Of a DNA stretch of 64,000 bases, positions 1 through 64,000 are shown in pieces (position 1 is the stretch's first letter; every line of letters starts with the position of its first letter). The translations under genes and the position numbers were made by a program. The stretch comes from Stutzerimonas decontaminans (GTDB lineage Bacteria; Pseudomonadota; Gammaproteobacteria; Pseudomonadales; Pseudomonadaceae). The stretch spans positions 372,001 to 436,000 of the forward strand of contig NZ_CP007509.1 of assembly GCF_000661915.1 (NCBI RefSeq), written 5' to 3'. Under the pieces are notes generated by a model. That model was not told the DNA's origin. It did not search any database and saw nothing but the letters and a program-made list of their open reading frames with translations.

Positions 1-777
1 CTGTACGGCGAGGATCAGCAGCAGCGTCGGCGTCAGGTACTGCAGGAAGCCCAGGGTCGAATACGGCAGGTGGCGCGCGGCGGCGTTGAAGCCGAGCAGT
101 GGAATCAGCGTCACCGGCCCGGCGGCCATCAGCCAGAGCGCATCGCTGCTGGTCCAGAATGCCGGTTCGGTGCTGGTGCCGCTGCTGAACCAGAACAGCC
201 AGACCAGCGCTACCGGCAACAACATCCAGGTCTCCACCACCAGCCCGGGTAACGCGGCGACCGGCGCCAGCTTGCGCAGCAGGCCGTAGCTGCCGAAGCT
301 CAGCGCCAGCACGATGGAAATCCATGGGAATTCACCGAGCATCAGCAGCTGCAGGCTGACGCCGACAGTGGCCATCGCCACCGCCAGCCACTGCAGCGGG
401 CGCAGCCGCTCGCGCAGCACGAGCATGCCGAGCAGCACGTTGACCAGCGGATTGATGTAGTAGCCCAGGCTCGCCTCGACCATCCGATCGTGGTTCACCG
501 CCCAGACGTAGATCAGCCAGTTGGCGGCGATCAGCACGCTGGAGATGCCGAGCACGCCGAGGCGACGCGGGTGTGCCAGCAGTTCGCGCCACCAGCCTGG
601 ATGGCGCCAGACCAGCAGCACCAGCGAGCCAAACACGGCCGACCAGATCACCCGCTGGGTGACGATCTCGAGCGCGCCGTATTGTTCGAGTGCCTTGAAG
701 TAGAGCGGGAACATGCCCCAGATGCTGAAGGTGGCCAGCCCCAGCAGATAACCCTTGCGCAGATTGGCGGTAGCCAT
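1..777 (-). CDS. rarD: RarD-type EamA family permease, C-terminus cut by window edge
   Basis: Inner-membrane protein of the drug/metabolite transporter superfamily. RarD proteins are named for a chloramphenicol-sensitivity phenotype; the substrate is not established. The 259 visible codons start MATANLRKGYLLGLATFSIWG and run without a stop to base 1. The pattern of hydrophobic helices and the motifs SIWGMFPLYFKAL, WAVNHDRMVEASLGYYINPL and PYSTLGFLQYLTPT are typical of RarD. The family is about 290-300 residues long, so roughly the last 35 lie outside the window. The start at 777 has an AAGGA upstream. It is divergent from the SDR gene at 980. Family assignment is firm; transport role is inference. 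Confidence 0.9.
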   Translation of the reverse strand, partial: MATANLRKGYLLGLATFSIWGMFPLYFKALEQYGALEIVTQRVIWSAVFGSLVLLVWRHPGWWRELLAHPRRLGVLGISSVLIAANWLIYVWAVNHDRMVEASLGYYINPLVNVLLGMLVLRERLRPLQWLAVAMATVGVSLQLLMLGEFPWISIVLALSFGSYGLLRKLAPVAALPGLVVETWMLLPVALVWLFWFSSGTSTEPAFWTSSDALWLMAAGPVTLIPLLGFNAAARHLPYSTLGFLQYLTPTLLLILAVQ

Positions 778-839
778 GACGTCCTTCGACGAGCAGCGGA
801 GAGCCGGCCATTTTGCGCCTTTGCCCACAGGAGAGAAAG

Positions 840-853
840 GTTAGTCAGCTAAC
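840..853. promoter_or_regulatory. Inverted repeat in the rarD/SDR divergent region
   Basis: GTTAG-TCAG-CTAAC is a perfect 5-bp dyad with a 4-base centre, 63 bp before the rarD start and 127 bp before the SDR start. Its position between divergent genes makes an operator plausible. No regulator gene lies beside it, and a dyad this short can arise by chance. Confidence 0.25.
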
Positions 854-979
854 GTAGATGCTCGGTGCGACCGGCTGCGTGCGCCGGGCTAAAGAGGGGA
901 ACGCGTGTCGCCTCGTTCCGTCTGATCTGCATACTGATCGAAACGGCATCGCGCCCGTCAGGGCGTGCGGAGGGTCGCA

Positions 980-1747
980 ATGCGCTTGCAGAATCAGGTG
1001 GCTCTGGTCACCGGCAGCACCCAGGGCATCGGCCGCGGCATCGCCGTGCGCCTGGCCGAGGAGGGCGCCGATATCGTCATCAACGGCCGCCAGGACGACG
1101 AGCAGGCCCGCGAGAGCCTCGAACAGGTACGCGCCCTGGGCCGGCGGGTGTGCTTCATCGCCGCCGATGTCGGTGACGTCGAGCAGTGCCAGCGGTTGGT
1201 GCGCGAAGGCATCGAACAGATGGGGCGGCTGGATATCCTGGTCAACAACGCCGGTGTGCAGCGGCACGCCGCATTCCTCGACGCGCAGGCGGATGATTAC
1301 GATCAGGTGCTGAACGTCAACCTGCGTGGGCCGTTCTTTCTCGCCCAGGCATTTGCCAGTCATCTGCGCGAGCAGGGCCGTGGCGGGCGCATCATCAACA
1401 ACAGCTCGGTGCACGAAGAGCTGCCGCACCCCAACTTCACCGCCTACTGCGCGAGCAAGGGCGGGCTGAAGATGCTGATGCGCAATATCGCCATCGAGCT
1501 GGCGCCGCTGGGCATCACGGTGAACAACGTGGCGCCGGGCGCGGTGGAAACGCCGATCAATCGCGAGCTGATGAACCAGCCGGAAAAGCTTGCCAGCCTG
1601 TTGCAGAACATTCCCGCCGGCCGTCTCGGCCGCCCGCACGATGTCGCCGGCGTCGTCGCCTTTCTGGCTTCGCCAGATGCCGAGTACATCACCGGGACGA
1701 CCCTGGTGGTCGACGGCGGCCTGCTATGGAATTACAGCGAACAATGA
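980..1747 (+). CDS. SDR family oxidoreductase, glucose 1-dehydrogenase-like
   Basis: Classical short-chain dehydrogenase/reductase of 255 residues. It has the TGSTQGIG nucleotide-binding motif (residues 11-18), NNAG (89-92), and a catalytic set of Ser142/143, Tyr156 and Lys160 (YCASK). The C-terminus ITGTTLVVDGGLLW is typical of SDRs annotated as glucose 1-dehydrogenase. I chose ATG 980 over the upstream GTG 965 because GGAGGG sits 5 bases before it. The stop overlaps the trehalase start (ATGA at 1744-1747), so the two are probably translationally coupled. Oxidation of the glucose released by trehalase is a reasonable role, but it rests only on context; substrate specificity cannot be read from an SDR sequence. 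Confidence 0.85.
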   Translation: MRLQNQVALVTGSTQGIGRGIAVRLAEEGADIVINGRQDDEQARESLEQVRALGRRVCFIAADVGDVEQCQRLVREGIEQMGRLDILVNNAGVQRHAAFLDAQADDYDQVLNVNLRGPFFLAQAFASHLREQGRGGRIINNSSVHEELPHPNFTAYCASKGGLKMLMRNIAIELAPLGITVNNVAPGAVETPINRELMNQPEKLASLLQNIPAGRLGRPHDVAGVVAFLASPDAEYITGTTLVVDGGLLWNYSEQ

Positions 1748-3357
1748 CCGATATCCCGCCGTGCCAGCCGTTCGCCTACGATGTCAGCGCCATCTCGCTG
1801 GCCGATACGCTCACCCCCGCCGAGCGCTATCAGGAACTGTTCGTCGCCGTGCAGATGCAACGCATCTTTCCCGACAGCAAAACCTTCGTCGACTGCGCGC
1901 CTCTGCAGCATCCCGAAGCCATCCTGGCGGACTATCGAGGGCGTTGCGACGAGCCGGGCTTCGACCTCGCCGCGTTCGTTCGCGAGCATTTCAGCCTGTA
2001 TGAAATGCCGGTCAAGGAGTTCGTCGCCGACCCCGACGACAGCCTGGCGGAGCACATCGACCGGCTCTGGCCGATCCTTACCCGTCATCCGCAGGACCAT
2101 CCCGAGCATTCCTCGCTGTTGCCGCTGCCGCACGATTACGTGGTGCCGGGCGGGCGCTTCACCGAGCTGTACTACTGGGATTCCTACTTCACCATGCTCG
2201 GCCTGGACGAGAGCGGACATTGCGACCTGCTGCGCTCGATGGCGGACAACTTCGCCTACCTGATCGACACCTATGGCCACGTGCCCAACGGCAACCGCAC
2301 CTATTACCTGGGCCGTTCGCAGCCGCCGGTGTTCGCCCTGATGACCGAGCTGTTCGAGGAAACCGGCGTCCACCGCGCCAGCGATTACCTGCCGCAGCTG
2401 CACAAGGAATATGCCTTCTGGATGGAGGGCGCCGAAGCGCTGCGACCCGGCGAGGCGCATCGACGCTGCGTCTGCCTGGCCGATGGCGTGGTGCTCAACC
2501 GCTACTGGGACGAGCGTGACACGCCGCGCGAGGAGTCGTATCGCGAAGATGTCGAAACCGCGCGCGCCAGTTGCCGGCCGCGGCATGAGGTCTATCGCGA
2601 TCTGCGCGCCGGCGCCGAATCGGGCTGGGACTTCAGCTCGCGCTGGCTGGATGACGCCCACCGGCTGGCGACCATCCGCACCACCAGCATCCTGCCGATC
2701 GACCTCAACGCGCTGCTCTACAAGCTGGAGCGGCAGATCGCCGAACTGTCTGCAGTGAAGAACCAGCACGCCTGCGCCGAAGCCTTCGCCCGCCGTGCCG
2801 AGGCGCGCCTGGCGGCTATCGATCAGTACCTGTGGAACCCCCGCGCTGGCGCCTATTTCGATTACGACTGGCAGCGCGCCCGCCAGCGCGACAACCTCAC
2901 CGCCGCAACATTGGCCCCACTGTTCGTCGGCATGGCTAGCGCCGAGCAGGCGGCCGCTGTCGCCCTGACCGTGCAGGCACGATTGCTCGCGCCGGGTGGC
3001 CTGGCGACGACGGAAATCGGTGGCAGTGGCGAACAGTGGGACCGCCCTAACGGCTGGGCACCGCTGCAGTGGATCGGCATTCGCGGCCTGCAGCGCTACC
3101 GCCACGATGCGCTGGCGCTGGAGATCGAAGAACGCTGGCTGAACATCGTCAGCCACCTGTTCGAGCGCGAGAACAAACTGGTGGAAAAGTACGTGCTGCG
3201 GCCCTGTACCGAGCACGCCGGCGGCGGCGAGTATCCGCTGCAGGACGGCTTCGGCTGGACCAACGGCGTCACCCGCAAGCTGATGCAGGAAGACCCCAAT
3301 CACGAGGCCAACCGCTGCCGCGCCGGGAATTGCCGAACAGTCTCGCAGGGCACTTAA
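1744..3357 (+). CDS. treF: Cytoplasmic alpha,alpha-trehalase (GH37)
   Basis: Hydrolyses trehalose to two glucose molecules. Both GH37 signatures are present: PGGRFTELYYWDSY near residues 135-148 and QWDRPNGWAP near 431-440. The protein is 537 residues, the usual length for TreF, and its N-terminus (MTDIPPCQPFAYDV) has no signal peptide, so a cytoplasmic location is likely. The start is ATG 1744, which overlaps the SDR stop; an in-frame ATG at 1726 lies inside the SDR gene and has no ribosome site. The gene ends 5 bases before the convergent EamA transporter stop. Together with the SDR it looks like a two-gene trehalose-use operon. Confidence 0.92.
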   Translation: MTDIPPCQPFAYDVSAISLADTLTPAERYQELFVAVQMQRIFPDSKTFVDCAPLQHPEAILADYRGRCDEPGFDLAAFVREHFSLYEMPVKEFVADPDDSLAEHIDRLWPILTRHPQDHPEHSSLLPLPHDYVVPGGRFTELYYWDSYFTMLGLDESGHCDLLRSMADNFAYLIDTYGHVPNGNRTYYLGRSQPPVFALMTELFEETGVHRASDYLPQLHKEYAFWMEGAEALRPGEAHRRCVCLADGVVLNRYWDERDTPREESYREDVETARASCRPRHEVYRDLRAGAESGWDFSSRWLDDAHRLATIRTTSILPIDLNALLYKLERQIAELSAVKNQHACAEAFARRAEARLAAIDQYLWNPRAGAYFDYDWQRARQRDNLTAATLAPLFVGMASAEQAAAVALTVQARLLAPGGLATTEIGGSGEQWDRPNGWAPLQWIGIRGLQRYRHDALALEIEERWLNIVSHLFERENKLVEKYVLRPCTEHAGGGEYPLQDGFGWTNGVTRKLMQEDPNHEANRCRAGNCRTVSQGT

Positions 3358-3362
3358 GGAGC

Positions 3363-4265
3363 CTAGCGGCGGTACGCCAGCAGGACGATACCGCCAACCA
3401 CGATCAGGCCGCCGAACACCTGTGTGGCGCCGAGCACCTGCCCGAGGATCAGCCAGCCCAGCACCATACCGGCCACCGGCTCCATGTTCATCACCGGCGC
3501 GTTGCGCGCGATGTTCAGGCGCGGCATGCAGATGAACAGCGTCGAGAAGGCCGCGCCGTAGAGCAGGACCAGGCAGCCCAATGCGATCCAGCCAGCGGTT
3601 GCGCTGGGCAGACTCAGCCCATCGGGTATCAGGTCGCCCGCGCCCAGCAGGGTGGACGCGCTGAAGACCACCGCCATCGTCAGCATGCTGCGTACCGAAC
3701 CGGCCATGTGCGACAGCTTGTGCTCGGTGACCCACAGCGCCGCCGCGAACACCGCTGCAGCGGTCAGGCTGAACAGGATGCCGGCGGTCCATTGTCCATC
3801 CGGAGCCGCGCTGCTGAGCAGGCGTGCAGGAACGTCCAGCACCAAAACCAGCCCGAACAGGATCAGTCCCATGATCGCCAGCGCCTGGCGGGTCGGCCGC
3901 GCGCCCCCGAGCGTCCAGGTGAGCAGCGCCAGCAGAATCGGCGACAGGTTCACCACCAGCAGTGCCAGGGCCACGGGAATGCGCGCCACCGCCGAATAGA
4001 TGCAAAAGCTCTGCACCGTGATCAGCAGACCGAGCAGGATCTGCCAGCGCCAGGTGGCGCCGCCCAGCCGTAAAGATTCACGCCGCCAGAACACCAGCGC
4101 GAGCAACGCCAGCAGCGTTACCCCGGCGCGGCAGAGCATTGCCAGCAGCAGACCGGTGTCGTGGTCGAAGGCGATCCGCGCGGCGATATGGTTGGCGGCG
4201 AATGAGCAGGCCAGGGTGGCCAGGATCAGTACGGCGATATGGCGGGGAAAGGGCGCGGCTAACAT
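3363..4265 (-). CDS. EamA/DMT family transporter
   Basis: 300-residue inner-membrane protein with about ten hydrophobic segments and the duplicated EamA fold (for example FAANHIAARIAFDHDTGLLLAMLCRAG in the first half and the second-half NMEPVAGMVLGWLILGQVLG loop). DMT exporters of this type move metabolites or amino acids, but no substrate can be named. The start ATG has no clear Shine-Dalgarno sequence. It is convergent with treF, with only 5 bases between the stops. It is unrelated at close range to the rarD gene at the window edge, although both belong to the same superfamily. Confidence 0.85.
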   Translation of the reverse strand: MLAAPFPRHIAVLILATLACSFAANHIAARIAFDHDTGLLLAMLCRAGVTLLALLALVFWRRESLRLGGATWRWQILLGLLITVQSFCIYSAVARIPVALALLVVNLSPILLALLTWTLGGARPTRQALAIMGLILFGLVLVLDVPARLLSSAAPDGQWTAGILFSLTAAAVFAAALWVTEHKLSHMAGSVRSMLTMAVVFSASTLLGAGDLIPDGLSLPSATAGWIALGCLVLLYGAAFSTLFICMPRLNIARNAPVMNMEPVAGMVLGWLILGQVLGATQVFGGLIVVGGIVLLAYRR

Positions 4266-4609
4266 GGCAGGGGCACTATGTCCTTGAAGCGGGGAGCCGC
4301 CACAAGCGGCCCTGGTTGGGCAAGTATCTCGGCAAACGGGGCCGCTAGACAGCCGGTGCGTGTGCTTCTACGAGCAGGGACTTCCAGGGCAGAGCACCCG
4401 GCGCTCGTCGCTCGCTAGGGTGTATGAATGACCGAGAGAGAATACAGATCCCTGTTCGTTGCGCCGGTCGCATCCGCCGGAAATGGCATTGATGGCCAAA
4501 TGCAGTGGCAGTTCCCTGTGCCGGTGCCACCGATGCTGATCGAAGTAGCGGCGCGACACACAGTTGGGGTTGGAGCGCGTCGAAGCGGCAGCAGTTGCTC
4601 CGCTGCAGC
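4266..4609. other. Intergenic region, no gene recognised
   Basis: 344 bases between the EamA transporter start and the antiporter stop, both on the minus strand. Short open frames here have no recognisable product. A weak hairpin at 4584-4604 (AGCGG/CCGCT outer stem with an AGC/GCT inner stem) lies just downstream of the antiporter and might end its transcript, but it lacks a T run. The EamA promoter should lie in the part near 4266; I see no convincing -10/-35 pair. Confidence 0.4.
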
Positions 4610-6580
4610 TCAGCCGAACAGTGTTTGCTCTGCCTGATTCAGGTCCTCGGGAGCACCGAACAGCACGAGGACGTCGCCCTGCTGCAATCGCGTCTCGGCT
4701 GGCGGGCTCAGCAAGCGCTCTCCATCGCGGACCAGCGCTGTTATCACCACACGCTCGAGGGTGAAGTCGGCCAACTTGCGCCCCACCGGCGGGCTGTCCG
4801 AGGGCAACGCTAGTGGTCGGAGCCGGACGGCGTCCTTTTCGTCAGGCCCCTCTGTCAATGCATCGCCACGATAAAGCTCGCGGAGCATCTGGTAGCGCTG
4901 GTTACGCTGTTCCTGCATCCGCCGCACGACTCGCGAAAGTGGCACTTTCAGCTGAAGTAGAGCCTGCGATGCAATCATCAGGCTCGCTTCCAGTGTTTCC
5001 GGTACGACCACCGACGCGCCCGCGTCGGATAGCTCCTCGACATGGGCTTCGTCGCGTGTGCGAACCATGACAGGCAGATCCGGGCGCAAGCTGCGGATGT
5101 GATGCAAGGCTTTCACCGCAGCGGCCACATCCTCATGGCTGATCACCACCAGGCGCGCCGAGCTCACGCCAACGACTTCCAGAATGTCCCGCTCGCAAGC
5201 GTCGCCATAGAACACCGGTTCCCCCGCCGTGTGGGCGTCGTTGACCTTCAGCGAGTCCAGATCCAGCGCCACGAAGGGGATGTTTTCCTCTTCAAGAAAG
5301 CGTCCTACGCTCTGGCCGATACGTCCGTAGCCGCAGATGATGACGTGGTCGCGAAAACTGCCTGCTGCTTCTGCCGGCACGGTCGGTGCGTTGCACTCCT
5401 GCGAGCGGTTTTTTCGATTAACCAGAAGGCTCGCGATGGTTTGGTTGTAACGAATCAGGAAGGGGGCAAGGATCATCGAGAAGAGGATGGCGGTGAGTGT
5501 GATCTGCCCGGCTTGCGTATCGATCAGCTGAGCCCCCAGCGCCAGCGCAAGAAGGGCAAGGCCGAATTCACCACCCACGGCCAGCAATAAGCCGGTACGC
5601 CAAGCAGTGAGCGTATCGATTCCCGCCCAGCTCACCAGCAATGCGACCAACACCGTCTTGCTCAGCAGAAGCACCGCTGCGCTGGCCAAGGCCCAAGGCC
5701 AGATCTGCAATATGGCCGAGGGATCGAACAGCATGCCGATGCCGACGAAGAACAGGCCAAGCAGAACGTCCCGAAATGGGCGTACCGTGGACTCGACCTG
5801 ATGGCGAAACTCGGTTTCACCGAGGATCATGCCCGCCAGAAAGGCGCCAAAAGCCAGTGAAAGGCCAAGACTGTGGGTAACCCAGGCAGCCGTTAGCGAC
5901 ACGAACAGCACCGTCAGGGTAAACAGCTCGGCTGATCGCCTTTCCGTGACGGCTCGGAACACCGGGCGTGCTAGCCAGCGACCGACGAAGAACACGATGA
6001 GGAAGGCCAGTACGGCCTTAGCCAAGGCCCAGAAAAGCGACCAGGTCAGCGCCTCGGCACCGACGCTCATGCCAAGTACGGGAATCACGACTACGAACGG
6101 GACGGCAGTTATATCCTGAAAGACCGAGAGGGCCGTACCGAGTCGACCGTGACGGCTGTTCTCTTCTGCCTGGTCGGTCAGCTGTTTGGTGATGATCGTC
6201 GTGGAAGATTGGGCGAACACCGCGCCGACCACGAAAGCCGCCGCAACCGGCAGGCCGACCAACCAGGCCACGAAGCCAACGACTGCGGTGGTGAGGATGA
6301 CCTGACCGGTCCCCAGGGGCAAAACCTGATGGCGCAGGGTATGAAGTTGCGGTAGGGCGAAGTTCAGACCAATGGTGAACAACAGAAAGACGATCCCGAA
6401 CTCGGCGAAGCCTTGGATATATTGAGAATCGACCACTGGCCCGATCGTGTAGGGGCCGAGAATCACACCGGCAAGCAGATAGCCCAGGCTGGACGGCACT
6501 CTCAGCCGCTGGAAGGCCGTGATGATTACAACCGACAAACCGAGCAGAAGGAGAATCTGCCCGAAATGATGTTCGCTCAA
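4610..6580 (-). CDS. KefB/CPA2-type monovalent cation:proton antiporter with RCK domains
   Basis: 656-residue membrane protein. Residues about 1-380 form the CPA2 Na+/H+ exchanger fold (RVPSSLGYLLAGVILGP, then many helices). Next come an RCK_N nucleotide-binding domain (HVIICGYGRIGQSVGRFLEEENI) and a C-terminal TrkA_C domain (QQGDVLVLFGAPEDL). It should exchange K+ or Na+ for H+ under ligand control. The start is TTG 6580: TGGAGG lies 6 bases before it, and the translation from there (SEHHFGQILLLLGLSVV) matches the family N-terminus, whereas upstream in-frame starts lack a ribosome site. It is divergent from a tandem universal stress protein. Glutathione gating as in E. coli KefB/KefC is possible but not shown. 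Confidence 0.88.
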   Translation of the reverse strand: MSEHHFGQILLLLGLSVVIITAFQRLRVPSSLGYLLAGVILGPYTIGPVVDSQYIQGFAEFGIVFLLFTIGLNFALPQLHTLRHQVLPLGTGQVILTTAVVGFVAWLVGLPVAAAFVVGAVFAQSSTTIITKQLTDQAEENSRHGRLGTALSVFQDITAVPFVVVIPVLGMSVGAEALTWSLFWALAKAVLAFLIVFFVGRWLARPVFRAVTERRSAELFTLTVLFVSLTAAWVTHSLGLSLAFGAFLAGMILGETEFRHQVESTVRPFRDVLLGLFFVGIGMLFDPSAILQIWPWALASAAVLLLSKTVLVALLVSWAGIDTLTAWRTGLLLAVGGEFGLALLALALGAQLIDTQAGQITLTAILFSMILAPFLIRYNQTIASLLVNRKNRSQECNAPTVPAEAAGSFRDHVIICGYGRIGQSVGRFLEEENIPFVALDLDSLKVNDAHTAGEPVFYGDACERDILEVVGVSSARLVVISHEDVAAAVKALHHIRSLRPDLPVMVRTRDEAHVEELSDAGASVVVPETLEASLMIASQALLQLKVPLSRVVRRMQEQRNQRYQMLRELYRGDALTEGPDEKDAVRLRPLALPSDSPPVGRKLADFTLERVVITALVRDGERLLSPPAETRLQQGDVLVLFGAPEDLNQAEQTLFG

Positions 6581-6884
6581 CGGTAGCCTCCAGTTAGGCC
6601 GCATGGTCAGCAAAAGCGCTGCACTCGATTTGTGGCTGCGTCCCTTTGAGCAAAGTCGCTCAAGCGCAATATGGCACATGTGTCTAACGGCACATGCCTG
6701 ATCAACTCGCTGATGGTCGCTGAGACGCAAGCCTCTCGCCAGCGCAGGGCATTACTGTCGTTCGCCGACTGATCCAATCTACACTGCGGACATCTCCTTA
6801 CGGCCGCTGCCGCTAGTGGACGCATTAGTGCATCTTATTCGTGCGCGGCAGCCAGCCACCGTCCCATCCTTCGGGGAGCTGAAC
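6581..6884. promoter_or_regulatory. Divergent control region between antiporter and universal stress protein
   Basis: 304 bases that must hold both promoters. A perfect dyad TTGAGC-N6-GCTCAA lies at 6646-6663. It resembles but does not match an Anr/FNR box (TTGAT-N4-ATCAA), so I do not call it one. No gene is seen. Confidence 0.35.
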
Positions 6885-7775
6885 ATGAACCAGGCTCGTA
6901 TCACGCGACTGCTAGCCCTAACCGACTTCTCCGCACCGGCGCGACATGCAGCGGAGCGGGCGGCCATGGTGGCTAAGCAAACCGGCTCCGCGCTCGATCT
7001 TCTGCATGTGATCGACAGTGGGTTGCTCAAGCGCCTGCAGCAGCTCGGCGGCGGTGTTTCTGCCGAGGTTGAAGAGCGGCTGCTGGATACCGCCCGTGAG
7101 AATCTGCAACGCCTCGCGGAAGTACTTATGACGCATCGCGACGTGACGCCTGGCGTTCATGCAGCGAAAGGGGCTCTGTTACGAACTCTCGTGGCGCAGG
7201 CCGACCGTATGAACCCCGATCTCCTGGTGCTTGGTGCGCGCGGAGCGAGCCATATGCGTCATTTGTTTTTGGGCTCGACTGCCGAGCGGATGCTGCGCAT
7301 GGCGGTGCAGCCGCTACTGGTTGTCAAACAGCAGCCCCATGAGGGATACAGAAAAATCCTCGTTGCGGTCGACTTTTCGGCGTGCTCGTTACGCGCGCTT
7401 CGACTCGCGCAAGCCGTGGCCCCCGGGGCTGAGTTCGTAGTGTTCCATGCCTTCGAAGTGCCGTTCGAAAGCACGCTGCAATATGCAGGCATCAAAGAGT
7501 CCGAGATTTCTCGTTTTCGTGCCGCCGCGCAGCTGGAGGCCGATACCAAGCTCAGGGAATTGATTCGAGATAGCGGGCTTGCACCCGCGTCGACCACGGC
7601 CTTGGCCGTGCGCGGAAATGCGACCCAGCACATCATCGAACAGGAGCAGGAGTCCGACTGCGATCTCATCGTGATCGGCAAGCATGGGGAGGTTCTGCTT
7701 GAAGATCTTCTGCTGGGCAGCGTGACCAAGCATGTGTTGGTCGAGGCGCAGGGGGATGTGCTGGTAGCGATCTAG
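6885..7775 (+). CDS. Tandem-domain universal stress protein (UspE-like)
   Basis: 296-residue cytoplasmic protein made of two UspA domains. Each carries the ATP-binding signature G-x2-G-x9-G-S: GARGASHMRHLFLGS in the first and GKHGEVLLEDLLLGS in the second, so both halves may bind ATP. Usp proteins accumulate under stress such as anaerobiosis, starvation or envelope damage. I chose ATG 6885 because GGGGAG sits 6 bases before it; an upstream in-frame start at 6816 would add a residue stretch unlike the family. It is divergent from the K+/H+ antiporter and may share its control region. The target is unknown. Confidence 0.9.
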   Translation: MNQARITRLLALTDFSAPARHAAERAAMVAKQTGSALDLLHVIDSGLLKRLQQLGGGVSAEVEERLLDTARENLQRLAEVLMTHRDVTPGVHAAKGALLRTLVAQADRMNPDLLVLGARGASHMRHLFLGSTAERMLRMAVQPLLVVKQQPHEGYRKILVAVDFSACSLRALRLAQAVAPGAEFVVFHAFEVPFESTLQYAGIKESEISRFRAAAQLEADTKLRELIRDSGLAPASTTALAVRGNATQHIIEQEQESDCDLIVIGKHGEVLLEDLLLGSVTKHVLVEAQGDVLVAI

Positions 7776-7849
7776 CCGTTCTGCTGTCCCGTGCCTCCCG
7801 GTAGGGCCGCACCAGCCGGTGCTGACGGCAGTCATTCACTCGCGCAACG

Positions 7850-8578
7850 CTATCGCAGCAGGTGCTGCTCCACCCATTGAGCGACCGTCGTGGCCGGAAT
7901 GCCGCGCTCAGCGTTGTAGGTGCGGGACTTGTCCTAGGCGACTCCCACGCCTTCGGCGAACACCGCCCGGTACTTGCGCATGGGGTCGTCCGGGCGGCCA
8001 TCAGCTCGTTACGGCGCATGGGGACCGTCCATTGCTCACGTCGCATGGGGCGCTCCAACAAGCGCTCGACGGTGTCAGTCAGCTGGCCGTAGCTGATGGT
8101 ATCGCCGGCGCAGAAGAGTATCGGATTGCCCTGGACCGGCTCGCAGACGATTCGGGCGGTCAGGCGGCCGATGTCCTCAGGCGTCGTAACCGTCACGGCG
8201 GTTTGCCAGCTGCCGAGTGCGCGAACGATGTCGTTGTCCAGATCGACCACGCCGAGGGCCGGCTCGAACAGGAAGCTGGTGAGCATGCCGGTGGAGATGA
8301 TCTGCCATTGAAGGCGGGTTTGAGCACGCAGCATGTGACGCACGTCCAGCTGATCATCGAACAGCGGCTGCGGGCTTCCTCGGCCGATGGCGTCATAGTC
8401 GACGCCGAACTGCCACGGGATATAGCGCTTCACTGTCGACTGCAGCGCCGCCTGGGTCAGTTTGCGTTAGATGCCGGGCCCCGCGGCGAAGCCGAGGCAG
8501 CTGATCAGCGTGTCGAAACCACTTAATAGCTGCGCCAGATGCTCAACGGAGTCACCGCCTGCATCGGCAACTGCATGT
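7850..8578 (-). pseudogene. Decayed NmrA-family NAD(P)-binding reductase (aromatic alcohol reductase-like)
   Basis: The remnant reads SGFDTLISCLGFAAGPGI, a stop (TAA, complement of 8467-8469), then RKLTQAALQS, KRYIPWQFGVDYDAIGRGS and LFDDQLDVRHMLRAQ, motifs of NmrA-like isoflavone/aromatic alcohol reductases. Near 7985-7998 the homology moves to another frame (DDPMRKYRAVFAEGV). A second stop (TAG, complement of 7934-7936) follows, and the end PATTVAQWVEQHLLR closes at a TAG (7850-7852). The N-terminal Rossmann GATG motif is missing. At least two nonsense changes, one frameshift and an N-terminal deletion make this clearly non-functional. It faces a decayed HxlR regulator, a common partner of this reductase family. 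Confidence 0.85.
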
Positions 8579-8673
8579 GTGCGATCTCCTCGATGGATTA
8601 ACGGTGACGTTTTGATCCTGTCACTCTCAATGAGCATTCAGAAGAAGGCACAGGCGTGATACCGCATGAAGAA

Positions 8674-9080
8674 ATGACCGAAGACAAGGTGATCCGTTAT
8701 TCGCAGGCTGCGTGCGAGGCGCTCAGCGCCGAGGATGGCAAGCTCAAGCGTGAGGTGCTGACGCATGCCGGTAACCGTCGGTCGCTCGGCATCGTGCACG
8801 TGTTGGATGTAAGCGGAAAACTTCGCCATACCGAGTTGGCCCGCCGCCTGGATGGTGTCACGCAACTGTCCCGCAGCCTCAGGCATCTGGAGCGCGACGG
8901 GCTGATTCTGCACTTCGATCACCGGGAAGTGCTTTCGCGGGTGGAATCCGAGCTGACGGCGCTTGGCGGGGGTTTCAGGCACGCATGGTGCCGCTGTGGA
9001 TGTGGCTGCTAGAGAACGCCGAGGCGTTTCGCGCGGCTCGTGATAGTTTTGATGCGGAACGCGCTGGCAACCATCAATGA
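8674..9080 (+). pseudogene. Decayed HxlR-family winged-helix regulator
   Basis: The reading frame from ATG 8674 gives a winged-helix HxlR pattern: LGIVHVLDVSGKLRHTELARRLDGVTQ, then LRHLERDGLILHFDHREV. About four residues are missing after GVTQ in the recognition-helix region (compare the usual RMLT), and a W usually found before SLGIVH is R. Near 8975-8982 the frame shifts by one base: the continuation ARMVPLWMWLLENAEAFRAARDSFDAERAGNHQ reads in another frame and stops at 9080. The gene is therefore probably broken. It is divergent from the NmrA-like remnant, so a regulator-target pair seems to have decayed together. Confidence 0.75.
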
Positions 9081-9150
9081 TTCGACCGCACCGGCGTTTA
9101 GCAGGGTGGGCCAAGCGTGATGGTCGAGCTAATGATTAGTGGTCGTATGA

Positions 9151-9654
9151 CTAGGGGCGGCGGTAGGGAGAAACTGTGACGGGCGACAGGTCGAAGGTGC
9201 CTTTCTCGACGAAGCGCTGGGTGCCGAATAGGCCGCCGGCAAGCTTGCCGCGCAACACATAGGGCACTTCATCGAGACCGATGTGCTCGGCCAGCCCCAG
9301 CGCCTGGCGCGCGGCGGAGAAGGCGGAAATGGTTACCGGCACGCTGAGCACGCTCTCGCCGAAGCGTGGCACCGTGCCGCGCTGGTCGCTGACGCCGCTG
9401 GCCAGCCGGCGGCCGTTCACCTCCAAGTCGAGGGCGACGCCGTTGTAGTCGATGGCGGCGTCGTTGGGGTTCTGCAGGCGCAGCCGGACCATGAAGCGCA
9501 ACTCCAGGCCTTCGCCTTGCAACGGCTGGATGCCGGCAACCTGGACATTAAGCGGGTCGCGTGGCGAAAAGGCTGCGCAGGCGCCGAGCGCCGAGGCAAG
9601 CAGGGCGATCAGCAGCAGGCGCAGCGGGCGGTGAAGCATGGCAAATATGTGCAC
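9151..9654 (-). CDS. LEA type 2 / water-stress (WHy) domain lipoprotein
   Basis: 167-residue exported lipoprotein. The N-terminus LLLIALLASALGAC carries a lipobox (LGAC), with the mature protein beginning at Cys25. The rest matches the LEA_2/WHy pattern (LRLQNPNDAAIDYNGVALDLEVNGRRLASG). In plants this fold is linked to desiccation and hypersensitive responses; the bacterial function is unknown. I use GTG 9654, which follows the slipin stop directly and has AGGA 8 bases upstream; ATG 9639 is possible but has no ribosome site. It is the last gene of the nfeD-slipin-LEA operon. Confidence 0.8.
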   Translation of the reverse strand: MHIFAMLHRPLRLLLIALLASALGACAAFSPRDPLNVQVAGIQPLQGEGLELRFMVRLRLQNPNDAAIDYNGVALDLEVNGRRLASGVSDQRGTVPRFGESVLSVPVTISAFSAARQALGLAEHIGLDEVPYVLRGKLAGGLFGTQRFVEKGTFDLSPVTVSPYRRP

Positions 9655-10413
9655 TCAGGGTTTCCTGTCGAGGTTCTTGATGCCCTGCAGCAGCTCGATG
9701 GGCAGCGGGAAGACGATGGTAGAGCTCTTGTCGCCGGCGATGTTGCTCAATGTCTGCATGTAGCGCAGCTGCATGGCGCCCGATTGCCGGCCGAGCATCT
9801 CGGCGGCCTGCATCAGCTTTTCCGAAGCCTGCAGTTCGCCCTCTGCATGAATGACCTTGGCGCGCCGCTCGCGTTCCGCCTCGGCCTGGCGGGCGATGGC
9901 GCGGACCATGGACTCGTCGAGGTCGACGTGCTTGATCTCGACGTTGGCCACCTTGATGCCCCAGGCGTCGGTCTGTGCGTCCAGAACCTGCTGGATATCG
10001 GTGTTGAGCCGCTCGCGTTCGGCCAGCATGTCGTCCAGCTCATGCTTGCCGAGTACCGCGCGCAGGGTGGTTTGTGCCAGCTGGCTGGTCGCCGAGTGGT
10101 AGTCCTCGACCTCGATGATCGCCTTCTGCGCGTCCAGCACTCGGTAATACACCACCGCATTGACCTTGACCGAAACGTTGTCGCGGGAGATCACGTCCTG
10201 GGTCGGTACGTCCAGCACCAGGGTGCGCAGATCGACCCGCACCATCTGCTGCACGCCGGGGATGATCAGGATCAGGCCTGGCCCCTTGACCTTCCAGAAG
10301 CGGCCGAGCATGAACACCACGCCGCGTTCGTACTCGCGCAGGATGCGAAACGCCGAGGCGAGCACCCCCACCAGCAATACCAACAGCACCAGAAAACTCA
10401 TTTCATAAGCCAT
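9655..10413 (-). CDS. Slipin (SPFH/stomatin family membrane protein)
   Basis: 252 residues: an N-terminal hydrophobic hairpin ([16 protein letters not shown]), then the SPFH/Band 7 domain ([38 protein letters not shown]) and a C-terminal helix rich in charged residues ([27 protein letters not shown]). Slipins oligomerise at the membrane and are usually encoded next to a long NfeD (STOPP) protein whose protease cleaves the slipin C-terminus. That arrangement is seen here: the start overlaps the NfeD stop by 11 bases, with AGAGGAG before ATG 10413. Confidence 0.92.
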
Positions 10414-11785
10414 GGTTCAGCTCCTCTCGATTGGTTGTAGACGGTGGCGCGACCTCCAGTTGCAGGCCGTCCCGGGCGATCACGCGTACCTGCTGGCCGA
10501 CCTGCAGCGCGGTGGCGCTGCGCACCTGCCAGTTCTCGCCGTGCAGGTGCACCCAGCCGCTGTGCGGGTTCTGTGGCGGCACCGCGTCGACCAGGACCAG
10601 GCTGCCGATCAGTGCGCTGTCGCCGCTGACCAGTCGCTGGCGCCTTGCCTTGAGCGCCATGGCGACGAGGGCGAATACCAGCAGGGCGCTGATGATTGCC
10701 AGTGGCACGATCAGCGAGAGCGGTATGCCGAAGCCAGGAACTTCGGTGTCGATCAGGATCACCGCGCCGGCGACGAAGGCCGCGACCCCGCCGATACCAA
10801 GTACGCCGAAGCTGGGCAGAAAGCCCTCGGCGACCATGAAGGCGATGCCGAGCAGGATCAGCGCGACGCCGGCGTAGTTCACCGGAAGCAGTTGCAGCGC
10901 ATACAGCGCGAGGATCAGGCAGATGCCGCCGAGCACGCCACCACCGCCCATGCCCGGGCTGGAAAATTCGAGGATCAGCCCGTAGATGCCGATCATCATC
11001 AGGATCAGCGCCACGCTCGGGTTGGTGATCACCGCCAGCAGGCGTACCCGCCAGTCCGGTGCATGCTCGATCAGCTGCGCATCGGCGGTGTTCAGGCTGA
11101 CGTCGCCCGCGATGGTCGCGAGGGTCTTGCCGTCGAGCTGGCGCAGCAGGTCGGCGACATCGCGCGCCAGGTAGTCGATCACCTTGAGTTCCAGTGCTTC
11201 GCTGGCCGACAGGCTGACCGCCTCGCGCACCGCCTGCTCGGCCCATTCGGCATTGCGCTCGCGCAGCTGGGCGAGGCCGCGGATATAGGCGGCCGCGTCG
11301 TTGATCTGCTTGCGGCTCATGGCATCGGTGGGCTTCTGCGTGTCCTCATCCTTTTCGCCCTTGGGCTGCTCGGGTGGAGTGCCGGGCATACCGCCGCCGA
11401 TCTGTACCGGCGTCGCCGCGCCAAGGTTGGTGCCCGGCGCCATCGCTGCGACATGGCTGGCATAGAGCATGTAGGTCCCGGCGCTGGCCGCGCGGGCCCC
11501 GCTGGGGGTGACATAGGTGGCCACCGGGATCGGGCTGGCGAGGATCGCCTTGATGATGGCGCGCATGGAGGTGTCCAGCCCGCCGGGGGTGTCCAGTTCC
11601 AGCACCACCAGCTGCGCACCCTCGTCGCGGGCGTGTTGCAGGCCGCGCAGGATGTAGTCGGCACTGGCCGGACCGATGGCGCCATCCACCCGCAATAATG
11701 TCACCGGGGCCGCGGCGAGTAACGGGCCGGCCAGTAACAGCAGCAAGGCCAGCGACCGGCGCAATAGGCGCATGGGGCGGGGCAT
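10403..11785 (-). CDS. nfeD: Long NfeD-family membrane serine protease (STOPP type)
   Basis: 460 residues: a signal peptide ([22 protein letters not shown]), a ClpP-like serine protease domain, about five membrane helices and a C-terminal NfeD OB-fold ([13 protein letters not shown]...[15 protein letters not shown]). The protease has the nucleophile context [12 protein letters not shown] and a candidate general-base Lys in [12 protein letters not shown], as in the Pyrococcus 1510-N protease. ATG 11785 is chosen because GAGGAG lies 6 bases upstream and a signal peptide follows at once. In archaea this protease cuts the slipin partner; the downstream slipin makes the same role likely here. Confidence 0.9.
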
Positions 11786-12036
11786 GGCATTCTCCTCGGG
11801 CAGTGCAGGAGGTACTGCCTGTCCCCTGAGCGTAGACGACCGGTTCGGCTGCGTCGGTTGCTGCGCGGGTATGCCACGCACGGCACGCCACTGAACTCTG
11901 GCCGAGGTGACTGCCTCACAATTGCAGCTTGGCAGTAACCGCGAAGAAAGAAGGAATTAGCCGTGATGGTGATCGTTTCCCCGCCCGTTGAGAGGTCAAT
12001 GGTCATGCCGAAGCATCGGCAGGATGGAGCTGCCTG

Positions 12037-12234
12037 ATGCCTGCACCGCGCAGCAAAGCCGTCGAGAGGATGATGAGTGCCGTGCGCTGGACGGGCTTCT
12101 GTGCATGTTCAGTGGCCGCCGTGGGTTACGCCGTCATCGGCAACTACAACATGGCGGGGGCGATGCTGGCGCTGGCTGTGCTCTCCTGGATCAATATCCG
12201 CCGCAAGCGCGGACCGCAGCCGCCCGGCGCCTGA
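12037..12234 (+). CDS. Small membrane protein of unknown function
   Basis: 65 residues with two hydrophobic stretches (FCACSVAAVGYAVIGNY and MAGAMLALAVLSWINI) and a basic tail (RRKRGPQ). GGAG lies 7 bases before ATG 12037, which supports translation. An internal start at 12070 or 12073 is possible. I do not recognise the family. It is convergent with the SDR gene, 6 bases between stops. Confidence 0.5.
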   Translation: MPAPRSKAVERMMSAVRWTGFCACSVAAVGYAVIGNYNMAGAMLALAVLSWINIRRKRGPQPPGA

Positions 12235-12240
12235 GTGGCG

Positions 12241-13233
12241 TCAACGCCCGCGTCGCCCCAATGCCCATCCGACACCCAGCGCCAGCATGGCGCCAGCGCC
12301 CAGGGCCAGCTTGCCCACATTCGCCGCGCTGATGGCAAGCGCGCGCGATTGCGCCTGATCACCGAAATGGCCGTCGGTTGCGTGCAGTCCTTCGACTGGT
12401 TCGAACAGGTTGTCCGGGCGGTTTTCCGGTATGCGTTCGGGCACCAGCTGCCCGTCCCAGGCTTGCCGCGCAAGCATGCGATCGAGCAGGCCGGGCATGA
12501 ACAGCGTGCCGATGATCGCCTTCAGGCTCGCGCTGCCGACCCACAGCTCCCGCGGTGCTTCACGGGCCGCGCGCAGGATCGCCTGGGCAGCGACCTCCGG
12601 TGTATGGATCGGCGGCACCGGTTGGGCGCGCCAGCCCACCTTGTTGCGTGCCCAGTCGAACTGCGGGGTGTTATGCGCTGGCAGCTGGACCATGGTCAGG
12701 CGTATGGCGCTGTTGTCGTGGATCAGCTCGCAGCGCAGCGAGTCGATGAAGCCGCGAATGGCGAACTTGGCGCCACAGTAGGCGGACTGCAGCGGTATGG
12801 CGCGATAGGCCAACGCCGAGCCGACCTGGACGATGGTGCCGCGGTTACGCGGACGCATGCAGCGCAGGGCGCTCAGGGTGCCGTGCACGCTGCCCAGGTA
12901 GGTGACTTCGGTGACGCGGCGGATTTCCTCGGCGGTCAATGCGCCGAAGGGGCCGAACACCGTGGCCATCGCGGCATTGACCCAGGCATCGATCGGCCCC
13001 AGCTCTGCTTCGACGCGGCTGGCCGCGGCATCCAGCGCCTTGGCATCGGCGACATCGGCGGAAATCGCCAGCACGGTCGCGCCCAGCGCTTCGAGTTGTT
13101 CGCGGGTTTCGCGCAGGCCCTGTTCGCCTCGCGCGATCAGCGCGACCCGATAGCCGGCTTTGGCAAAGGCCTCGGCAGTTGCGCGGCCGACTCCGGCGGT
13201 TGCGCCACAGATCACCGCGGTTGAATCAGGCAT
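12241..13233 (-). CDS. SDR family oxidoreductase with C-terminal membrane anchor
   Basis: 330 residues, longer than a classical SDR (about 250). Motifs: GATAGVGRA (nucleotide binding), NAAM (in place of NNAG), Ser in QVGSALAYR, and YCGAKFA (Tyr/Lys pair). The C-terminus ends in a hydrophobic glycine/alanine-rich segment (VGKLALGAGAMLALGVGWALG) followed by RRGR, which looks like a membrane anchor. ATG 13233 has GAGGG 6 bases upstream. Similar proteins are common in Pseudomonas with no assigned substrate. Confidence 0.82.
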   Translation of the reverse strand: MPDSTAVICGATAGVGRATAEAFAKAGYRVALIARGEQGLRETREQLEALGATVLAISADVADAKALDAAASRVEAELGPIDAWVNAAMATVFGPFGALTAEEIRRVTEVTYLGSVHGTLSALRCMRPRNRGTIVQVGSALAYRAIPLQSAYCGAKFAIRGFIDSLRCELIHDNSAIRLTMVQLPAHNTPQFDWARNKVGWRAQPVPPIHTPEVAAQAILRAAREAPRELWVGSASLKAIIGTLFMPGLLDRMLARQAWDGQLVPERIPENRPDNLFEPVEGLHATDGHFGDQAQSRALAISAANVGKLALGAGAMLALGVGWALGRRGR

Positions 13234-13673
13234 GGAAAACCCTCTGGTCGATGCACGTAAAGGTCGCGTAGTGCTACGCGAGTTGTGCTTAGACGACCCA
13301 TCCGGGCAGCGGCGAGTTCCGCCTTCGGCGTCGGGCTGTTCCTTAGTGAATCGCTCGGCTATCGACCAATGGCCAATGGCAGGGAAGTGGTCCTTCTGAG
13401 ATGGTTAGCAGGCTAAGCGATAACCTTGGCGCGCCGCTTTGCTCATAAGGCAAAGCGGCATGACGTAGCGACGCCGCTGCCACAGGCGCGATTATGTCTT
13501 TCCCCTAAGTGCATCCATCCGATGCCCTCGGCGGCTTATCCGGTCGCCTTCGGTTTCCAGCCCGCTGCCCTTGCGGCAGCGGGTATCTGTCCGCCTGCCA
13601 AGGAACCCGTCGGCGCCGATCAGGTCGATTCAATAGGCCCTGCAATGGCCACCTTGACCTGACGGAGACCATG
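13234..13673. repeat. 440-base non-coding region with three perfect hairpins
   Basis: No gene is evident. Three perfect inverted repeats stand out: TCGCGTAG-TG-CTACGCGA (13264-13281), a 10-bp stem with a 7-base loop (13433-13459, GCCGCTTTGC/GCAAAGCGGC) and a 9-bp stem with a 5-base loop (13561-13583, CCCGCTGCC/GGCAGCGGG). The first is 31 bp upstream of the SDR start and could be an operator. The other two could be REP-like elements or structured RNA. None has a T run. Confidence 0.5.
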
Positions 13674-13832
13674 ATGGACCTCATCCGCATCCTCATTGCG
13701 ATTCTATTGCCACCGCTTGGCGTGTTCCTCCAGGTGGGCTTCGCCGGCGCGTTCTGGCTGAACATCCTGCTGACGCTGCTGGGCTATATCCCCGGTATCA
13801 TCCACGCAGTCTGGATCATCGCCCGCCGTTGA
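13674..13832 (+). CDS. YqaE/Pmp3 family small membrane protein
   Basis: 52-residue protein with two membrane helices: DLIRILIAILLPPLGVFLQVGFAGAFWLNILLTLLGYIPGIIHAVWII. The LPPLGVFLQ and LGYIPGIIHA motifs define the Pmp3/YqaE (UPF0057) family, which in yeast and plants affects membrane potential and salt tolerance. GGAG lies 6 bases before ATG 13674 (3 bases before an adjacent ATG at 13671). It is a single gene followed by a good terminator. Confidence 0.9.
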   Translation: MDLIRILIAILLPPLGVFLQVGFAGAFWLNILLTLLGYIPGIIHAVWIIARR

Positions 13833-13839
13833 TCGCCCC

Positions 13840-13865
13840 GGCCCGGATCAAGCCGGGCCCGTTTT
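13840..13865 (+). terminator. Rho-independent terminator after the YqaE gene
   Basis: A 7-bp GGCCCGG/CCGGGCC stem with a 6-base loop, then CG and TTTT, 8 bases after the stop codon. Confidence 0.8.
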
Positions 13866-14031
13866 GAACTCCTGCCGCTGCCCGTGTAGAGTCGCGCCTT
13901 CCTGCGCTACGGAACCAATCACGCGCGAAACACTCAAGAAAACGCCGCTAACCGAGCGCGATTGACCGTGGGCGATCATCCGCGCCATGCGCCGCGTTCG
14001 TCTCGTCCCGGGTATACGGAAAGGAAACCAG

Positions 14032-17550
<3,519 letters not shown>

Positions 17551-17551
17551 A

Positions 17552-18370
17552 ATGCCCGACCGTAACGTCGAGATCGAACTCAAGCTGCTGATCGAGGCCA
17601 TCTACCTCAAGTACAGCTACGACTTCCGCGACTATTCCGGCGCCTCGCTCAAGCGCCGGGTGTTGCTGTCGCTCAAGCAGCTGAACTGCGAAAGCATCTC
17701 CGCTTTGCAGCGCAAGATTCTCTATGACCCGCAGGCCTTCATGGACCTGCTGCAGTTCCTCACCATCCCGGTCAGCGAGATGTTCCGCGATCCCAGCTAT
17801 TACCGCGCGCTACGGGAGCAGGTGGTGCCAGTGCTACGCACCTATCCGTCGCTGAAGATCTGGATTGCCGGCTGCAGCACCGGTGAAGAGGTGTATTCGA
17901 TGGCGATCCTGCTCAAGGAGGAGGGGCTGCTGGAGCGCTCGATCATCTACGCCACCGACATCAACCCGCGTTCGCTGGAGCAGGCGCGCCAGGGCATTTT
18001 CGCCGTCGACCACCTGCGCCAGTACACCGCGAACTACCAGCAGGCGGGCGGCACGCGCAGCTTTTCCGACTATTACACCGCTGCCTATGACTCGGCGATC
18101 ATGGACAAGTCGCTGAAAGAAACGGTTACGTTTGCTGACCATAGTCTGGCGACCGATAGCGTATTTTCCGAAACGCATTTGATCTCCTGCCGCAACGTGC
18201 TGATCTATTTCAACAAGCCGCTGCAGGATCGTGCCTTCGGGTTGTTCCACGAATCGCTCTGCCATCGAGGCTTTCTCGGCCTCGGCAGCAAGGAAACCGT
18301 CGAATTTTCGGGCTATGCCGGCTACTACGAGCCGTTCAACAAATCGGAAAGGATCTTCCGCAAGCTATGA
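17552..18370 (+). CDS. cheR: CheR-family protein-glutamate methyltransferase
   Basis: 272 residues, the usual length. An N-terminal all-helical CheR_N domain (DFRDYSGASLKRRV...LTIPVSEMFRDPSYY) is followed by the SAM-dependent domain (IWIAGCSTGEEVYSMAI, IYATDINPRSLEQARQG, LISCRNVLIYFNKPLQ). CheR methylates glutamates, normally of chemoreceptors, using S-adenosylmethionine. No chemoreceptor, cheA or cheW is nearby, so a dedicated non-chemotaxis role with the flanking kinases is likely. It starts 1 base after the hybrid kinase stop, and its stop overlaps the cheB start (ATGA). Confidence 0.92.
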   Translation: MPDRNVEIELKLLIEAIYLKYSYDFRDYSGASLKRRVLLSLKQLNCESISALQRKILYDPQAFMDLLQFLTIPVSEMFRDPSYYRALREQVVPVLRTYPSLKIWIAGCSTGEEVYSMAILLKEEGLLERSIIYATDINPRSLEQARQGIFAVDHLRQYTANYQQAGGTRSFSDYYTAAYDSAIMDKSLKETVTFADHSLATDSVFSETHLISCRNVLIYFNKPLQDRAFGLFHESLCHRGFLGLGSKETVEFSGYAGYYEPFNKSERIFRKL

Positions 18371-18969
18371 GCAGTTCAGAGCAGGCGATTCTGCAAGCGA
18401 GACGCCAGCTGCCGATCGAGGCCGTGGTGATCGGCGCTTCCGCGGGTGGGCTCGAGGCGCTCGGGATAGTGCTCGAAGGCCTGCCGAGCGGTTACCGGCC
18501 ACCGATCCTGGTGGTCCAGCATATTCCTGCCAACGGGCCTACCCATCTGGCCGAAATCTTCGGCCGCAGAACCCGGTTGCAGGCCAAAGAGGCGGACGAC
18601 AAGGACCAGCTACGCTCGGGAATGTTGTACTTTGCCGCACCTGGCTATCACTTGCTGGTCGAGAGCGACCGCAGCCTCTCCCTGAGCCAGGATGACGCGG
18701 TGCATTTTTCCCGCCCTTCGATCGATGTGCTGTTCGAATCGGCAGCCGATGCCTGGGGGCCGCAGGTTGCCGGCGTTCTGCTGACCGGCGCCAACGAGGA
18801 TGGTGCCGCCGGCCTCGAAGCGATTCATCGCAGCGGCGGACTGACCGTGATTCAGGACCCCGCCGAAGCGGCCGTACCGACCATGCCGCGAGCCGCTCTG
18901 CAGCGCTTCGCACCGGATTACATCTTGCCCCTGCGCAACATCCACCGTTTGTTGCGAGAACTGGAGTGA
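18367..18969 (+). CDS. CheB-type methylesterase without receiver domain
   Basis: 200 residues forming only the catalytic CheB domain. Ser25 (GASAGG), His52 (VVQHIP) and Asp145 (LLTGANEDG) make up the expected triad, so it should demethylate or deamidate methyl-glutamates. Classical CheB has an N-terminal receiver that inhibits it; this one lacks it, so control must come from elsewhere, perhaps from the receivers of the neighbouring kinases. Its ATG overlaps the cheR stop. Confidence 0.92.
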   Translation: MSSSEQAILQARRQLPIEAVVIGASAGGLEALGIVLEGLPSGYRPPILVVQHIPANGPTHLAEIFGRRTRLQAKEADDKDQLRSGMLYFAAPGYHLLVESDRSLSLSQDDAVHFSRPSIDVLFESAADAWGPQVAGVLLTGANEDGAAGLEAIHRSGGLTVIQDPAEAAVPTMPRAALQRFAPDYILPLRNIHRLLRELE

Positions 18970-18971
18970 CC

Positions 18972-20162
18972 ATGCCCGACCGTGCCGACGAGGTGAATCT
19001 GCTGATCGTCGATGACCTGCCGGAGAACCTGCTGGCGCTGGATGCCTTGTTGCAGGCGCCAGGCGTGCGGGTGCATCAGGCCGAGTCGGCCGAGCAGGCG
19101 CTGGAGCTGTTGCTGCGTCATGAGTTCGCGCTGGCAATCCTCGACGTGCAGATGCCGGGCATGGACGGCTTCCAGCTGGCCGAGCTGATGCGCGGTACCG
19201 AGCGCACCAAGCAGATCCCCATCGTCTTTGTCAGTGCGGCCGGCCGCGAGCTCAACTATGCCTTCAAGGGCTACGAGAGCGGTGCGGTGGATTTCATGCA
19301 AAAGCCGCTCGATGCCCATGCCGTGCGCAGCAAGGTCAGCGTGTTCGTCGATCTGTACCGAGGTCGCAAGCGTCTGGCGCGGCAGCTGGAGGCCCTGGAG
19401 CGCAGCCGTCGCGAACAGGAAGTGCTGCTCGACGAGCTGCGCAGCACCCAGGCCGAGCTGGAAGACGCGGTGCGCATGCGCGACGACTTCATGTCCATCG
19501 TCTCGCACGAGCTGAAAACACCGCTCAACACCCTCATTCTCGAGGTGCAGCTGCGCAAGCTGCAGCTCAGCCGCAACAACTTCGCGGCCTTCAGCGAAGA
19601 GCGGCTGCGCAACATGGTCGACAAGGACGAGCGCCAGATCCAGAGTCTGATCCGGTTGATCGACGACATGCTCGATGTTTCGCGCATCCGCACCGGCAAG
19701 CTGTCGATTCGCCCGAGCCGCACCGACCTCAGCCAGCTGGTCGGCAACGTGGTGGAGAACTTCGCGGCGCAGATGGAAGCCTGCGGTTGCGAGCTGCGGC
19801 TGGAGCGAAACGAGCCGATCGTCGGCGTATGGGATGCCTTCCGTATCGAGCAGGTACTGGCCAATCTGCTGACCAATGCGATGCGCTACGGCGCTGGCAA
19901 GCCGGTTCAGGTCAGCGTTGCGTCATGTGCCGAGGGCGCCTGCATCGAGGTACGCGACCACGGCATCGGTATCAGCGCGAGGAGTTTGGAGCGCATCTTC
20001 TGTCAGTTCGAGCGCGCCGAGGGCAGCGAAAGCAGCGCCGGGCTGGGCCTGGGGCTGTTCATCGCCGACCAGATCGTGCGTGCGCACAAGGGCCGCATCC
20101 AGGTGCAGAGCGAGGAAGGCCGCGGCTCCGTATTCCGCGTGGTGCTGCCGCTGGGCGAGTAG
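18972..20162 (+). CDS. Receiver-histidine kinase protein
   Basis: 396 soluble residues with no membrane helix: an N-terminal receiver (NLLIVDDLPENLLALDALL, phospho-Asp in AILDVQMPGMDG), a short coiled coil, HisKA (MSIVSHELKTPLN) and HATPase_c (NLLTNAMRYG, VRDHGIGI, GLGLGLFIAD). A receiver placed before a kinase suggests it relays phosphate from the upstream hybrid kinase to an unlinked response regulator. ATG 18972 has CTGGAG 5 bases upstream; it begins just after the cheB stop. It closes the four-gene operon, followed by a REP pair. Confidence 0.9.
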   Translation: MPDRADEVNLLIVDDLPENLLALDALLQAPGVRVHQAESAEQALELLLRHEFALAILDVQMPGMDGFQLAELMRGTERTKQIPIVFVSAAGRELNYAFKGYESGAVDFMQKPLDAHAVRSKVSVFVDLYRGRKRLARQLEALERSRREQEVLLDELRSTQAELEDAVRMRDDFMSIVSHELKTPLNTLILEVQLRKLQLSRNNFAAFSEERLRNMVDKDERQIQSLIRLIDDMLDVSRIRTGKLSIRPSRTDLSQLVGNVVENFAAQMEACGCELRLERNEPIVGVWDAFRIEQVLANLLTNAMRYGAGKPVQVSVASCAEGACIEVRDHGIGISARSLERIFCQFERAEGSESSAGLGLGLFIADQIVRAHKGRIQVQSEEGRGSVFRVVLPLGE

Positions 20163-20217
20163 CCGCACCCTCCCGATCATGTTTTGTTGCTTTGGCGCAG
20201 GCCTGCGAGCCCTATTC

Positions 20218-20297
20218 GCCGCGAGGGCGCGCCTCCCACGGGAGTGCCCGGCGCAAGCTGCTTTTGCATTGTGGGAGGGCCGCCCTCGGCGCGAGCT
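20218..20297. repeat. Inverted REP-type repeat pair
   Basis: A GC-rich unit (20218-20239, ending GCGCCTCCCAC) and its near-complement (20271-20297, beginning GTGGGAGGGC) face each other across about 31 bases. This is the layout of a Pseudomonas REP pair (BIME). It lies between the convergent kinase operon and selO and probably stabilises or ends transcripts. Confidence 0.75.
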
Positions 20298-20318
20298 TTT
20301 GATTTTTCGTTCTCGTTG

Positions 20319-25162
<4,844 letters not shown>

Positions 25163-25290
25163 GGGGGCAGTGACGTAGGCGGATGACCAGAGAGGGCGAA
25201 AGTCTACGGGCTGCGCCAGCCTAGCGCGAGTACCCTGCAGCCGGCCGACGGACGGGCGGTTGGCCGCGTCGCTCGCCGGCTGCGCTGCCG

Positions 25291-27036
25291 CTAGAACATC
25301 AGCTGCGGACCGGGCTTGTCGCCTTCCGGGAATTTGAGGCCGACCTTGCGCACTTCGCCGGCTTCCATCGCCGCCACGGTCCAGGTCAGGCCGTTCCATT
25401 CGATCTGGTCGCCCACCACCGGATTGCCACTGACCTGTTCGGCCATGAAGGTGCCGATGGTCTGGTTGCCGTCCACCTCGCCGAGCTTGAGCCCGTAGAG
25501 CGCCGCGATGGCGCTGAGCTGGGCATCGGCTTCGAGGATGAAGTCGCCGAAGAAGCGCAAGTCCTGGCCGCGCTTGGGCGCCTGGCTGAACAGTTTGCCG
25601 AGGGCCGGCAGGTCTGCGTCATGGCCGATCACGCAGAGAATGTCGTTGACCTGCAGCCGGGTGCTGCCGGACGGGTGCAGCAGGTCCTTGCCACGGAACA
25701 GGGCAGCGATGCGCGTGCCGGGTGGCATCTTCAGCTCGCGCAGGGCGGCGCCGACGCACCATTTGCTGGCGCTAAGGCGGTAGACGAACATTTCCCACTG
25801 GCTGGTTGTATGTACCTGCAGGCCACTACGTGAGACGGGCATTGGCGAAGGTGGTACTTCGACCTTGGCCTTCTTTGCGGCCCAGGTCAGCGTCGAGCCC
25901 TGCAGCAGCAGCGACACCAGCACGATGAAGAAGGCCACGTTGAAGAACAGCTGGGCGTTTTCCAGCCCGGCCATCAGCGGGAACACCGCGAGGATCACCG
26001 GTACTGCGCCACGCAGGCCGATCCAGGAAATGAACAGGCGCTCGCGCAGGTGGAAGCTGCGAAACGGCAGCAGGCTGACGAACACCGCCAGCGGCCGGGC
26101 GAAGAGGATCATCCACAGCGACAGCGCCAACGCTGGCAGTGCAATGGGCAGCAGTTCGCTGGGTGTCAGCAGCAGGCCGAGCACGAGGAACATACCGATC
26201 TGGCTGAGCCAGGCCAGACCGTCGAACATGTGCAGGATGCCGTGGCGGTTGCGGATCGGCCGGTTGCCCAACAGCAGGCCGCAGACATAGATCGCCAGGA
26301 TGCCGCTGCCGCCGATGGAGCCGGACAGGGCGAAGATCATCAGGCCACCGGCCACCGCCAGCAGTGGGTAAAGGCCGTCGGCCACCGCCAGCCGATTGAT
26401 CAGCTGCAGCAACAACCAGCCGCCGAGCAGGCCGAGCAAGGTGCCGATGCCGAACTGCTGCAGCAGGGTGAGCAGGAAATCCCAGCCGAAGGTGGTGCGG
26501 CCGGCGAGCAGCATGTCGATCAGCGCGACGGTGAGGAACATCGCCATCGGGTCGTTGCTGCCCGATTCGATTTCCAGGGTCGAACCGACCCGTTCGTTCA
26601 GGCCTTTGCCGTTGAGCAGGTTGAACACCACCGCAGCGTCGGTGGAGCCGACGATGGCGCCGATCAGCAGCCCCTGCAGCAGCGGCAGATCGAACAGCCA
26701 GGCGGCGGCCAGCCCGGTCAGGCCGGAGGTGATCGCCACGCCCAGGGTCGCCAGGGAAAAGGCCGGTTTGAGTGCGACGCGGAAGGTTGCAGTGCGGGTG
26801 CGCATGCCGCCGTCGAGCAGGATCACCGCCAGCGCCAGGTTGCTGATGACGAAGGCCAGCTGGTAATCGCCGAAGACGATACCGCCGACGCCGTCGACGC
26901 CGGCGAGCATGCCCACGGCAAGGAAGATGACCAGAATCGGCACGCCGAGGCGGTTCGACAGCGAACTCATCAGGATGCTCGCAGCCACCAACAAGGCACC
27001 GATAAAGAACAGGTGGTTGAGGTTGCCGAGGTCCAA
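25291..27036 (-). CDS. cvrA: CvrA/NhaP2-type K+/H+ antiporter
   Basis: 581-residue CPA1 exchanger. N-terminal helices carry [15 protein letters not shown] and the ion-site motif [41 protein letters not shown] cytosolic TrkA_C domain ([24 protein letters not shown]) and a CorC/HlyC-like end follow. NhaP2/CvrA exports K+ in exchange for H+ and helps volume and pH balance. The start is TTG 27036 with GGAG 7 bases before it. It lies just upstream of the mechanosensitive channel on the same strand; both handle osmotic stress. Confidence 0.9.
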
Positions 27037-27117
27037 ATCAGGTCTCCGTCAGAGAATGCCGCCTCGCGCTCATGCACGGGATATGCCAGCGATTCTAACC
27101 CGATGATTTGGCAGGCT

Positions 27118-27148
27118 GTAAAAAAAACGCCCCGCATGAGCGGGGCGC
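27118..27148 (-). terminator. Rho-independent terminator after the acyl-CoA dehydrogenase
   Basis: On the minus strand an 8-bp CGCCCCGC/GCGGGGCG stem with a 4-base loop is followed by eight T residues (27120-27127), 23 bases after the stop. Confidence 0.92.
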
Positions 27149-27170
27149 CGTACGTGTTGTACGCGATGCC

Positions 27171-28973
27171 CTAGAACCAGGCGTCCTGCATGGTCAGGCA
27201 GGTGTCGTCGCGTGCTTCGAGGATGGCCAGTTCGTGCTCGCAGGCCGGAACTTCCCAGGTCAGGAAGTAACGCGCCGCCTGCAGCTTGCCGCGATAGAAG
27301 TCGGCGTCTGCGGCGTTGCCCCCGCCGAGTCCGCGCTCGGCGCGCAGCGCCTGCTCCAGCCAGCGCCAGCCGATCACCGCATGGCCGAACACCTTCAGAT
27401 ACAGCGCCGAGTTGGCCAGCGCCTGATTGACCTTGCCGGCTGCGAGATCGCCCAGCAGCGCCTGGGTCACGCTGGTGAGGCGGGCGATGTGCTGCTCCAG
27501 CGGCTGGCGCAGGGCGGTCAGCGAGTCGTATTCGGCGGCGCGTGCGCAGCTGGCCTGGATCAGCCCAAGCAGTTGACGCAGGCCGGCGCCCTTGTTCTGC
27601 ATCAGCTTGCGGCCGAGCAGGTCCAGCGACTGGATGCCGTGGGTGCCTTCGTGGATCGGGTTGAGGCGGTTATCGCGGTAGTACTGCTCCACCGGATATT
27701 CGCGGGTGTAGCCATGCCCGCCGAGAATCTGGATCGCCAGCTCGTTGGCTTTCAGGCAGTACTCCGACGGCCAGGATTTGACGATCGGCGTCAGCAGGTC
27801 GAGCAGCTCGCTGGCATTGCGCCGCTCCTCGTCGCTCTCGGCGGTGTGCTCGTCGTCCACCAGGCGTGCCGAGTACAGGCCGAGATCGAAGGCGCCTTCG
27901 ACGTAGGCCTTCTGCATCAGCAGCATGCGCTTGACGTCGGTGTGCTCGATGATCGGCACCTGGCTTGAGGCCGGGTCCTTGCCGTCCGGCAGGCGGCCCT
28001 GCGGGCGCTCGCGGGCGTAGTTCAGCGAATAGAGGTAACCGGCGTAGCCGAGCATGATCGCGCCCATGCCGACGCCGATGCGCGCCTCGTTCATCATCTG
28101 GAACATGTAGGCCAGGCCCTTGTGCGGCTCGCCTACCAGGTAGCCGACGCAGTTGCCGTTGTCACCGAAGTTCAGCGCGGTGCTGGTGGTGCCGCGCCAA
28201 CCCATCTTGTGGAACAGACCGGCCAGCAGCACGTCGTTGCGTTGGCCGAGGCTGCCGTCGTCGTTGACCAGGAACTTCGGCACGATGAACAGGCTGATGC
28301 CCTTCACTCCGGGCGGCGCGTCCGGCAGCTTGGCCAGCACCATGTGCACGATGTTTTCCGACAGCGGATGGTCGCCACCGGAAATGAAGATCTTGTTGCC
28401 CTTGAGGCGATAGCTGCCGTCGCCCGCCGGTTCGGCGCGGGTGCGGATGTCCGACAGCGAGGAGCCGGCATGTGGCTCGGTGAGTGCCATGGTGCCAAAG
28501 AAACGGCCTTCGAGCATCGGCTGCAGGAAGCGCTGCTTCTGCTCTTCCGAGCCGAAGGTTTCGATCAGGTGCGAGGCGCCCATGCTCAGCATCGGGTAGG
28601 AACTGGTGGCGATGTTGGCCGACTGGAAATGCGCGAAGCAGGCCCGCGACAGCAGGTTCGGCAGCTGCATGCCGCCGTCGTCGAAGCTGCGCTGAGCGTT
28701 GTGAAAGCCCGCCTCGATAAAGGCGTCGACGGCCGGCTTGACCTCGGGAATCAGCACCGCTTCGCCGTTGATGTACTGCGGCTCGTGCTCGTCGGACTTG
28801 CGATTGTGCGGCGCGAAGTATTTCTCGGCGATGGTTCGCGCGGTGCCGATGGCGGCGTCGAAGGTTTCGCGGCTGTGATCGGCAAAGTGCTCGCGGCGGG
28901 TCAGGGCCTCGGCGTCCAGCACTTCGTAGAGTTCGAATGCCAGGTTACGCGGGCAGAGCAGGGTCTCGGTCAT
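27171..28973 (-). CDS. Acyl-CoA dehydrogenase (600-residue family)
   Basis: Flavoenzyme that would oxidise acyl-CoA to 2-enoyl-CoA in beta-oxidation, passing electrons to ETF. 600 residues, in the long FadE-like class with a C-terminal extension. Motifs: LTEPHAGSSLSDIRTRAEPAGDGSYRLKGNKIFISGGDH (FAD site), IQILGGHGYTREYPVEQYYRD, and the IHEGTHGIQSLDLLGRKL region that holds the catalytic Glu. ATG 28973 has CGGAGG 6 bases upstream. Matches PA5020 by position from memory. It is a paralogue of the two dehydrogenases at 45914 and 49310 but clearly diverged. Chain-length preference is unknown. Confidence 0.9.
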   Translation of the reverse strand: MTETLLCPRNLAFELYEVLDAEALTRREHFADHSRETFDAAIGTARTIAEKYFAPHNRKSDEHEPQYINGEAVLIPEVKPAVDAFIEAGFHNAQRSFDDGGMQLPNLLSRACFAHFQSANIATSSYPMLSMGASHLIETFGSEEQKQRFLQPMLEGRFFGTMALTEPHAGSSLSDIRTRAEPAGDGSYRLKGNKIFISGGDHPLSENIVHMVLAKLPDAPPGVKGISLFIVPKFLVNDDGSLGQRNDVLLAGLFHKMGWRGTTSTALNFGDNGNCVGYLVGEPHKGLAYMFQMMNEARIGVGMGAIMLGYAGYLYSLNYARERPQGRLPDGKDPASSQVPIIEHTDVKRMLLMQKAYVEGAFDLGLYSARLVDDEHTAESDEERRNASELLDLLTPIVKSWPSEYCLKANELAIQILGGHGYTREYPVEQYYRDNRLNPIHEGTHGIQSLDLLGRKLMQNKGAGLRQLLGLIQASCARAAEYDSLTALRQPLEQHIARLTSVTQALLGDLAAGKVNQALANSALYLKVFGHAVIGWRWLEQALRAERGLGGGNAADADFYRGKLQAARYFLTWEVPACEHELAILEARDDTCLTMQDAWF

Positions 28974-29029
28974 GGTCAACCTCCGTTTTTATCGGCCCGA
29001 GTCTAAGGACCGCGGTTTTCCATTGCCTA

Positions 29030-29054
29030 GCTTCATCCATTGCACTGATGAAGC
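29030..29054. repeat. Hairpin downstream of crtE
   Basis: GCTTCATC-N9-GATGAAGC, a perfect 8-bp stem 24 bases past the crtE stop and upstream of the dehydrogenase start. It may end or stabilise the crtE transcript; there is no T run. Confidence 0.4.
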
Positions 29055-29077
29055 GTCAACACGAGGTCGATCAATGC

Positions 29078-29968
29078 TCAGCCGAACAGCTGACGCAGCA
29101 GCGCCGCCAGTTCGCCATCGCCCAGGCCTGCGGCGTCGAGATGGGTCAGTGCGGCCTCTCGGTGCATTGCCAGTTGCTGCTCGGCCGCCTGCTGGCCGAG
29201 CAGCGAGACCACGGTTGCCTTGGCCCGATCCTGCTGGCAGTCCTTGCCGGTCTGCTCGGGTGTCAGGCCATCGGCGATGTCGTCGAGCAGCTGGAAGGCC
29301 TGGCCCAGCTCGTTGGCGAAACCTTGCAGATGGCGTGTCCGCGCCCGCTCAGCGTTCGCGAGCAGCGCCGCGAGCTCCAGGGCAGCGGTGAACAGCGAGC
29401 CGGTTTTCAACTGGTTGGTGGCGATCACTCCGTCGAGCTGCTGTGCTTCTTGCGCGCCATGCAGGTCGCGAAATTGCCCACGCACCAGGCCTTGCGCACC
29501 GACCGAGCGCGCAAGGATGGCCACCGCGTCGTTGCGCTGCCGTGGCGTGAGTCTGGGCGCGGTGGCGGTGATGCCATAGGCATGGCTGAGCAGGGCGACC
29601 GAGGCGAGCACGGCGACGTCTTCGCCGAAACGCAGATGAATGGTCGGCTGCCCCCGCCGGAGGCTGGCGTTGTCCATGCATGGCATGTCGTCGAGAAACA
29701 GCGAGGCGGCGTGGATCATTTCCAGTGCGCAGGCCGGGTCGAGGCCGATATCCGGGTCGGCGCCGAGATCACCCAGCGCCAGCAGCAACAGCAGTGGCCT
29801 GATTCGTTTGCCGGGAGCAAGGGTGCCTTCACGTAACGCCAGCGTGACCTTGTCCAGCTCCGACTCGGGCCGTGGCAGACGCAAGGCCAGACGCTCGTCG
29901 ACCTGTCGGCGCAGGCGCAGCAGGCCATCGCATTGCGGGAGCGGGAGGGAGGAATTCTGCGTTTGCAT
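29078..29968 (-). CDS. crtE: Geranylgeranyl diphosphate synthase
   Basis: Extends farnesyl diphosphate with isopentenyl diphosphate to C20 GGPP, the first committed carotenoid precursor here. 296 residues, trans-prenyltransferase fold. The first aspartate-rich motif is DDMPCMD at residues 93-99, with the two-residue insertion typical of bacterial GGPP/FPP synthases, and the second is DDIAD. GKRIRP marks the diphosphate-binding region. ATG 29968 follows GAGGG by 7 bases; upstream in-frame starts run into the intergenic control region. In Pantoea-type clusters crtE leads the operon; here it is inverted and divergent from fni-crtXYIB. Confidence 0.92.
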
Positions 29969-30017
29969 GGCGGTGCCCTCGCTGGCGCTCCAGTTCGAGC
30001 AGCCGGGTTGCGCAATG

Positions 30018-30056
30018 TTGTACAACGATTGGACCTTTCGACAGAAAGCTGTACAA
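30018..30056. promoter_or_regulatory. Paired TGTACA motifs between crtE and fni
   Basis: TTGTACAA (30018-30025, itself palindromic) and CTGTACAA (30049-30056) lie 31 bp apart centre to centre, about three helical turns, in the only intergenic space shared by both carotenoid transcripts. TGTACA half-sites are used by light-responsive MerR-type regulators (LitR/CarH family) in other bacteria, but the usual spacing differs and no such regulator gene is in the window. Candidate operator only. Confidence 0.4.
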
Positions 30057-30125
30057 GTCGTGCCATCGCATAGCACTTTTTTCAGGGCGTCACGTCCAAA
30101 CAAGTCTTCCCGGGAGCCGATTTCC

Positions 30126-31166
30126 ATGAGCAAGCAATCGTTGGTCAGCCGCAAAAACGATCATCTGGATATCGTCCTGGACCCGACGCGGGCAGCCGGT
30201 GCGACGGGTACCGGTTTCGGCGCATTTCGCTTTGAACACTGCGCCCTGCCCGAGTTGCACCTTGATGAGATCGACCTGCATAGCGCGCTGTTCGGGCGCC
30301 AGCTGCGGGCGCCGCTGCTGATCAGCTCGATGACTGGCGGCGCCGCACGTTCTGCCGCGATCAATGCGCACCTGGCGGAAGCTGCGCAACACTTGGGTAT
30401 CGCCATGGCGGTGGGTTCGCAGCGGGTTGCGCTTGAAACCGCTGGAGATCAGGGCCTGACCAGCCAGTTGCGCCAACTCGCGCCGGACATTCTGCTGTTG
30501 GCCAACTTCGGCGCCGCACAGCTGGTACGTGGTTATGGCGTAGACGAGGCGCGCCGCGCCGTTGAGATGATCGACGGCGATGCGCTGATCGTGCACCTGA
30601 ACCCGTTGCAGGAGGCGGTGCAGCCGGGCGGCGATCGTGATTGGCGAGGCGTGTTGCGGGCGATCGAAGCGCTTGCCAGCCGCCTGGCCGCGCCTGTGGT
30701 GATCAAGGAAGTCGGTGCCGGCATATCCGCGACGGTGGCACGGCAGCTGGTCGATGCCGGCGTCTCCGCCATCGATGTGGCCGGTTCCGGCGGGACCAGC
30801 TGGGCCGCGGTAGAAGCCGAGCGGGCCGGCGACGCCAGCCAGCGCGCGATCGCCCAGGCCTTCGCCGATTGGGGCATTCCCACTGCGCAGGCGCTGCAGG
30901 CGGTGCGCGAGGCTTGCCCCGGCACACCACTGATCGCTTCCGGTGGCATCCGCGACGGGGTCGAAGCAGCGAAGGCGATCTGCCTGGGTGCCGATCTGGT
31001 CGGGCAGGCGGCCGGGGTACTGCAGGCGGCGATGCTCAGCAGTGATGCGGTGGTACAGCACTTCGAGGTGCTGATCGAGCAGCTGCGGATTGCCTGTTTC
31101 TGCACGGGCTCGGCCAGCCTCACCGCGCTGCGGCAGGCGCGGCTGCTGCAAGTCTCCGGCTACTGA
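30126..31166 (+). CDS. fni: Type 2 isopentenyl-diphosphate delta-isomerase
   Basis: Interconverts IPP and DMAPP using FMN and NADPH. 346 residues, TIM-barrel. Motifs: [11 protein letters not shown] near the N-terminus, [66 protein letters not shown] and ASGGIRDG (phosphate site). ATG 30126 has GGGAG 9 bases upstream. It opens the fni-crtX-crtY-crtI-crtB operon, as in several Pantoea-like clusters. Unrelated to the type 1 Idi. Confidence 0.93.
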
Positions 31167-31186
31167 AGCCCGGGCGGAGCCGCCAG

Positions 31187-32473
31187 ATGACCCATTTCGC
31201 GGCAATCGCCCCGCCTTTTCTCAGCCATCTGCGCGCCTTCGAAGCCATTGCCTGGCAGCTGACGCAGCGTGGTCATCGCGTCACCTTCGTTCAGCAGGCC
31301 GATGTCGCCGCGCTGCTGGAGCTGCCCGACGCAGGATTTGCCGCCATCGGCGCCGATTCCCATCCGACGGGCACTTTGGCTGCGGTGGTCCGCCGCGCCG
31401 CGCAACCGGGGCCGTTCGGCATCCGCCGGGTCATCGCCGACATGGCGGCGAGTACCGCATTGTTCTGTCGCGAGGCGCCGGGCGTGCTGCGTTCGCTGCA
31501 GGTCGACGCCGTGCTGGCTGATCAGATGGAGCCAGCGGGCGCGCTGGTGGCCGAGCATCTTGGCTTGCCGTTCGTTTCCACCGCCTGCGCCTTGCCGTTC
31601 AACCGCGAGCCGCTGGTGCCGTTGCCGGTGATGCCCTGGCGCTACCGGGCGACCGACCGGGGCGAGCAGCTCAATCTGCACAGCAGTCGGGTCTACGACC
31701 GCCTGATGCGGCCTCATGCCGAGGTGATCCAACACTACTGCCAGGCGTTCGGCCTGGCGCCGCGCTCGACCCTGAGCGACTGCCTGTCGCCGCTGCTGCA
31801 GATCAGCCAGACGGTGCCTGGCTTCGACTTTCCGCGCCGCCAGCTTCCGGCGAATTTTCATGGCGTCGGGCCGTTGCGGCGGCCGCTGGAAAGCGAAGCC
31901 GAGCTGAACCTGCTGATCGACCCGGCGCGGCCGTTCGTCTTCGCCTCGCTGGGCACCTTGCAGGGGCATCGCTACGGGCTGCTGCGCAATATCGCCCGCG
32001 CCTGCAAGCCGCTCGGCGTACAGCTGTTGGTCGCCCATTGCGGCGGGCTAAATGCTGTACAAGCGGCGCGGCTACGCGAGGAGGGCGCGCATTGGGTCAC
32101 CGACTTCGCACCACAGCGCGCGGCATTGGCCAGGGCCTCGGCGGTCGTCACCCACGCCGGACTGAACACCGTGCTCGATGCGCTGGAGGCCGGTGTGCCG
32201 ATGCTGGCGCTGCCGATTGCCTTCGATCAGCCGGGTGTCGCAGCGCGTATCGAACACGCCGGTGTCGGGCTGCGGCTACAGCCATGGCTGGCGAGCCCGG
32301 CGCGGATCAGCCACGCATTGCAGCGGCTGTTGAGCGAAGGTGAGTTTCGTCAGCGGGCGGCGCAGCTCGGGGCGGAAGTGCGTGAGGCTGGCGGTGTGGT
32401 GCGTGCCGCCGACCTGATCGAGGCGGCGCTCGGGACCGATGGGCAACGGCTGGAGGTGGCGAGTGGCGCTTGA
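31187..32473 (+). CDS. crtX: Zeaxanthin glucosyltransferase
   Basis: Transfers glucose from UDP-glucose to the hydroxyl groups of zeaxanthin, giving mono- and diglucosides. 428 residues, GT-B fold. The C-terminal UDP-sugar signature VVTHAGLNTVLDALEAGVPMLALPIAFDQPGVAARIEHAGVG is intact; the N-terminus MTHFAAIAPPFLSHLRAFEAIAWQL matches CrtX. It starts 20 bases after fni, and its 3' end overlaps the crtY start by 11 bases. Its presence argues that the final pigment is glycosylated. Confidence 0.92.
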   Translation: MTHFAAIAPPFLSHLRAFEAIAWQLTQRGHRVTFVQQADVAALLELPDAGFAAIGADSHPTGTLAAVVRRAAQPGPFGIRRVIADMAASTALFCREAPGVLRSLQVDAVLADQMEPAGALVAEHLGLPFVSTACALPFNREPLVPLPVMPWRYRATDRGEQLNLHSSRVYDRLMRPHAEVIQHYCQAFGLAPRSTLSDCLSPLLQISQTVPGFDFPRRQLPANFHGVGPLRRPLESEAELNLLIDPARPFVFASLGTLQGHRYGLLRNIARACKPLGVQLLVAHCGGLNAVQAARLREEGAHWVTDFAPQRAALARASAVVTHAGLNTVLDALEAGVPMLALPIAFDQPGVAARIEHAGVGLRLQPWLASPARISHALQRLLSEGEFRQRAAQLGAEVREAGGVVRAADLIEAALGTDGQRLEVASGA

Positions 32474-33632
32474 TGCGGACCTGATCCTGGTTGGCGGCGG
32501 GCTGGCCAACGGCCTTCTGGCCCTGCGCCTGCGTCAGCAGCGCCCCGATCTGCGCCTGCTGGTGCTGGAGCAGGGTGACACCCTGGGCGGCAATCACACC
32601 TGGTCTTTTCATGAGCATGACCTGACGCCGGCTCAGCAGCGCTGGCTGGAACCTATGGTCGGCAAGCGCTGGCCCGGCTATGAAGTGATCTTTCCCGAAC
32701 TGCAGCGAAGGCTGGACAGCGGTTACGCGAGCATCTTCTCGGAGCGCTTTCACCAGTACCTGATGCCCGAACTGAGCGATGGCGTGCGTTTGCGCACCAC
32801 CGTTGCCAGCGTGGAGCCACAAAGGGTGCGTCTGGCTTCGGGGGACATCCTGCAGGCCGGCGCCGTGATCGACGGCCGTGGCGTGCGCGGGACCGATCAG
32901 CTGGCCCTAGGCTTTCAGAAGTTCCTCGGCCAGGAGGTGCGGCTGCAGCAGCCGCACGGCCTGCGCGAGCCGATCATCATGGACGCCAGCGTCGCCCAGC
33001 ACGACGGTTATCGCTTCGTCTACGTACTGCCGCTCAGCGCCGACAGCCTGCTGATCGAAGACACCTACTACGCAGACGGTGACACGGTGGCGCCCGAGAC
33101 ATTGCGCGCCAATATCGAACGCTATGCTCAGGACCGCGGCTGGACTATCGCCGAGCTGCTGCGCGAGGAGCAGGGCGTGCTGCCCATCGTGCTTTCCGGT
33201 GATCTGCCGGCGTTCTGGGAGGAGGCGCGCGGCGTGCCGCAGACGGGGCTGGCCGCGGCGCTGTTTCATCCCACCACCGGCTACTCACTGCCCGACGCGG
33301 TGCGTCTGGCCGATCACCTGATCGCTCTGGATCGCTGGGATGCCTCCAGCCTGTTCGAGGCGATCCGCGATTACTCGTTGGCGCAGTGGCGCCAGCGCGG
33401 CTTCTTCCGACTGCTCAATCGCATGCTGTTCATGGCCGGTCCGGCGGATCGCCGCTGGGCGGTGATGCAACGTTTTTACCGCTTGCGCGAACCGCTGATC
33501 CAGCGCTTCTACGCGGCCAATCTGACCACCCGCGACCGCTTGCGCATCGTCTCGGGCAAGCCTCCTGTTCCGCTCGGTGAGGCGCTGCGCGCACTTGCCG
33601 CCCATGATCTGCATCGCAAGGATTACCGATGA
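32463..33632 (+). CDS. crtY: Lycopene beta-cyclase (CrtY type)
   Basis: Closes both ends of lycopene to make beta-carotene. 389 residues. N-terminal dinucleotide-binding motif ADLILVGGGLANGLLALRL and the CrtY pattern GGNHTWSFHEHDL; later FVYVLPLSADSLLIEDTYYAD and FHPTTGYSLPDAVRLAD. The start is GTG 32463, with GGAGG 6 bases before it; this lies inside the crtX end, so the genes overlap and are likely coupled. The stop overlaps crtI (ATGA). Confidence 0.92.
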   Translation: MALDADLILVGGGLANGLLALRLRQQRPDLRLLVLEQGDTLGGNHTWSFHEHDLTPAQQRWLEPMVGKRWPGYEVIFPELQRRLDSGYASIFSERFHQYLMPELSDGVRLRTTVASVEPQRVRLASGDILQAGAVIDGRGVRGTDQLALGFQKFLGQEVRLQQPHGLREPIIMDASVAQHDGYRFVYVLPLSADSLLIEDTYYADGDTVAPETLRANIERYAQDRGWTIAELLREEQGVLPIVLSGDLPAFWEEARGVPQTGLAAALFHPTTGYSLPDAVRLADHLIALDRWDASSLFEAIRDYSLAQWRQRGFFRLLNRMLFMAGPADRRWAVMQRFYRLREPLIQRFYAANLTTRDRLRIVSGKPPVPLGEALRALAAHDLHRKDYR

Positions 33633-35134
33633 ACCAAGCTAAACGAGCGGTGGTGATCGGCGCCGGCTTCGGCGGGCTGGCGTTGGCCATCCGCCTGCAG
33701 CGCGCCGGCATCCAGACCACGCTGCTGGAGAAGCGCGACAAGCCGGGTGGCCGCGCCTACGTCTATCACGACCAGGGCTTCACCTTTGATGCCGGCCCGA
33801 CGGTGATCACCGATCCGCCAGCGCTGGAAGAGCTCTTCAGCGGCGCCGGCAAGCGCATGGCTGACTACGTCGAGCTGCTGCCGGTCAGCCCCTTCTACCG
33901 GCTGTGCTGGGAGGACGGTTACAGCTTCGACTACGTCAACGACCAGGCCCAGCTGGATCGGCAGATCCATGCGCTCAACCCCCGTGACGTCGCCGGCTAT
34001 CAGCGTTTTCTCGCCTATTCGCGCGCGGTGTACGAGGAGGGCTACGTCAAGCTCGGCACCGTGCCCTTCCTGTCGTTTCGCAGCATGATCGGCGTCGCCC
34101 CGCAGCTGGCGAAGCTGCAGGCCTGGCGCAACGTCTACAGCATGGTGGCCAAATTCGTGGAGAACGATCGGCTGCGCCAGGCGCTCTCCTTTCACTCGCT
34201 GCTGGTCGGCGGCAACCCGTTCGAGACTTCCTCGATCTACGCGCTGATCCACGCGCTGGAGCGCCAGGGTGGTGTGTGGTTTCCGCGCGGGGGCACCGGG
34301 GCGCTGGTGCAGGGCATGGTCCGGCTGTTCGAGGATCTGGGCGGCAAGCTGGAGCTGAACGCCGAGGTGGCGCGGATCGAACTGGCGGGAGGCCGCGTGA
34401 AGGCCGTGATCACGGGTGACGGGCGTCGCTTCGATACCGATGCGGTGGCCTCCAACGCCGATGTGGTCAACACCTACAAACAGCTGCTTGGGCATGAGGC
34501 GCGTGGTCGCGACGAGGCCAAACGGCTCTCCGGCAAGCGTTTCTCGATGTCGCTGTTCGTCATCCATTTCGGCCTCAAGCGCCGCCATGAGCACCTGCAA
34601 CACCACACGGTGTGTTTCGGGCCGCGCTACCGTGAGCTGATCGACGAGATCTTCAAGCGTGAGACCCTGGCCGATGATTTCTCCCTCTACTTGCATGCGC
34701 CCTGTGTAACCGATCCCTCGCTGGCGCCGGAAGGCTGTGCCAGCCACTACGTGCTGGCGCCGGTGCCACACCTGGGCACGGCAGATATCGATTGGGCGGA
34801 GGAGGGGCCGAAGTACCGCGATCGCATCTTCGAATACCTGGAACGGCACTACATGCCGGGGCTGCGCGGCGATCTAGTGACCCACCGGATCTTCACGCCG
34901 CAGGATTTTCGCGACGAGCTCAACGCCCATCTTGGCTCGGCGTTTTCGCTGGAGCCGATCCTTACCCAGAGCGCCTGGTTCCGCCCGCACAACCGCGACG
35001 ACGTGATCCCCAACCTCTATATCGTCGGCGCCGGCACTCACCCCGGTGCCGGCGTGCCGGGGGTCGTCGGTTCGGCCAAGGCCACCGCCGGGCTGATGCT
35101 GGAGGACTTCATATTGAAGGAGCAGGCCGGATGA
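33629..35134 (+). CDS. crtI: Phytoene desaturase (lycopene-forming)
   Basis: FAD enzyme that takes phytoene through four desaturations to lycopene. 501 residues, usual for CrtI. N-terminal VVIGAGFGGLALAIRLQRAGIQTTLLEKRDKPGGRAYVY, then FDAGPTVITDP; the C-terminal bacterial-type desaturase signature is NLYIVGAGTHPGAGVPGVVGSAKATA. ATG overlaps the crtY stop, and its stop overlaps the crtB start. The number of desaturation steps is inferred from the presence of crtY and crtZ. Confidence 0.95.
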   Translation: MNQAKRAVVIGAGFGGLALAIRLQRAGIQTTLLEKRDKPGGRAYVYHDQGFTFDAGPTVITDPPALEELFSGAGKRMADYVELLPVSPFYRLCWEDGYSFDYVNDQAQLDRQIHALNPRDVAGYQRFLAYSRAVYEEGYVKLGTVPFLSFRSMIGVAPQLAKLQAWRNVYSMVAKFVENDRLRQALSFHSLLVGGNPFETSSIYALIHALERQGGVWFPRGGTGALVQGMVRLFEDLGGKLELNAEVARIELAGGRVKAVITGDGRRFDTDAVASNADVVNTYKQLLGHEARGRDEAKRLSGKRFSMSLFVIHFGLKRRHEHLQHHTVCFGPRYRELIDEIFKRETLADDFSLYLHAPCVTDPSLAPEGCASHYVLAPVPHLGTADIDWAEEGPKYRDRIFEYLERHYMPGLRGDLVTHRIFTPQDFRDELNAHLGSAFSLEPILTQSAWFRPHNRDDVIPNLYIVGAGTHPGAGVPGVVGSAKATAGLMLEDFILKEQAG

Positions 35135-36057
35135 ACGACCGGGTAATCGACCAGTCGACCCAGGCGATCAATGTCGGCTCCAAGAGCTTCGCCGCGGCGG
35201 CAAAGCTGTTCGACGAGCGCACCCGCCAGAGCGCGGTGATGCTCTACGCCTGGTGCCGTCATTGCGACGATGTGATCGACGGTCAGACGCTGGGGCATAG
35301 CCAGGTCGAGGGCGATCGCAACAGCGGTGAGGCGCGGCTGGCCGAGCTGGTCGATCTCACCGAGCGCGCCTATGCCGGCGAGCCGATGGCCGATCCGGCG
35401 TTCGCCGCCTTTCAGCAGGTGATCCAGCGCCATCGGATTCCCAAGGCCTATCCGCTTGAGCATCTGGCGGGTTTTCGAATGGATGTGCAGGGCTACCGCT
35501 ACCAGACCCTCGACGACACCTTGTTGTATTGCTACCGCGTTGCCGGCGTGGTAGGGCTGATGATGGCGCGGGTGATGGGCGCCGAAGCGGAGCCGACGCT
35601 GGATCGCGCCTGTGATCTGGGCTTGGCCTTTCAGCTGACCAACATTGCCCGCGATATCGTCGAGGATGCGCAGATCGGCCGCGTCTACCTGCCGGCCGAG
35701 TGGCTGGCTGAAGTGGGCATTCCCGAAGATGAAATCGCACTGCCTGGGCATCGTGCCGCGTTGGCGACGCTGGCGGCGCGGCTGGTGGATCTGGCCGAGC
35801 CCTACTATCGCTCGGCGTCGCAGGGCCTGCGCGATCTGCCGCTGCGCTCGGCCTGGTCGATTGCCACGGCCCATGGCGTCTATCGGCAGATTGGCGTCGA
35901 GGTGAAAGCGCGCGGCGCGGCGGCCTGGGATGCGCGGGTGTCGACCAGCAAAGGGCAGAAGCTGCAGTTCCTGCTGGGTGGCGGGGTGCTGGCGCTGGCC
36001 TCGCGGCGGATGCAGGTCAGGCCGCGTCCTGACGGTCTTTGGAGGCGTCCTCGCTAG
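35131..36057 (+). CDS. crtB: Phytoene synthase
   Basis: Condenses two GGPP to 15-cis-phytoene. 308 residues. Two aspartate-rich sites, CDDVID near residues 47-52 and NIARDIVEDAQIGRVYLP further on, plus YCYRVAGVVGLMMARVMG, identify a squalene/phytoene synthase. ATG 35131 overlaps the crtI stop, with AAGGAG 8 bases before it. Its last 41 bases overlap the 3' end of the convergent crtZ. Confidence 0.94.
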   Translation: MNDRVIDQSTQAINVGSKSFAAAAKLFDERTRQSAVMLYAWCRHCDDVIDGQTLGHSQVEGDRNSGEARLAELVDLTERAYAGEPMADPAFAAFQQVIQRHRIPKAYPLEHLAGFRMDVQGYRYQTLDDTLLYCYRVAGVVGLMMARVMGAEAEPTLDRACDLGLAFQLTNIARDIVEDAQIGRVYLPAEWLAEVGIPEDEIALPGHRAALATLAARLVDLAEPYYRSASQGLRDLPLRSAWSIATAHGVYRQIGVEVKARGAAAWDARVSTSKGQKLQFLLGGGVLALASRRMQVRPRPDGLWRRPR

Positions 36058-36550
36058 ATGCACCCTGGTGCTTGCGCAACGGCCCGTCGTGCAGCTCGCG
36101 CAGCTGGCGCTTGAGCACCGGCAGCGGCGGCGCGTAGAGAAAACCGAAGGATACGCAGCGCTCCTTGCCTTCGACCGCATGGTGCAGACGGTGCGCCTGA
36201 TACAGCCGCTTGAGATAGCCGTTGCGCGGCACGTAGCGCAGCGGCCAGCGGTGATGGACCAGGCCGTCGTGGGCGACGAAATAGAGAAAGCCGTAAGCCG
36301 TCATCCCGGCGCCGATCCATTCCAGCGGGTGATAACCGGCGGTGCCGAGGGCGATCAGCAGAATCGCCACGCCAGCGAACACCACCGCATACAGGTCGTT
36401 CTTCTCGAACCAGCCGCTGCGTGGCTCGTGGTGCGACTTGTGCCAGCCCCAACCCCAGCCGTGCATCACGTACTTGTGTGCCCACCAGGCAAAGACTTCC
36501 ATGCCGGCCAGGGTGGCCAGGAAGACGAGCGTATTGGTCAGTGGACTCAT
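36017..36550 (-). CDS. crtZ: Beta-carotene 3-hydroxylase
   Basis: Di-iron membrane hydroxylase that turns beta-carotene into zeaxanthin. 177 residues. Histidine clusters: His25/His30 (HKYVMH), His37/His40/His41 (HKSHH), His94/His99/His100 (HDGLVHH) and His120/His123/His124 (HRLHH). Four membrane segments are evident. It is convergent with crtB and overlaps its 3' end by 41 bases, in the same orientation relative to crtXYIB as in Pantoea clusters. Confidence 0.94.
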   Translation of the reverse strand: MSPLTNTLVFLATLAGMEVFAWWAHKYVMHGWGWGWHKSHHEPRSGWFEKNDLYAVVFAGVAILLIALGTAGYHPLEWIGAGMTAYGFLYFVAHDGLVHHRWPLRYVPRNGYLKRLYQAHRLHHAVEGKERCVSFGFLYAPPLPVLKRQLRELHDGPLRKHQGASSEDASKDRQDAA

Positions 36551-36587
36551 GGCGGGATTCCGTGTGACGTGCGGTCGATTCTACGCG

Positions 36588-36619
36588 CCGTCGCGGCGGC
36601 TCAGGGCTCGCCGCGACGG
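36588..36619. repeat. Strong hairpin upstream of crtZ
   Basis: A perfect 11-bp stem CCGTCGCGGCG/CGCCGCGACGG with a 10-base loop lies between the nitronate monooxygenase-like gene stop and the crtZ start, both minus strand. It could end the upstream transcript; there is no T run. It would insulate crtZ from read-through. Confidence 0.55.
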
Positions 36620-36632
36620 ACTGCGTAATGAC

Positions 36633-37676
36633 TCAGGCCCGCCAGCTGGCCGCAAGTTCACGCGTCAGCTGGCCGGCCGGGATCTCCCGGCAGCCGCTGA
36701 CGTTCTGCCCGGCCCACAGCGGCGTGCAGTGATCCAGGCCCTGCTTCTCGGCCTGGGCGCGCAGCGCGCCGATGGCGTTACCCGCCAGCGGGAAGGGCGG
36801 CACGCCTTCGGGCAGCGGACCCAGTTCGCGCATGATGCGGTTGACGATACCGCGGGCGGGGCGCCCGCTGAACAGGGTGGTCAGCGCGGTATGCGCTGCG
36901 TGCGGGCTCTTCAGCGCGGCGCGATGCAGCGCATTGGTGCGGCTCTCCGGGCACAGCAGGTAGGCCGTGCCCAGTTGCACGCCAGCCGCACCGAGGGTTT
37001 GCGCTGCCGTCACGCCCCCGGCATCGGCAATGCCGCCGGCGGCGATCACCGGCACGTCCAGCGCAGCAGTGAGCTGCGGCAGCAGGGCGAAGGTGCCGAG
37101 CTGGGTGGTCAGGTCCTCGCTGAGAAAGATGCCACGGTGTCCGCCGGCTTCCAGGCCCTGGGCGATCACCAGATCGACGCCGTGCTGCTGCAGCCAGAGG
37201 CCTTCGGCGACCGTCGTTGCGCTGGAGGCGATCTTTGCTCCGGTGCCTCGGGCGCGTTGGAGTAGGTCGGGCGTCGGCAAGCCGAAGTGGAAGCTGACCA
37301 GCGCCGGCTTGTGCCGCTCCAGTACCTCGGCCATCGCTGCATCGAAAGGCTGGCGAGTGGCGCCGACCGGAATGCTCGCCGGGTCGATGTCGAACTCGGC
37401 GAACATGGGTGCGAGCATCCGATGCCAGGTGTCGAAGGCCGTCGGGTCGACGGCCGGCGTCTGGTGGCAGAAGAAGTTGACGTTGTAGGGACGGTCGGTC
37501 AGCGCCTCGATGGCGGTCAGCTCGGCGTCCAGCGCCTCGGCGTTGAGCATGCCGGCCGGGATCGAACCCAGCCCGCCGGCTTCGCAGACCGCGGCGGCCA
37601 GCAGGTGATTCTGCGCACCGGCCATGGGTGCCTGGATGATGGGATGCTCGATGCCGAAAAGATCACGCAGGTCCAT
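36633..37676 (-). CDS. Nitronate monooxygenase family (NPD) flavoprotein
   Basis: 347-residue TIM-barrel FMN protein. Motifs: HPIIQAPMAGA (N-terminal flavin contact), FHFGLPTP, IAQGLEAGGHRG and PVIAAGGIADAGGV (phosphate binding). Family members oxidise alkyl nitronates; some are NADH:quinone reductases, so the reaction is not certain. GGAG stands 8 bases before ATG 37676. It sits between crtZ and rlmJ with no evident link to the pigment genes. Confidence 0.82.
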   Translation of the reverse strand: MDLRDLFGIEHPIIQAPMAGAQNHLLAAAVCEAGGLGSIPAGMLNAEALDAELTAIEALTDRPYNVNFFCHQTPAVDPTAFDTWHRMLAPMFAEFDIDPASIPVGATRQPFDAAMAEVLERHKPALVSFHFGLPTPDLLQRARGTGAKIASSATTVAEGLWLQQHGVDLVIAQGLEAGGHRGIFLSEDLTTQLGTFALLPQLTAALDVPVIAAGGIADAGGVTAAQTLGAAGVQLGTAYLLCPESRTNALHRAALKSPHAAHTALTTLFSGRPARGIVNRIMRELGPLPEGVPPFPLAGNAIGALRAQAEKQGLDHCTPLWAGQNVSGCREIPAGQLTRELAASWRA

Positions 37677-37811
37677 GAGGTCAGCTCCGTTCAGTCGTCG
37701 TGGGGCGCCACTGTAGCCCTAGTCGGTGGCCGGGGAAAACGACGCTGGTCATGCCGGACCTGCGCGGCGCAAGGCGGACGGGTAAACTGCGCGGCTCTCG
37801 AGGAGGATCAG

Positions 37812-38651
37812 ATGAACTACCGCCACGCCTTCCATGCCGGCAACCACGCCGATGTGCTCAAACACCTGGTGTTGAGCCGGATCTTCGCCCTGCTGTCGCG
37901 CAAGGAGGCGCCGTTCGCCTACCTCGACAGCCACGCCGGTGTCGGTCTCTACGACCTGGCGGGCGACCAGGCCAGCCGTACCGGCGAGTGGCTGCAGGGC
38001 ATCGCGCGCATCTGGCAGGCCGAGGCGCAGCCGGCGCTACTCGATGACTACCTCGGCGTAATTCGTGAGTTGAACCCTGATGGGGCGCTGCGCTACTACC
38101 CGGGCTCGCCGGAGCTGGCGCGGCAGCTGACCCGCGAGCAGGATCGCCTGCAGCTCAACGAGAAGCATCCCGAGGATGGCGCCCTGCTCAAGGACAACAT
38201 GGCCGGCGACCGCCGCGTGGCGGTGCACCGCGGCGAGGGCTGGTTCGTGCCGCGGGCGCTGATGCCGACGCAGGAAAAGCGCGTGGTGCTGTTGATCGAC
38301 CCGCCGTTCGAGCAGGCCGACGAGCTGAGCCGCTGTGTGACGGCAATCAAGGAAGCGCTCGGGCGCATGCGCCAGACCATCGGCGTGATCTGGTATCCGA
38401 TCAAGGACGAGCGCCAGCTCAAACGTTTCTATCAGGACCTGGCGCGCAGCGGAGCACCGAAACTGCTGCGTGCCGAGCTGTTCGTCCACCCCGCCGACGA
38501 CGCCAGCCGCCTGAGCGGTTCCGGTCTGGCTATCGTCAACCCGCCGTGGGGGCTGGAGGAAGAGCTGCGTGAGTTGTTGCCCTGGCTGGCCGAGCAGCTG
38601 GCGCAGAGCCAGGGCAGCTGGCGGCTGGACTGGCTGATCGAAGAGGCTTGA
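37812..38651 (+). CDS. rlmJ: 23S rRNA (adenine-2030-N6)-methyltransferase
   Basis: 279 residues. Starts MNYRHAFHAGNHADVLKHLVL, the conserved RlmJ N-terminus. The SAM site is YLDSHAGVGLYDL and the catalytic motif is DPPF (LLIDPPFEQADE). It methylates A2030 of 23S rRNA; the E. coli homologue was first linked to DNA use as a nutrient (YhiR/ComJ). AGGAGG lies 5 bases before the ATG, a strong ribosome site. Confidence 0.94.
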   Translation: MNYRHAFHAGNHADVLKHLVLSRIFALLSRKEAPFAYLDSHAGVGLYDLAGDQASRTGEWLQGIARIWQAEAQPALLDDYLGVIRELNPDGALRYYPGSPELARQLTREQDRLQLNEKHPEDGALLKDNMAGDRRVAVHRGEGWFVPRALMPTQEKRVVLLIDPPFEQADELSRCVTAIKEALGRMRQTIGVIWYPIKDERQLKRFYQDLARSGAPKLLRAELFVHPADDASRLSGSGLAIVNPPWGLEEELRELLPWLAEQLAQSQGSWRLDWLIEEA

Positions 38652-38670
38652 GCCGCGGAGATCGACACAC

Positions 38671-38760
38671 GGTGGACCGCCACCCGGTGGATCGATAAAG
38701 CGCGATCCGCCCTGCGCTGCGTGATCAGCCGTAGGGTGGATGTCGCTTTTCACATCCACC
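38671..38760. repeat. Cluster of GGTGGAT REP hairpins
   Basis: Two hairpins with the same family stem: GGTGGATCG/CGATCCGCC (38686-38694 and 38703-38711) and GGTGGATGT/ACATCCACC (38735-38743 and 38752-38760, perfect). GGTGG/CCACC at 38671-38684 adds a third small stem. The GTAGGGTGGAT core is widespread in P. stutzeri-type genomes. It fills the gap between convergent rlmJ and srkA. Confidence 0.8.
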
Positions 38761-38794
38761 GCCACGGGTCCGCAGTCGCACCGCTTGCCCGTCC

Positions 38795-39769
38795 TCAGAA
38801 CAACCTGAGCGGCTCTTCCTGCAGCGCTGAAATCTGCTCGCGCAGGATCAGCACCTGGTCGCCCCAGTAGCGCTCGCTGCCGAACCAGGGAAAGCTCATC
38901 GGAAAGGCCGGATCGTCCCAGCGGCGGGCGAGCCAGGCGCTGTAGTGCATCAGCCGCAGCGCGCGCAGTGCCTCGATCAGCGGCAGCTCGCGGGGGGCGA
39001 AATCATGGAATTCGTTGTAGCCGTCCACCAATTCGGCCAGCTGACCAAGACGTTCATGGCGCTCGCCGGCGAGCATCATCCACAGGTCCTGCACCGATGG
39101 GCCCATGCGGCAATCATCGAGATCGACCAGATGAAAGGCATCGTCGCGGGCGAGGATGTTGCCCGGGTGGCAATCGCCATGCAGGCGGATCGGGGTGAAG
39201 TTGGTGCTGGCGAAGACGTCTTGGACCCGCTTGAGCAGATCGCGCGCCACCGACTCGTAGGCCGGCAGCAGGCTTTTGGGCACGAAGCCGCCTTCCAGCA
39301 AGCTATTCAGCGAGTCGTGGCCGAAATTCTGTACACCCAGGGTTTCGCGATGCTCGAACGGCCGGTTTGCACCTATCGCATGCATGCGCCCCAGCAGCTG
39401 GCCGAGACGATAGAGCTGGTCGAGATTGCCCGGCTCCGGCGCGCGACCACCGCGGCGTGGAAAGAGCGCGAAGCGGAAGCCCGCGTGCTCGAAGAGGGTC
39501 GTGCCGTTACGCTGCAGCGGCGCCACCACCGGCACTTCATGTTCGGCCAGCTCCTGACTGAACTGGTGTTCTTCCAGAATCGCCTCGTTGCTCCAGCGGC
39601 CAGGGCGATAGAACTTGGCGATCAGCGGCGTTTCGTCTTCGATGCCCACCTGATAGACGCGGTTCTCGTAGCTGTTGAGCGCCAGCACGCGGGCATCGCT
39701 GAGATAACCGATGCTTTCCACAGCGTCGAGGACCAGGTCCGGCGTGAGTGTATCGAAGGGATGAGACAT
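38795..39769 (-). CDS. srkA: Stress response Ser/Thr kinase (YihE/RdoA family)
   Basis: 324-residue APH-fold kinase. MotifS: YENRVYQVGIEDETPLIAKFYRPGRWS (ATP-binding Lys), LHGDCHPGNIL (catalytic loop) and DLDDCRMGPSVQDLWMML (metal-binding Asp). In E. coli SrkA counters toxin-driven cell death and affects the Cpx response. ATG 39769 has GGAG 6 bases upstream. Conserved near comF in Pseudomonas as I recall. Confidence 0.92.
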   Translation of the reverse strand: MSHPFDTLTPDLVLDAVESIGYLSDARVLALNSYENRVYQVGIEDETPLIAKFYRPGRWSNEAILEEHQFSQELAEHEVPVVAPLQRNGTTLFEHAGFRFALFPRRGGRAPEPGNLDQLYRLGQLLGRMHAIGANRPFEHRETLGVQNFGHDSLNSLLEGGFVPKSLLPAYESVARDLLKRVQDVFASTNFTPIRLHGDCHPGNILARDDAFHLVDLDDCRMGPSVQDLWMMLAGERHERLGQLAELVDGYNEFHDFAPRELPLIEALRALRLMHYSAWLARRWDDPAFPMSFPWFGSERYWGDQVLILREQISALQEEPLRLF

Positions 39770-39840
39770 GACCGGCTCCGCAGGATAGACCGTTCAGTGT
39801 ATTGCACCCGGGCTTTTAAACAACCGCGCGTCCGCCGCGA

Positions 39841-40545
39841 TCAGTCGCCTGGCTTGGGCGTGCGGGCCAGGCAATAGACGTCCACTCGCACAGCACCCGC
39901 ACGTTTGAGCAGTCGCGCCAGCGCCTCGGCGGTCGCACCGGTGGTCAGTACGTCGTCGATCAACGCCAGATGGCGGCCTTCGATATTGGCGTCATGGGCG
40001 ACGCGGAACGCCTGACGCAGATTGCGCCGTCGGGTGGCGGCGTCGAGTTGCTGTTGCGGAGGCGTATCGACGACCCGTTCCAGCAGGCGCTCACCGACCG
40101 GCAGTTTCAGCGCGCTGCCCAGCCACTGCGCGAGCATTTGCGCCTGATTGAAGCCGCGCTGGCGCAGGCGACGGCGTGCCAGCGGCACGGGTACAAGAAG
40201 GTCCGGCTGCGGCAGCCCGTCGGTGAAGGCGTGCTGCAGATGCAGCCCCAGCCGCTCGCCAAGCAATCGCCCAAACGGCCAGCGCGCCTGATGCTTGAAG
40301 CGGGTAATCAGCGTGTCGACGGGAAAGGCAAAGCGCCAGGGCACTTCAACGTGATCGTAGCTGGGCGACCGCTTCTGGCATTCGCCGCAGATCAGTCCAT
40401 GGGTCGGCAGCGGCACGGCGCAGACCGCGCACTGGCCATCGAGCCAGGGCAGCTCCGCTTCACACGGAATACACAGTGGATGGCCTTCGCAAGGCTCATC
40501 ACACAGCAAACAGAATTGTTTATTAATTGACCAGTTGTAAACCAT
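39841..40545 (-). CDS. comF: ComF family phosphoribosyltransferase-like protein
   Basis: 234 residues. An N-terminal zinc-ribbon with paired cysteines (CLLC, CIPC, CAVC, CGEC) is followed by a PRTase-like domain (LVPVPLARRRLRQRGFNQAQMLA and LALIDDVLTTGAT). ComF proteins support DNA uptake in competent bacteria such as P. stutzeri relatives and Haemophilus; the chemistry is unknown. The proposed start ATG 40545 has AGGA 8 bases before it and lies inside the left half of the BirA operator of the bio operon, so the two genes share control DNA. Confidence 0.9.
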   Translation of the reverse strand: MVYNWSINKQFCLLCDEPCEGHPLCIPCEAELPWLDGQCAVCAVPLPTHGLICGECQKRSPSYDHVEVPWRFAFPVDTLITRFKHQARWPFGRLLGERLGLHLQHAFTDGLPQPDLLVPVPLARRRLRQRGFNQAQMLAQWLGSALKLPVGERLLERVVDTPPQQQLDAATRRRNLRQAFRVAHDANIEGRHLALIDDVLTTGATAEALARLLKRAGAVRVDVYCLARTPKPGD

Positions 40546-40566
40546 GATTCCATTCCTGGTTGACAG
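40535..40566 (+). promoter_or_regulatory. BirA (biotin repressor) operator with bioB promoter
   Basis: TTGTAAACC (40535-40543), a 14-base spacer, then GGTTGACAG (40558-40566). The known BirA operator in gammaproteobacteria is TTGTAAACC-N14-16-GGTTTACAA; the left half is perfect and the right half matches 7 of 9. A consensus -35 (TTGACA, 40560-40565) overlaps the right half, with only a weak -10 about 17 bases on. Biotinoyl-AMP-loaded BirA would block bioB transcription. Confidence 0.8.
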
Positions 40567-40638
40567 CGTATCGGGCTTGGCTAACCATTCCGCATCCGTG
40601 CCAGGCCGCCGAGCCGCTATTAATTACAAGGAATGCCC

Positions 40639-41694
40639 ATGAGCGCCACCTCCGCTTCCGTAACGCGTCACGATTGGACCCTTGCCGAGGTCAAGGCGCT
40701 CTTCGAGCAACCCTTCAACGATCTGCTGTTCCAGGCGCAGACCGTGCACCGTCAGCACTTCGATGCCAACCGCGTGCAGGTTTCCACGCTGTTGTCGATC
40801 AAGACCGGCGCTTGCCCGGAAGACTGCAAGTACTGCCCGCAGTCCGGCCACTACAACACTGGCCTGGATAAAGAAAAGCTGATGGAAGTGCAGAAGGTGC
40901 TGGAGGCGGCGGCCGAAGCCAAGGCCATCGGCTCGACGCGTTTCTGCATGGGCGCGGCCTGGAAGCATCCGTCCGCCAAGGACATGCCCTACGTGCTGAA
41001 GATGGTCGAGGGTGTGAAGGCGATGGGTCTGGAAACCTGCATGACCCTCGGCAAGCTCGATCAGGAGCAGACCAAGGCGCTGGCCGCAGCGGGGCTGGAT
41101 TACTACAACCACAACCTCGACACCTCGCCGGAGTACTACGGCAACATCATTACCACCCGCACTTACGGCGAGCGTCTGGAAACGCTGAGCTACGTGCGCG
41201 AGGCGGGGATGAAGATCTGCTCCGGCGGCATCCTCGGCATGGGCGAGTCGCTGGACGATCGCGCCGGCCTGCTGATCCAGCTGGCCAACCTGCCTGAGCA
41301 TCCCGAGTCGGTGCCGATCAACATGCTGGTCAAGGTCAAGGGCACGCCGCTGGCCGAAGAGCAGGACGTCGATCCGTTCGACTTCATCCGCATGCTCGCC
41401 GTGGCGCGGATCATGATGCCGAAATCCCATGTGCGCTTGTCCGCCGGACGCGAGCAGATGAACGAGCAGATGCAGGCGCTGGCCTTCTTCGCCGGCGCCA
41501 ACTCGATCTTCTACGGCGAGAAACTGCTGACCACCGCCAATCCGCAGGCGGACAAGGACATGCAGCTGTTCGCACGCCTGGGTATCAAGCCGGAAGAGCG
41601 CCACGAGCACGCCGACGAAGTGCATCAGGCGGCCATCGAGCAGGCATTGATCGAGCAGCGCGACAGCAAGCTGTTCTATAACGCCGCGGTCTGA
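40639..41694 (+). CDS. bioB: Biotin synthase
   Basis: Radical-SAM enzyme that inserts sulfur into dethiobiotin. 351 residues. Cys59, Cys63 and Cys66 (CPEDCKYC) ligate the [4Fe-4S] cluster; [13 protein letters not shown] and [13 protein letters not shown] are standard BioB motifs. ATG 40639 is chosen: AAGGA lies 8 bases before it, whereas the ATG at 40633 touches that site. First gene of bioBFHCD; bioA is not in the window. Confidence 0.96.
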
Positions 41695-41700
41695 TGATCT

Positions 41701-41793
41701 GGTGGATGGGCGCCGCATCGGCGGCGCGCTTCATCCGCCTGTTGCCAGTCCAACCCCCTCGTAGGCTGGGTGACCTGTTTGCGGTCATCCACC
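41701..41793. repeat. REP hairpin pair between bioB and bioF
   Basis: GGTGGATG/CATCCGCC (41701-41708 and 41732-41739) encloses an inner GCGCCGC/GCGGCGC stem (41710-41727). A second hairpin GGGTGACC/GGTCATCC follows (41768-41775 and 41783-41790), preceded by GTAGGCT. They belong to the same family as the repeats after rlmJ. Inside an operon they may set the bioB to bioF message ratio. Confidence 0.75.
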
Positions 41794-41809
41794 GTCTGTC
41801 GGTGCACCC

Positions 41810-42988
41810 ATGAGCTTCGATCTCTCCGCCCGTCTCGCCGAGCGTCGCGCTGCCCACCTCTATCGCCAACGTCCTTTGCTGGAGTCGCCGCAGCAGCCGG
41901 AAATGCTGGTTGATGGGTTGCGTCTGTTGGCGTTCTGTTCCAACGACTATCTGGGCCTGGCCAGCCATCCCGAGGTGATCGCAGCCATGCAGCAGGGCGC
42001 CGCGACCTGGGGCGTGGGCGGCGGTGCCTCGCATCTGGTGATCGGCCACAGCACGCCGCATCATCAGCTCGAAGAAGCGCTCGCCGAATTTACTGGGCGA
42101 CCACGGGCGCTGCTGTTTTCCACCGGCTATATGGCGAATCTGGCCGCGGTGACGGCGCTGGTCGGGCAGGGCGATACGGTGCTGGAGGATCGCCTCAATC
42201 ACGCTTCCCTGCTCGACGCCGGTCTGCTCTCCGGCGCGCGCTTCTCGCGCTACCTGCACAACGACGCCGAAAGCCTCGCCAAGCGCCTAGAGAAGGCCAG
42301 CGGCAATACCCTGGTGGTGACCGATGGCGTGTTCAGCATGGACGGCGATCTCGCCGACCTGCCGGCGATCTGCGCCACAGCGAAGCAGCGCGGCGCCTGG
42401 GTGATGGTCGACGATGCCCATGGCTTCGGCCCGCTGGGCGCAACGGGTGGCGGCATCGTCGAGCAGTTCGGCCTGGGCATGGATGACGTCCCGGTGCTGG
42501 TCGGTACGCTGGGCAAGGCTTTCGGCACCGCGGGAGCCTTTGTCGCCGGCAGCGAGGAACTGATCGAAACGCTGATCCAGTTCGCCCGGCCCTACATCTA
42601 CACCACCAGCCAGCCGCCGGCGGTAGCCTGTGCCACACTTAAAAGCCTGGAGCTGCTGCGCAGCGAAGGCTGGCGTCGAGAGCATCTGAACAGGCTGGTC
42701 GCGCGTTTTCGTGAGGGTGCGACACACATCGGCCTGACGCTGATTGACAGTCCGACGCCGATCCAGCCGGTGCTGGTGGGCAGCAGCGAACGGGCGCTAA
42801 GGCTGTCGGCATTGCTGCGCGAGCGCGGCATCCTGGTCGGTGCTATTCGCCCGCCGACCGTTCCGGCCGGCAGCGCGCGGCTGCGGATCACTTTCACCGC
42901 GGCGCATAGCGATGCGCAGCTGGAGCGCCTGCTGGAGGCGCTAGCCGAGTGCTGGGCCTTGTTGCCCAAGGAGAGCGACGATGCGTGA
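41810..42988 (+). CDS. bioF: 8-amino-7-oxononanoate synthase
   Basis: PLP enzyme joining pimeloyl-ACP and alanine. 392 residues, the normal length. Motifs: [65 protein letters not shown] and the PLP Lys in [14 protein letters not shown]. Overlaps bioH by 8 bases. Confidence 0.96.
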
Positions 42989-43706
42989 TCGACTGATCCT
43001 TCTGCCGGGCTGGGCGTTCAGCTCGGCTGCCCTTGAACCGCTGGCCGAACTGCTGCGTGATCGCGAGCCACGGCTGCATGTCGAAATCGCTCCACTGCCT
43101 ACACTGGAGCGACCGGACGCCTGGCTCGACGAGCTGGATGCTCGGCTGCCCCTCGATAGCTGGCTGGCGGGCTGGTCGCTGGGCGGCATGCTGGCGACGC
43201 AGTTGGCCGCGCGGCGTGGCGACAGCTGTCCTGGGTTGATCACCCTCTGCAGCAATCCCTGCTTCCGCAGCCGTGACGACTGGCCGACGGCCATGCCCGC
43301 CGAAGTCTTCGATGCGTTCGAAGCGGCGTTCCAGCTCGGGCCGGAGGATACGCTCAAGCGCTTCAGCCTGCTTTGCAGTCGTGGTGCCTACGATCCGCGC
43401 ACACTGGCGCGGCAGCTGCAGGTCAGTCTGCTCGATCAGCCTCAGGCAGCGTCGGCAGCCGGTCTGCGCTTGCTTGCCGAGCTTGACGGGCGTGAATCGC
43501 TGCAGCGTTACGTCGGCCCACAGTTGCACCTGTTCGCGGGCAGCGATGCGCTGGTCCCTGCGGCTGCCGCCGAGGCGCTGCTGGCCTGCCTGCCGGATGT
43601 GGAAGTCGATGTGTTGGCCAGCGCCAGCCATGGGTTGCCGCTGGAGCGGGCCGACGACGTGGCGACGGCGATGTTGGCCTTCATGGGTGAGGGCGAGGAT
43701 GACTGA
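42981..43706 (+). CDS. bioH: Pimeloyl-ACP methyl ester carboxylesterase
   Basis: Removes the methyl group from pimeloyl-ACP methyl ester, ending BioC-BioH chain building. 241-residue alpha/beta hydrolase with nucleophile motif GWSLGGML, a candidate Asp in [10 protein letters not shown] and catalytic His in SASHGLPLE. Its ends overlap bioF and bioC by 8 bases each, so the operon is tightly coupled. Confidence 0.93.
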
Positions 43707-44514
43707 AGCGTCACTCAGCGAACGCCCGCCCAAGCAGTTGCCGGACAAGCGTCAGGTCGCGGCATCGTTTTCCCGCGCTGCGGCCAGCTACGACAGCGTC
43801 GCCGCGCTGCAGCGACAGGTCGGCAAGCAATTGCTGGCCCGTCTGCCCTCTACTCGGCAACCTGGCCGCTGGCTCGATCTCGGCAGCGGCACCGGCTACT
43901 TCTCTCGAGCTCTGGCCACGGCTTTTCCGGATGCCGATGGCCTGGCGCTGGATATCGCCGAGGGCATGCTGCGGCATGCGCGGCCGCAGGGCGGTGCACG
44001 GCATTTCGTGACCGGCGACGCCGAGCGGCTACCGCTGCGTGATGGCAGCGTTGACCTGATCTATTCGAGCCTGGCGCTGCAATGGTGCGAGGATTTCGCA
44101 GGCGTGCTGAGCGAAGCGCGGCGGGTGCTGCGTCCGGGCGGCACCTTCGCCTTCAGCAGCCTGTGCAGCGGAACCCTGCAGGAACTGCGGGATAGCTGGC
44201 AGGCGGTGGATGGCTTCGCTCACGTCAATCGCTTCCGCTCGCTGGAGGCCTACCAGGCACTGTGTAGCGACTGCTGTCTGAGATTGGTGAGCCTCGAAGT
44301 GCGCCCCGAAGTGCTGCATTTCCCCGATCTGCGCCAGCTGACCCATGAACTCAAGGCGCTCGGTGCGCACAACCTCAACCCCGGTCGCCCCGGCGGACTG
44401 ACCGGGCGAGCACGCATCCGCGCGCTGGTCGATGCCTACGAAGGTTTCCGTCAGCCCGCGGGCCTGCCGGCCACCTATCAGGTGGTCTATGGCGTTCTGC
44501 GCAAGGACTCATGA
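43699..44514 (+). CDS. bioC: Malonyl-ACP O-methyltransferase
   Basis: SAM-dependent enzyme that methylates malonyl-ACP so that fatty acid synthase can build the pimeloyl chain. 271 residues. N-terminal [26 protein letters not shown] motif [16 protein letters not shown] and [28 protein letters not shown] 43699 overlaps the bioH stop. Confidence 0.95.
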
Positions 44515-44515
44515 G

Positions 44516-45190
44516 ATGGCCCGCTCTTTCTTCATCGCCGGTACCGATACCGACGTCGGCAAGACCACCGTCGCCGCTGGCTTGCTGCATGTGGCTCGAT
44601 CGGCAGGGCTTTCTACCGCAGCGGTAAAGCCGGTTGCCTCCGGCTGCGAGCTGACCGATCAGGGCTTGCGTAACAGCGATGCGCTGGCGCTGCTGGCCGA
44701 GTGCAGCCTTGCTCTTGATTATGCGACGGTCAACCCGTTCGCCTTCGAACCGGCTATTGCTCCGCACATCGCTGCGCGCGAAGCCGGGCTCGAGCTGACC
44801 GTCGCTCGTCTGGTTCAGGCCGTGCAGCCGGTACTGGCGCGGCAGGCCGACTTCACTCTGGTGGAGGGCGCGGGCGGCTGGCGGGTACCGCTGAACGGGA
44901 GTGAGTATCTGTCGGCATTGCCCGCGGCGCTGGGATTGCCGGTCATTCTGGTGGTCGGGGTGCGCTTGGGTTGTATCAATCACGCGCTGCTCAGTGCGGA
45001 AGCGATCGCCCGTGATGGACTGGTGCTGGCCGGCTGGGTGGCGAATATCGTCGACCCTGCCACTTCGCGCCTGGAAGAAAACCTCGCCACGCTTGCTGAG
45101 CTGCTACCGGCACCCTGCCTCGGCCGAGTGCCGCGCCTCGCTGAGCCAACAGCGCCGCAGGTTGCGCAGTACCTCGCTTTACCCATGTAG
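44516..45190 (+). CDS. bioD: Dethiobiotin synthetase
   Basis: ATP-dependent ring closure of 7,8-diaminopelargonic acid with CO2. 224 residues. P-loop GTDTDVGKT (residues 9-17), KPVASGCE, and VEGAGGWRVPLN. ATG 44516 is one base after the bioC stop, with AAGGA 8 bases upstream inside bioC. Confidence 0.95.
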   Translation: MARSFFIAGTDTDVGKTTVAAGLLHVARSAGLSTAAVKPVASGCELTDQGLRNSDALALLAECSLALDYATVNPFAFEPAIAPHIAAREAGLELTVARLVQAVQPVLARQADFTLVEGAGGWRVPLNGSEYLSALPAALGLPVILVVGVRLGCINHALLSAEAIARDGLVLAGWVANIVDPATSRLEENLATLAELLPAPCLGRVPRLAEPTAPQVAQYLALPM

Positions 45191-45286
45191 CACTCGGCGT
45201 GAACAACGGATGCCGACAGCTAGCGCCTTGCGGTGGCGGCCGGCATCTGCTTGAATGCTGGCAACCTGATGGCTTTCGGAGGCACC

Positions 45287-45535
45287 ATGCAGATTACCAA
45301 TAGTATTTTGAGTGCCGGTCTTAGCGCCTTCCAGAGTGGCCAGCAGCGCGTTGATCAGGCTGCCTCGGCTATCGCGTCCGCTAGTAAGCCCATGCCTGAT
45401 AATTCCCAAGCGGTTGCAGATATCACCGAGCAGCTAATTCAGCTGAAAGTTGGCGAGCACAGCGCCAAGGTGGGTGCCCGTGTGATTCAGAGTGCTGATG
45501 AAGTGCTTGGCACGCTGATCGATACCCAGGCCTGA
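45287..45535 (+). CDS. Small conserved protein, flagellar rod-like ends
   Basis: 82 residues starting MQITNSILSAGLSAFQSGQQRVDQAASAIA and ending VIQSADEVLGTLIDTQA. CGGAGG is 4 bases before ATG 45287. Both ends resemble the termini of flagellar axial (rod/hook) proteins, where an N-terminal helix pairs with a C-terminal VI..ADE..GTL helix. That is only a pattern similarity; the length is far too short for a rod protein. By position it matches the hypothetical gene PA0505 after bioD. Function unknown. Confidence 0.7.
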   Translation: MQITNSILSAGLSAFQSGQQRVDQAASAIASASKPMPDNSQAVADITEQLIQLKVGEHSAKVGARVIQSADEVLGTLIDTQA

Positions 45536-45772
45536 TTCCTCGGCCCTGATCCGCTCTTCCTGCTTCTCCCCGCCGTTGGTCGTATCGTTCGACCCACTGC
45601 GTTTCTCTCCTGACTGATCTCCTAGTGCCATTGCGGCGGGCAACTGCTCACGCACGCGCTTTTGCAACAGCTCATTTCTGCAGCCTTTTACCCAGCGTCC
45701 ATTGCCTGCTCCGGTGCTGCATCTGGAGGAGGCGGGGTAGCTACGGCTGTCGAATGGAGAATTTTCCCCTGC
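45536..45772. other. Non-coding stretch before the PsrA promoter
   Basis: About 240 bases after the small gene with no recognisable gene, terminator or repeat. An open frame on the opposite strand (45434-45805) has a low-complexity, Arg-rich translation and no homology I can see. Confidence 0.4.
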
Positions 45773-45816
45773 TTGACATCGATCAGGTCGAAACGTATGT
45801 TTCAAACGCCTGTTTG
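45773..45816 (+). promoter_or_regulatory. Sigma70 promoter with tandem PsrA boxes
   Basis: TTGACA (45773-45778), a 17-base spacer and TATGTT (45796-45801) form a good promoter. Two PsrA boxes share one base: GAAAC-GTAT-GTTTC (45790-45803) and CAAAC-GCCT-GTTTG (45803-45816), both perfect matches to (G/C)AAAC-N2-4-GTTT(G/C). PsrA, a TetR-family repressor released by long-chain fatty acids, would cover the -10 and start site of the downstream acyl-CoA dehydrogenase. Confidence 0.85.
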
Positions 45817-45913
45817 ACCCTTCGGGCTAGTTGTCCGACGGTCGAAATCGAATTCCAATGGCTGGGTCGCTCCGGTCAGCTTGTAACAAGAACTCACCGC
45901 TGAGGTTTACGCT

Positions 45914-47719
45914 ATGCCCGACTACAAGGCCCCCTTGCGCGATATCCGCTTCGTACGTGATGAGCTGCTCGGCTACGAGGCGCACTACCAGAGCCTTCCG
46001 GGATGTGAAGACGCCACCCCGGACATGGTCAATGCGATTCTCGATGAAGGCGCGAAGTTCTGTGAGCAGGTCCTCGCTCCGCTGAACCGCGTTGGTGACA
46101 TCGAAGGCTGCACCTGGAGCGAGTCGGGCGTGAAGACACCGACCGGTTTCAAGGAAGCTTACGAGCAGTACGTGGCGGGCGGCTGGCCGAGCCTGGCCCA
46201 TGATGTCGAGCACGGCGGTCAGGGACTGCCCGAGTCTCTCGGTCTGGCGATCAGCGAGATGATCGGCCAGGCCAACTGGTCCTGGGGTATGTACCCCGGC
46301 CTGTCCCATGGCTGCATGAACACCATCGCTACCCACGGCACCGACGATCAGAAGCACACCTACCTGAGCAAGCTCGTGTCTGGTCAGTGGACCGGCACCA
46401 TGTGCCTGACCGAGCCGCACTGCGGTACCGATCTGGGCATGCTGCGCACCAAGGCGGAGCCGCAGGCCGACGGCAGTTACAAGCTGAACGGCACCAAGAT
46501 CTTCATCTCCTCCGGTGAGCACGACATGGCCGAGAACATCGTCCACATCGTATTGGCTCGCCTGCCCGATGCTCCGGCTGGCACCAAGGGCATCTCCCTG
46601 TTCATCGTGCCCAAGTTCCTGCCGAACGCCGAAGGCGAGAAGGGCGAGCGCAACGGTGTGAACTGTGGCTCGCTGGAACACAAGATGGGTATTCACGGCA
46701 ACGCGACCTGCGTGATGAACTTCGACGGCGCCACTGGCTTCCTGATCGGGCCGCCGAACAAGGGCCTGAACGCGATGTTCACCTTCATGAACACGGCGCG
46801 CCTGGGTACTGCGCTGCAGGGCCTGGCGCATGCCGAAATCGGCTTCCAGGGTGGCATCAAGTACGCCCGCGAGCGCCTGCAGATGCGTGCGCTGACTGGT
46901 CCGAAGGCGCCTGAGAAACCAGCCGACCCGATCATCGTGCATCCTGACGTGCGCCGCATGCTGTTGACCATGAAAGCGTTCGCCGAAGGCAATCGCGCGA
47001 TGGTCTACTTCACCGCCAAACAGGTCGACATCGTCAAGAACAGCCAGGACGAAGAGCAGAAGAAGCAAGCCGACACGCTGCTGGCCTTCCTCACGCCGAT
47101 CGCCAAGGCGTTCATGACCGAAGTGGGTTTCGAAGCGGCCAACCATGGCGTACAGATCTACGGTGGTCACGGCTTCATCGCCGAGTGGGGCATGGAACAG
47201 AACGTGCGCGATGCTCGTATCTCCATGCTGTATGAGGGCACCACCGGTATCCAAGCGCTGGATCTGTTGGGCCGCAAGGTGCTGATGACTCAGGGCGAAG
47301 CGCTGAAGTCCTTCACCAAGATCGTGCACAAGTTCTGCCAGAGCCAGGAAGGCAATGACGCCATCAAGGAGTTCGTGGCCCCCTTGAGTCAGCTGAACAA
47401 GGAGTGGGGCGAGCTGACCATGAAGATCGGCATGGCTGCCATGAAGGACCGCGAAATGGTCGGTGCGGCGTCGGTCGATTACTGCATGTATTCCGGCTAC
47501 GCCTGCCTGGCCTACTTCTGGGCTGACATGGCACGGGTTGCTGCCGAGAAACTGGCTGCAGGCACCTCTGACGAGGCGTTCTACAAGGCCAAGCTGCAGA
47601 CCGCGCGCTTCTACTTCCAGCGCATCCTGCCGCGCACCCGTATGCATGTCGATGCCATGATGTCCGGTGCCGATAACCTGATGGAAATGGCAGAGGAAGA
47701 TTTCGCGCTCGGCTACTGA
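45914..47719 (+). CDS. Acyl-CoA dehydrogenase, PsrA-controlled (FadE1-like)
   Basis: 601-residue FadE-class enzyme oxidising fatty acyl-CoA. Motifs: [79 protein letters not shown] and [17 protein letters not shown] (catalytic Glu). GAGG lies 8 bases before ATG 45914. It corresponds in position to PA0506, reported as PsrA-regulated, and the operator upstream supports that here. About a 100-base 5' leader precedes it. A strong terminator follows. Confidence 0.92.
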
Positions 47720-47738
47720 CGGGTTGAAGTTGTCGAAA

Positions 47739-47764
47739 AGCCGCTGCTCTGCAGCGGCTTTTTT
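47739..47764 (+). terminator. Rho-independent terminator after acyl-CoA dehydrogenase
   Basis: A 9-bp AGCCGCTGC/GCAGCGGCT stem with a 3-base loop, then TTTTT, 19 bases after the stop. Confidence 0.93.
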
Positions 47765-47880
47765 ATGCGCGGCCCATGCAGTTGTACCGATATTGCTGCA
47801 TATTCGCCGGTTTTTCGGCTGCATAACGGTGAGCGAGAAGGCAAAATGCTAGCCTTTGTCGGCAGCACGCCGGAGTCGCC

Positions 47881-49170
47881 GTGTCGCGTACCGTCCCGCC
47901 TCGCTTCAGCCACTTTCTTGCGCCATTGGCCCTGTTGCTCGGCGGCGAGGTCGTTGCGCGTCAGGTCGCCCTGAACGAGTTCTTCACTTCGCTTTATAAC
48001 GTGCTGCCGACCGTTCTGCTGCTGCTCGGCGGAGCGCTTTGCGTCATGTACGGTCGCATCCGCGAGTCCTTTCTGCTGCTCTGCGTTTACCTCGCTTATT
48101 TCCTCCTCGACACCCACGCTGATCACTACCGTGCACACGGCACACTGCTGGACGATGCCGCACTGACTTTCCACCTTTGCAGCCTGCTGCTACCGCTGCT
48201 CTATGGCCTGTACGGCGTGTGGCGTGAGCGCAGCCACCTTGCCCAGGATGGGCTGGCGCGCGCCGCCGTGCTGTTTGCCGTAGGTGTCGTCGCCGTGGCG
48301 TTGGCAAGGCGCTTTCCGGAAGCGCTACATGCCTGGTTGGTGTTGATTCGCTGGCCCGCCTTGCAGGCCGATTGGCTGCAGCTCATCCAGCTGGCGTACC
48401 CGGCGTTCCTCGTGGCGCTAGTGTTACTGATCGTCCAGTACCTGCGCCAACCGAGGCCGTCCCACGCGGCGCAGATCATTGCGCTGCTCGGCCTCCTGCT
48501 GATGTTGCCGCAAACATTCAGTCGCCATGCCGCGCTGAACATTCTAAGTAGCCATGTGTTGCTGATGCTGGTGGTGGCGATCGCCCATGAGGCTTATCTC
48601 ATGGCCTTTCGTGACGAGCTGACTGGCCTGCCTGGGCGGCGTGCGTTGAACGAGCGGCTGCAGCGTCTGGGGCGGCAGTACGTGCTGGCGATGGCCGACG
48701 TGGACCACTTCAAGAGCTTCAACGATACCCACGGCCACGATGTCGGCGATCAGGTGCTGAAGATGGTCGCCAGCCGGCTGCGCAAGATAGGGGGCGGTGG
48801 GCGTGCATATCGCTACGGGGGTGAGGAGTTCACCCTGGTTTTCCCCGGGCGCAGTATCGAAGAATGTCTGCCGCATCTGGAGGCGGTACGTCAGTCGGTG
48901 GAGAGCTATGCGCTGCAACTGCGTGACGCAGACAATCGACCGAAGGATGATCGTCGCGGCCGTATGGCTCGAGGAGCAGCGTCGGCGAAACAGGTCTCGG
49001 TGACCATCAGTATCGGGGTGGCTGAGCGACAAGGGGAGCAGCGCAGCCCGGAGGAGGTGATCAAGGCCGCCGACCAGGCGCTGTACAGTGCCAAAAAAGC
49101 AGGCAGAAACTGTCTGCGAGTGCACGGCAGCGGCCGCGGTGCGGTGCGTATGGCCGAGCATTCGCGTTAG
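47881..49170 (+). CDS. Membrane-bound diguanylate cyclase
   Basis: 429 residues: about seven hydrophobic segments to residue 245 (LLLLGGALCVMYGR, LLLCVYLAYFLLDTHADHY, AAVLFAVGVVAVALA, and others), then a GGDEF domain (RDELTGLPGRRALNERL, MADVDHFKSFNDTHGHDVGDQVL, YRYGGEEFTLVFPG). The GGEEF active site is intact, so c-di-GMP synthesis from GTP is likely. The RxxD inhibitory site normally five residues before the motif is missing (GGGGRAY), so product feedback is probably absent. GTG 47881 has CGGAG 6 bases upstream. It lies between two acyl-CoA dehydrogenases. Confidence 0.9.
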   Translation: MSRTVPPRFSHFLAPLALLLGGEVVARQVALNEFFTSLYNVLPTVLLLLGGALCVMYGRIRESFLLLCVYLAYFLLDTHADHYRAHGTLLDDAALTFHLCSLLLPLLYGLYGVWRERSHLAQDGLARAAVLFAVGVVAVALARRFPEALHAWLVLIRWPALQADWLQLIQLAYPAFLVALVLLIVQYLRQPRPSHAAQIIALLGLLLMLPQTFSRHAALNILSSHVLLMLVVAIAHEAYLMAFRDELTGLPGRRALNERLQRLGRQYVLAMADVDHFKSFNDTHGHDVGDQVLKMVASRLRKIGGGGRAYRYGGEEFTLVFPGRSIEECLPHLEAVRQSVESYALQLRDADNRPKDDRRGRMARGAASAKQVSVTISIGVAERQGEQRSPEEVIKAADQALYSAKKAGRNCLRVHGSGRGAVRMAEHSR

Positions 49171-49309
49171 GGTTGCAGTGGTATTGATAGTGACCGGTAA
49201 AAACTATCTGGTCATAAAAAGACGCTTAATCCTGTCCTGGTTATTCGGTTAGACTCGCTGGAAACGGCCCATAGTGGCCGCAACCCAGTGTCTTGCGAGG
49301 AACCTTGCC

Positions 49310-51088
49310 ATGGCCGACTACCAAGCGCCGCTGCGCGACATGCGTTTTGTCCTGAATGAAGTCTTCGACGCGCCGAAACTCTGGCAGTCGCTGCCAGCGC
49401 TGGCGGAGGTGGTCGATGCCGAGACGGCCGATGCAATTCTCGAGGAAGCTGGCAAGATCACCGCCAATAGCATCGCGCCGCTGAACCGCAGCGGTGATGA
49501 AGAAGGCTGCCGCTGGGACGCCGGGGCGGTTTCTACTCCTGCCGGTTACCGCGAGGCTTACCAGTTGTACGCCGAGGGCGGCTGGGTCGGCGTCGGTGGC
49601 GATCCGGCATTTGGCGGCATGGGCATGCCCAAGGTCATCTCGGCTCAGGTCGAGGAGATGATGAACTCCGCCAGCCTGGCATTCGGCCTCTATCCGATGC
49701 TGACGTCCGGCGCCTGCCTGTCGATCTACGCCCACGCCAGCGAGGAGCTCAAGCAGAAGTACCTGCCGAACATGTATGCCGGTGTCTGGTCCGGTTCCAT
49801 GTGTCTGACCGAACCTCATGCCGGGACTGATCTGGGCATTATCCGCACCAAGGCCGAGCCTCAGGCAGACGGCTCCTACAAAGTCAGCGGGACCAAGATC
49901 TTCATCACCGGCGGCGAGCACGACCTGACCGAGAACATCATCCATCTGGTGCTGGCTAAGCTGCCGGACGCCCCGGCTGGCTCTCGCGGCATCTCGTTGT
50001 TCCTGGTGCCCAAGGTAATGGTCAACGAGGACGGCACGCTGGGTGAGCGCAACTCGCTGTCCTGCGGTTCCATCGAGCACAAAATGGGTATCCAGGCCTC
50101 GGCGACCTGTGTGATGAACTTTGACGGTGCCACCGGCTGGATGGTCGGCGAGCCGAACAAGGGCCTGGCTGCGATGTTCACCATGATGAACTACGAGCGT
50201 CTGGGTGTCGGCATCCAGGGCCTGTCGACTGGCGAGCGTTCCTATCAGAGCGCCATCGAGTACGCCCGCGATCGTATCCAGAGTCGCGCACCAACCGGGC
50301 CTGTGGCTCAGGACAAGGCGGCCGATCCGATCATCGTGCATCCCGACGTGCGTCGTATGCTGCTGACCATGAAGGCACTGAACGAGGGCGGCCGGGCGTT
50401 CTCCAGTTATGTCGCGCTGCAGCTCGACATCGCCAAGTTCAGCGATGACGACGAGGCCCGGCAGCGCGCCGAGGCTCAGGTCGCGCTGCTGACACCGGTA
50501 GCCAAGGCCTTCCTCACCGATATGGGTCTGGAAACCACGGTACATGGCCAGCAGATCTTCGGCGGCCATGGCTTCATCCGTGAGTGGGGGCAGGAGCAGC
50601 TGGTGCGTGACTGCCGCATTACCCAAATCTACGAGGGTACTAACGGCATTCAGGCGCTGGACCTGGTCGGGCGCAAGATCGTCGGCAGTGGTGGCACCAT
50701 GTATCAGGCCTTCGTCGACGAGATCCGTGCGTTCATTGCCGATGCCAATCCTGAGCTGGCGGAGTTTGCCGAGCCGCTCAAGGCCGCAATGGACAATCTG
50801 GACGAGCTGACCGCCTGGGTTATCGATCAGGCCAAGGCCAACCCGAACGAAATCGGCGCCGCCTCGGTGGAATACCTGCATGTGTTCGGCTACACCGCCT
50901 ACGCCTATATGTGGGCGCGCATGGCCGCAGTCGCGTTTGCCAAGCGGGAGGAGGGAGACTTCTACCAGAGCAAGCTCGGTACCGCGCGCTTCTATTTCGC
51001 GCGATTGCTTCCGCGAATTCATTCGCTGAGCGCTTCGGTGAAAGCTGGCAGCGAGTCGCTGTACCTGCTCGACGCGACGCAGTTCTAA
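49310..51088 (+). CDS. Acyl-CoA dehydrogenase (FadE2-like paralogue)
   Basis: 592 residues. Begins MADYQAPLRDMRFVLNEVF, close to the [19 protein letters not shown] start of the gene at 45914, so they are paralogues from an old duplication. FAD-site motif [57 protein letters not shown]; catalytic Glu in IYEGTNGIQALDLVGRK. ATG 49310 has GCGAGGA upstream. No PsrA box is seen before it, so control may differ from its partner. Position matches PA0507/PA0508 as I recall. Confidence 0.9.
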   Translation: MADYQAPLRDMRFVLNEVFDAPKLWQSLPALAEVVDAETADAILEEAGKITANSIAPLNRSGDEEGCRWDAGAVSTPAGYREAYQLYAEGGWVGVGGDPAFGGMGMPKVISAQVEEMMNSASLAFGLYPMLTSGACLSIYAHASEELKQKYLPNMYAGVWSGSMCLTEPHAGTDLGIIRTKAEPQADGSYKVSGTKIFITGGEHDLTENIIHLVLAKLPDAPAGSRGISLFLVPKVMVNEDGTLGERNSLSCGSIEHKMGIQASATCVMNFDGATGWMVGEPNKGLAAMFTMMNYERLGVGIQGLSTGERSYQSAIEYARDRIQSRAPTGPVAQDKAADPIIVHPDVRRMLLTMKALNEGGRAFSSYVALQLDIAKFSDDDEARQRAEAQVALLTPVAKAFLTDMGLETTVHGQQIFGGHGFIREWGQEQLVRDCRITQIYEGTNGIQALDLVGRKIVGSGGTMYQAFVDEIRAFIADANPELAEFAEPLKAAMDNLDELTAWVIDQAKANPNEIGAASVEYLHVFGYTAYAYMWARMAAVAFAKREEGDFYQSKLGTARFYFARLLPRIHSLSASVKAGSESLYLLDATQF

Positions 51089-51178
51089 GCGGCGCGGCTT
51101 AATCTAAAGGCAATATGAAATTATTTGGCCATGATGCGGAACGATTAAGTCGCCCCTTCGGTCATAAAAACCGCGCAA

Positions 51179-51237
51179 TGTAAGCTTGGACTTACAGTTC
51201 TGCATCACGGATGACGCGGTGTAGGAAAAGGCTTACA
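51179..51237 (+). promoter_or_regulatory. Two GacA boxes upstream of an Rsm sRNA
   Basis: TGTAAG-N6-CTTACA at 51179-51196 is a perfect GacA upstream activating sequence. TGTAGG-N6-CTTACA at 51220-51237 differs by one base. Their centres are 41 bp apart, about four helical turns. GacA-P activates rsmX/Y/Z promoters through this element in Pseudomonas. Confidence 0.85.
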
Positions 51238-51264
51238 AGGCGTGATGCACAATGGCTACTACAG

Positions 51265-51419
51265 GTCCGCAAGGGCAGGCAGTAATCTACTGGATAGGGA
51301 CGTGGCGCATGGAAAGCGCGAATCAACAATACGGACCACACAGGGAGCGGTGCCAGGATGGCGCGCGATCATGGATGTCAGGATTCAGTCTGCAGAGCCC
51401 CGCTTCGGCGGGGTTTTTC
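51265..51419 (+). ncRNA. Rsm-family small RNA (RsmA/CsrA-titrating)
   Basis: About 155 nucleotides with eight GGA motifs between 51292 and 51383. Two sit in hairpin loops, the preferred RsmA target: GCGC-ATGGAAA-GCGC (51305-51319) and GCC-AGGAT-GGC (51352-51362). It ends in a CCCCGC-TTCG-GCGGGG terminator with five T residues (51398-51418). Together with the GacA boxes this is the signature of RsmX, RsmY or RsmZ; I cannot say which. The exact 5' end is uncertain because no clear -10 is visible; 51257-51262 (TACTAC) is one candidate. It should sequester RsmA and relieve translational repression when GacS/GacA is active. Confidence 0.85.
51398..51418 (+). terminator. Terminator of the Rsm sRNA
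   Basis: A 6-bp CCCCGC/GCGGGG stem closed by a TTCG tetraloop and followed by TTTTT. Confidence 0.93.
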
Positions 51420-51500
51420 TTTTCTGCTTAGTCCTCCTCCAGCCATTAGCCATTCAAATGGCCTTCTGGCGCCTCTGGCTTAGTCCGTCTTCCTAAAGCA

Positions 51501-52148
51501 TCAATTCGGCAGGCACACGCCGGTTCCGCCCAGCCCGCAATATCCCCCCGGATTCTTTGCCAGATACTGCTGGTGGTAAGCCTCTGCGTAGTAGAACGGC
51601 GGCGCGTCGTCGATCTCGGTGGTGATGGCCGGAAAACCCGCTGCGCTCAGCCGCTGCTGGAAACGTTCACGACTCGCCTCTGCCTCGCTGCGTTGCTGCG
51701 CATCCATGCAATAGATCGCCGAACGATACTGGCTGCCGACATCGTTGCCTTGCCGCATCCCTTGGGTCGGGTTGTGCGCTTCCCAGAAAACGCGCAACAG
51801 TGTGCTGTAGTCGATCTGCTGCGGATCGAAGACCACCAGTACCGCCTCCGTATGTCCGGTGAGCCCGGAACAGACTTCATCGTACGTCGGGTTCGGCGTC
51901 AGGCCTCCGGCATAGCCTACGGCTGTGGTCCACACGCCCGGTAACTCCCAGAACCGGCGTTCTGCTCCCCAGAAGCAGCCCATGGCGAATATGGCTTGGG
52001 AAAATCCGGCGGGAAAAGGCGGCTGCAATGGGTTGCCGTTTACATAGTGGGCAGGCGGGACCGACATGGGCGTCGAGCGGCCGGGCAGGGCCTGCTCGGC
52101 AGTCGGCAGCGCCTGTTTGTTGACCAGTATCTGCGAGCGTAGCGACAT
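51501..52148 (-). CDS. msrA: Peptide-methionine (S)-S-oxide reductase
   Basis: Repairs S-form methionine sulfoxide in proteins. 215 residues with catalytic Cys58 in [11 protein letters not shown]; further motifs [26 protein letters not shown] and [10 protein letters not shown]-terminal resolving Cys in [15 protein letters not shown] 52148 has GAGG 5 bases upstream. Downstream of dipA on the same strand; the 3' end faces the Rsm sRNA. Confidence 0.95.
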
Positions 52149-52262
52149 GTTTGCCTCGATCGGTTTAGCGGGCTGGCAAGCTAGGCTACAAAAGCGCGAG
52201 TAACAGCGAAAGCTTGGCAACGACCACGCGTCGCCGAACTTGGCAAAAGCGCTTGGCTGAGC

Positions 52263-54935
52263 TCAGTGCCAGCGTGGGTAGCGGCGTAGGGCGTCGCTGA
52301 GAATGTTGCCGGGGATCGGCTTGTCAAACAGATAGCCCTGGCCGATGTCGCAACGGTGATGACGGAGGAACTTGAGTTGCGCGGCTGTTTCGATGCCCTC
52401 GGCGACGACCTTGAGATGCAGCTTGCGAGCCATGGCAATGACCGCGGAAGTGATCTCCATGTCGTCCTGATTGCCGGGGATATCCTTGATGAAGCTGCGA
52501 TCAATCTTGATCACGTCGATGGGGAATTTCTTCAGATAGCTGAGCGAGGAATAGCCGGTACCGAAATCGTCCATGGCCAGGGTCAGGCCTAATGCCTTCA
52601 ACCCTATCAGCTGTTGTCGCGTTTCTTCTGTTGCGTCGAGCAGCAGGCTTTCGGTCAACTCCAGCTCCAGCTGCGCTGGCGGAAGCTGCTCTTCCAGAAG
52701 GATGGCGGCGATCGAGCCAAGCAAGTCCGGGTCGGAGAATTGCTTGGGTGATAGGTTGATCGCTATTTGTGGCTTGCCCAGACCCAATGCCGACAATCTC
52801 ACTCCCATGCGGCATGCTTCGCGCAGTACCCACTTACCGATGGGGATGATCAGGCCGGTTTCCTCAGCGACGCCGATGAACTGGTCCGGGCGGATCATGC
52901 CTTTTTCGGGATGGTTCCAGCGCAACAGGGCTTCCAGTCCTTGCAGCTGTCCGCTGCGCAGGCACAGCTTTGGCTGATAGAACACTTCAAGCTCGTTCTG
53001 CGTAAGGGCGCGTCGTAAGTTGTTTTCGACAAACAGCTTGTAGTTGGCCTCGGCGTGCAGGGCTTCGGTGAAAATCTGCACTTGATTCTTGCCGTTGGCC
53101 TTGGCCTTGTGCAGCGCCTGCCCGGCATGTTTCATCAGCGTTTCCGGGTCATGACCGTGCTGTGGCGAGCAGGCCAGACCCAGTGAGGCGCTGACGCTGA
53201 TCAGCTGCTTGTCGACGAACAGCGGCTTGTCCAGCACACGCAGAACCTGATCGGCCAGCCGCAGCCCCTCATCCAGCATCATGTCGTCGAACAGCAGCGC
53301 GAATTCATTGCTGGCAAAACGCGCGAGCACGCTCTGCTGACTGAGGCCGTTACGCAATCGGCGAGCGAGACAGGTGAGCAGCTTGTCGCCGGTCTGGTGG
53401 CCCAGGCTGTCGTTGATTCGCTTGAAATTGTCGATATCCACCAGCAGCAAGCAAAGCCTGGGCTCGGCGCCAGCGGCAAAGCGCTCTTCGAGGCTGCGGA
53501 TGAAGTACGGTCGATTGCCGAGGTTGGTCAGGTTGTCCGTATAGGCGAGGCGCTCGATATGCTGATGCGCCAGTTTGCTGCGCGTAATGTCCTCGTAGAT
53601 GCCAATGTAGTGGGTCAGAACGCCCTCTTCGTTGAACACCTTGGAGATGGACAGTTGGCCCCAGTACGGCTCCAGATTCTTGCGCCGTGAACGGAATTCA
53701 CCTTGCCAGCTGTTGGAATGGGCGAGCACCGATGAGGTATCGAATAGCAGCTCGCTGAGATTTTCCAGGGCTTTCAGGTCGGTCAGGCGCTGGCCGCGCA
53801 CCTCGGCTGAGGAAAACTGGCTGATGCTGGTGAAGGCGGGGTTGACATACTCCACGCGGCCCTCCCGGTCGACCAGAATGAAGGCGCTGGCGCTCTGTTC
53901 TACGGCGCGCTGGAACAGGCTGAGCATATGCGTGGCGCTGAGACGCTGCTGGTTCGCCAGCACCTGTGCGTACTGGTCGGCCAGTTCTCCGGCAAAGGCG
54001 ATCTCGTCAGCTTGCCATGTCCTCGGCTGACCGGCGTGTTGCAAGCTCAACACCCCAATCACCTCACCGCCGACCCGAATGCTGGCATCGAGCGTTGAGC
54101 GGATGCCTTGCGGGCGATGGAGATACTCGCTCAAGGCGCAGGTGCGGTGATCCTGCGAGACCTCCTGCGCATCGACAGCGCGGCCGCTTTGCAGGGCCTG
54201 CAGGTAACGAGGAAAGGGTGCCAGATCCAGTTCTGGCAGCGCCTCATAGCTGGCGCTGCCGAGTCTATAGCAGGCGACGGGCTCGAGATGGGTGCCGTTC
54301 AGGTGCCAGATTGCCGCGCGGTCGAGTTGGTAGACTTCACAGGCAGCTTGGGTGATCAGCTGCGCGGCTTCCAGCTGCGGATTAGCAGAGCTGTATCGGT
54401 GCCGCGCCAGTTTGACGATAAGTCCCTGTTGGGTGCGCGAACGCAGCATGTGCTCGATGTGCTCGTCCTGAGTTTGCTGATGCTGCTGTAGTGTGGAACG
54501 CAATCGTGCGTTCTGGGCTCTGAGGTCCTGATCCGAGTCGGGCTGCCGGCCCGCCATCAGGTAACCCCTGAGCATTTCCCTGCCGTACTGCTGCCAGACC
54601 TCACCCAGCTCGGTAATGTCTTGTACGCCCTCGGGCGTATGCAGCCGGTAGTTGACCGAATAATGGCTTCGGCTGGCGAGTTGTTGCTGGATTTCCTCAT
54701 GCAGTTGATGACGAGCGCTGGGCTCCATCAGACTCGCGTACGGCGAGTCGATCAGCGAGCAGAGCTCGCTGGCTGACACGCCGAGCAACCGCTCACAGGC
54801 GGGGTCGAGAAATAGCAGCGTCCAGCTGGACTCGTTCAGCCGCTCGAAACGCAGCATGCCGAGCCGTGAAGGCACTGGCAACTGCGTCACAACCTCGGTC
54901 GCCAGGCGGCTGGCGGCATCGGTATGTATTTTCAT
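52263..54935 (-). CDS. dipA: DipA-type c-di-GMP phosphodiesterase (PAS-GAF-PAS-GGDEF-EAL)
   Basis: 890 residues with no membrane helix. In order: an N-terminal PAS-like domain (about 20-130), GAF (150-320), PAS (330-450, FILVDREGRVEYVNPAFTSIS), a GGDEF domain whose active site reads ASNEF (541-545), and an EAL domain (Glu668 in LEALLRW; INLSPKQF, ELTES, MDDFGTGYSSL, IKIDRSFI, VAEGIET). The GGDEF site is dead, and the EAL residues are intact, so it should degrade c-di-GMP. P. aeruginosa DipA, required for biofilm dispersion, has the same ASNEF and the same neighbours (msrA and aceF). The ATG 54935 has no strong ribosome site. Confidence 0.92.
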   Translation of the reverse strand: MKIHTDAASRLATEVVTQLPVPSRLGMLRFERLNESSWTLLFLDPACERLLGVSASELCSLIDSPYASLMEPSARHQLHEEIQQQLASRSHYSVNYRLHTPEGVQDITELGEVWQQYGREMLRGYLMAGRQPDSDQDLRAQNARLRSTLQQHQQTQDEHIEHMLRSRTQQGLIVKLARHRYSSANPQLEAAQLITQAACEVYQLDRAAIWHLNGTHLEPVACYRLGSASYEALPELDLAPFPRYLQALQSGRAVDAQEVSQDHRTCALSEYLHRPQGIRSTLDASIRVGGEVIGVLSLQHAGQPRTWQADEIAFAGELADQYAQVLANQQRLSATHMLSLFQRAVEQSASAFILVDREGRVEYVNPAFTSISQFSSAEVRGQRLTDLKALENLSELLFDTSSVLAHSNSWQGEFRSRRKNLEPYWGQLSISKVFNEEGVLTHYIGIYEDITRSKLAHQHIERLAYTDNLTNLGNRPYFIRSLEERFAAGAEPRLCLLLVDIDNFKRINDSLGHQTGDKLLTCLARRLRNGLSQQSVLARFASNEFALLFDDMMLDEGLRLADQVLRVLDKPLFVDKQLISVSASLGLACSPQHGHDPETLMKHAGQALHKAKANGKNQVQIFTEALHAEANYKLFVENNLRRALTQNELEVFYQPKLCLRSGQLQGLEALLRWNHPEKGMIRPDQFIGVAEETGLIIPIGKWVLREACRMGVRLSALGLGKPQIAINLSPKQFSDPDLLGSIAAILLEEQLPPAQLELELTESLLLDATEETRQQLIGLKALGLTLAMDDFGTGYSSLSYLKKFPIDVIKIDRSFIKDIPGNQDDMEITSAVIAMARKLHLKVVAEGIETAAQLKFLRHHRCDIGQGYLFDKPIPGNILSDALRRYPRWH

Positions 54936-55045
54936 CGAGCGGTTGGCTTCCAGTATGCTCCACGGAGTCGGGCTGGCTCGGGCTCCAGGCACCGTTCCAG
55001 TGAAGGACGATGGCTAAATAATATTAATTTCGGCAAGGGTGCATC

Positions 55046-55573
55046 ATGCGACAGGGACTGACAAGTCGACTTGCAAAGTTAGTGATGGTCTCGGTTTTCT
55101 GGGCGATCGGCACGCCAGTGATGGCCGCAGAGCCGATCGAGTTCGGTTCTGACGAATCGGCTCATTACCTGGCTGAATTGAAGAAGCTTTATCTCACCAC
55201 CAGTGATCGCGAGGCCCTTCTGGCGCACAGCAATGGCTTGCTGGACACCTATGCGTTGCGGGCCGGTTATCAAGTCGGTCAGACCAACCCCCAGGATTTT
55301 ATCTACGAATTGAGCGTGGCTGCGCCGGGTGAGTTACGTATCCGTGAGGAGGTGCGCGGCAACAATGGCGGCGTCGCTGTGCGCAATCGCAGCTTGTCGG
55401 TGTTCGGCCTCGATCCCTACCTGCAGTATCAGTGTCCTGCGCAGGGGCCTAGCTGTTCCGTAAACAGCCCGGTCGACGGCCTGCCGCTGGTGGTTATCCT
55501 GCGCGACCCCAAGGGTGCAGAAGAGCTGGCGAAGGCGTTGTCGTTCCTGATCCGCAATCTGCAAAAGGGCTGA
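55046..55573 (+). CDS. Exported protein of unknown function
   Basis: 175 residues. A signal peptide (RLAKLVMVSVFWAIGTPVMAAEP) with probable cleavage after AMA-like VMA suggests periplasmic export. The mature part begins IEFGSDESAHYLAELKKLYL and has two cysteines (YQCPAQGPSCSV) that could form a disulfide. No family recognised. It sits between dipA (divergent) and aceF (convergent), and ends at a shared bidirectional terminator. Confidence 0.7.
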   Translation: MRQGLTSRLAKLVMVSVFWAIGTPVMAAEPIEFGSDESAHYLAELKKLYLTTSDREALLAHSNGLLDTYALRAGYQVGQTNPQDFIYELSVAAPGELRIREEVRGNNGGVAVRNRSLSVFGLDPYLQYQCPAQGPSCSVNSPVDGLPLVVILRDPKGAEELAKALSFLIRNLQKG

Positions 55574-55623
55574 CACAGCGGCCAGCTCCCCACTTGCCGG
55601 CATTCCAAGAGCATCTGAAGAAA

Positions 55624-55659
55624 AACGCCGCATTCTCGTGAGAGAACGCGGCGTTTTTT
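55624..55659. terminator. Bidirectional terminator between the exported protein and aceF
   Basis: A 14-bp stem (AACGCCGCATTCTC with GAGAACGCGGCGTT, one mismatch) and a GTGA loop, with T runs on both strands. It serves the plus-strand gene ending at 55573 and aceF ending at 55675. Confidence 0.93.
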
Positions 55660-55674
55660 GTCAGTCGCAGATGT

Positions 55675-57678
55675 TTACAGCAGCATCGTACGGATGTCCG
55701 CCAGCAGCTCCGACAGACGCTTGGTGAAGCGCGCCGCCGCTGCGCCGTTGATCACACGGTGATCGTAGGACAGCGAGAGCGGCAACATCAGGCGCGGCTC
55801 GAATGCCTTGCCGTCCCAGACTGGCTGCATCGTGGCCTTGGAAACCCCGAGAATCGCCACTTCCGGCGCGTTGACGATCGGCGTGAAGCCGGTGCCGCCA
55901 ATGTGGCCGAGGCTGGAAATGGTGAAGCAGGCACCCTGCATGGCGTCAGGCGAGAGCTTCTTGCTGCGCGCCTTCTCTGCCAGCTCGGCCGCTTCGCCAG
56001 CCAATTGCAGCAGACTCTTCTGATCCACGTTCTTGATCACGGGGACCATCAGGCCGTCCGGCGTATCCACCGCGAAACCGATGTGCACGTATTTCTTGCG
56101 GATCAGTGCCTTGCCGCTCGGCGCCAGCGAGCTGTTGAAGTCCGGCAGCTCCTTGAGCAGGTGCGCACAGGCTTTAAGCAGCAACGGCAGCACGGTGAGC
56201 TTGACGCCGGCCTTTTCGGCGGCAGCCTTCTGAGAGACGCGGAAGGCTTCCAGTTCGGTGATGTCGGCCGATTCGAACTGGGTCACGTGCGGTACGTTCA
56301 GCCAGCTGCGGTGCAGGTTGGCTGCGCCGATCTGCATCAGGCGTGACATCGAGACTTCTTCGACTTCGCCGAACTTGCTGAAGTCCACGGCCGGGATCGG
56401 CGGAATGCCGGCACCGCCCGAGGCACCTTCGGCCGGAGCCTGCTTGGCCTTGTGCAGCATGTTCTTCACGTAGGCCTGGACATCTTCCTTGAGAATCCGG
56501 CCTTTGGGACCGGTGGCCGGAACATCGGCCAGGTCGACGCCGTACTCGCGCGCGGTCATGCGAACCGCCGGCCCGGCGTGAACCTTGGTGCCGGCCTTGC
56601 TCGGACCGCTGACGGCCGGAGCCGGCGTCGCCGCGGCCTTGGCCTCCGGTACGCCCTGCTTGTTCGGTGCGACGGCCTGCTGCTGGGAAACGGCCTCTTG
56701 CGGCGTGACCTCGGCCTTTTTCGTAGGTGCGGAGCCCTGAACCTTGAGGGTCAGGATCAGATCGCCGGTCTTGGCATCGTCACCCACCTTGATCGACAGC
56801 GATTCCACCACGCCCGCCTTGGGCGCCGGAATTTCCATGCTGGCCTTGTCGGACTCAAGGGTGATCAGCGACTGGTCCGCCTCGACGCTGTCGCCGGCCT
56901 TGATCATGACTTCGATGACCTTGGCGCTGCCGCTGGAACCGATGTCCGGAATACGAACCTCTTCCACGGACTCACCGGCAGCTTCGGCGGGTGCTTCTGC
57001 CGCCTGCTCGGTCAGTTTCTCCTTGGCCGGGCTTTGTGCCTGGCTGGCCGGAGCACTGGCGGCGGCCTGCTTGCTCGCGGCGGCGCCCTTGAGAATCAGG
57101 ATCAGATCGCCGGTACCAACTTCGTCGCCCACTTTGACCGAAATGCTCTCGACAACGCCGGCGGCTGGGGAGGGGATCTCCATGCTGGCCTTGTCGGACT
57201 CGAGAGTGATCAGCGGTTGCTCGGCGGCAATGGTGTCGCCAGCCTTCACTGATATCTCGATCACGCTGGCCTTGCCGGAGGAGCCGATGTCCGGAACCTT
57301 GATCTCCTGCGATTCGCCTTCCTCAGCCGAAGCTGACGGATTCTCATCGCCTGTAGGCGTGGGGGCCTCGGTCTCGTCGGCAGGGCCGCCGCTGCTTGCG
57401 CCGGCTGGCTCGGCAGCGGCTTGCGCCGGCGCCTCGCTGTCCTGTTCTTCGCTTTCCAGTTCGAGCAACTCGTCACCTTCTTTCAGGCGGTCGCCGAGCT
57501 TGACCTTCAAGGCCTTCACGACCCCAGTCTTGGGCGCAGGGATTTCCATGCTGGCCTTGTCGGACTCCAGCGTCAGGATGCTCTGGTCGGCTTCGATACG
57601 GTCGCCGACCTTGACGAACAACTCGATTACTTCACCCTCACCGCTGCCGATGTCGGGTACGCGTATGGTTTCACTCAC
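55675..57678 (-). CDS. aceF: Pyruvate dehydrogenase E2, dihydrolipoyl acetyltransferase
   Basis: E2 core of pyruvate dehydrogenase; moves acetyl groups from lipoate to CoA. 667 residues: three lipoyl domains, each with ESDKASMEIP (lipoyl Lys), joined by Ala/Pro-rich linkers, a peripheral subunit-binding domain (VRMTAREYGVDLADVPATGPKGRILKEDV), and the catalytic domain ending SYDHRVINGAAAARFTKRL (His active site). The start is GTG 57678 with AGGAG 8 bases before it. It lies 27 bases after aceE, same operon. Confidence 0.96.
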   Translation of the reverse strand: MSETIRVPDIGSGEGEVIELFVKVGDRIEADQSILTLESDKASMEIPAPKTGVVKALKVKLGDRLKEGDELLELESEEQDSEAPAQAAAEPAGASSGGPADETEAPTPTGDENPSASAEEGESQEIKVPDIGSSGKASVIEISVKAGDTIAAEQPLITLESDKASMEIPSPAAGVVESISVKVGDEVGTGDLILILKGAAASKQAAASAPASQAQSPAKEKLTEQAAEAPAEAAGESVEEVRIPDIGSSGSAKVIEVMIKAGDSVEADQSLITLESDKASMEIPAPKAGVVESLSIKVGDDAKTGDLILTLKVQGSAPTKKAEVTPQEAVSQQQAVAPNKQGVPEAKAAATPAPAVSGPSKAGTKVHAGPAVRMTAREYGVDLADVPATGPKGRILKEDVQAYVKNMLHKAKQAPAEGASGGAGIPPIPAVDFSKFGEVEEVSMSRLMQIGAANLHRSWLNVPHVTQFESADITELEAFRVSQKAAAEKAGVKLTVLPLLLKACAHLLKELPDFNSSLAPSGKALIRKKYVHIGFAVDTPDGLMVPVIKNVDQKSLLQLAGEAAELAEKARSKKLSPDAMQGACFTISSLGHIGGTGFTPIVNAPEVAILGVSKATMQPVWDGKAFEPRLMLPLSLSYDHRVINGAAAARFTKRLSELLADIRTMLL

Positions 57679-57705
57679 AATAGGTTCTCCTGTGCGCACG
57701 CAGCA

Positions 57706-60351
57706 TCAGCAATCCAGCGGATTGCGCTTCTCGGGGTCGATACCGAACTCGGTGATGGCGTTGGCCACCACGGTGCGTTCGATGGCGCCGCGATCGGCGA
57801 GTGCCTGCAGTGCCGCGACGGCAACCCAGCGACGGTCGACTTCGAAGAAGTCACGCAGCTTGGCGCGCGAGTCGCTGCGGCCGAAGCCGTCAGTGCCGAG
57901 CACCTGGTATTCACGCGACGGAACCCACTGGCGAATCTGATCGGCGAACAGCTTCATATAGTCGGTCGAGGCCACTACCGGGCCTTCGCGGCCTTCCAGA
58001 CACTGCTCGACGTAGCTCTTGCGCGGCTCCTCGGTCGGGTGCAGACGGTTCCAGCGATCGACCGCCAGGCCATCGCGTCGCAGTTCGTTGAAGCTGGTCA
58101 CGCTCCAGACGTCGGCGCCGACGCCCATCTTGGCGAGGATGTCCACCGCAGCACGCACTTCACGCAGGATGGTGCCCGAGCCCAGCAACTGTACGCGGTG
58201 CTTGAAGTCGCCCTTGGCTTCTTCGAGCAGGTACATGCCCTTGATGATGCCGTCCTCGACACCCTGCGGCATGGCCGGCTGCTGGTAGTTCTCGTTCATC
58301 ACGGTGATGTAGTAGTAGACGCTCTTCTGCAGCTCCATCATCTCGTGCATGCCGTGGTGCATGATCACCGCCAGCTCGTAGCCATAGGTGGGGTCATAGC
58401 TGCGGCAGTTGGGGATGGTGCTGGCGAGGATGTGGCTGTGGCCGTCCTCGTGCTGCAGGCCTTCACCATTGAGCGTGGTACGCCCAGATGTGCCGCCCAG
58501 CAGGAAGCCGCGGGTCTGCGCATCGCCGGCCGCCCAGGCCAGGTCGCCGATGCGCTGGAAGCCGAACATCGAGTAGAAGATGTATACCGGCAGCATTGGC
58601 TGGTTGTAGTTGCTGTAAGCGGTACCTGCGGCGATGAACGAGGAGAACGCACCGGCTTCGTTCAGGCCTTCCTGAAGAATCTGGCCGTCCTTTTCTTCGC
58701 GGTAGTACATCACCTGATCGCGGTCGACCGGCTCGTACAGCTGCCCCACCGGGGAGTAGATGCCCAGCTGACGGAACATGCCTTCCATGCCGAAGGTGCG
58801 GGCCTCGTCGGCGAGGATCGGCACGATGCGCTTGCCGAGATCCTTGTCCTTGACCAGCTGCGAGAGAATCCGGCCGAAGGCCATGGTGGTGGAAATCTCG
58901 CGGTCGCCAGAACCGTCGAGCACGGCTTTCAGCGTGTCCAGCGGCGGCGTCGGGATACTGAAGCTCTTCGGCCGGCGCTGCGGCAGAGAACCACCAAGCT
59001 TCTCGCGGCACTTGCGCAGGTAGCGCATCTCGGCGCTGTCTTCGGCCGGGCGATAGAACGGCAGCTCTTCGAGCTGCGAATCGTTGACCGGGATATCGAA
59101 GCGATCGCGGAATTTCTTCAGGCTGTCGATATCGACCTTCTTGGTGTTGTGGGCGATGTTCTTCGCCTCACCGGCACCGGTGCCGTAGCCCTTGATGGTC
59201 TTGGCGAGAATGACCGTTGGCTGGCCCTTGTGGTTGACCGCCTGATGATAGGCCGCATAGACCTTGTACGGATCGTGGCCGCCGCGGTTGAGCTTCCAGA
59301 CTTCCTCGTCGGACATGCTCTCGACACGCTTGAGCAGCTCAGGGTCAGCACCAAAGAAGTGTTTGCGCACATAGGCGCCGTCTTTGGCCTTGTAGTTCTG
59401 GTATTCGCCGTCGATCGCCTCGTCCATGCGGCGCTGCATGCGGCCGTCTTCGTCGGCGGCGAACAGCGGATCCCACAGACGACCCCAGACCACCTTGTTG
59501 ACGTTCCAGTTGGCGCCTTTGAACACGCCTTCCAGTTCCTGAATGATCTTGCTGTTGCCGCGCACCGGGCCGTCCAGACGCTGCAGGTTGCAGTTAATGA
59601 CGAACACCAGGTTGTCGAGGTTTTCGCGGCCGGCCAGGGAAATGGCGCCGAGGGTTTCCGGCTCGTCGCACTCGCCGTCACCGATGAAGCACCAGACGCG
59701 CTGCTTGCCCTTCGGAATGAAGCCGCGGTTTTCCAGGTACTTCATGAAGCGCGCCTGGTAGATCGCGGTGATCGGGCCGAGGCCCATCGACACGGTCGGG
59801 AACTGCCAGAAGTCCGGCATCAGGTGCGGGTGCGGGTAGCTCGACAGGCCTTTGCCATCGACTTCCTGGCGGAAGTTGAGCATCTGCTCTTCGCTCAGGC
59901 GGCCTTCGAGGAAGGCGCGGGCGTAGATGCCGGGGGACGCGTGGCCTTGATAGTAGATCAGGTCGCCGCCGTGTTCTTCGGTCGGCGCCTGGAAGAAGTA
60001 GTTGAAGCCGATGTCGTAGAGCGTCGCACTGGACGCGAAGGTGGAGATGTGGCCACCCAGATCCGGATCCTTGAGGTTGGCACGCATCACCATGGCCAGT
60101 GCGTTCCAGCGGACCAGGGAGCGAATGCGGCGCTCCATGAACAGGTCGCCAGGCATCTTGGCTTCGCGGGTGACGGGGATGGTATTGCGGTACGGCGTGG
60201 TGATGCCGTAGGGCAGCGGGGTGCCGCTACGTGTGGCCAGTTCACCCATCCGGGTCATCAGGTAGTGAGCGCGGTCTTCACCCTCGCGGTCGAGGACGGA
60301 CTCGAGGGCGTCCAGCCATTCCTGGGTTTCGACGGGATCGAGATCTTGCAT
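57706..60351 (-). CDS. aceE: Pyruvate dehydrogenase E1 (homodimeric type)
   Basis: Thiamine-diphosphate enzyme that decarboxylates pyruvate and acetylates E2 lipoate. 881 residues, the standard AceE length. Starts MQDLDPVETQEWLDALESVLDREGEDRAHYLM. The ThDP motif is GDGECDEPETLGAISLAGRENLDNLVFVINCN. ATG 60351 is chosen over ATG 60363: GGAG stands 6 bases before it and the N-terminus matches other pseudomonads. Transcribed with aceF; divergent from glnE. Confidence 0.96.
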   Translation of the reverse strand: MQDLDPVETQEWLDALESVLDREGEDRAHYLMTRMGELATRSGTPLPYGITTPYRNTIPVTREAKMPGDLFMERRIRSLVRWNALAMVMRANLKDPDLGGHISTFASSATLYDIGFNYFFQAPTEEHGGDLIYYQGHASPGIYARAFLEGRLSEEQMLNFRQEVDGKGLSSYPHPHLMPDFWQFPTVSMGLGPITAIYQARFMKYLENRGFIPKGKQRVWCFIGDGECDEPETLGAISLAGRENLDNLVFVINCNLQRLDGPVRGNSKIIQELEGVFKGANWNVNKVVWGRLWDPLFAADEDGRMQRRMDEAIDGEYQNYKAKDGAYVRKHFFGADPELLKRVESMSDEEVWKLNRGGHDPYKVYAAYHQAVNHKGQPTVILAKTIKGYGTGAGEAKNIAHNTKKVDIDSLKKFRDRFDIPVNDSQLEELPFYRPAEDSAEMRYLRKCREKLGGSLPQRRPKSFSIPTPPLDTLKAVLDGSGDREISTTMAFGRILSQLVKDKDLGKRIVPILADEARTFGMEGMFRQLGIYSPVGQLYEPVDRDQVMYYREEKDGQILQEGLNEAGAFSSFIAAGTAYSNYNQPMLPVYIFYSMFGFQRIGDLAWAAGDAQTRGFLLGGTSGRTTLNGEGLQHEDGHSHILASTIPNCRSYDPTYGYELAVIMHHGMHEMMELQKSVYYYITVMNENYQQPAMPQGVEDGIIKGMYLLEEAKGDFKHRVQLLGSGTILREVRAAVDILAKMGVGADVWSVTSFNELRRDGLAVDRWNRLHPTEEPRKSYVEQCLEGREGPVVASTDYMKLFADQIRQWVPSREYQVLGTDGFGRSDSRAKLRDFFEVDRRWVAVAALQALADRGAIERTVVANAITEFGIDPEKRNPLDC

Positions 60352-60463
60352 GGCTTGCTCCATGGCGGAAAGGCTTCCAGAATCGGTTGCCTGTTCGCGA
60401 CCGGCTTTGTGGGCCGGTGCGTGTAATGTTCTTGGACGAGTGCCGGGGGTAGGACCGGGCGTC

Positions 60464-60529
60464 TGTAGTTTTACTACAAAATGACGTCGGGATCAGCCCC
60501 CTGAAATACTCTTTAGTAGTAAAACTACA
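60464..60529. promoter_or_regulatory. Paired TAGTnnnACTA dyads between aceE and glnE
   Basis: TGTAGT-TTT-ACTACA (60464-60478) is a perfect palindrome. AGTAGT-AAA-ACTACA (60515-60529) repeats it with one outer mismatch. Centres are 51 bp apart, near five helical turns. Both fit TNGTNNNACNA, the pattern of FadR-type GntR regulators such as PdhR, though the E. coli PdhR half-sites (GGT/ACC) differ. A pyruvate-responsive repressor of aceEF is the natural guess; the regulator is not in the window. Confidence 0.6.
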
Positions 60530-60620
60530 GATCAGCGGCGCTGGCAATTTCCTGAGAAAGGCATTTGCGAGGCTCTGAATCGCGCGGTTTCACTGTGTTG
60601 CTGCTGTGAAGGAAACCTCA

Positions 60621-63566
60621 ATGAGTCTGCCATCGCTGGTTGCATTGCCGCCCTCGCTTCTGCCTTTTGTCAGTCGTGCCGAAGAGTCGTTCCTCGCTGC
60701 TGCCGGCAGCCTGTCGGATGCCATTGCGGCACGTTGCCGCGCCTGGCTGGCGGAGCAGCGCGAGGCGTTCGACCGGGTCTGCGCGGCGAGCGACTTCGTC
60801 AGCGAACAGGTTAGCCGAGATCCGCAGATGTTGCTGCAGCTGGCCGAGCAGGGCTGGCTGGGCAGATCGCTCGCGCCCGCCGAGATGCGTAACGCGCTGA
60901 GTGAGCAGGTCGCTGCGTGCGATAGCGAGGATGCCCTGGCGCTGACCCTGCGCCGCTTCCGCACGCGCCAGCAGGTGCGGATCATCTGGCGCGACCTGAC
61001 CCGTCAGGCCGAGCTTGCCGAAACCTGTCGCGACCTCTCCGATCTCGCCGATGCCAGTGTCGATCTGGCCTATCACTGGCTGTACGTGCGTCATTGCGAA
61101 CAGTTCGGCGTGCCCACCGGGCGGCGTAGCGGCAACCCGCAGCACATGGTGATTCTCGGCATGGGCAAGCTGGGCGCCCATGAACTGAACCTGTCCTCCG
61201 ACATCGACCTGATCTTCGGCTATCCGGAGGGCGGCGAAACCGTCGGCGCCAAGCGTTCGCTGGACAATCAGGAGTTCTTCGTCCGCCTTGGCCAGCGGCT
61301 GATCAAGTCGCTGGACGCCATCACCGTCGATGGCTTCGCCTTCCGCGTCGACATGCGCCTGCGTCCTTATGGCTCGTCCGGTCCGCTGGTCTACAGCTTC
61401 AACGCGCTGGAGCAGTACTACCAGGATCAGGGGCGCGACTGGGAGCGCTACGCGATGATCAAGGCGCGTGTTATCGGTGGTGATCAGCAGGCCGGCAAGG
61501 AGCTGCTGGAGATGCTGCGGCCGTTCGTCTATCGGCGCTACCTGGATTTCTCCGCTATCGAAGCGCTGCGCACCATGAAGCAGCTGATCCAGCAGGAAGT
61601 GCGGCGCAAGGGCATGGCTTCGAATATCAAGCTGGGTGCCGGTGGCATCCGCGAGGTGGAGTTCATCGCCCAGGCGTTTCAGCTGATTCACGGCGGGCGC
61701 GATCTCAGCCTGCAGCAGCGGCCGTTGCTCAAGGTGCTGGCGACACTGGAAGGTCAGGGCTATCTGCCGGGCGCAGCGGTGACGGAGCTGCGCGAAGGCT
61801 ACGAGTTTCTGCGCTATACCGAGCACGCGCTGCAGGCCATCGCCGATCGCCAGACGCAGATGCTGCCGGAGACTGACGTGGACTGTGCGCGGGTCGCCTT
61901 CATGCTTGGTTTCGACAACTGGCAGGCCTTCCACGAGCAGCTGTTGCACTGGCGTGGGCGTATCGACTGGCATTTCCGCCAAGTCATCGCCGACCCGGAC
62001 GAGGACGAGAATGCCGAAGGCGAGGCGCTGGTCGGTGGCGAGTGGCTGCCCCTGTGGGAGCAGGACTGGGACGAGGAATTCGCCTGCCGACAGCTGTCCG
62101 AAGCCGGTTTTCGTGATGGTCAGGCTGCCTGTCAGCGTCTTGCTGCACTGCGCAATGCCAGCCAGGTCAGGACCATGCAGCGTCTCGGTCGCGAGCGCCT
62201 GGATGCCTTCATTCCTCGTTTGCTGGCACAGGCCGTCGAGCAGGACGACCCGGATCTGGTGCTCGAGCGCGTGCTGCCATTGGTCGAGGCGGTGGCTCGG
62301 CGTTCGGCCTATCTCGTATTGCTGACCGAAAATCCCGGGGCGCTGCAGCGACTGCTGGAGCTCTGCGCGGCCAGCCCGTGGATCGCCGAGCAGATCGCTC
62401 GCTTCCCGCTGCTGCTCGACGAGCTGCTCAACGCCGGGCGCCTCTACAGTCCGCCGCTGGCGCCCGAGCTCGCCGCCGAGCTGCGCGAGCGGCTGATGCG
62501 CATCCCTGAGGACGACCTCGAACAGCAGATGGAGGCGTTGCGGCATTTCAAACTGGCGCACCGGCTGCGCGTTGCCGCCTCGGAGATCGCCGGCACGCTG
62601 CCGTTGATGAAGGTCAGCGACTACCTGACCTGGCTGGCCGAGGCGATCCTGCAAGAAGTGCTGACCCTGGCCTGGCGCCACACCGTCGCGCGTCATGGCC
62701 AGCCCCAGCGCAGCGATGGCACGCTCTGCGATCCTGCATTCGTCATCGTTGGTTACGGCAAGGTCGGTGGCATCGAGCTCGGTCACGGTTCCGATCTGGA
62801 TCTGGTGTTCATCCACGACGGCGACCCTGCCGCCGAGACCAATGGCGCCAAGCCCATCGACACCGCGCAGTTCTTCACTCGCCTGGGCCAGCGCATCATC
62901 CATCTGCTCACCACCCAGACCACCTCCGGCCAGCTCTATGAGGTGGACATGCGCCTGCGTCCGTCCGGCGCTTCCGGGCTACTGGTCAGCTCCCTTGGCG
63001 CCTTTGAGCGCTACCAGAGTCAGGAAGCCTGGACCTGGGAGCACCAGGCGCTTGTGCGCGCGCGGGTGTTGGTTGGTTGTCCACAGCTGACTGCCGACTT
63101 CGAGCGGGTGCGCGCTGGTGTGCTCGGTCGCGAGCGCGACCTGGATGCGCTGCGTCGCGAAGTCAGCGACATGCGCGCGAAGATGCGCGACAACCTCGGC
63201 ACCCGCGCGACGCATGCGGGAACCGCCGAGCAGGCCTTCGACGCCGCTGCCGAGTTCAATCTCAAGCAGGACGCCGGTGGTATCGTGGATATCGAATTTA
63301 TGGTGCAATACGCGGCTTTGGCGTGGTCGCACCAGCATCCCGAACTGCTGCGCTATACCGATAACATCCGCATTCTCGATGGGTTGGAGCAGGCCGGGTT
63401 GATGACCGGCGATGAGGTTCGGCTGCTGCAGGACGCCTACAAGGCCTACCGCGCCGCAGCCCACCGGCAATCACTGCAGAAGCAGCCCGGAGTGGTGAGT
63501 GGGGATCAATTCCACGACGAGCGCCGCGCTGTCATGCGTATCTGGCGTGAGTTGGGCCTAAGCTGA
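60621..63566 (+). CDS. glnE: Glutamine synthetase adenylyltransferase / adenylyl-removing enzyme
   Basis: Bifunctional regulator of glutamine synthetase: adds AMP with high glutamine and removes it under nitrogen limitation, under PII control. 981 residues with two nucleotidyltransferase domains: GMGKLGAHELNLSSDIDLIF in the N-terminal (removing) half and GYGKVGGIELGHGSDLDLVF in the C-terminal (adding) half. ATG 60621 has AAGGA 7 bases upstream; the GTG at 60606 has none. Next gene ilvE is 49 bases on. Confidence 0.96.
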   Translation: MSLPSLVALPPSLLPFVSRAEESFLAAAGSLSDAIAARCRAWLAEQREAFDRVCAASDFVSEQVSRDPQMLLQLAEQGWLGRSLAPAEMRNALSEQVAACDSEDALALTLRRFRTRQQVRIIWRDLTRQAELAETCRDLSDLADASVDLAYHWLYVRHCEQFGVPTGRRSGNPQHMVILGMGKLGAHELNLSSDIDLIFGYPEGGETVGAKRSLDNQEFFVRLGQRLIKSLDAITVDGFAFRVDMRLRPYGSSGPLVYSFNALEQYYQDQGRDWERYAMIKARVIGGDQQAGKELLEMLRPFVYRRYLDFSAIEALRTMKQLIQQEVRRKGMASNIKLGAGGIREVEFIAQAFQLIHGGRDLSLQQRPLLKVLATLEGQGYLPGAAVTELREGYEFLRYTEHALQAIADRQTQMLPETDVDCARVAFMLGFDNWQAFHEQLLHWRGRIDWHFRQVIADPDEDENAEGEALVGGEWLPLWEQDWDEEFACRQLSEAGFRDGQAACQRLAALRNASQVRTMQRLGRERLDAFIPRLLAQAVEQDDPDLVLERVLPLVEAVARRSAYLVLLTENPGALQRLLELCAASPWIAEQIARFPLLLDELLNAGRLYSPPLAPELAAELRERLMRIPEDDLEQQMEALRHFKLAHRLRVAASEIAGTLPLMKVSDYLTWLAEAILQEVLTLAWRHTVARHGQPQRSDGTLCDPAFVIVGYGKVGGIELGHGSDLDLVFIHDGDPAAETNGAKPIDTAQFFTRLGQRIIHLLTTQTTSGQLYEVDMRLRPSGASGLLVSSLGAFERYQSQEAWTWEHQALVRARVLVGCPQLTADFERVRAGVLGRERDLDALRREVSDMRAKMRDNLGTRATHAGTAEQAFDAAAEFNLKQDAGGIVDIEFMVQYAALAWSHQHPELLRYTDNIRILDGLEQAGLMTGDEVRLLQDAYKAYRAAAHRQSLQKQPGVVSGDQFHDERRAVMRIWRELGLS

Positions 63567-63615
63567 GCCCCTCGTCGGGCTACTGGCAAATTCGAATTCT
63601 GAGGAGCTGGCAACG

Positions 63616-64000
63616 ATGTCGATGGCCGATCGTGATGGCGTCATCTGGTATGACGGCGAACTGGTGCAGTGGCGTGATGCGACCACCCATGTGCTGACCC
63701 ATACCCTGCACTACGGCATGGGCGTGTTCGAAGGCGTACGCGCCTACAGCACCCCGGACGGTACGGCGATCTTCCGCCTGCAGGCGCACACCGACCGCCT
63801 GTTCGATTCGGCACACATCATGAACATGCCGATGCCGTACTCGAAGGAAGAGATCAACGAGGCGACCCGCGCCGCAGTGCGCGAGAATAATCTGGAAAGC
63901 GCCTACATCCGCCCGATGGTGTTCTACGGAAGCGAAGGCATGGGCCTGCGCGCCAGCGGCCTGAAAGTGCACGTGATCGTCGCCGCCTGGCACTGGGGTG
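63616..64000 (+). CDS. ilvE: Branched-chain aminotransferase, C-terminus cut by window edge
   Basis: PLP enzyme for the last step of leucine, isoleucine and valine synthesis. 128 residues visible of about 307. WYDGELVQWRDATTHVLTHTLHYGMGVFEGVRAY is the conserved fold-type IV N-terminus; PMVFYGSEGMGL follows. GAGGAG is 9 bases before ATG 63616. The catalytic Lys is outside the window. Order glnE-ilvE matches P. aeruginosa PA5014-PA5013. Confidence 0.94.
   Translation, partial: MSMADRDGVIWYDGELVQWRDATTHVLTHTLHYGMGVFEGVRAYSTPDGTAIFRLQAHTDRLFDSAHIMNMPMPYSKEEINEATRAAVRENNLESAYIRPMVFYGSEGMGLRASGLKVHVIVAAWHWG

Follow-up and report, generated by a model that had tools for sequence, protein, structure and literature searches.

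A second GacA box, a predicted upstream promoter and a covarying GGA-loop hairpin precede rsmY in Stutzerimonas

Introduction

Why should a small RNA of the Rsm type be preceded by two GacA boxes, and what may lie between and upstream of them? The question is raised by a locus within the window, the whole 64-kb stretch of Stutzerimonas decontaminans DNA that was analysed, for which a preliminary description had proposed an Rsm-type RNA behind two GacA boxes, the second of them regarded as unusual, and had suggested that the RNA might be an additional RsmX-like copy. The passage of PMC4682653 on this point, citing earlier work, gives only rsmY and rsmZ as reported direct targets of GacA in Pseudomonas aeruginosa. 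The rsmY gene of P. stutzeri A1501 has been studied experimentally: according to the rsmY sections of PMC8249394, its level is strongly reduced in a gacA mutant and the RNA binds RsmA with a Kd of 55 nM, and 5' RACE of rsmY was performed (methods of PMC8249394), the same rsmY text speaking of "a" conserved GacA-binding site, in the singular.

Methods

Fifty-seven loci of the genus, yielding 47 distinct box-to-box segments, were compared with 70 loci from 69 genomes of 14 other genera; this second set comprised 30 loci and a further 40 picked for genus spread from the RsmY matches, and is a selection, not all matches. Upstream stretches were read to 400 nt, and conservation of the upstream module was taken from an alignment of 52 distinct genus loci. 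A first hairpin alignment held 45 segments, two that had no GGA in the spacer being left out, and had G008, G039 and G022 wrongly anchored; the covariation set held 43 segments, G008, G024 and G051 having been dropped, identical 21-mers merged, and G039 and G022 re-anchored by hand. Compensatory changes were counted on an acyl-CoA dehydrogenase gene tree of 54 leaves, in which genus g1 is not monophyletic.

Results

Identity and extent of the small RNA

The claim of an Rsm-type RNA is borne out by an Rfam covariance search, which returns RsmY (RF00195) at 91.6 bits (gathering score 57) on the plus strand over the full length of the model (positions 1-121; Table 1). This is the only Rfam match over cut-off in the whole window and the only match above the RsmY cut-off genome-wide; at the locus itself RsmY alone passes its gathering score, and rsmX (RF02144) is not the best match. 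RsmY is likewise found over cut-off in all 56 genus genomes searched. By its sequence, the locus is the rsmY gene of this Stutzerimonas species, an RsmY orthologue, and the RNA is presumably a GacA-controlled RsmA sponge. Since the same genome also holds RsmZ and two tandem rsmX genes elsewhere, the proposal of an additional RsmX-like copy is ruled out.

The two rsmX genes lie about 1 kb apart on the minus strand (L002:512-621 and 1500-1609, at about 4.243-4.245 Mb of C1), with a sub-threshold Rfam match to cspA between them. They share with rsmY the GGA hairpins and a GacA-box-like palindrome, TATAGC-N6-CTTACA, which by eye stands roughly at the canonical distance, but they belong to another family and form a tandem pair, with one box seen for each. 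The genome has three CsrA-family matches and a GacA (L222), which shows 88% identity to a partial GacA query. A plasmid or phage origin of the region was considered and rejected, positions 51089-51430 giving no plasmid match and 51089-51240 no phage match.

Table 1. Features of the rsmY locus (window coordinates)
Feature	Positions	Strand	Basis or remark
Acyl-CoA dehydrogenase gene, upstream context	49274-51088	+	ORF; four acyl-CoA dehydrogenase domains above the Pfam cut-off
A/T-rich conserved block, GGCA...TGAAATTATTTGGCCATG, upstream of P2	51109-51133	+	genus conservation
P2 -35-like GGAAC, ECF-sigma type (predicted)	51138-51142	+	1.75 bits mean, against 0.78 in spacer
P2 -10-like GTCATAA (predicted)	51161-51167	+	1.46 bits
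Long RsmY from P2 (predicted)	51174-51417	+	about 244 nt, start +/- 3; from -10 position and covarying hairpin
Distal GacA box, perfect TGTAAG-N6-CTTACA, TGTAAGCTTGGACTTACA	51179-51196	+	0 mismatches
RsmA-type hairpin, loop ACGGAT at 51207-51212	51200-51219	+	covarying stem
Proximal GacA box, TGTAGGAAAAGGCTTACA	51220-51237	+	1 mismatch; centre about -67 from RsmY start
P1 -10-like TAATCT of short RsmY	51283-51288	+	conserved TA.TCT, 1.64 bits over 51282-51288
RsmY small RNA	51296-51417	+	122 nt, seven GGA; RF00195 91.6 bits
Intrinsic terminator, last part of RsmY	51394-51417	+	Rfam match and terminator scan
msrA, peptide methionine sulfoxide reductase, convergent neighbour	51501-52220	-	ORF; PF01625 210 bits

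The boundaries of the RNA differ in part from those first proposed. A transcript start near 51250 had been expected, and the Rfam model instead places it at about 51296, behind a -10-like element of the short RsmY promoter (P1) that a plain sigma-70 scan misses. The strong tetraloop terminator that had been proposed is confirmed, and is GC-rich. The eight GGA motifs that had been counted are present in 51240-51417, but only seven of them (51298-51381) lie inside the RNA, the eighth (51292) being upstream of the expected start; the placing of two of them in hairpin loops holds on the Rfam alignment, as judged by eye, whereas the single-sequence minimum-energy fold differs from that structure. 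As for the neighbours, an acyl-CoA dehydrogenase gene precedes rsmY in all 30 genus loci compared; of 30 loci tested from other genera, 19 have one within the same 3 kb. An msrA match accompanies rsmY in 25 of the 30 genus loci and in none of the 30 others.

The canonical and the additional GacA box

Both boxes are present as first described, the perfect one and, 41 bp further on from start to start, the one with a single mismatch. They are the only matches with at most two mismatches in the window, for which the chance mean is 0.49, and two matches anywhere in the window were reached by 9 of 100 shuffles. Because the chance of such a box is only about 3e-5 per position (shuffled upstream sequence), two of them 41 bp apart before an Rsm RNA are not to be expected by chance. 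Among the other-genus loci, a single box (at most two mismatches, within 140 nt of the RNA) was found in 62 of the 70, spread over 14 genera, two boxes in one (G092, genus g11) and none under the same rule in seven. With the extra box of G092 left aside, the distance from the start of the box to the RNA is 74-79 nt, and the proximal box of the window, starting 76 nt before RsmY, stands at this canonical distance. As the single boxes of other genera occupy the proximal place, it is the imperfect proximal box that is canonical and the perfect distal box that is additional. The second box is thus indeed unusual, two boxes occurring in 1 of 70 other-genus loci against 50 of 57 genus loci (at most two mismatches each), but the extra one is not the imperfect box.

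Within the genus, the spacing in the 50 two-box loci is nearly constant, at 41 bp in 34, 42 bp in 14, and 40 and 38 bp in one each. The distal box is absent from two of the 57 loci (G008 and G024) and has three or four mismatches in five more. A perfect box is found in the distal place in 21 loci and in the proximal place in 23, one locus having both and 14 neither. One clade has a perfect distal and an imperfect proximal box and another the reverse, as though a strong site had been retained alongside a weak one. The two halves of the distal box are conserved at 1.16 bits (left) and 1.57 bits (right), compared with 0.45 bits in diverged flanks and 0.25-0.30 bits in the adjacent hairpin stems. 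The possibility that the distal box is a mere RNA stem was considered and is thought unlikely, because its letters are conserved while the neighbouring stems vary and covary.

An exact two-box scan of a species-genome collection returned 35 stretches, 22 titled Stutzerimonas, seven titled Pseudomonas and six others. RsmY was present in all 29 of the Stutzerimonas- and Pseudomonas-titled stretches (by its core sequence in 23, by Rfam in the remaining six), and the six others, all multi-box stretches, gave no Rfam RNA over cut-off.

Several further palindromes of this kind were met. In the window's own genome, another perfect GacA-box palindrome (C1:130980-130997; L004:1501-1518) lies beside what looks by eye like an epimerase gene; its 3-kb locus yielded no Rfam RNA, and the palindrome may be due to chance. 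A locus of Marinobacter gelidimuriae (L139:3065-3195) has six GacA-box-like 18-mers (0-2 mismatches) in steps of 22-23 bp, with no Rfam RNA over cut-off. In Halomonas campaniensis (L151:4818-4878), two GacA-box-like palindromes 43 bp apart lie upstream of genes that resemble, by eye, those of type IVB secretion or conjugation (IcmL/IcmK-like). In three loci of genus g17 (L110, L111 and L112, from G071, G086 and G096), the distance from a GacA-like box to the RsmY model start downstream of it is 273-287 nt, and this interval is full of GGA, as though RsmY had expanded into a longer RNA of the CsrB kind.

A conserved module with a promoter-like element

The distal box belongs to a conserved module of about 110 bp between the dehydrogenase gene and the canonical box, which consists, in order, of the A/T-rich block, GGAAC, GTCATAA and the box itself; between the dehydrogenase stop codon and the module, conservation is low (0.65 bits). 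The A/T-rich block, which has one other site in the genome within three mismatches (with exactly three), may be interpreted as UP-element-like. Of the 57 genus loci, 55 have the pattern GAAC-N17/18-GTCNT(A/G) at the same place, and 52 have the full GGAAC; none of the 70 loci from other genera has the pattern. In the 55 loci the distal box follows 17-19 nt after the start of the GTC. The two genus loci that lack the pattern are the same two that lack the distal box, G008 and G024. Earlier, non-identical versions of the pattern gave 34 of 57 genus and 0 of 70 other-genus loci in a strict form, and 2 of 70 other-genus loci in a looser one. In G092 the whole module is recognisable by eye, though altered. 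On our reading of the pattern, its spacing and letters fit a promoter of the ECF-sigma type, and the predicted element is called P2. A 14-nt inverted repeat (51091-51104 and 51143-51156, 86% complementary) brackets the A/T-rich block and the P2 -35 element.

Promoters of AlgU (RpoE-type) have the consensus GAACTT-N16/17-TC, as given in the promoter passages of PMC7641640 and PMC9141998. P2 is like them in its GAAC core at -35, its spacing and the (G)TC of its -10, and is unlike them in what follows the GAAC, which is GA in 27 loci, AA in 21, GT in six and GC in one, but TT in none of the 55. The algU promoter itself keeps the TT, with GAACTT...GTCTAT in 30 of 30 genus loci examined, so that AlgU is no more than a candidate for P2. 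For SigX, the passage in PMC7641640 states that the consensus is not precisely defined. In the window's own genome the P2 pattern is not enriched, with four matches including that at rsmY against ten for a reversed-pattern control, and no regulon can therefore be named; among the promoters of nine PF08281-list genes, a clear GAACTT...GTCTAT was seen only at algU.

A covarying hairpin between the boxes

The spacer between the boxes contains a hairpin of the form known from RsmA/CsrA sites, with ANGGA in the loop of a short stem. The optimum for RsmE, and the loop motif of RsmA/CsrA sites, is CANGGANG. Across the 43 aligned segments the loop GG is invariant and the two loop A's are kept in at least 90%, GGA being replaced by GGC in two species; few positions in the region are less conserved than those of the stem. 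The stem positions are nonetheless paired in 77.1% of cells, compared with 61.6 +/- 2.1% in shuffles, and their covariation is 0.597, compared with 0.291 +/- 0.030 in shuffles and at most 0.190 for slid partners. The dehydrogenase gene tree yields about 12 double compensatory changes, compared with 1.0-4.5 when the partners are slid. Of 46 distinct spacers, 40 contain a stem of 3 bp or more with a GGA loop; the corresponding share is 14% for shuffled spacers and 8% for stretches taken at random from the window. Against the hairpin stand the six of 46 distinct spacers without a stem and the inner stem pair 5-16, which is not formed in 25 of the 43 sequences. Of five measures, one, the number of pairs changed on both sides, gave no excess (5 against 5.1 in shuffles), and pair-breaking changes (28.1 against 8.7-33.6 in slid controls) are not rarer than in some controls. 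G008, which has no module, passes the test for a stem of at least 3 bp, presumably by chance. Because covariation under a fixed loop is a signature of RNA, the inter-box spacer is probably transcribed, on the plus strand, and the ANGGAN loop agrees with a putative RsmA site.

Discussion

The surroundings of the distal box suggest a second, upstream promoter at least as much as they suggest a steeper activation of the known one. The explanation that we favour proposes that RsmY output depends on two inputs, one from GacA and the other from a stress sigma factor. Phosphorylated GacA (GacA-P) at the proximal box would switch P1 on and yield the ordinary 122-nt RsmA sponge. P2, possibly read by a sigma factor of the envelope-stress type with AlgU as a candidate, would give a transcript that starts a few bases before the distal box and runs to the RsmY terminator. 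There would then be a second, longer RsmY with one more RsmA site, for which the predicted fold has a z of -2.32. A protein bound over the first transcribed bases usually blocks initiation. The distal box lies only a few bases past the predicted start of the P2 transcript, so GacA-P bound to it, over the first bases of that transcript, would most simply block P2, and the distal dimer, being nearly in phase with the proximal one at 41-42 bp, could also assist P1. How its action is divided between repression of P2 and help to P1 is the least certain step. The explanation as a whole, namely RsmY with P1 and the proximal box, an ECF-like P2 giving a long RNA, and a distal box acting on P2 or P1, we consider somewhat likelier to be right than wrong. 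Its sharper version, in which a long RsmY carrying an additional RsmA hairpin arises from an ECF-sigma P2, and GacA-P at the distal box shuts P2 off while activating the short form, is put forward tentatively, as a possibility on which we would not wager.

Two observations from A1501 count against this proposal. In the algU mutant, the changes named in section 3.2 of PMC9141998 are lower rsmA and rsmZ, rsmY being absent from those named, which is counter-evidence to the P2 mechanism; and that the A1501 rsmY text speaks of one GacA site is counter-evidence to the proposed mechanism as well.

The preliminary description, whose interpretation is overall partly supported, had envisaged a simpler role for the second box, and a steeper response through two boxes is possible. 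The two boxes would be tandem activator sites alone, at which GacA-P dimers about four helical turns apart jointly activate P1 and make the response steeper or more sensitive; the upstream block would be the site of another regulator, and there would be no long RNA of importance. Such an arrangement accords with a spacing that hardly varies, 48 of the 50 two-box loci having 41 or 42 bp, with the conservation of the boxes, unlike the stems between them, as DNA letters, and with the fact that clades differ in which box is perfect. However, it leaves unexplained both the covarying GGA-loop hairpin in the spacer and the GAAC...GTC element, which stands 17-19 nt from the box in all but two of the 57 loci, those two lacking element and box alike. 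We regard tandem activation by itself as rather unlikely.

Transcription of the spacer might alternatively come from further upstream, the hairpin lying in a 3' extension of the acyl-CoA dehydrogenase mRNA that runs to the RsmY terminator, with P2 being no promoter. A plus-strand terminator scan of 51060-51500 finds none before 51394, and the dehydrogenase gene is also near rsmY in many of the other-genus loci tested (19 of 30, as above), as read-through would have it. The hairpin, however, tracks the P2 module and not the gene order: in G024 the dehydrogenase stop codon almost abuts the single box, and neither module nor hairpin is present. In addition, conservation is high at GGAAC and GTC but low from the dehydrogenase stop to the module, and read-through appears improbable to us. 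The suggestion that 51296-51417 encodes an RsmX-like RNA separate from RsmY, which could appeal to the further Rsm RNAs of the genome (the two tandem rsmX), deserves practically no credence given the RsmY score of a locus that is the sole match over the RsmY cut-off in a genome with RsmZ elsewhere.

The RNA itself is already known. The locus shares with RsmY of Pseudomonas (RF00195) and of A1501 the RNA family, the terminator, the canonical GacA box and the dehydrogenase neighbour (the last in 19 of 30 other-genus loci tested), and differs in the extra module of a second GacA box, a P2-like element and a GGA hairpin, the A1501 rsmY text mentioning one GacA site. For csrB of E. coli and Salmonella, the promoter sections of PMC4682653 describe one 18-bp UvrY inverted repeat with a partial extra sequence nearby, and for csrC a half repeat upstream, with in vivo crosslinks of csrB/csrC at two places; extra half sites thus have precedent. 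In contrast to rsmY here, csrB/csrC as described there have one full repeat far upstream (near -182), the only place of an in vitro footprint, and neither a hairpin nor a further complete repeat at 41-42 bp is described. In those parts of the open-licence literature that were searched, neither two GacA boxes before rsmY nor a second rsmY promoter was found, and P2 and the inter-box hairpin were likewise not met. What is new relative to these sources is that a further complete box stands at a nearly fixed distance from the first, the two enclosing a hairpin that covaries.

The usual view of rsmY, as a box and an Rfam body, can miss upstream sequence that is structured and probably transcribed. 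The genus-wide combination of a second box, a stress-sigma-like element and a hairpin offers a direct, testable case of an RsmA sponge that may have a second input and two lengths. If the proposal is true, one DNA segment would switch the RsmA sponge between envelope-stress and GacS/GacA inputs. RsmA is described as repressing algU mRNA in A1501 in the relevant part of PMC9141998, and if the sigma factor were in addition AlgU, a positive loop would thereby be closed.
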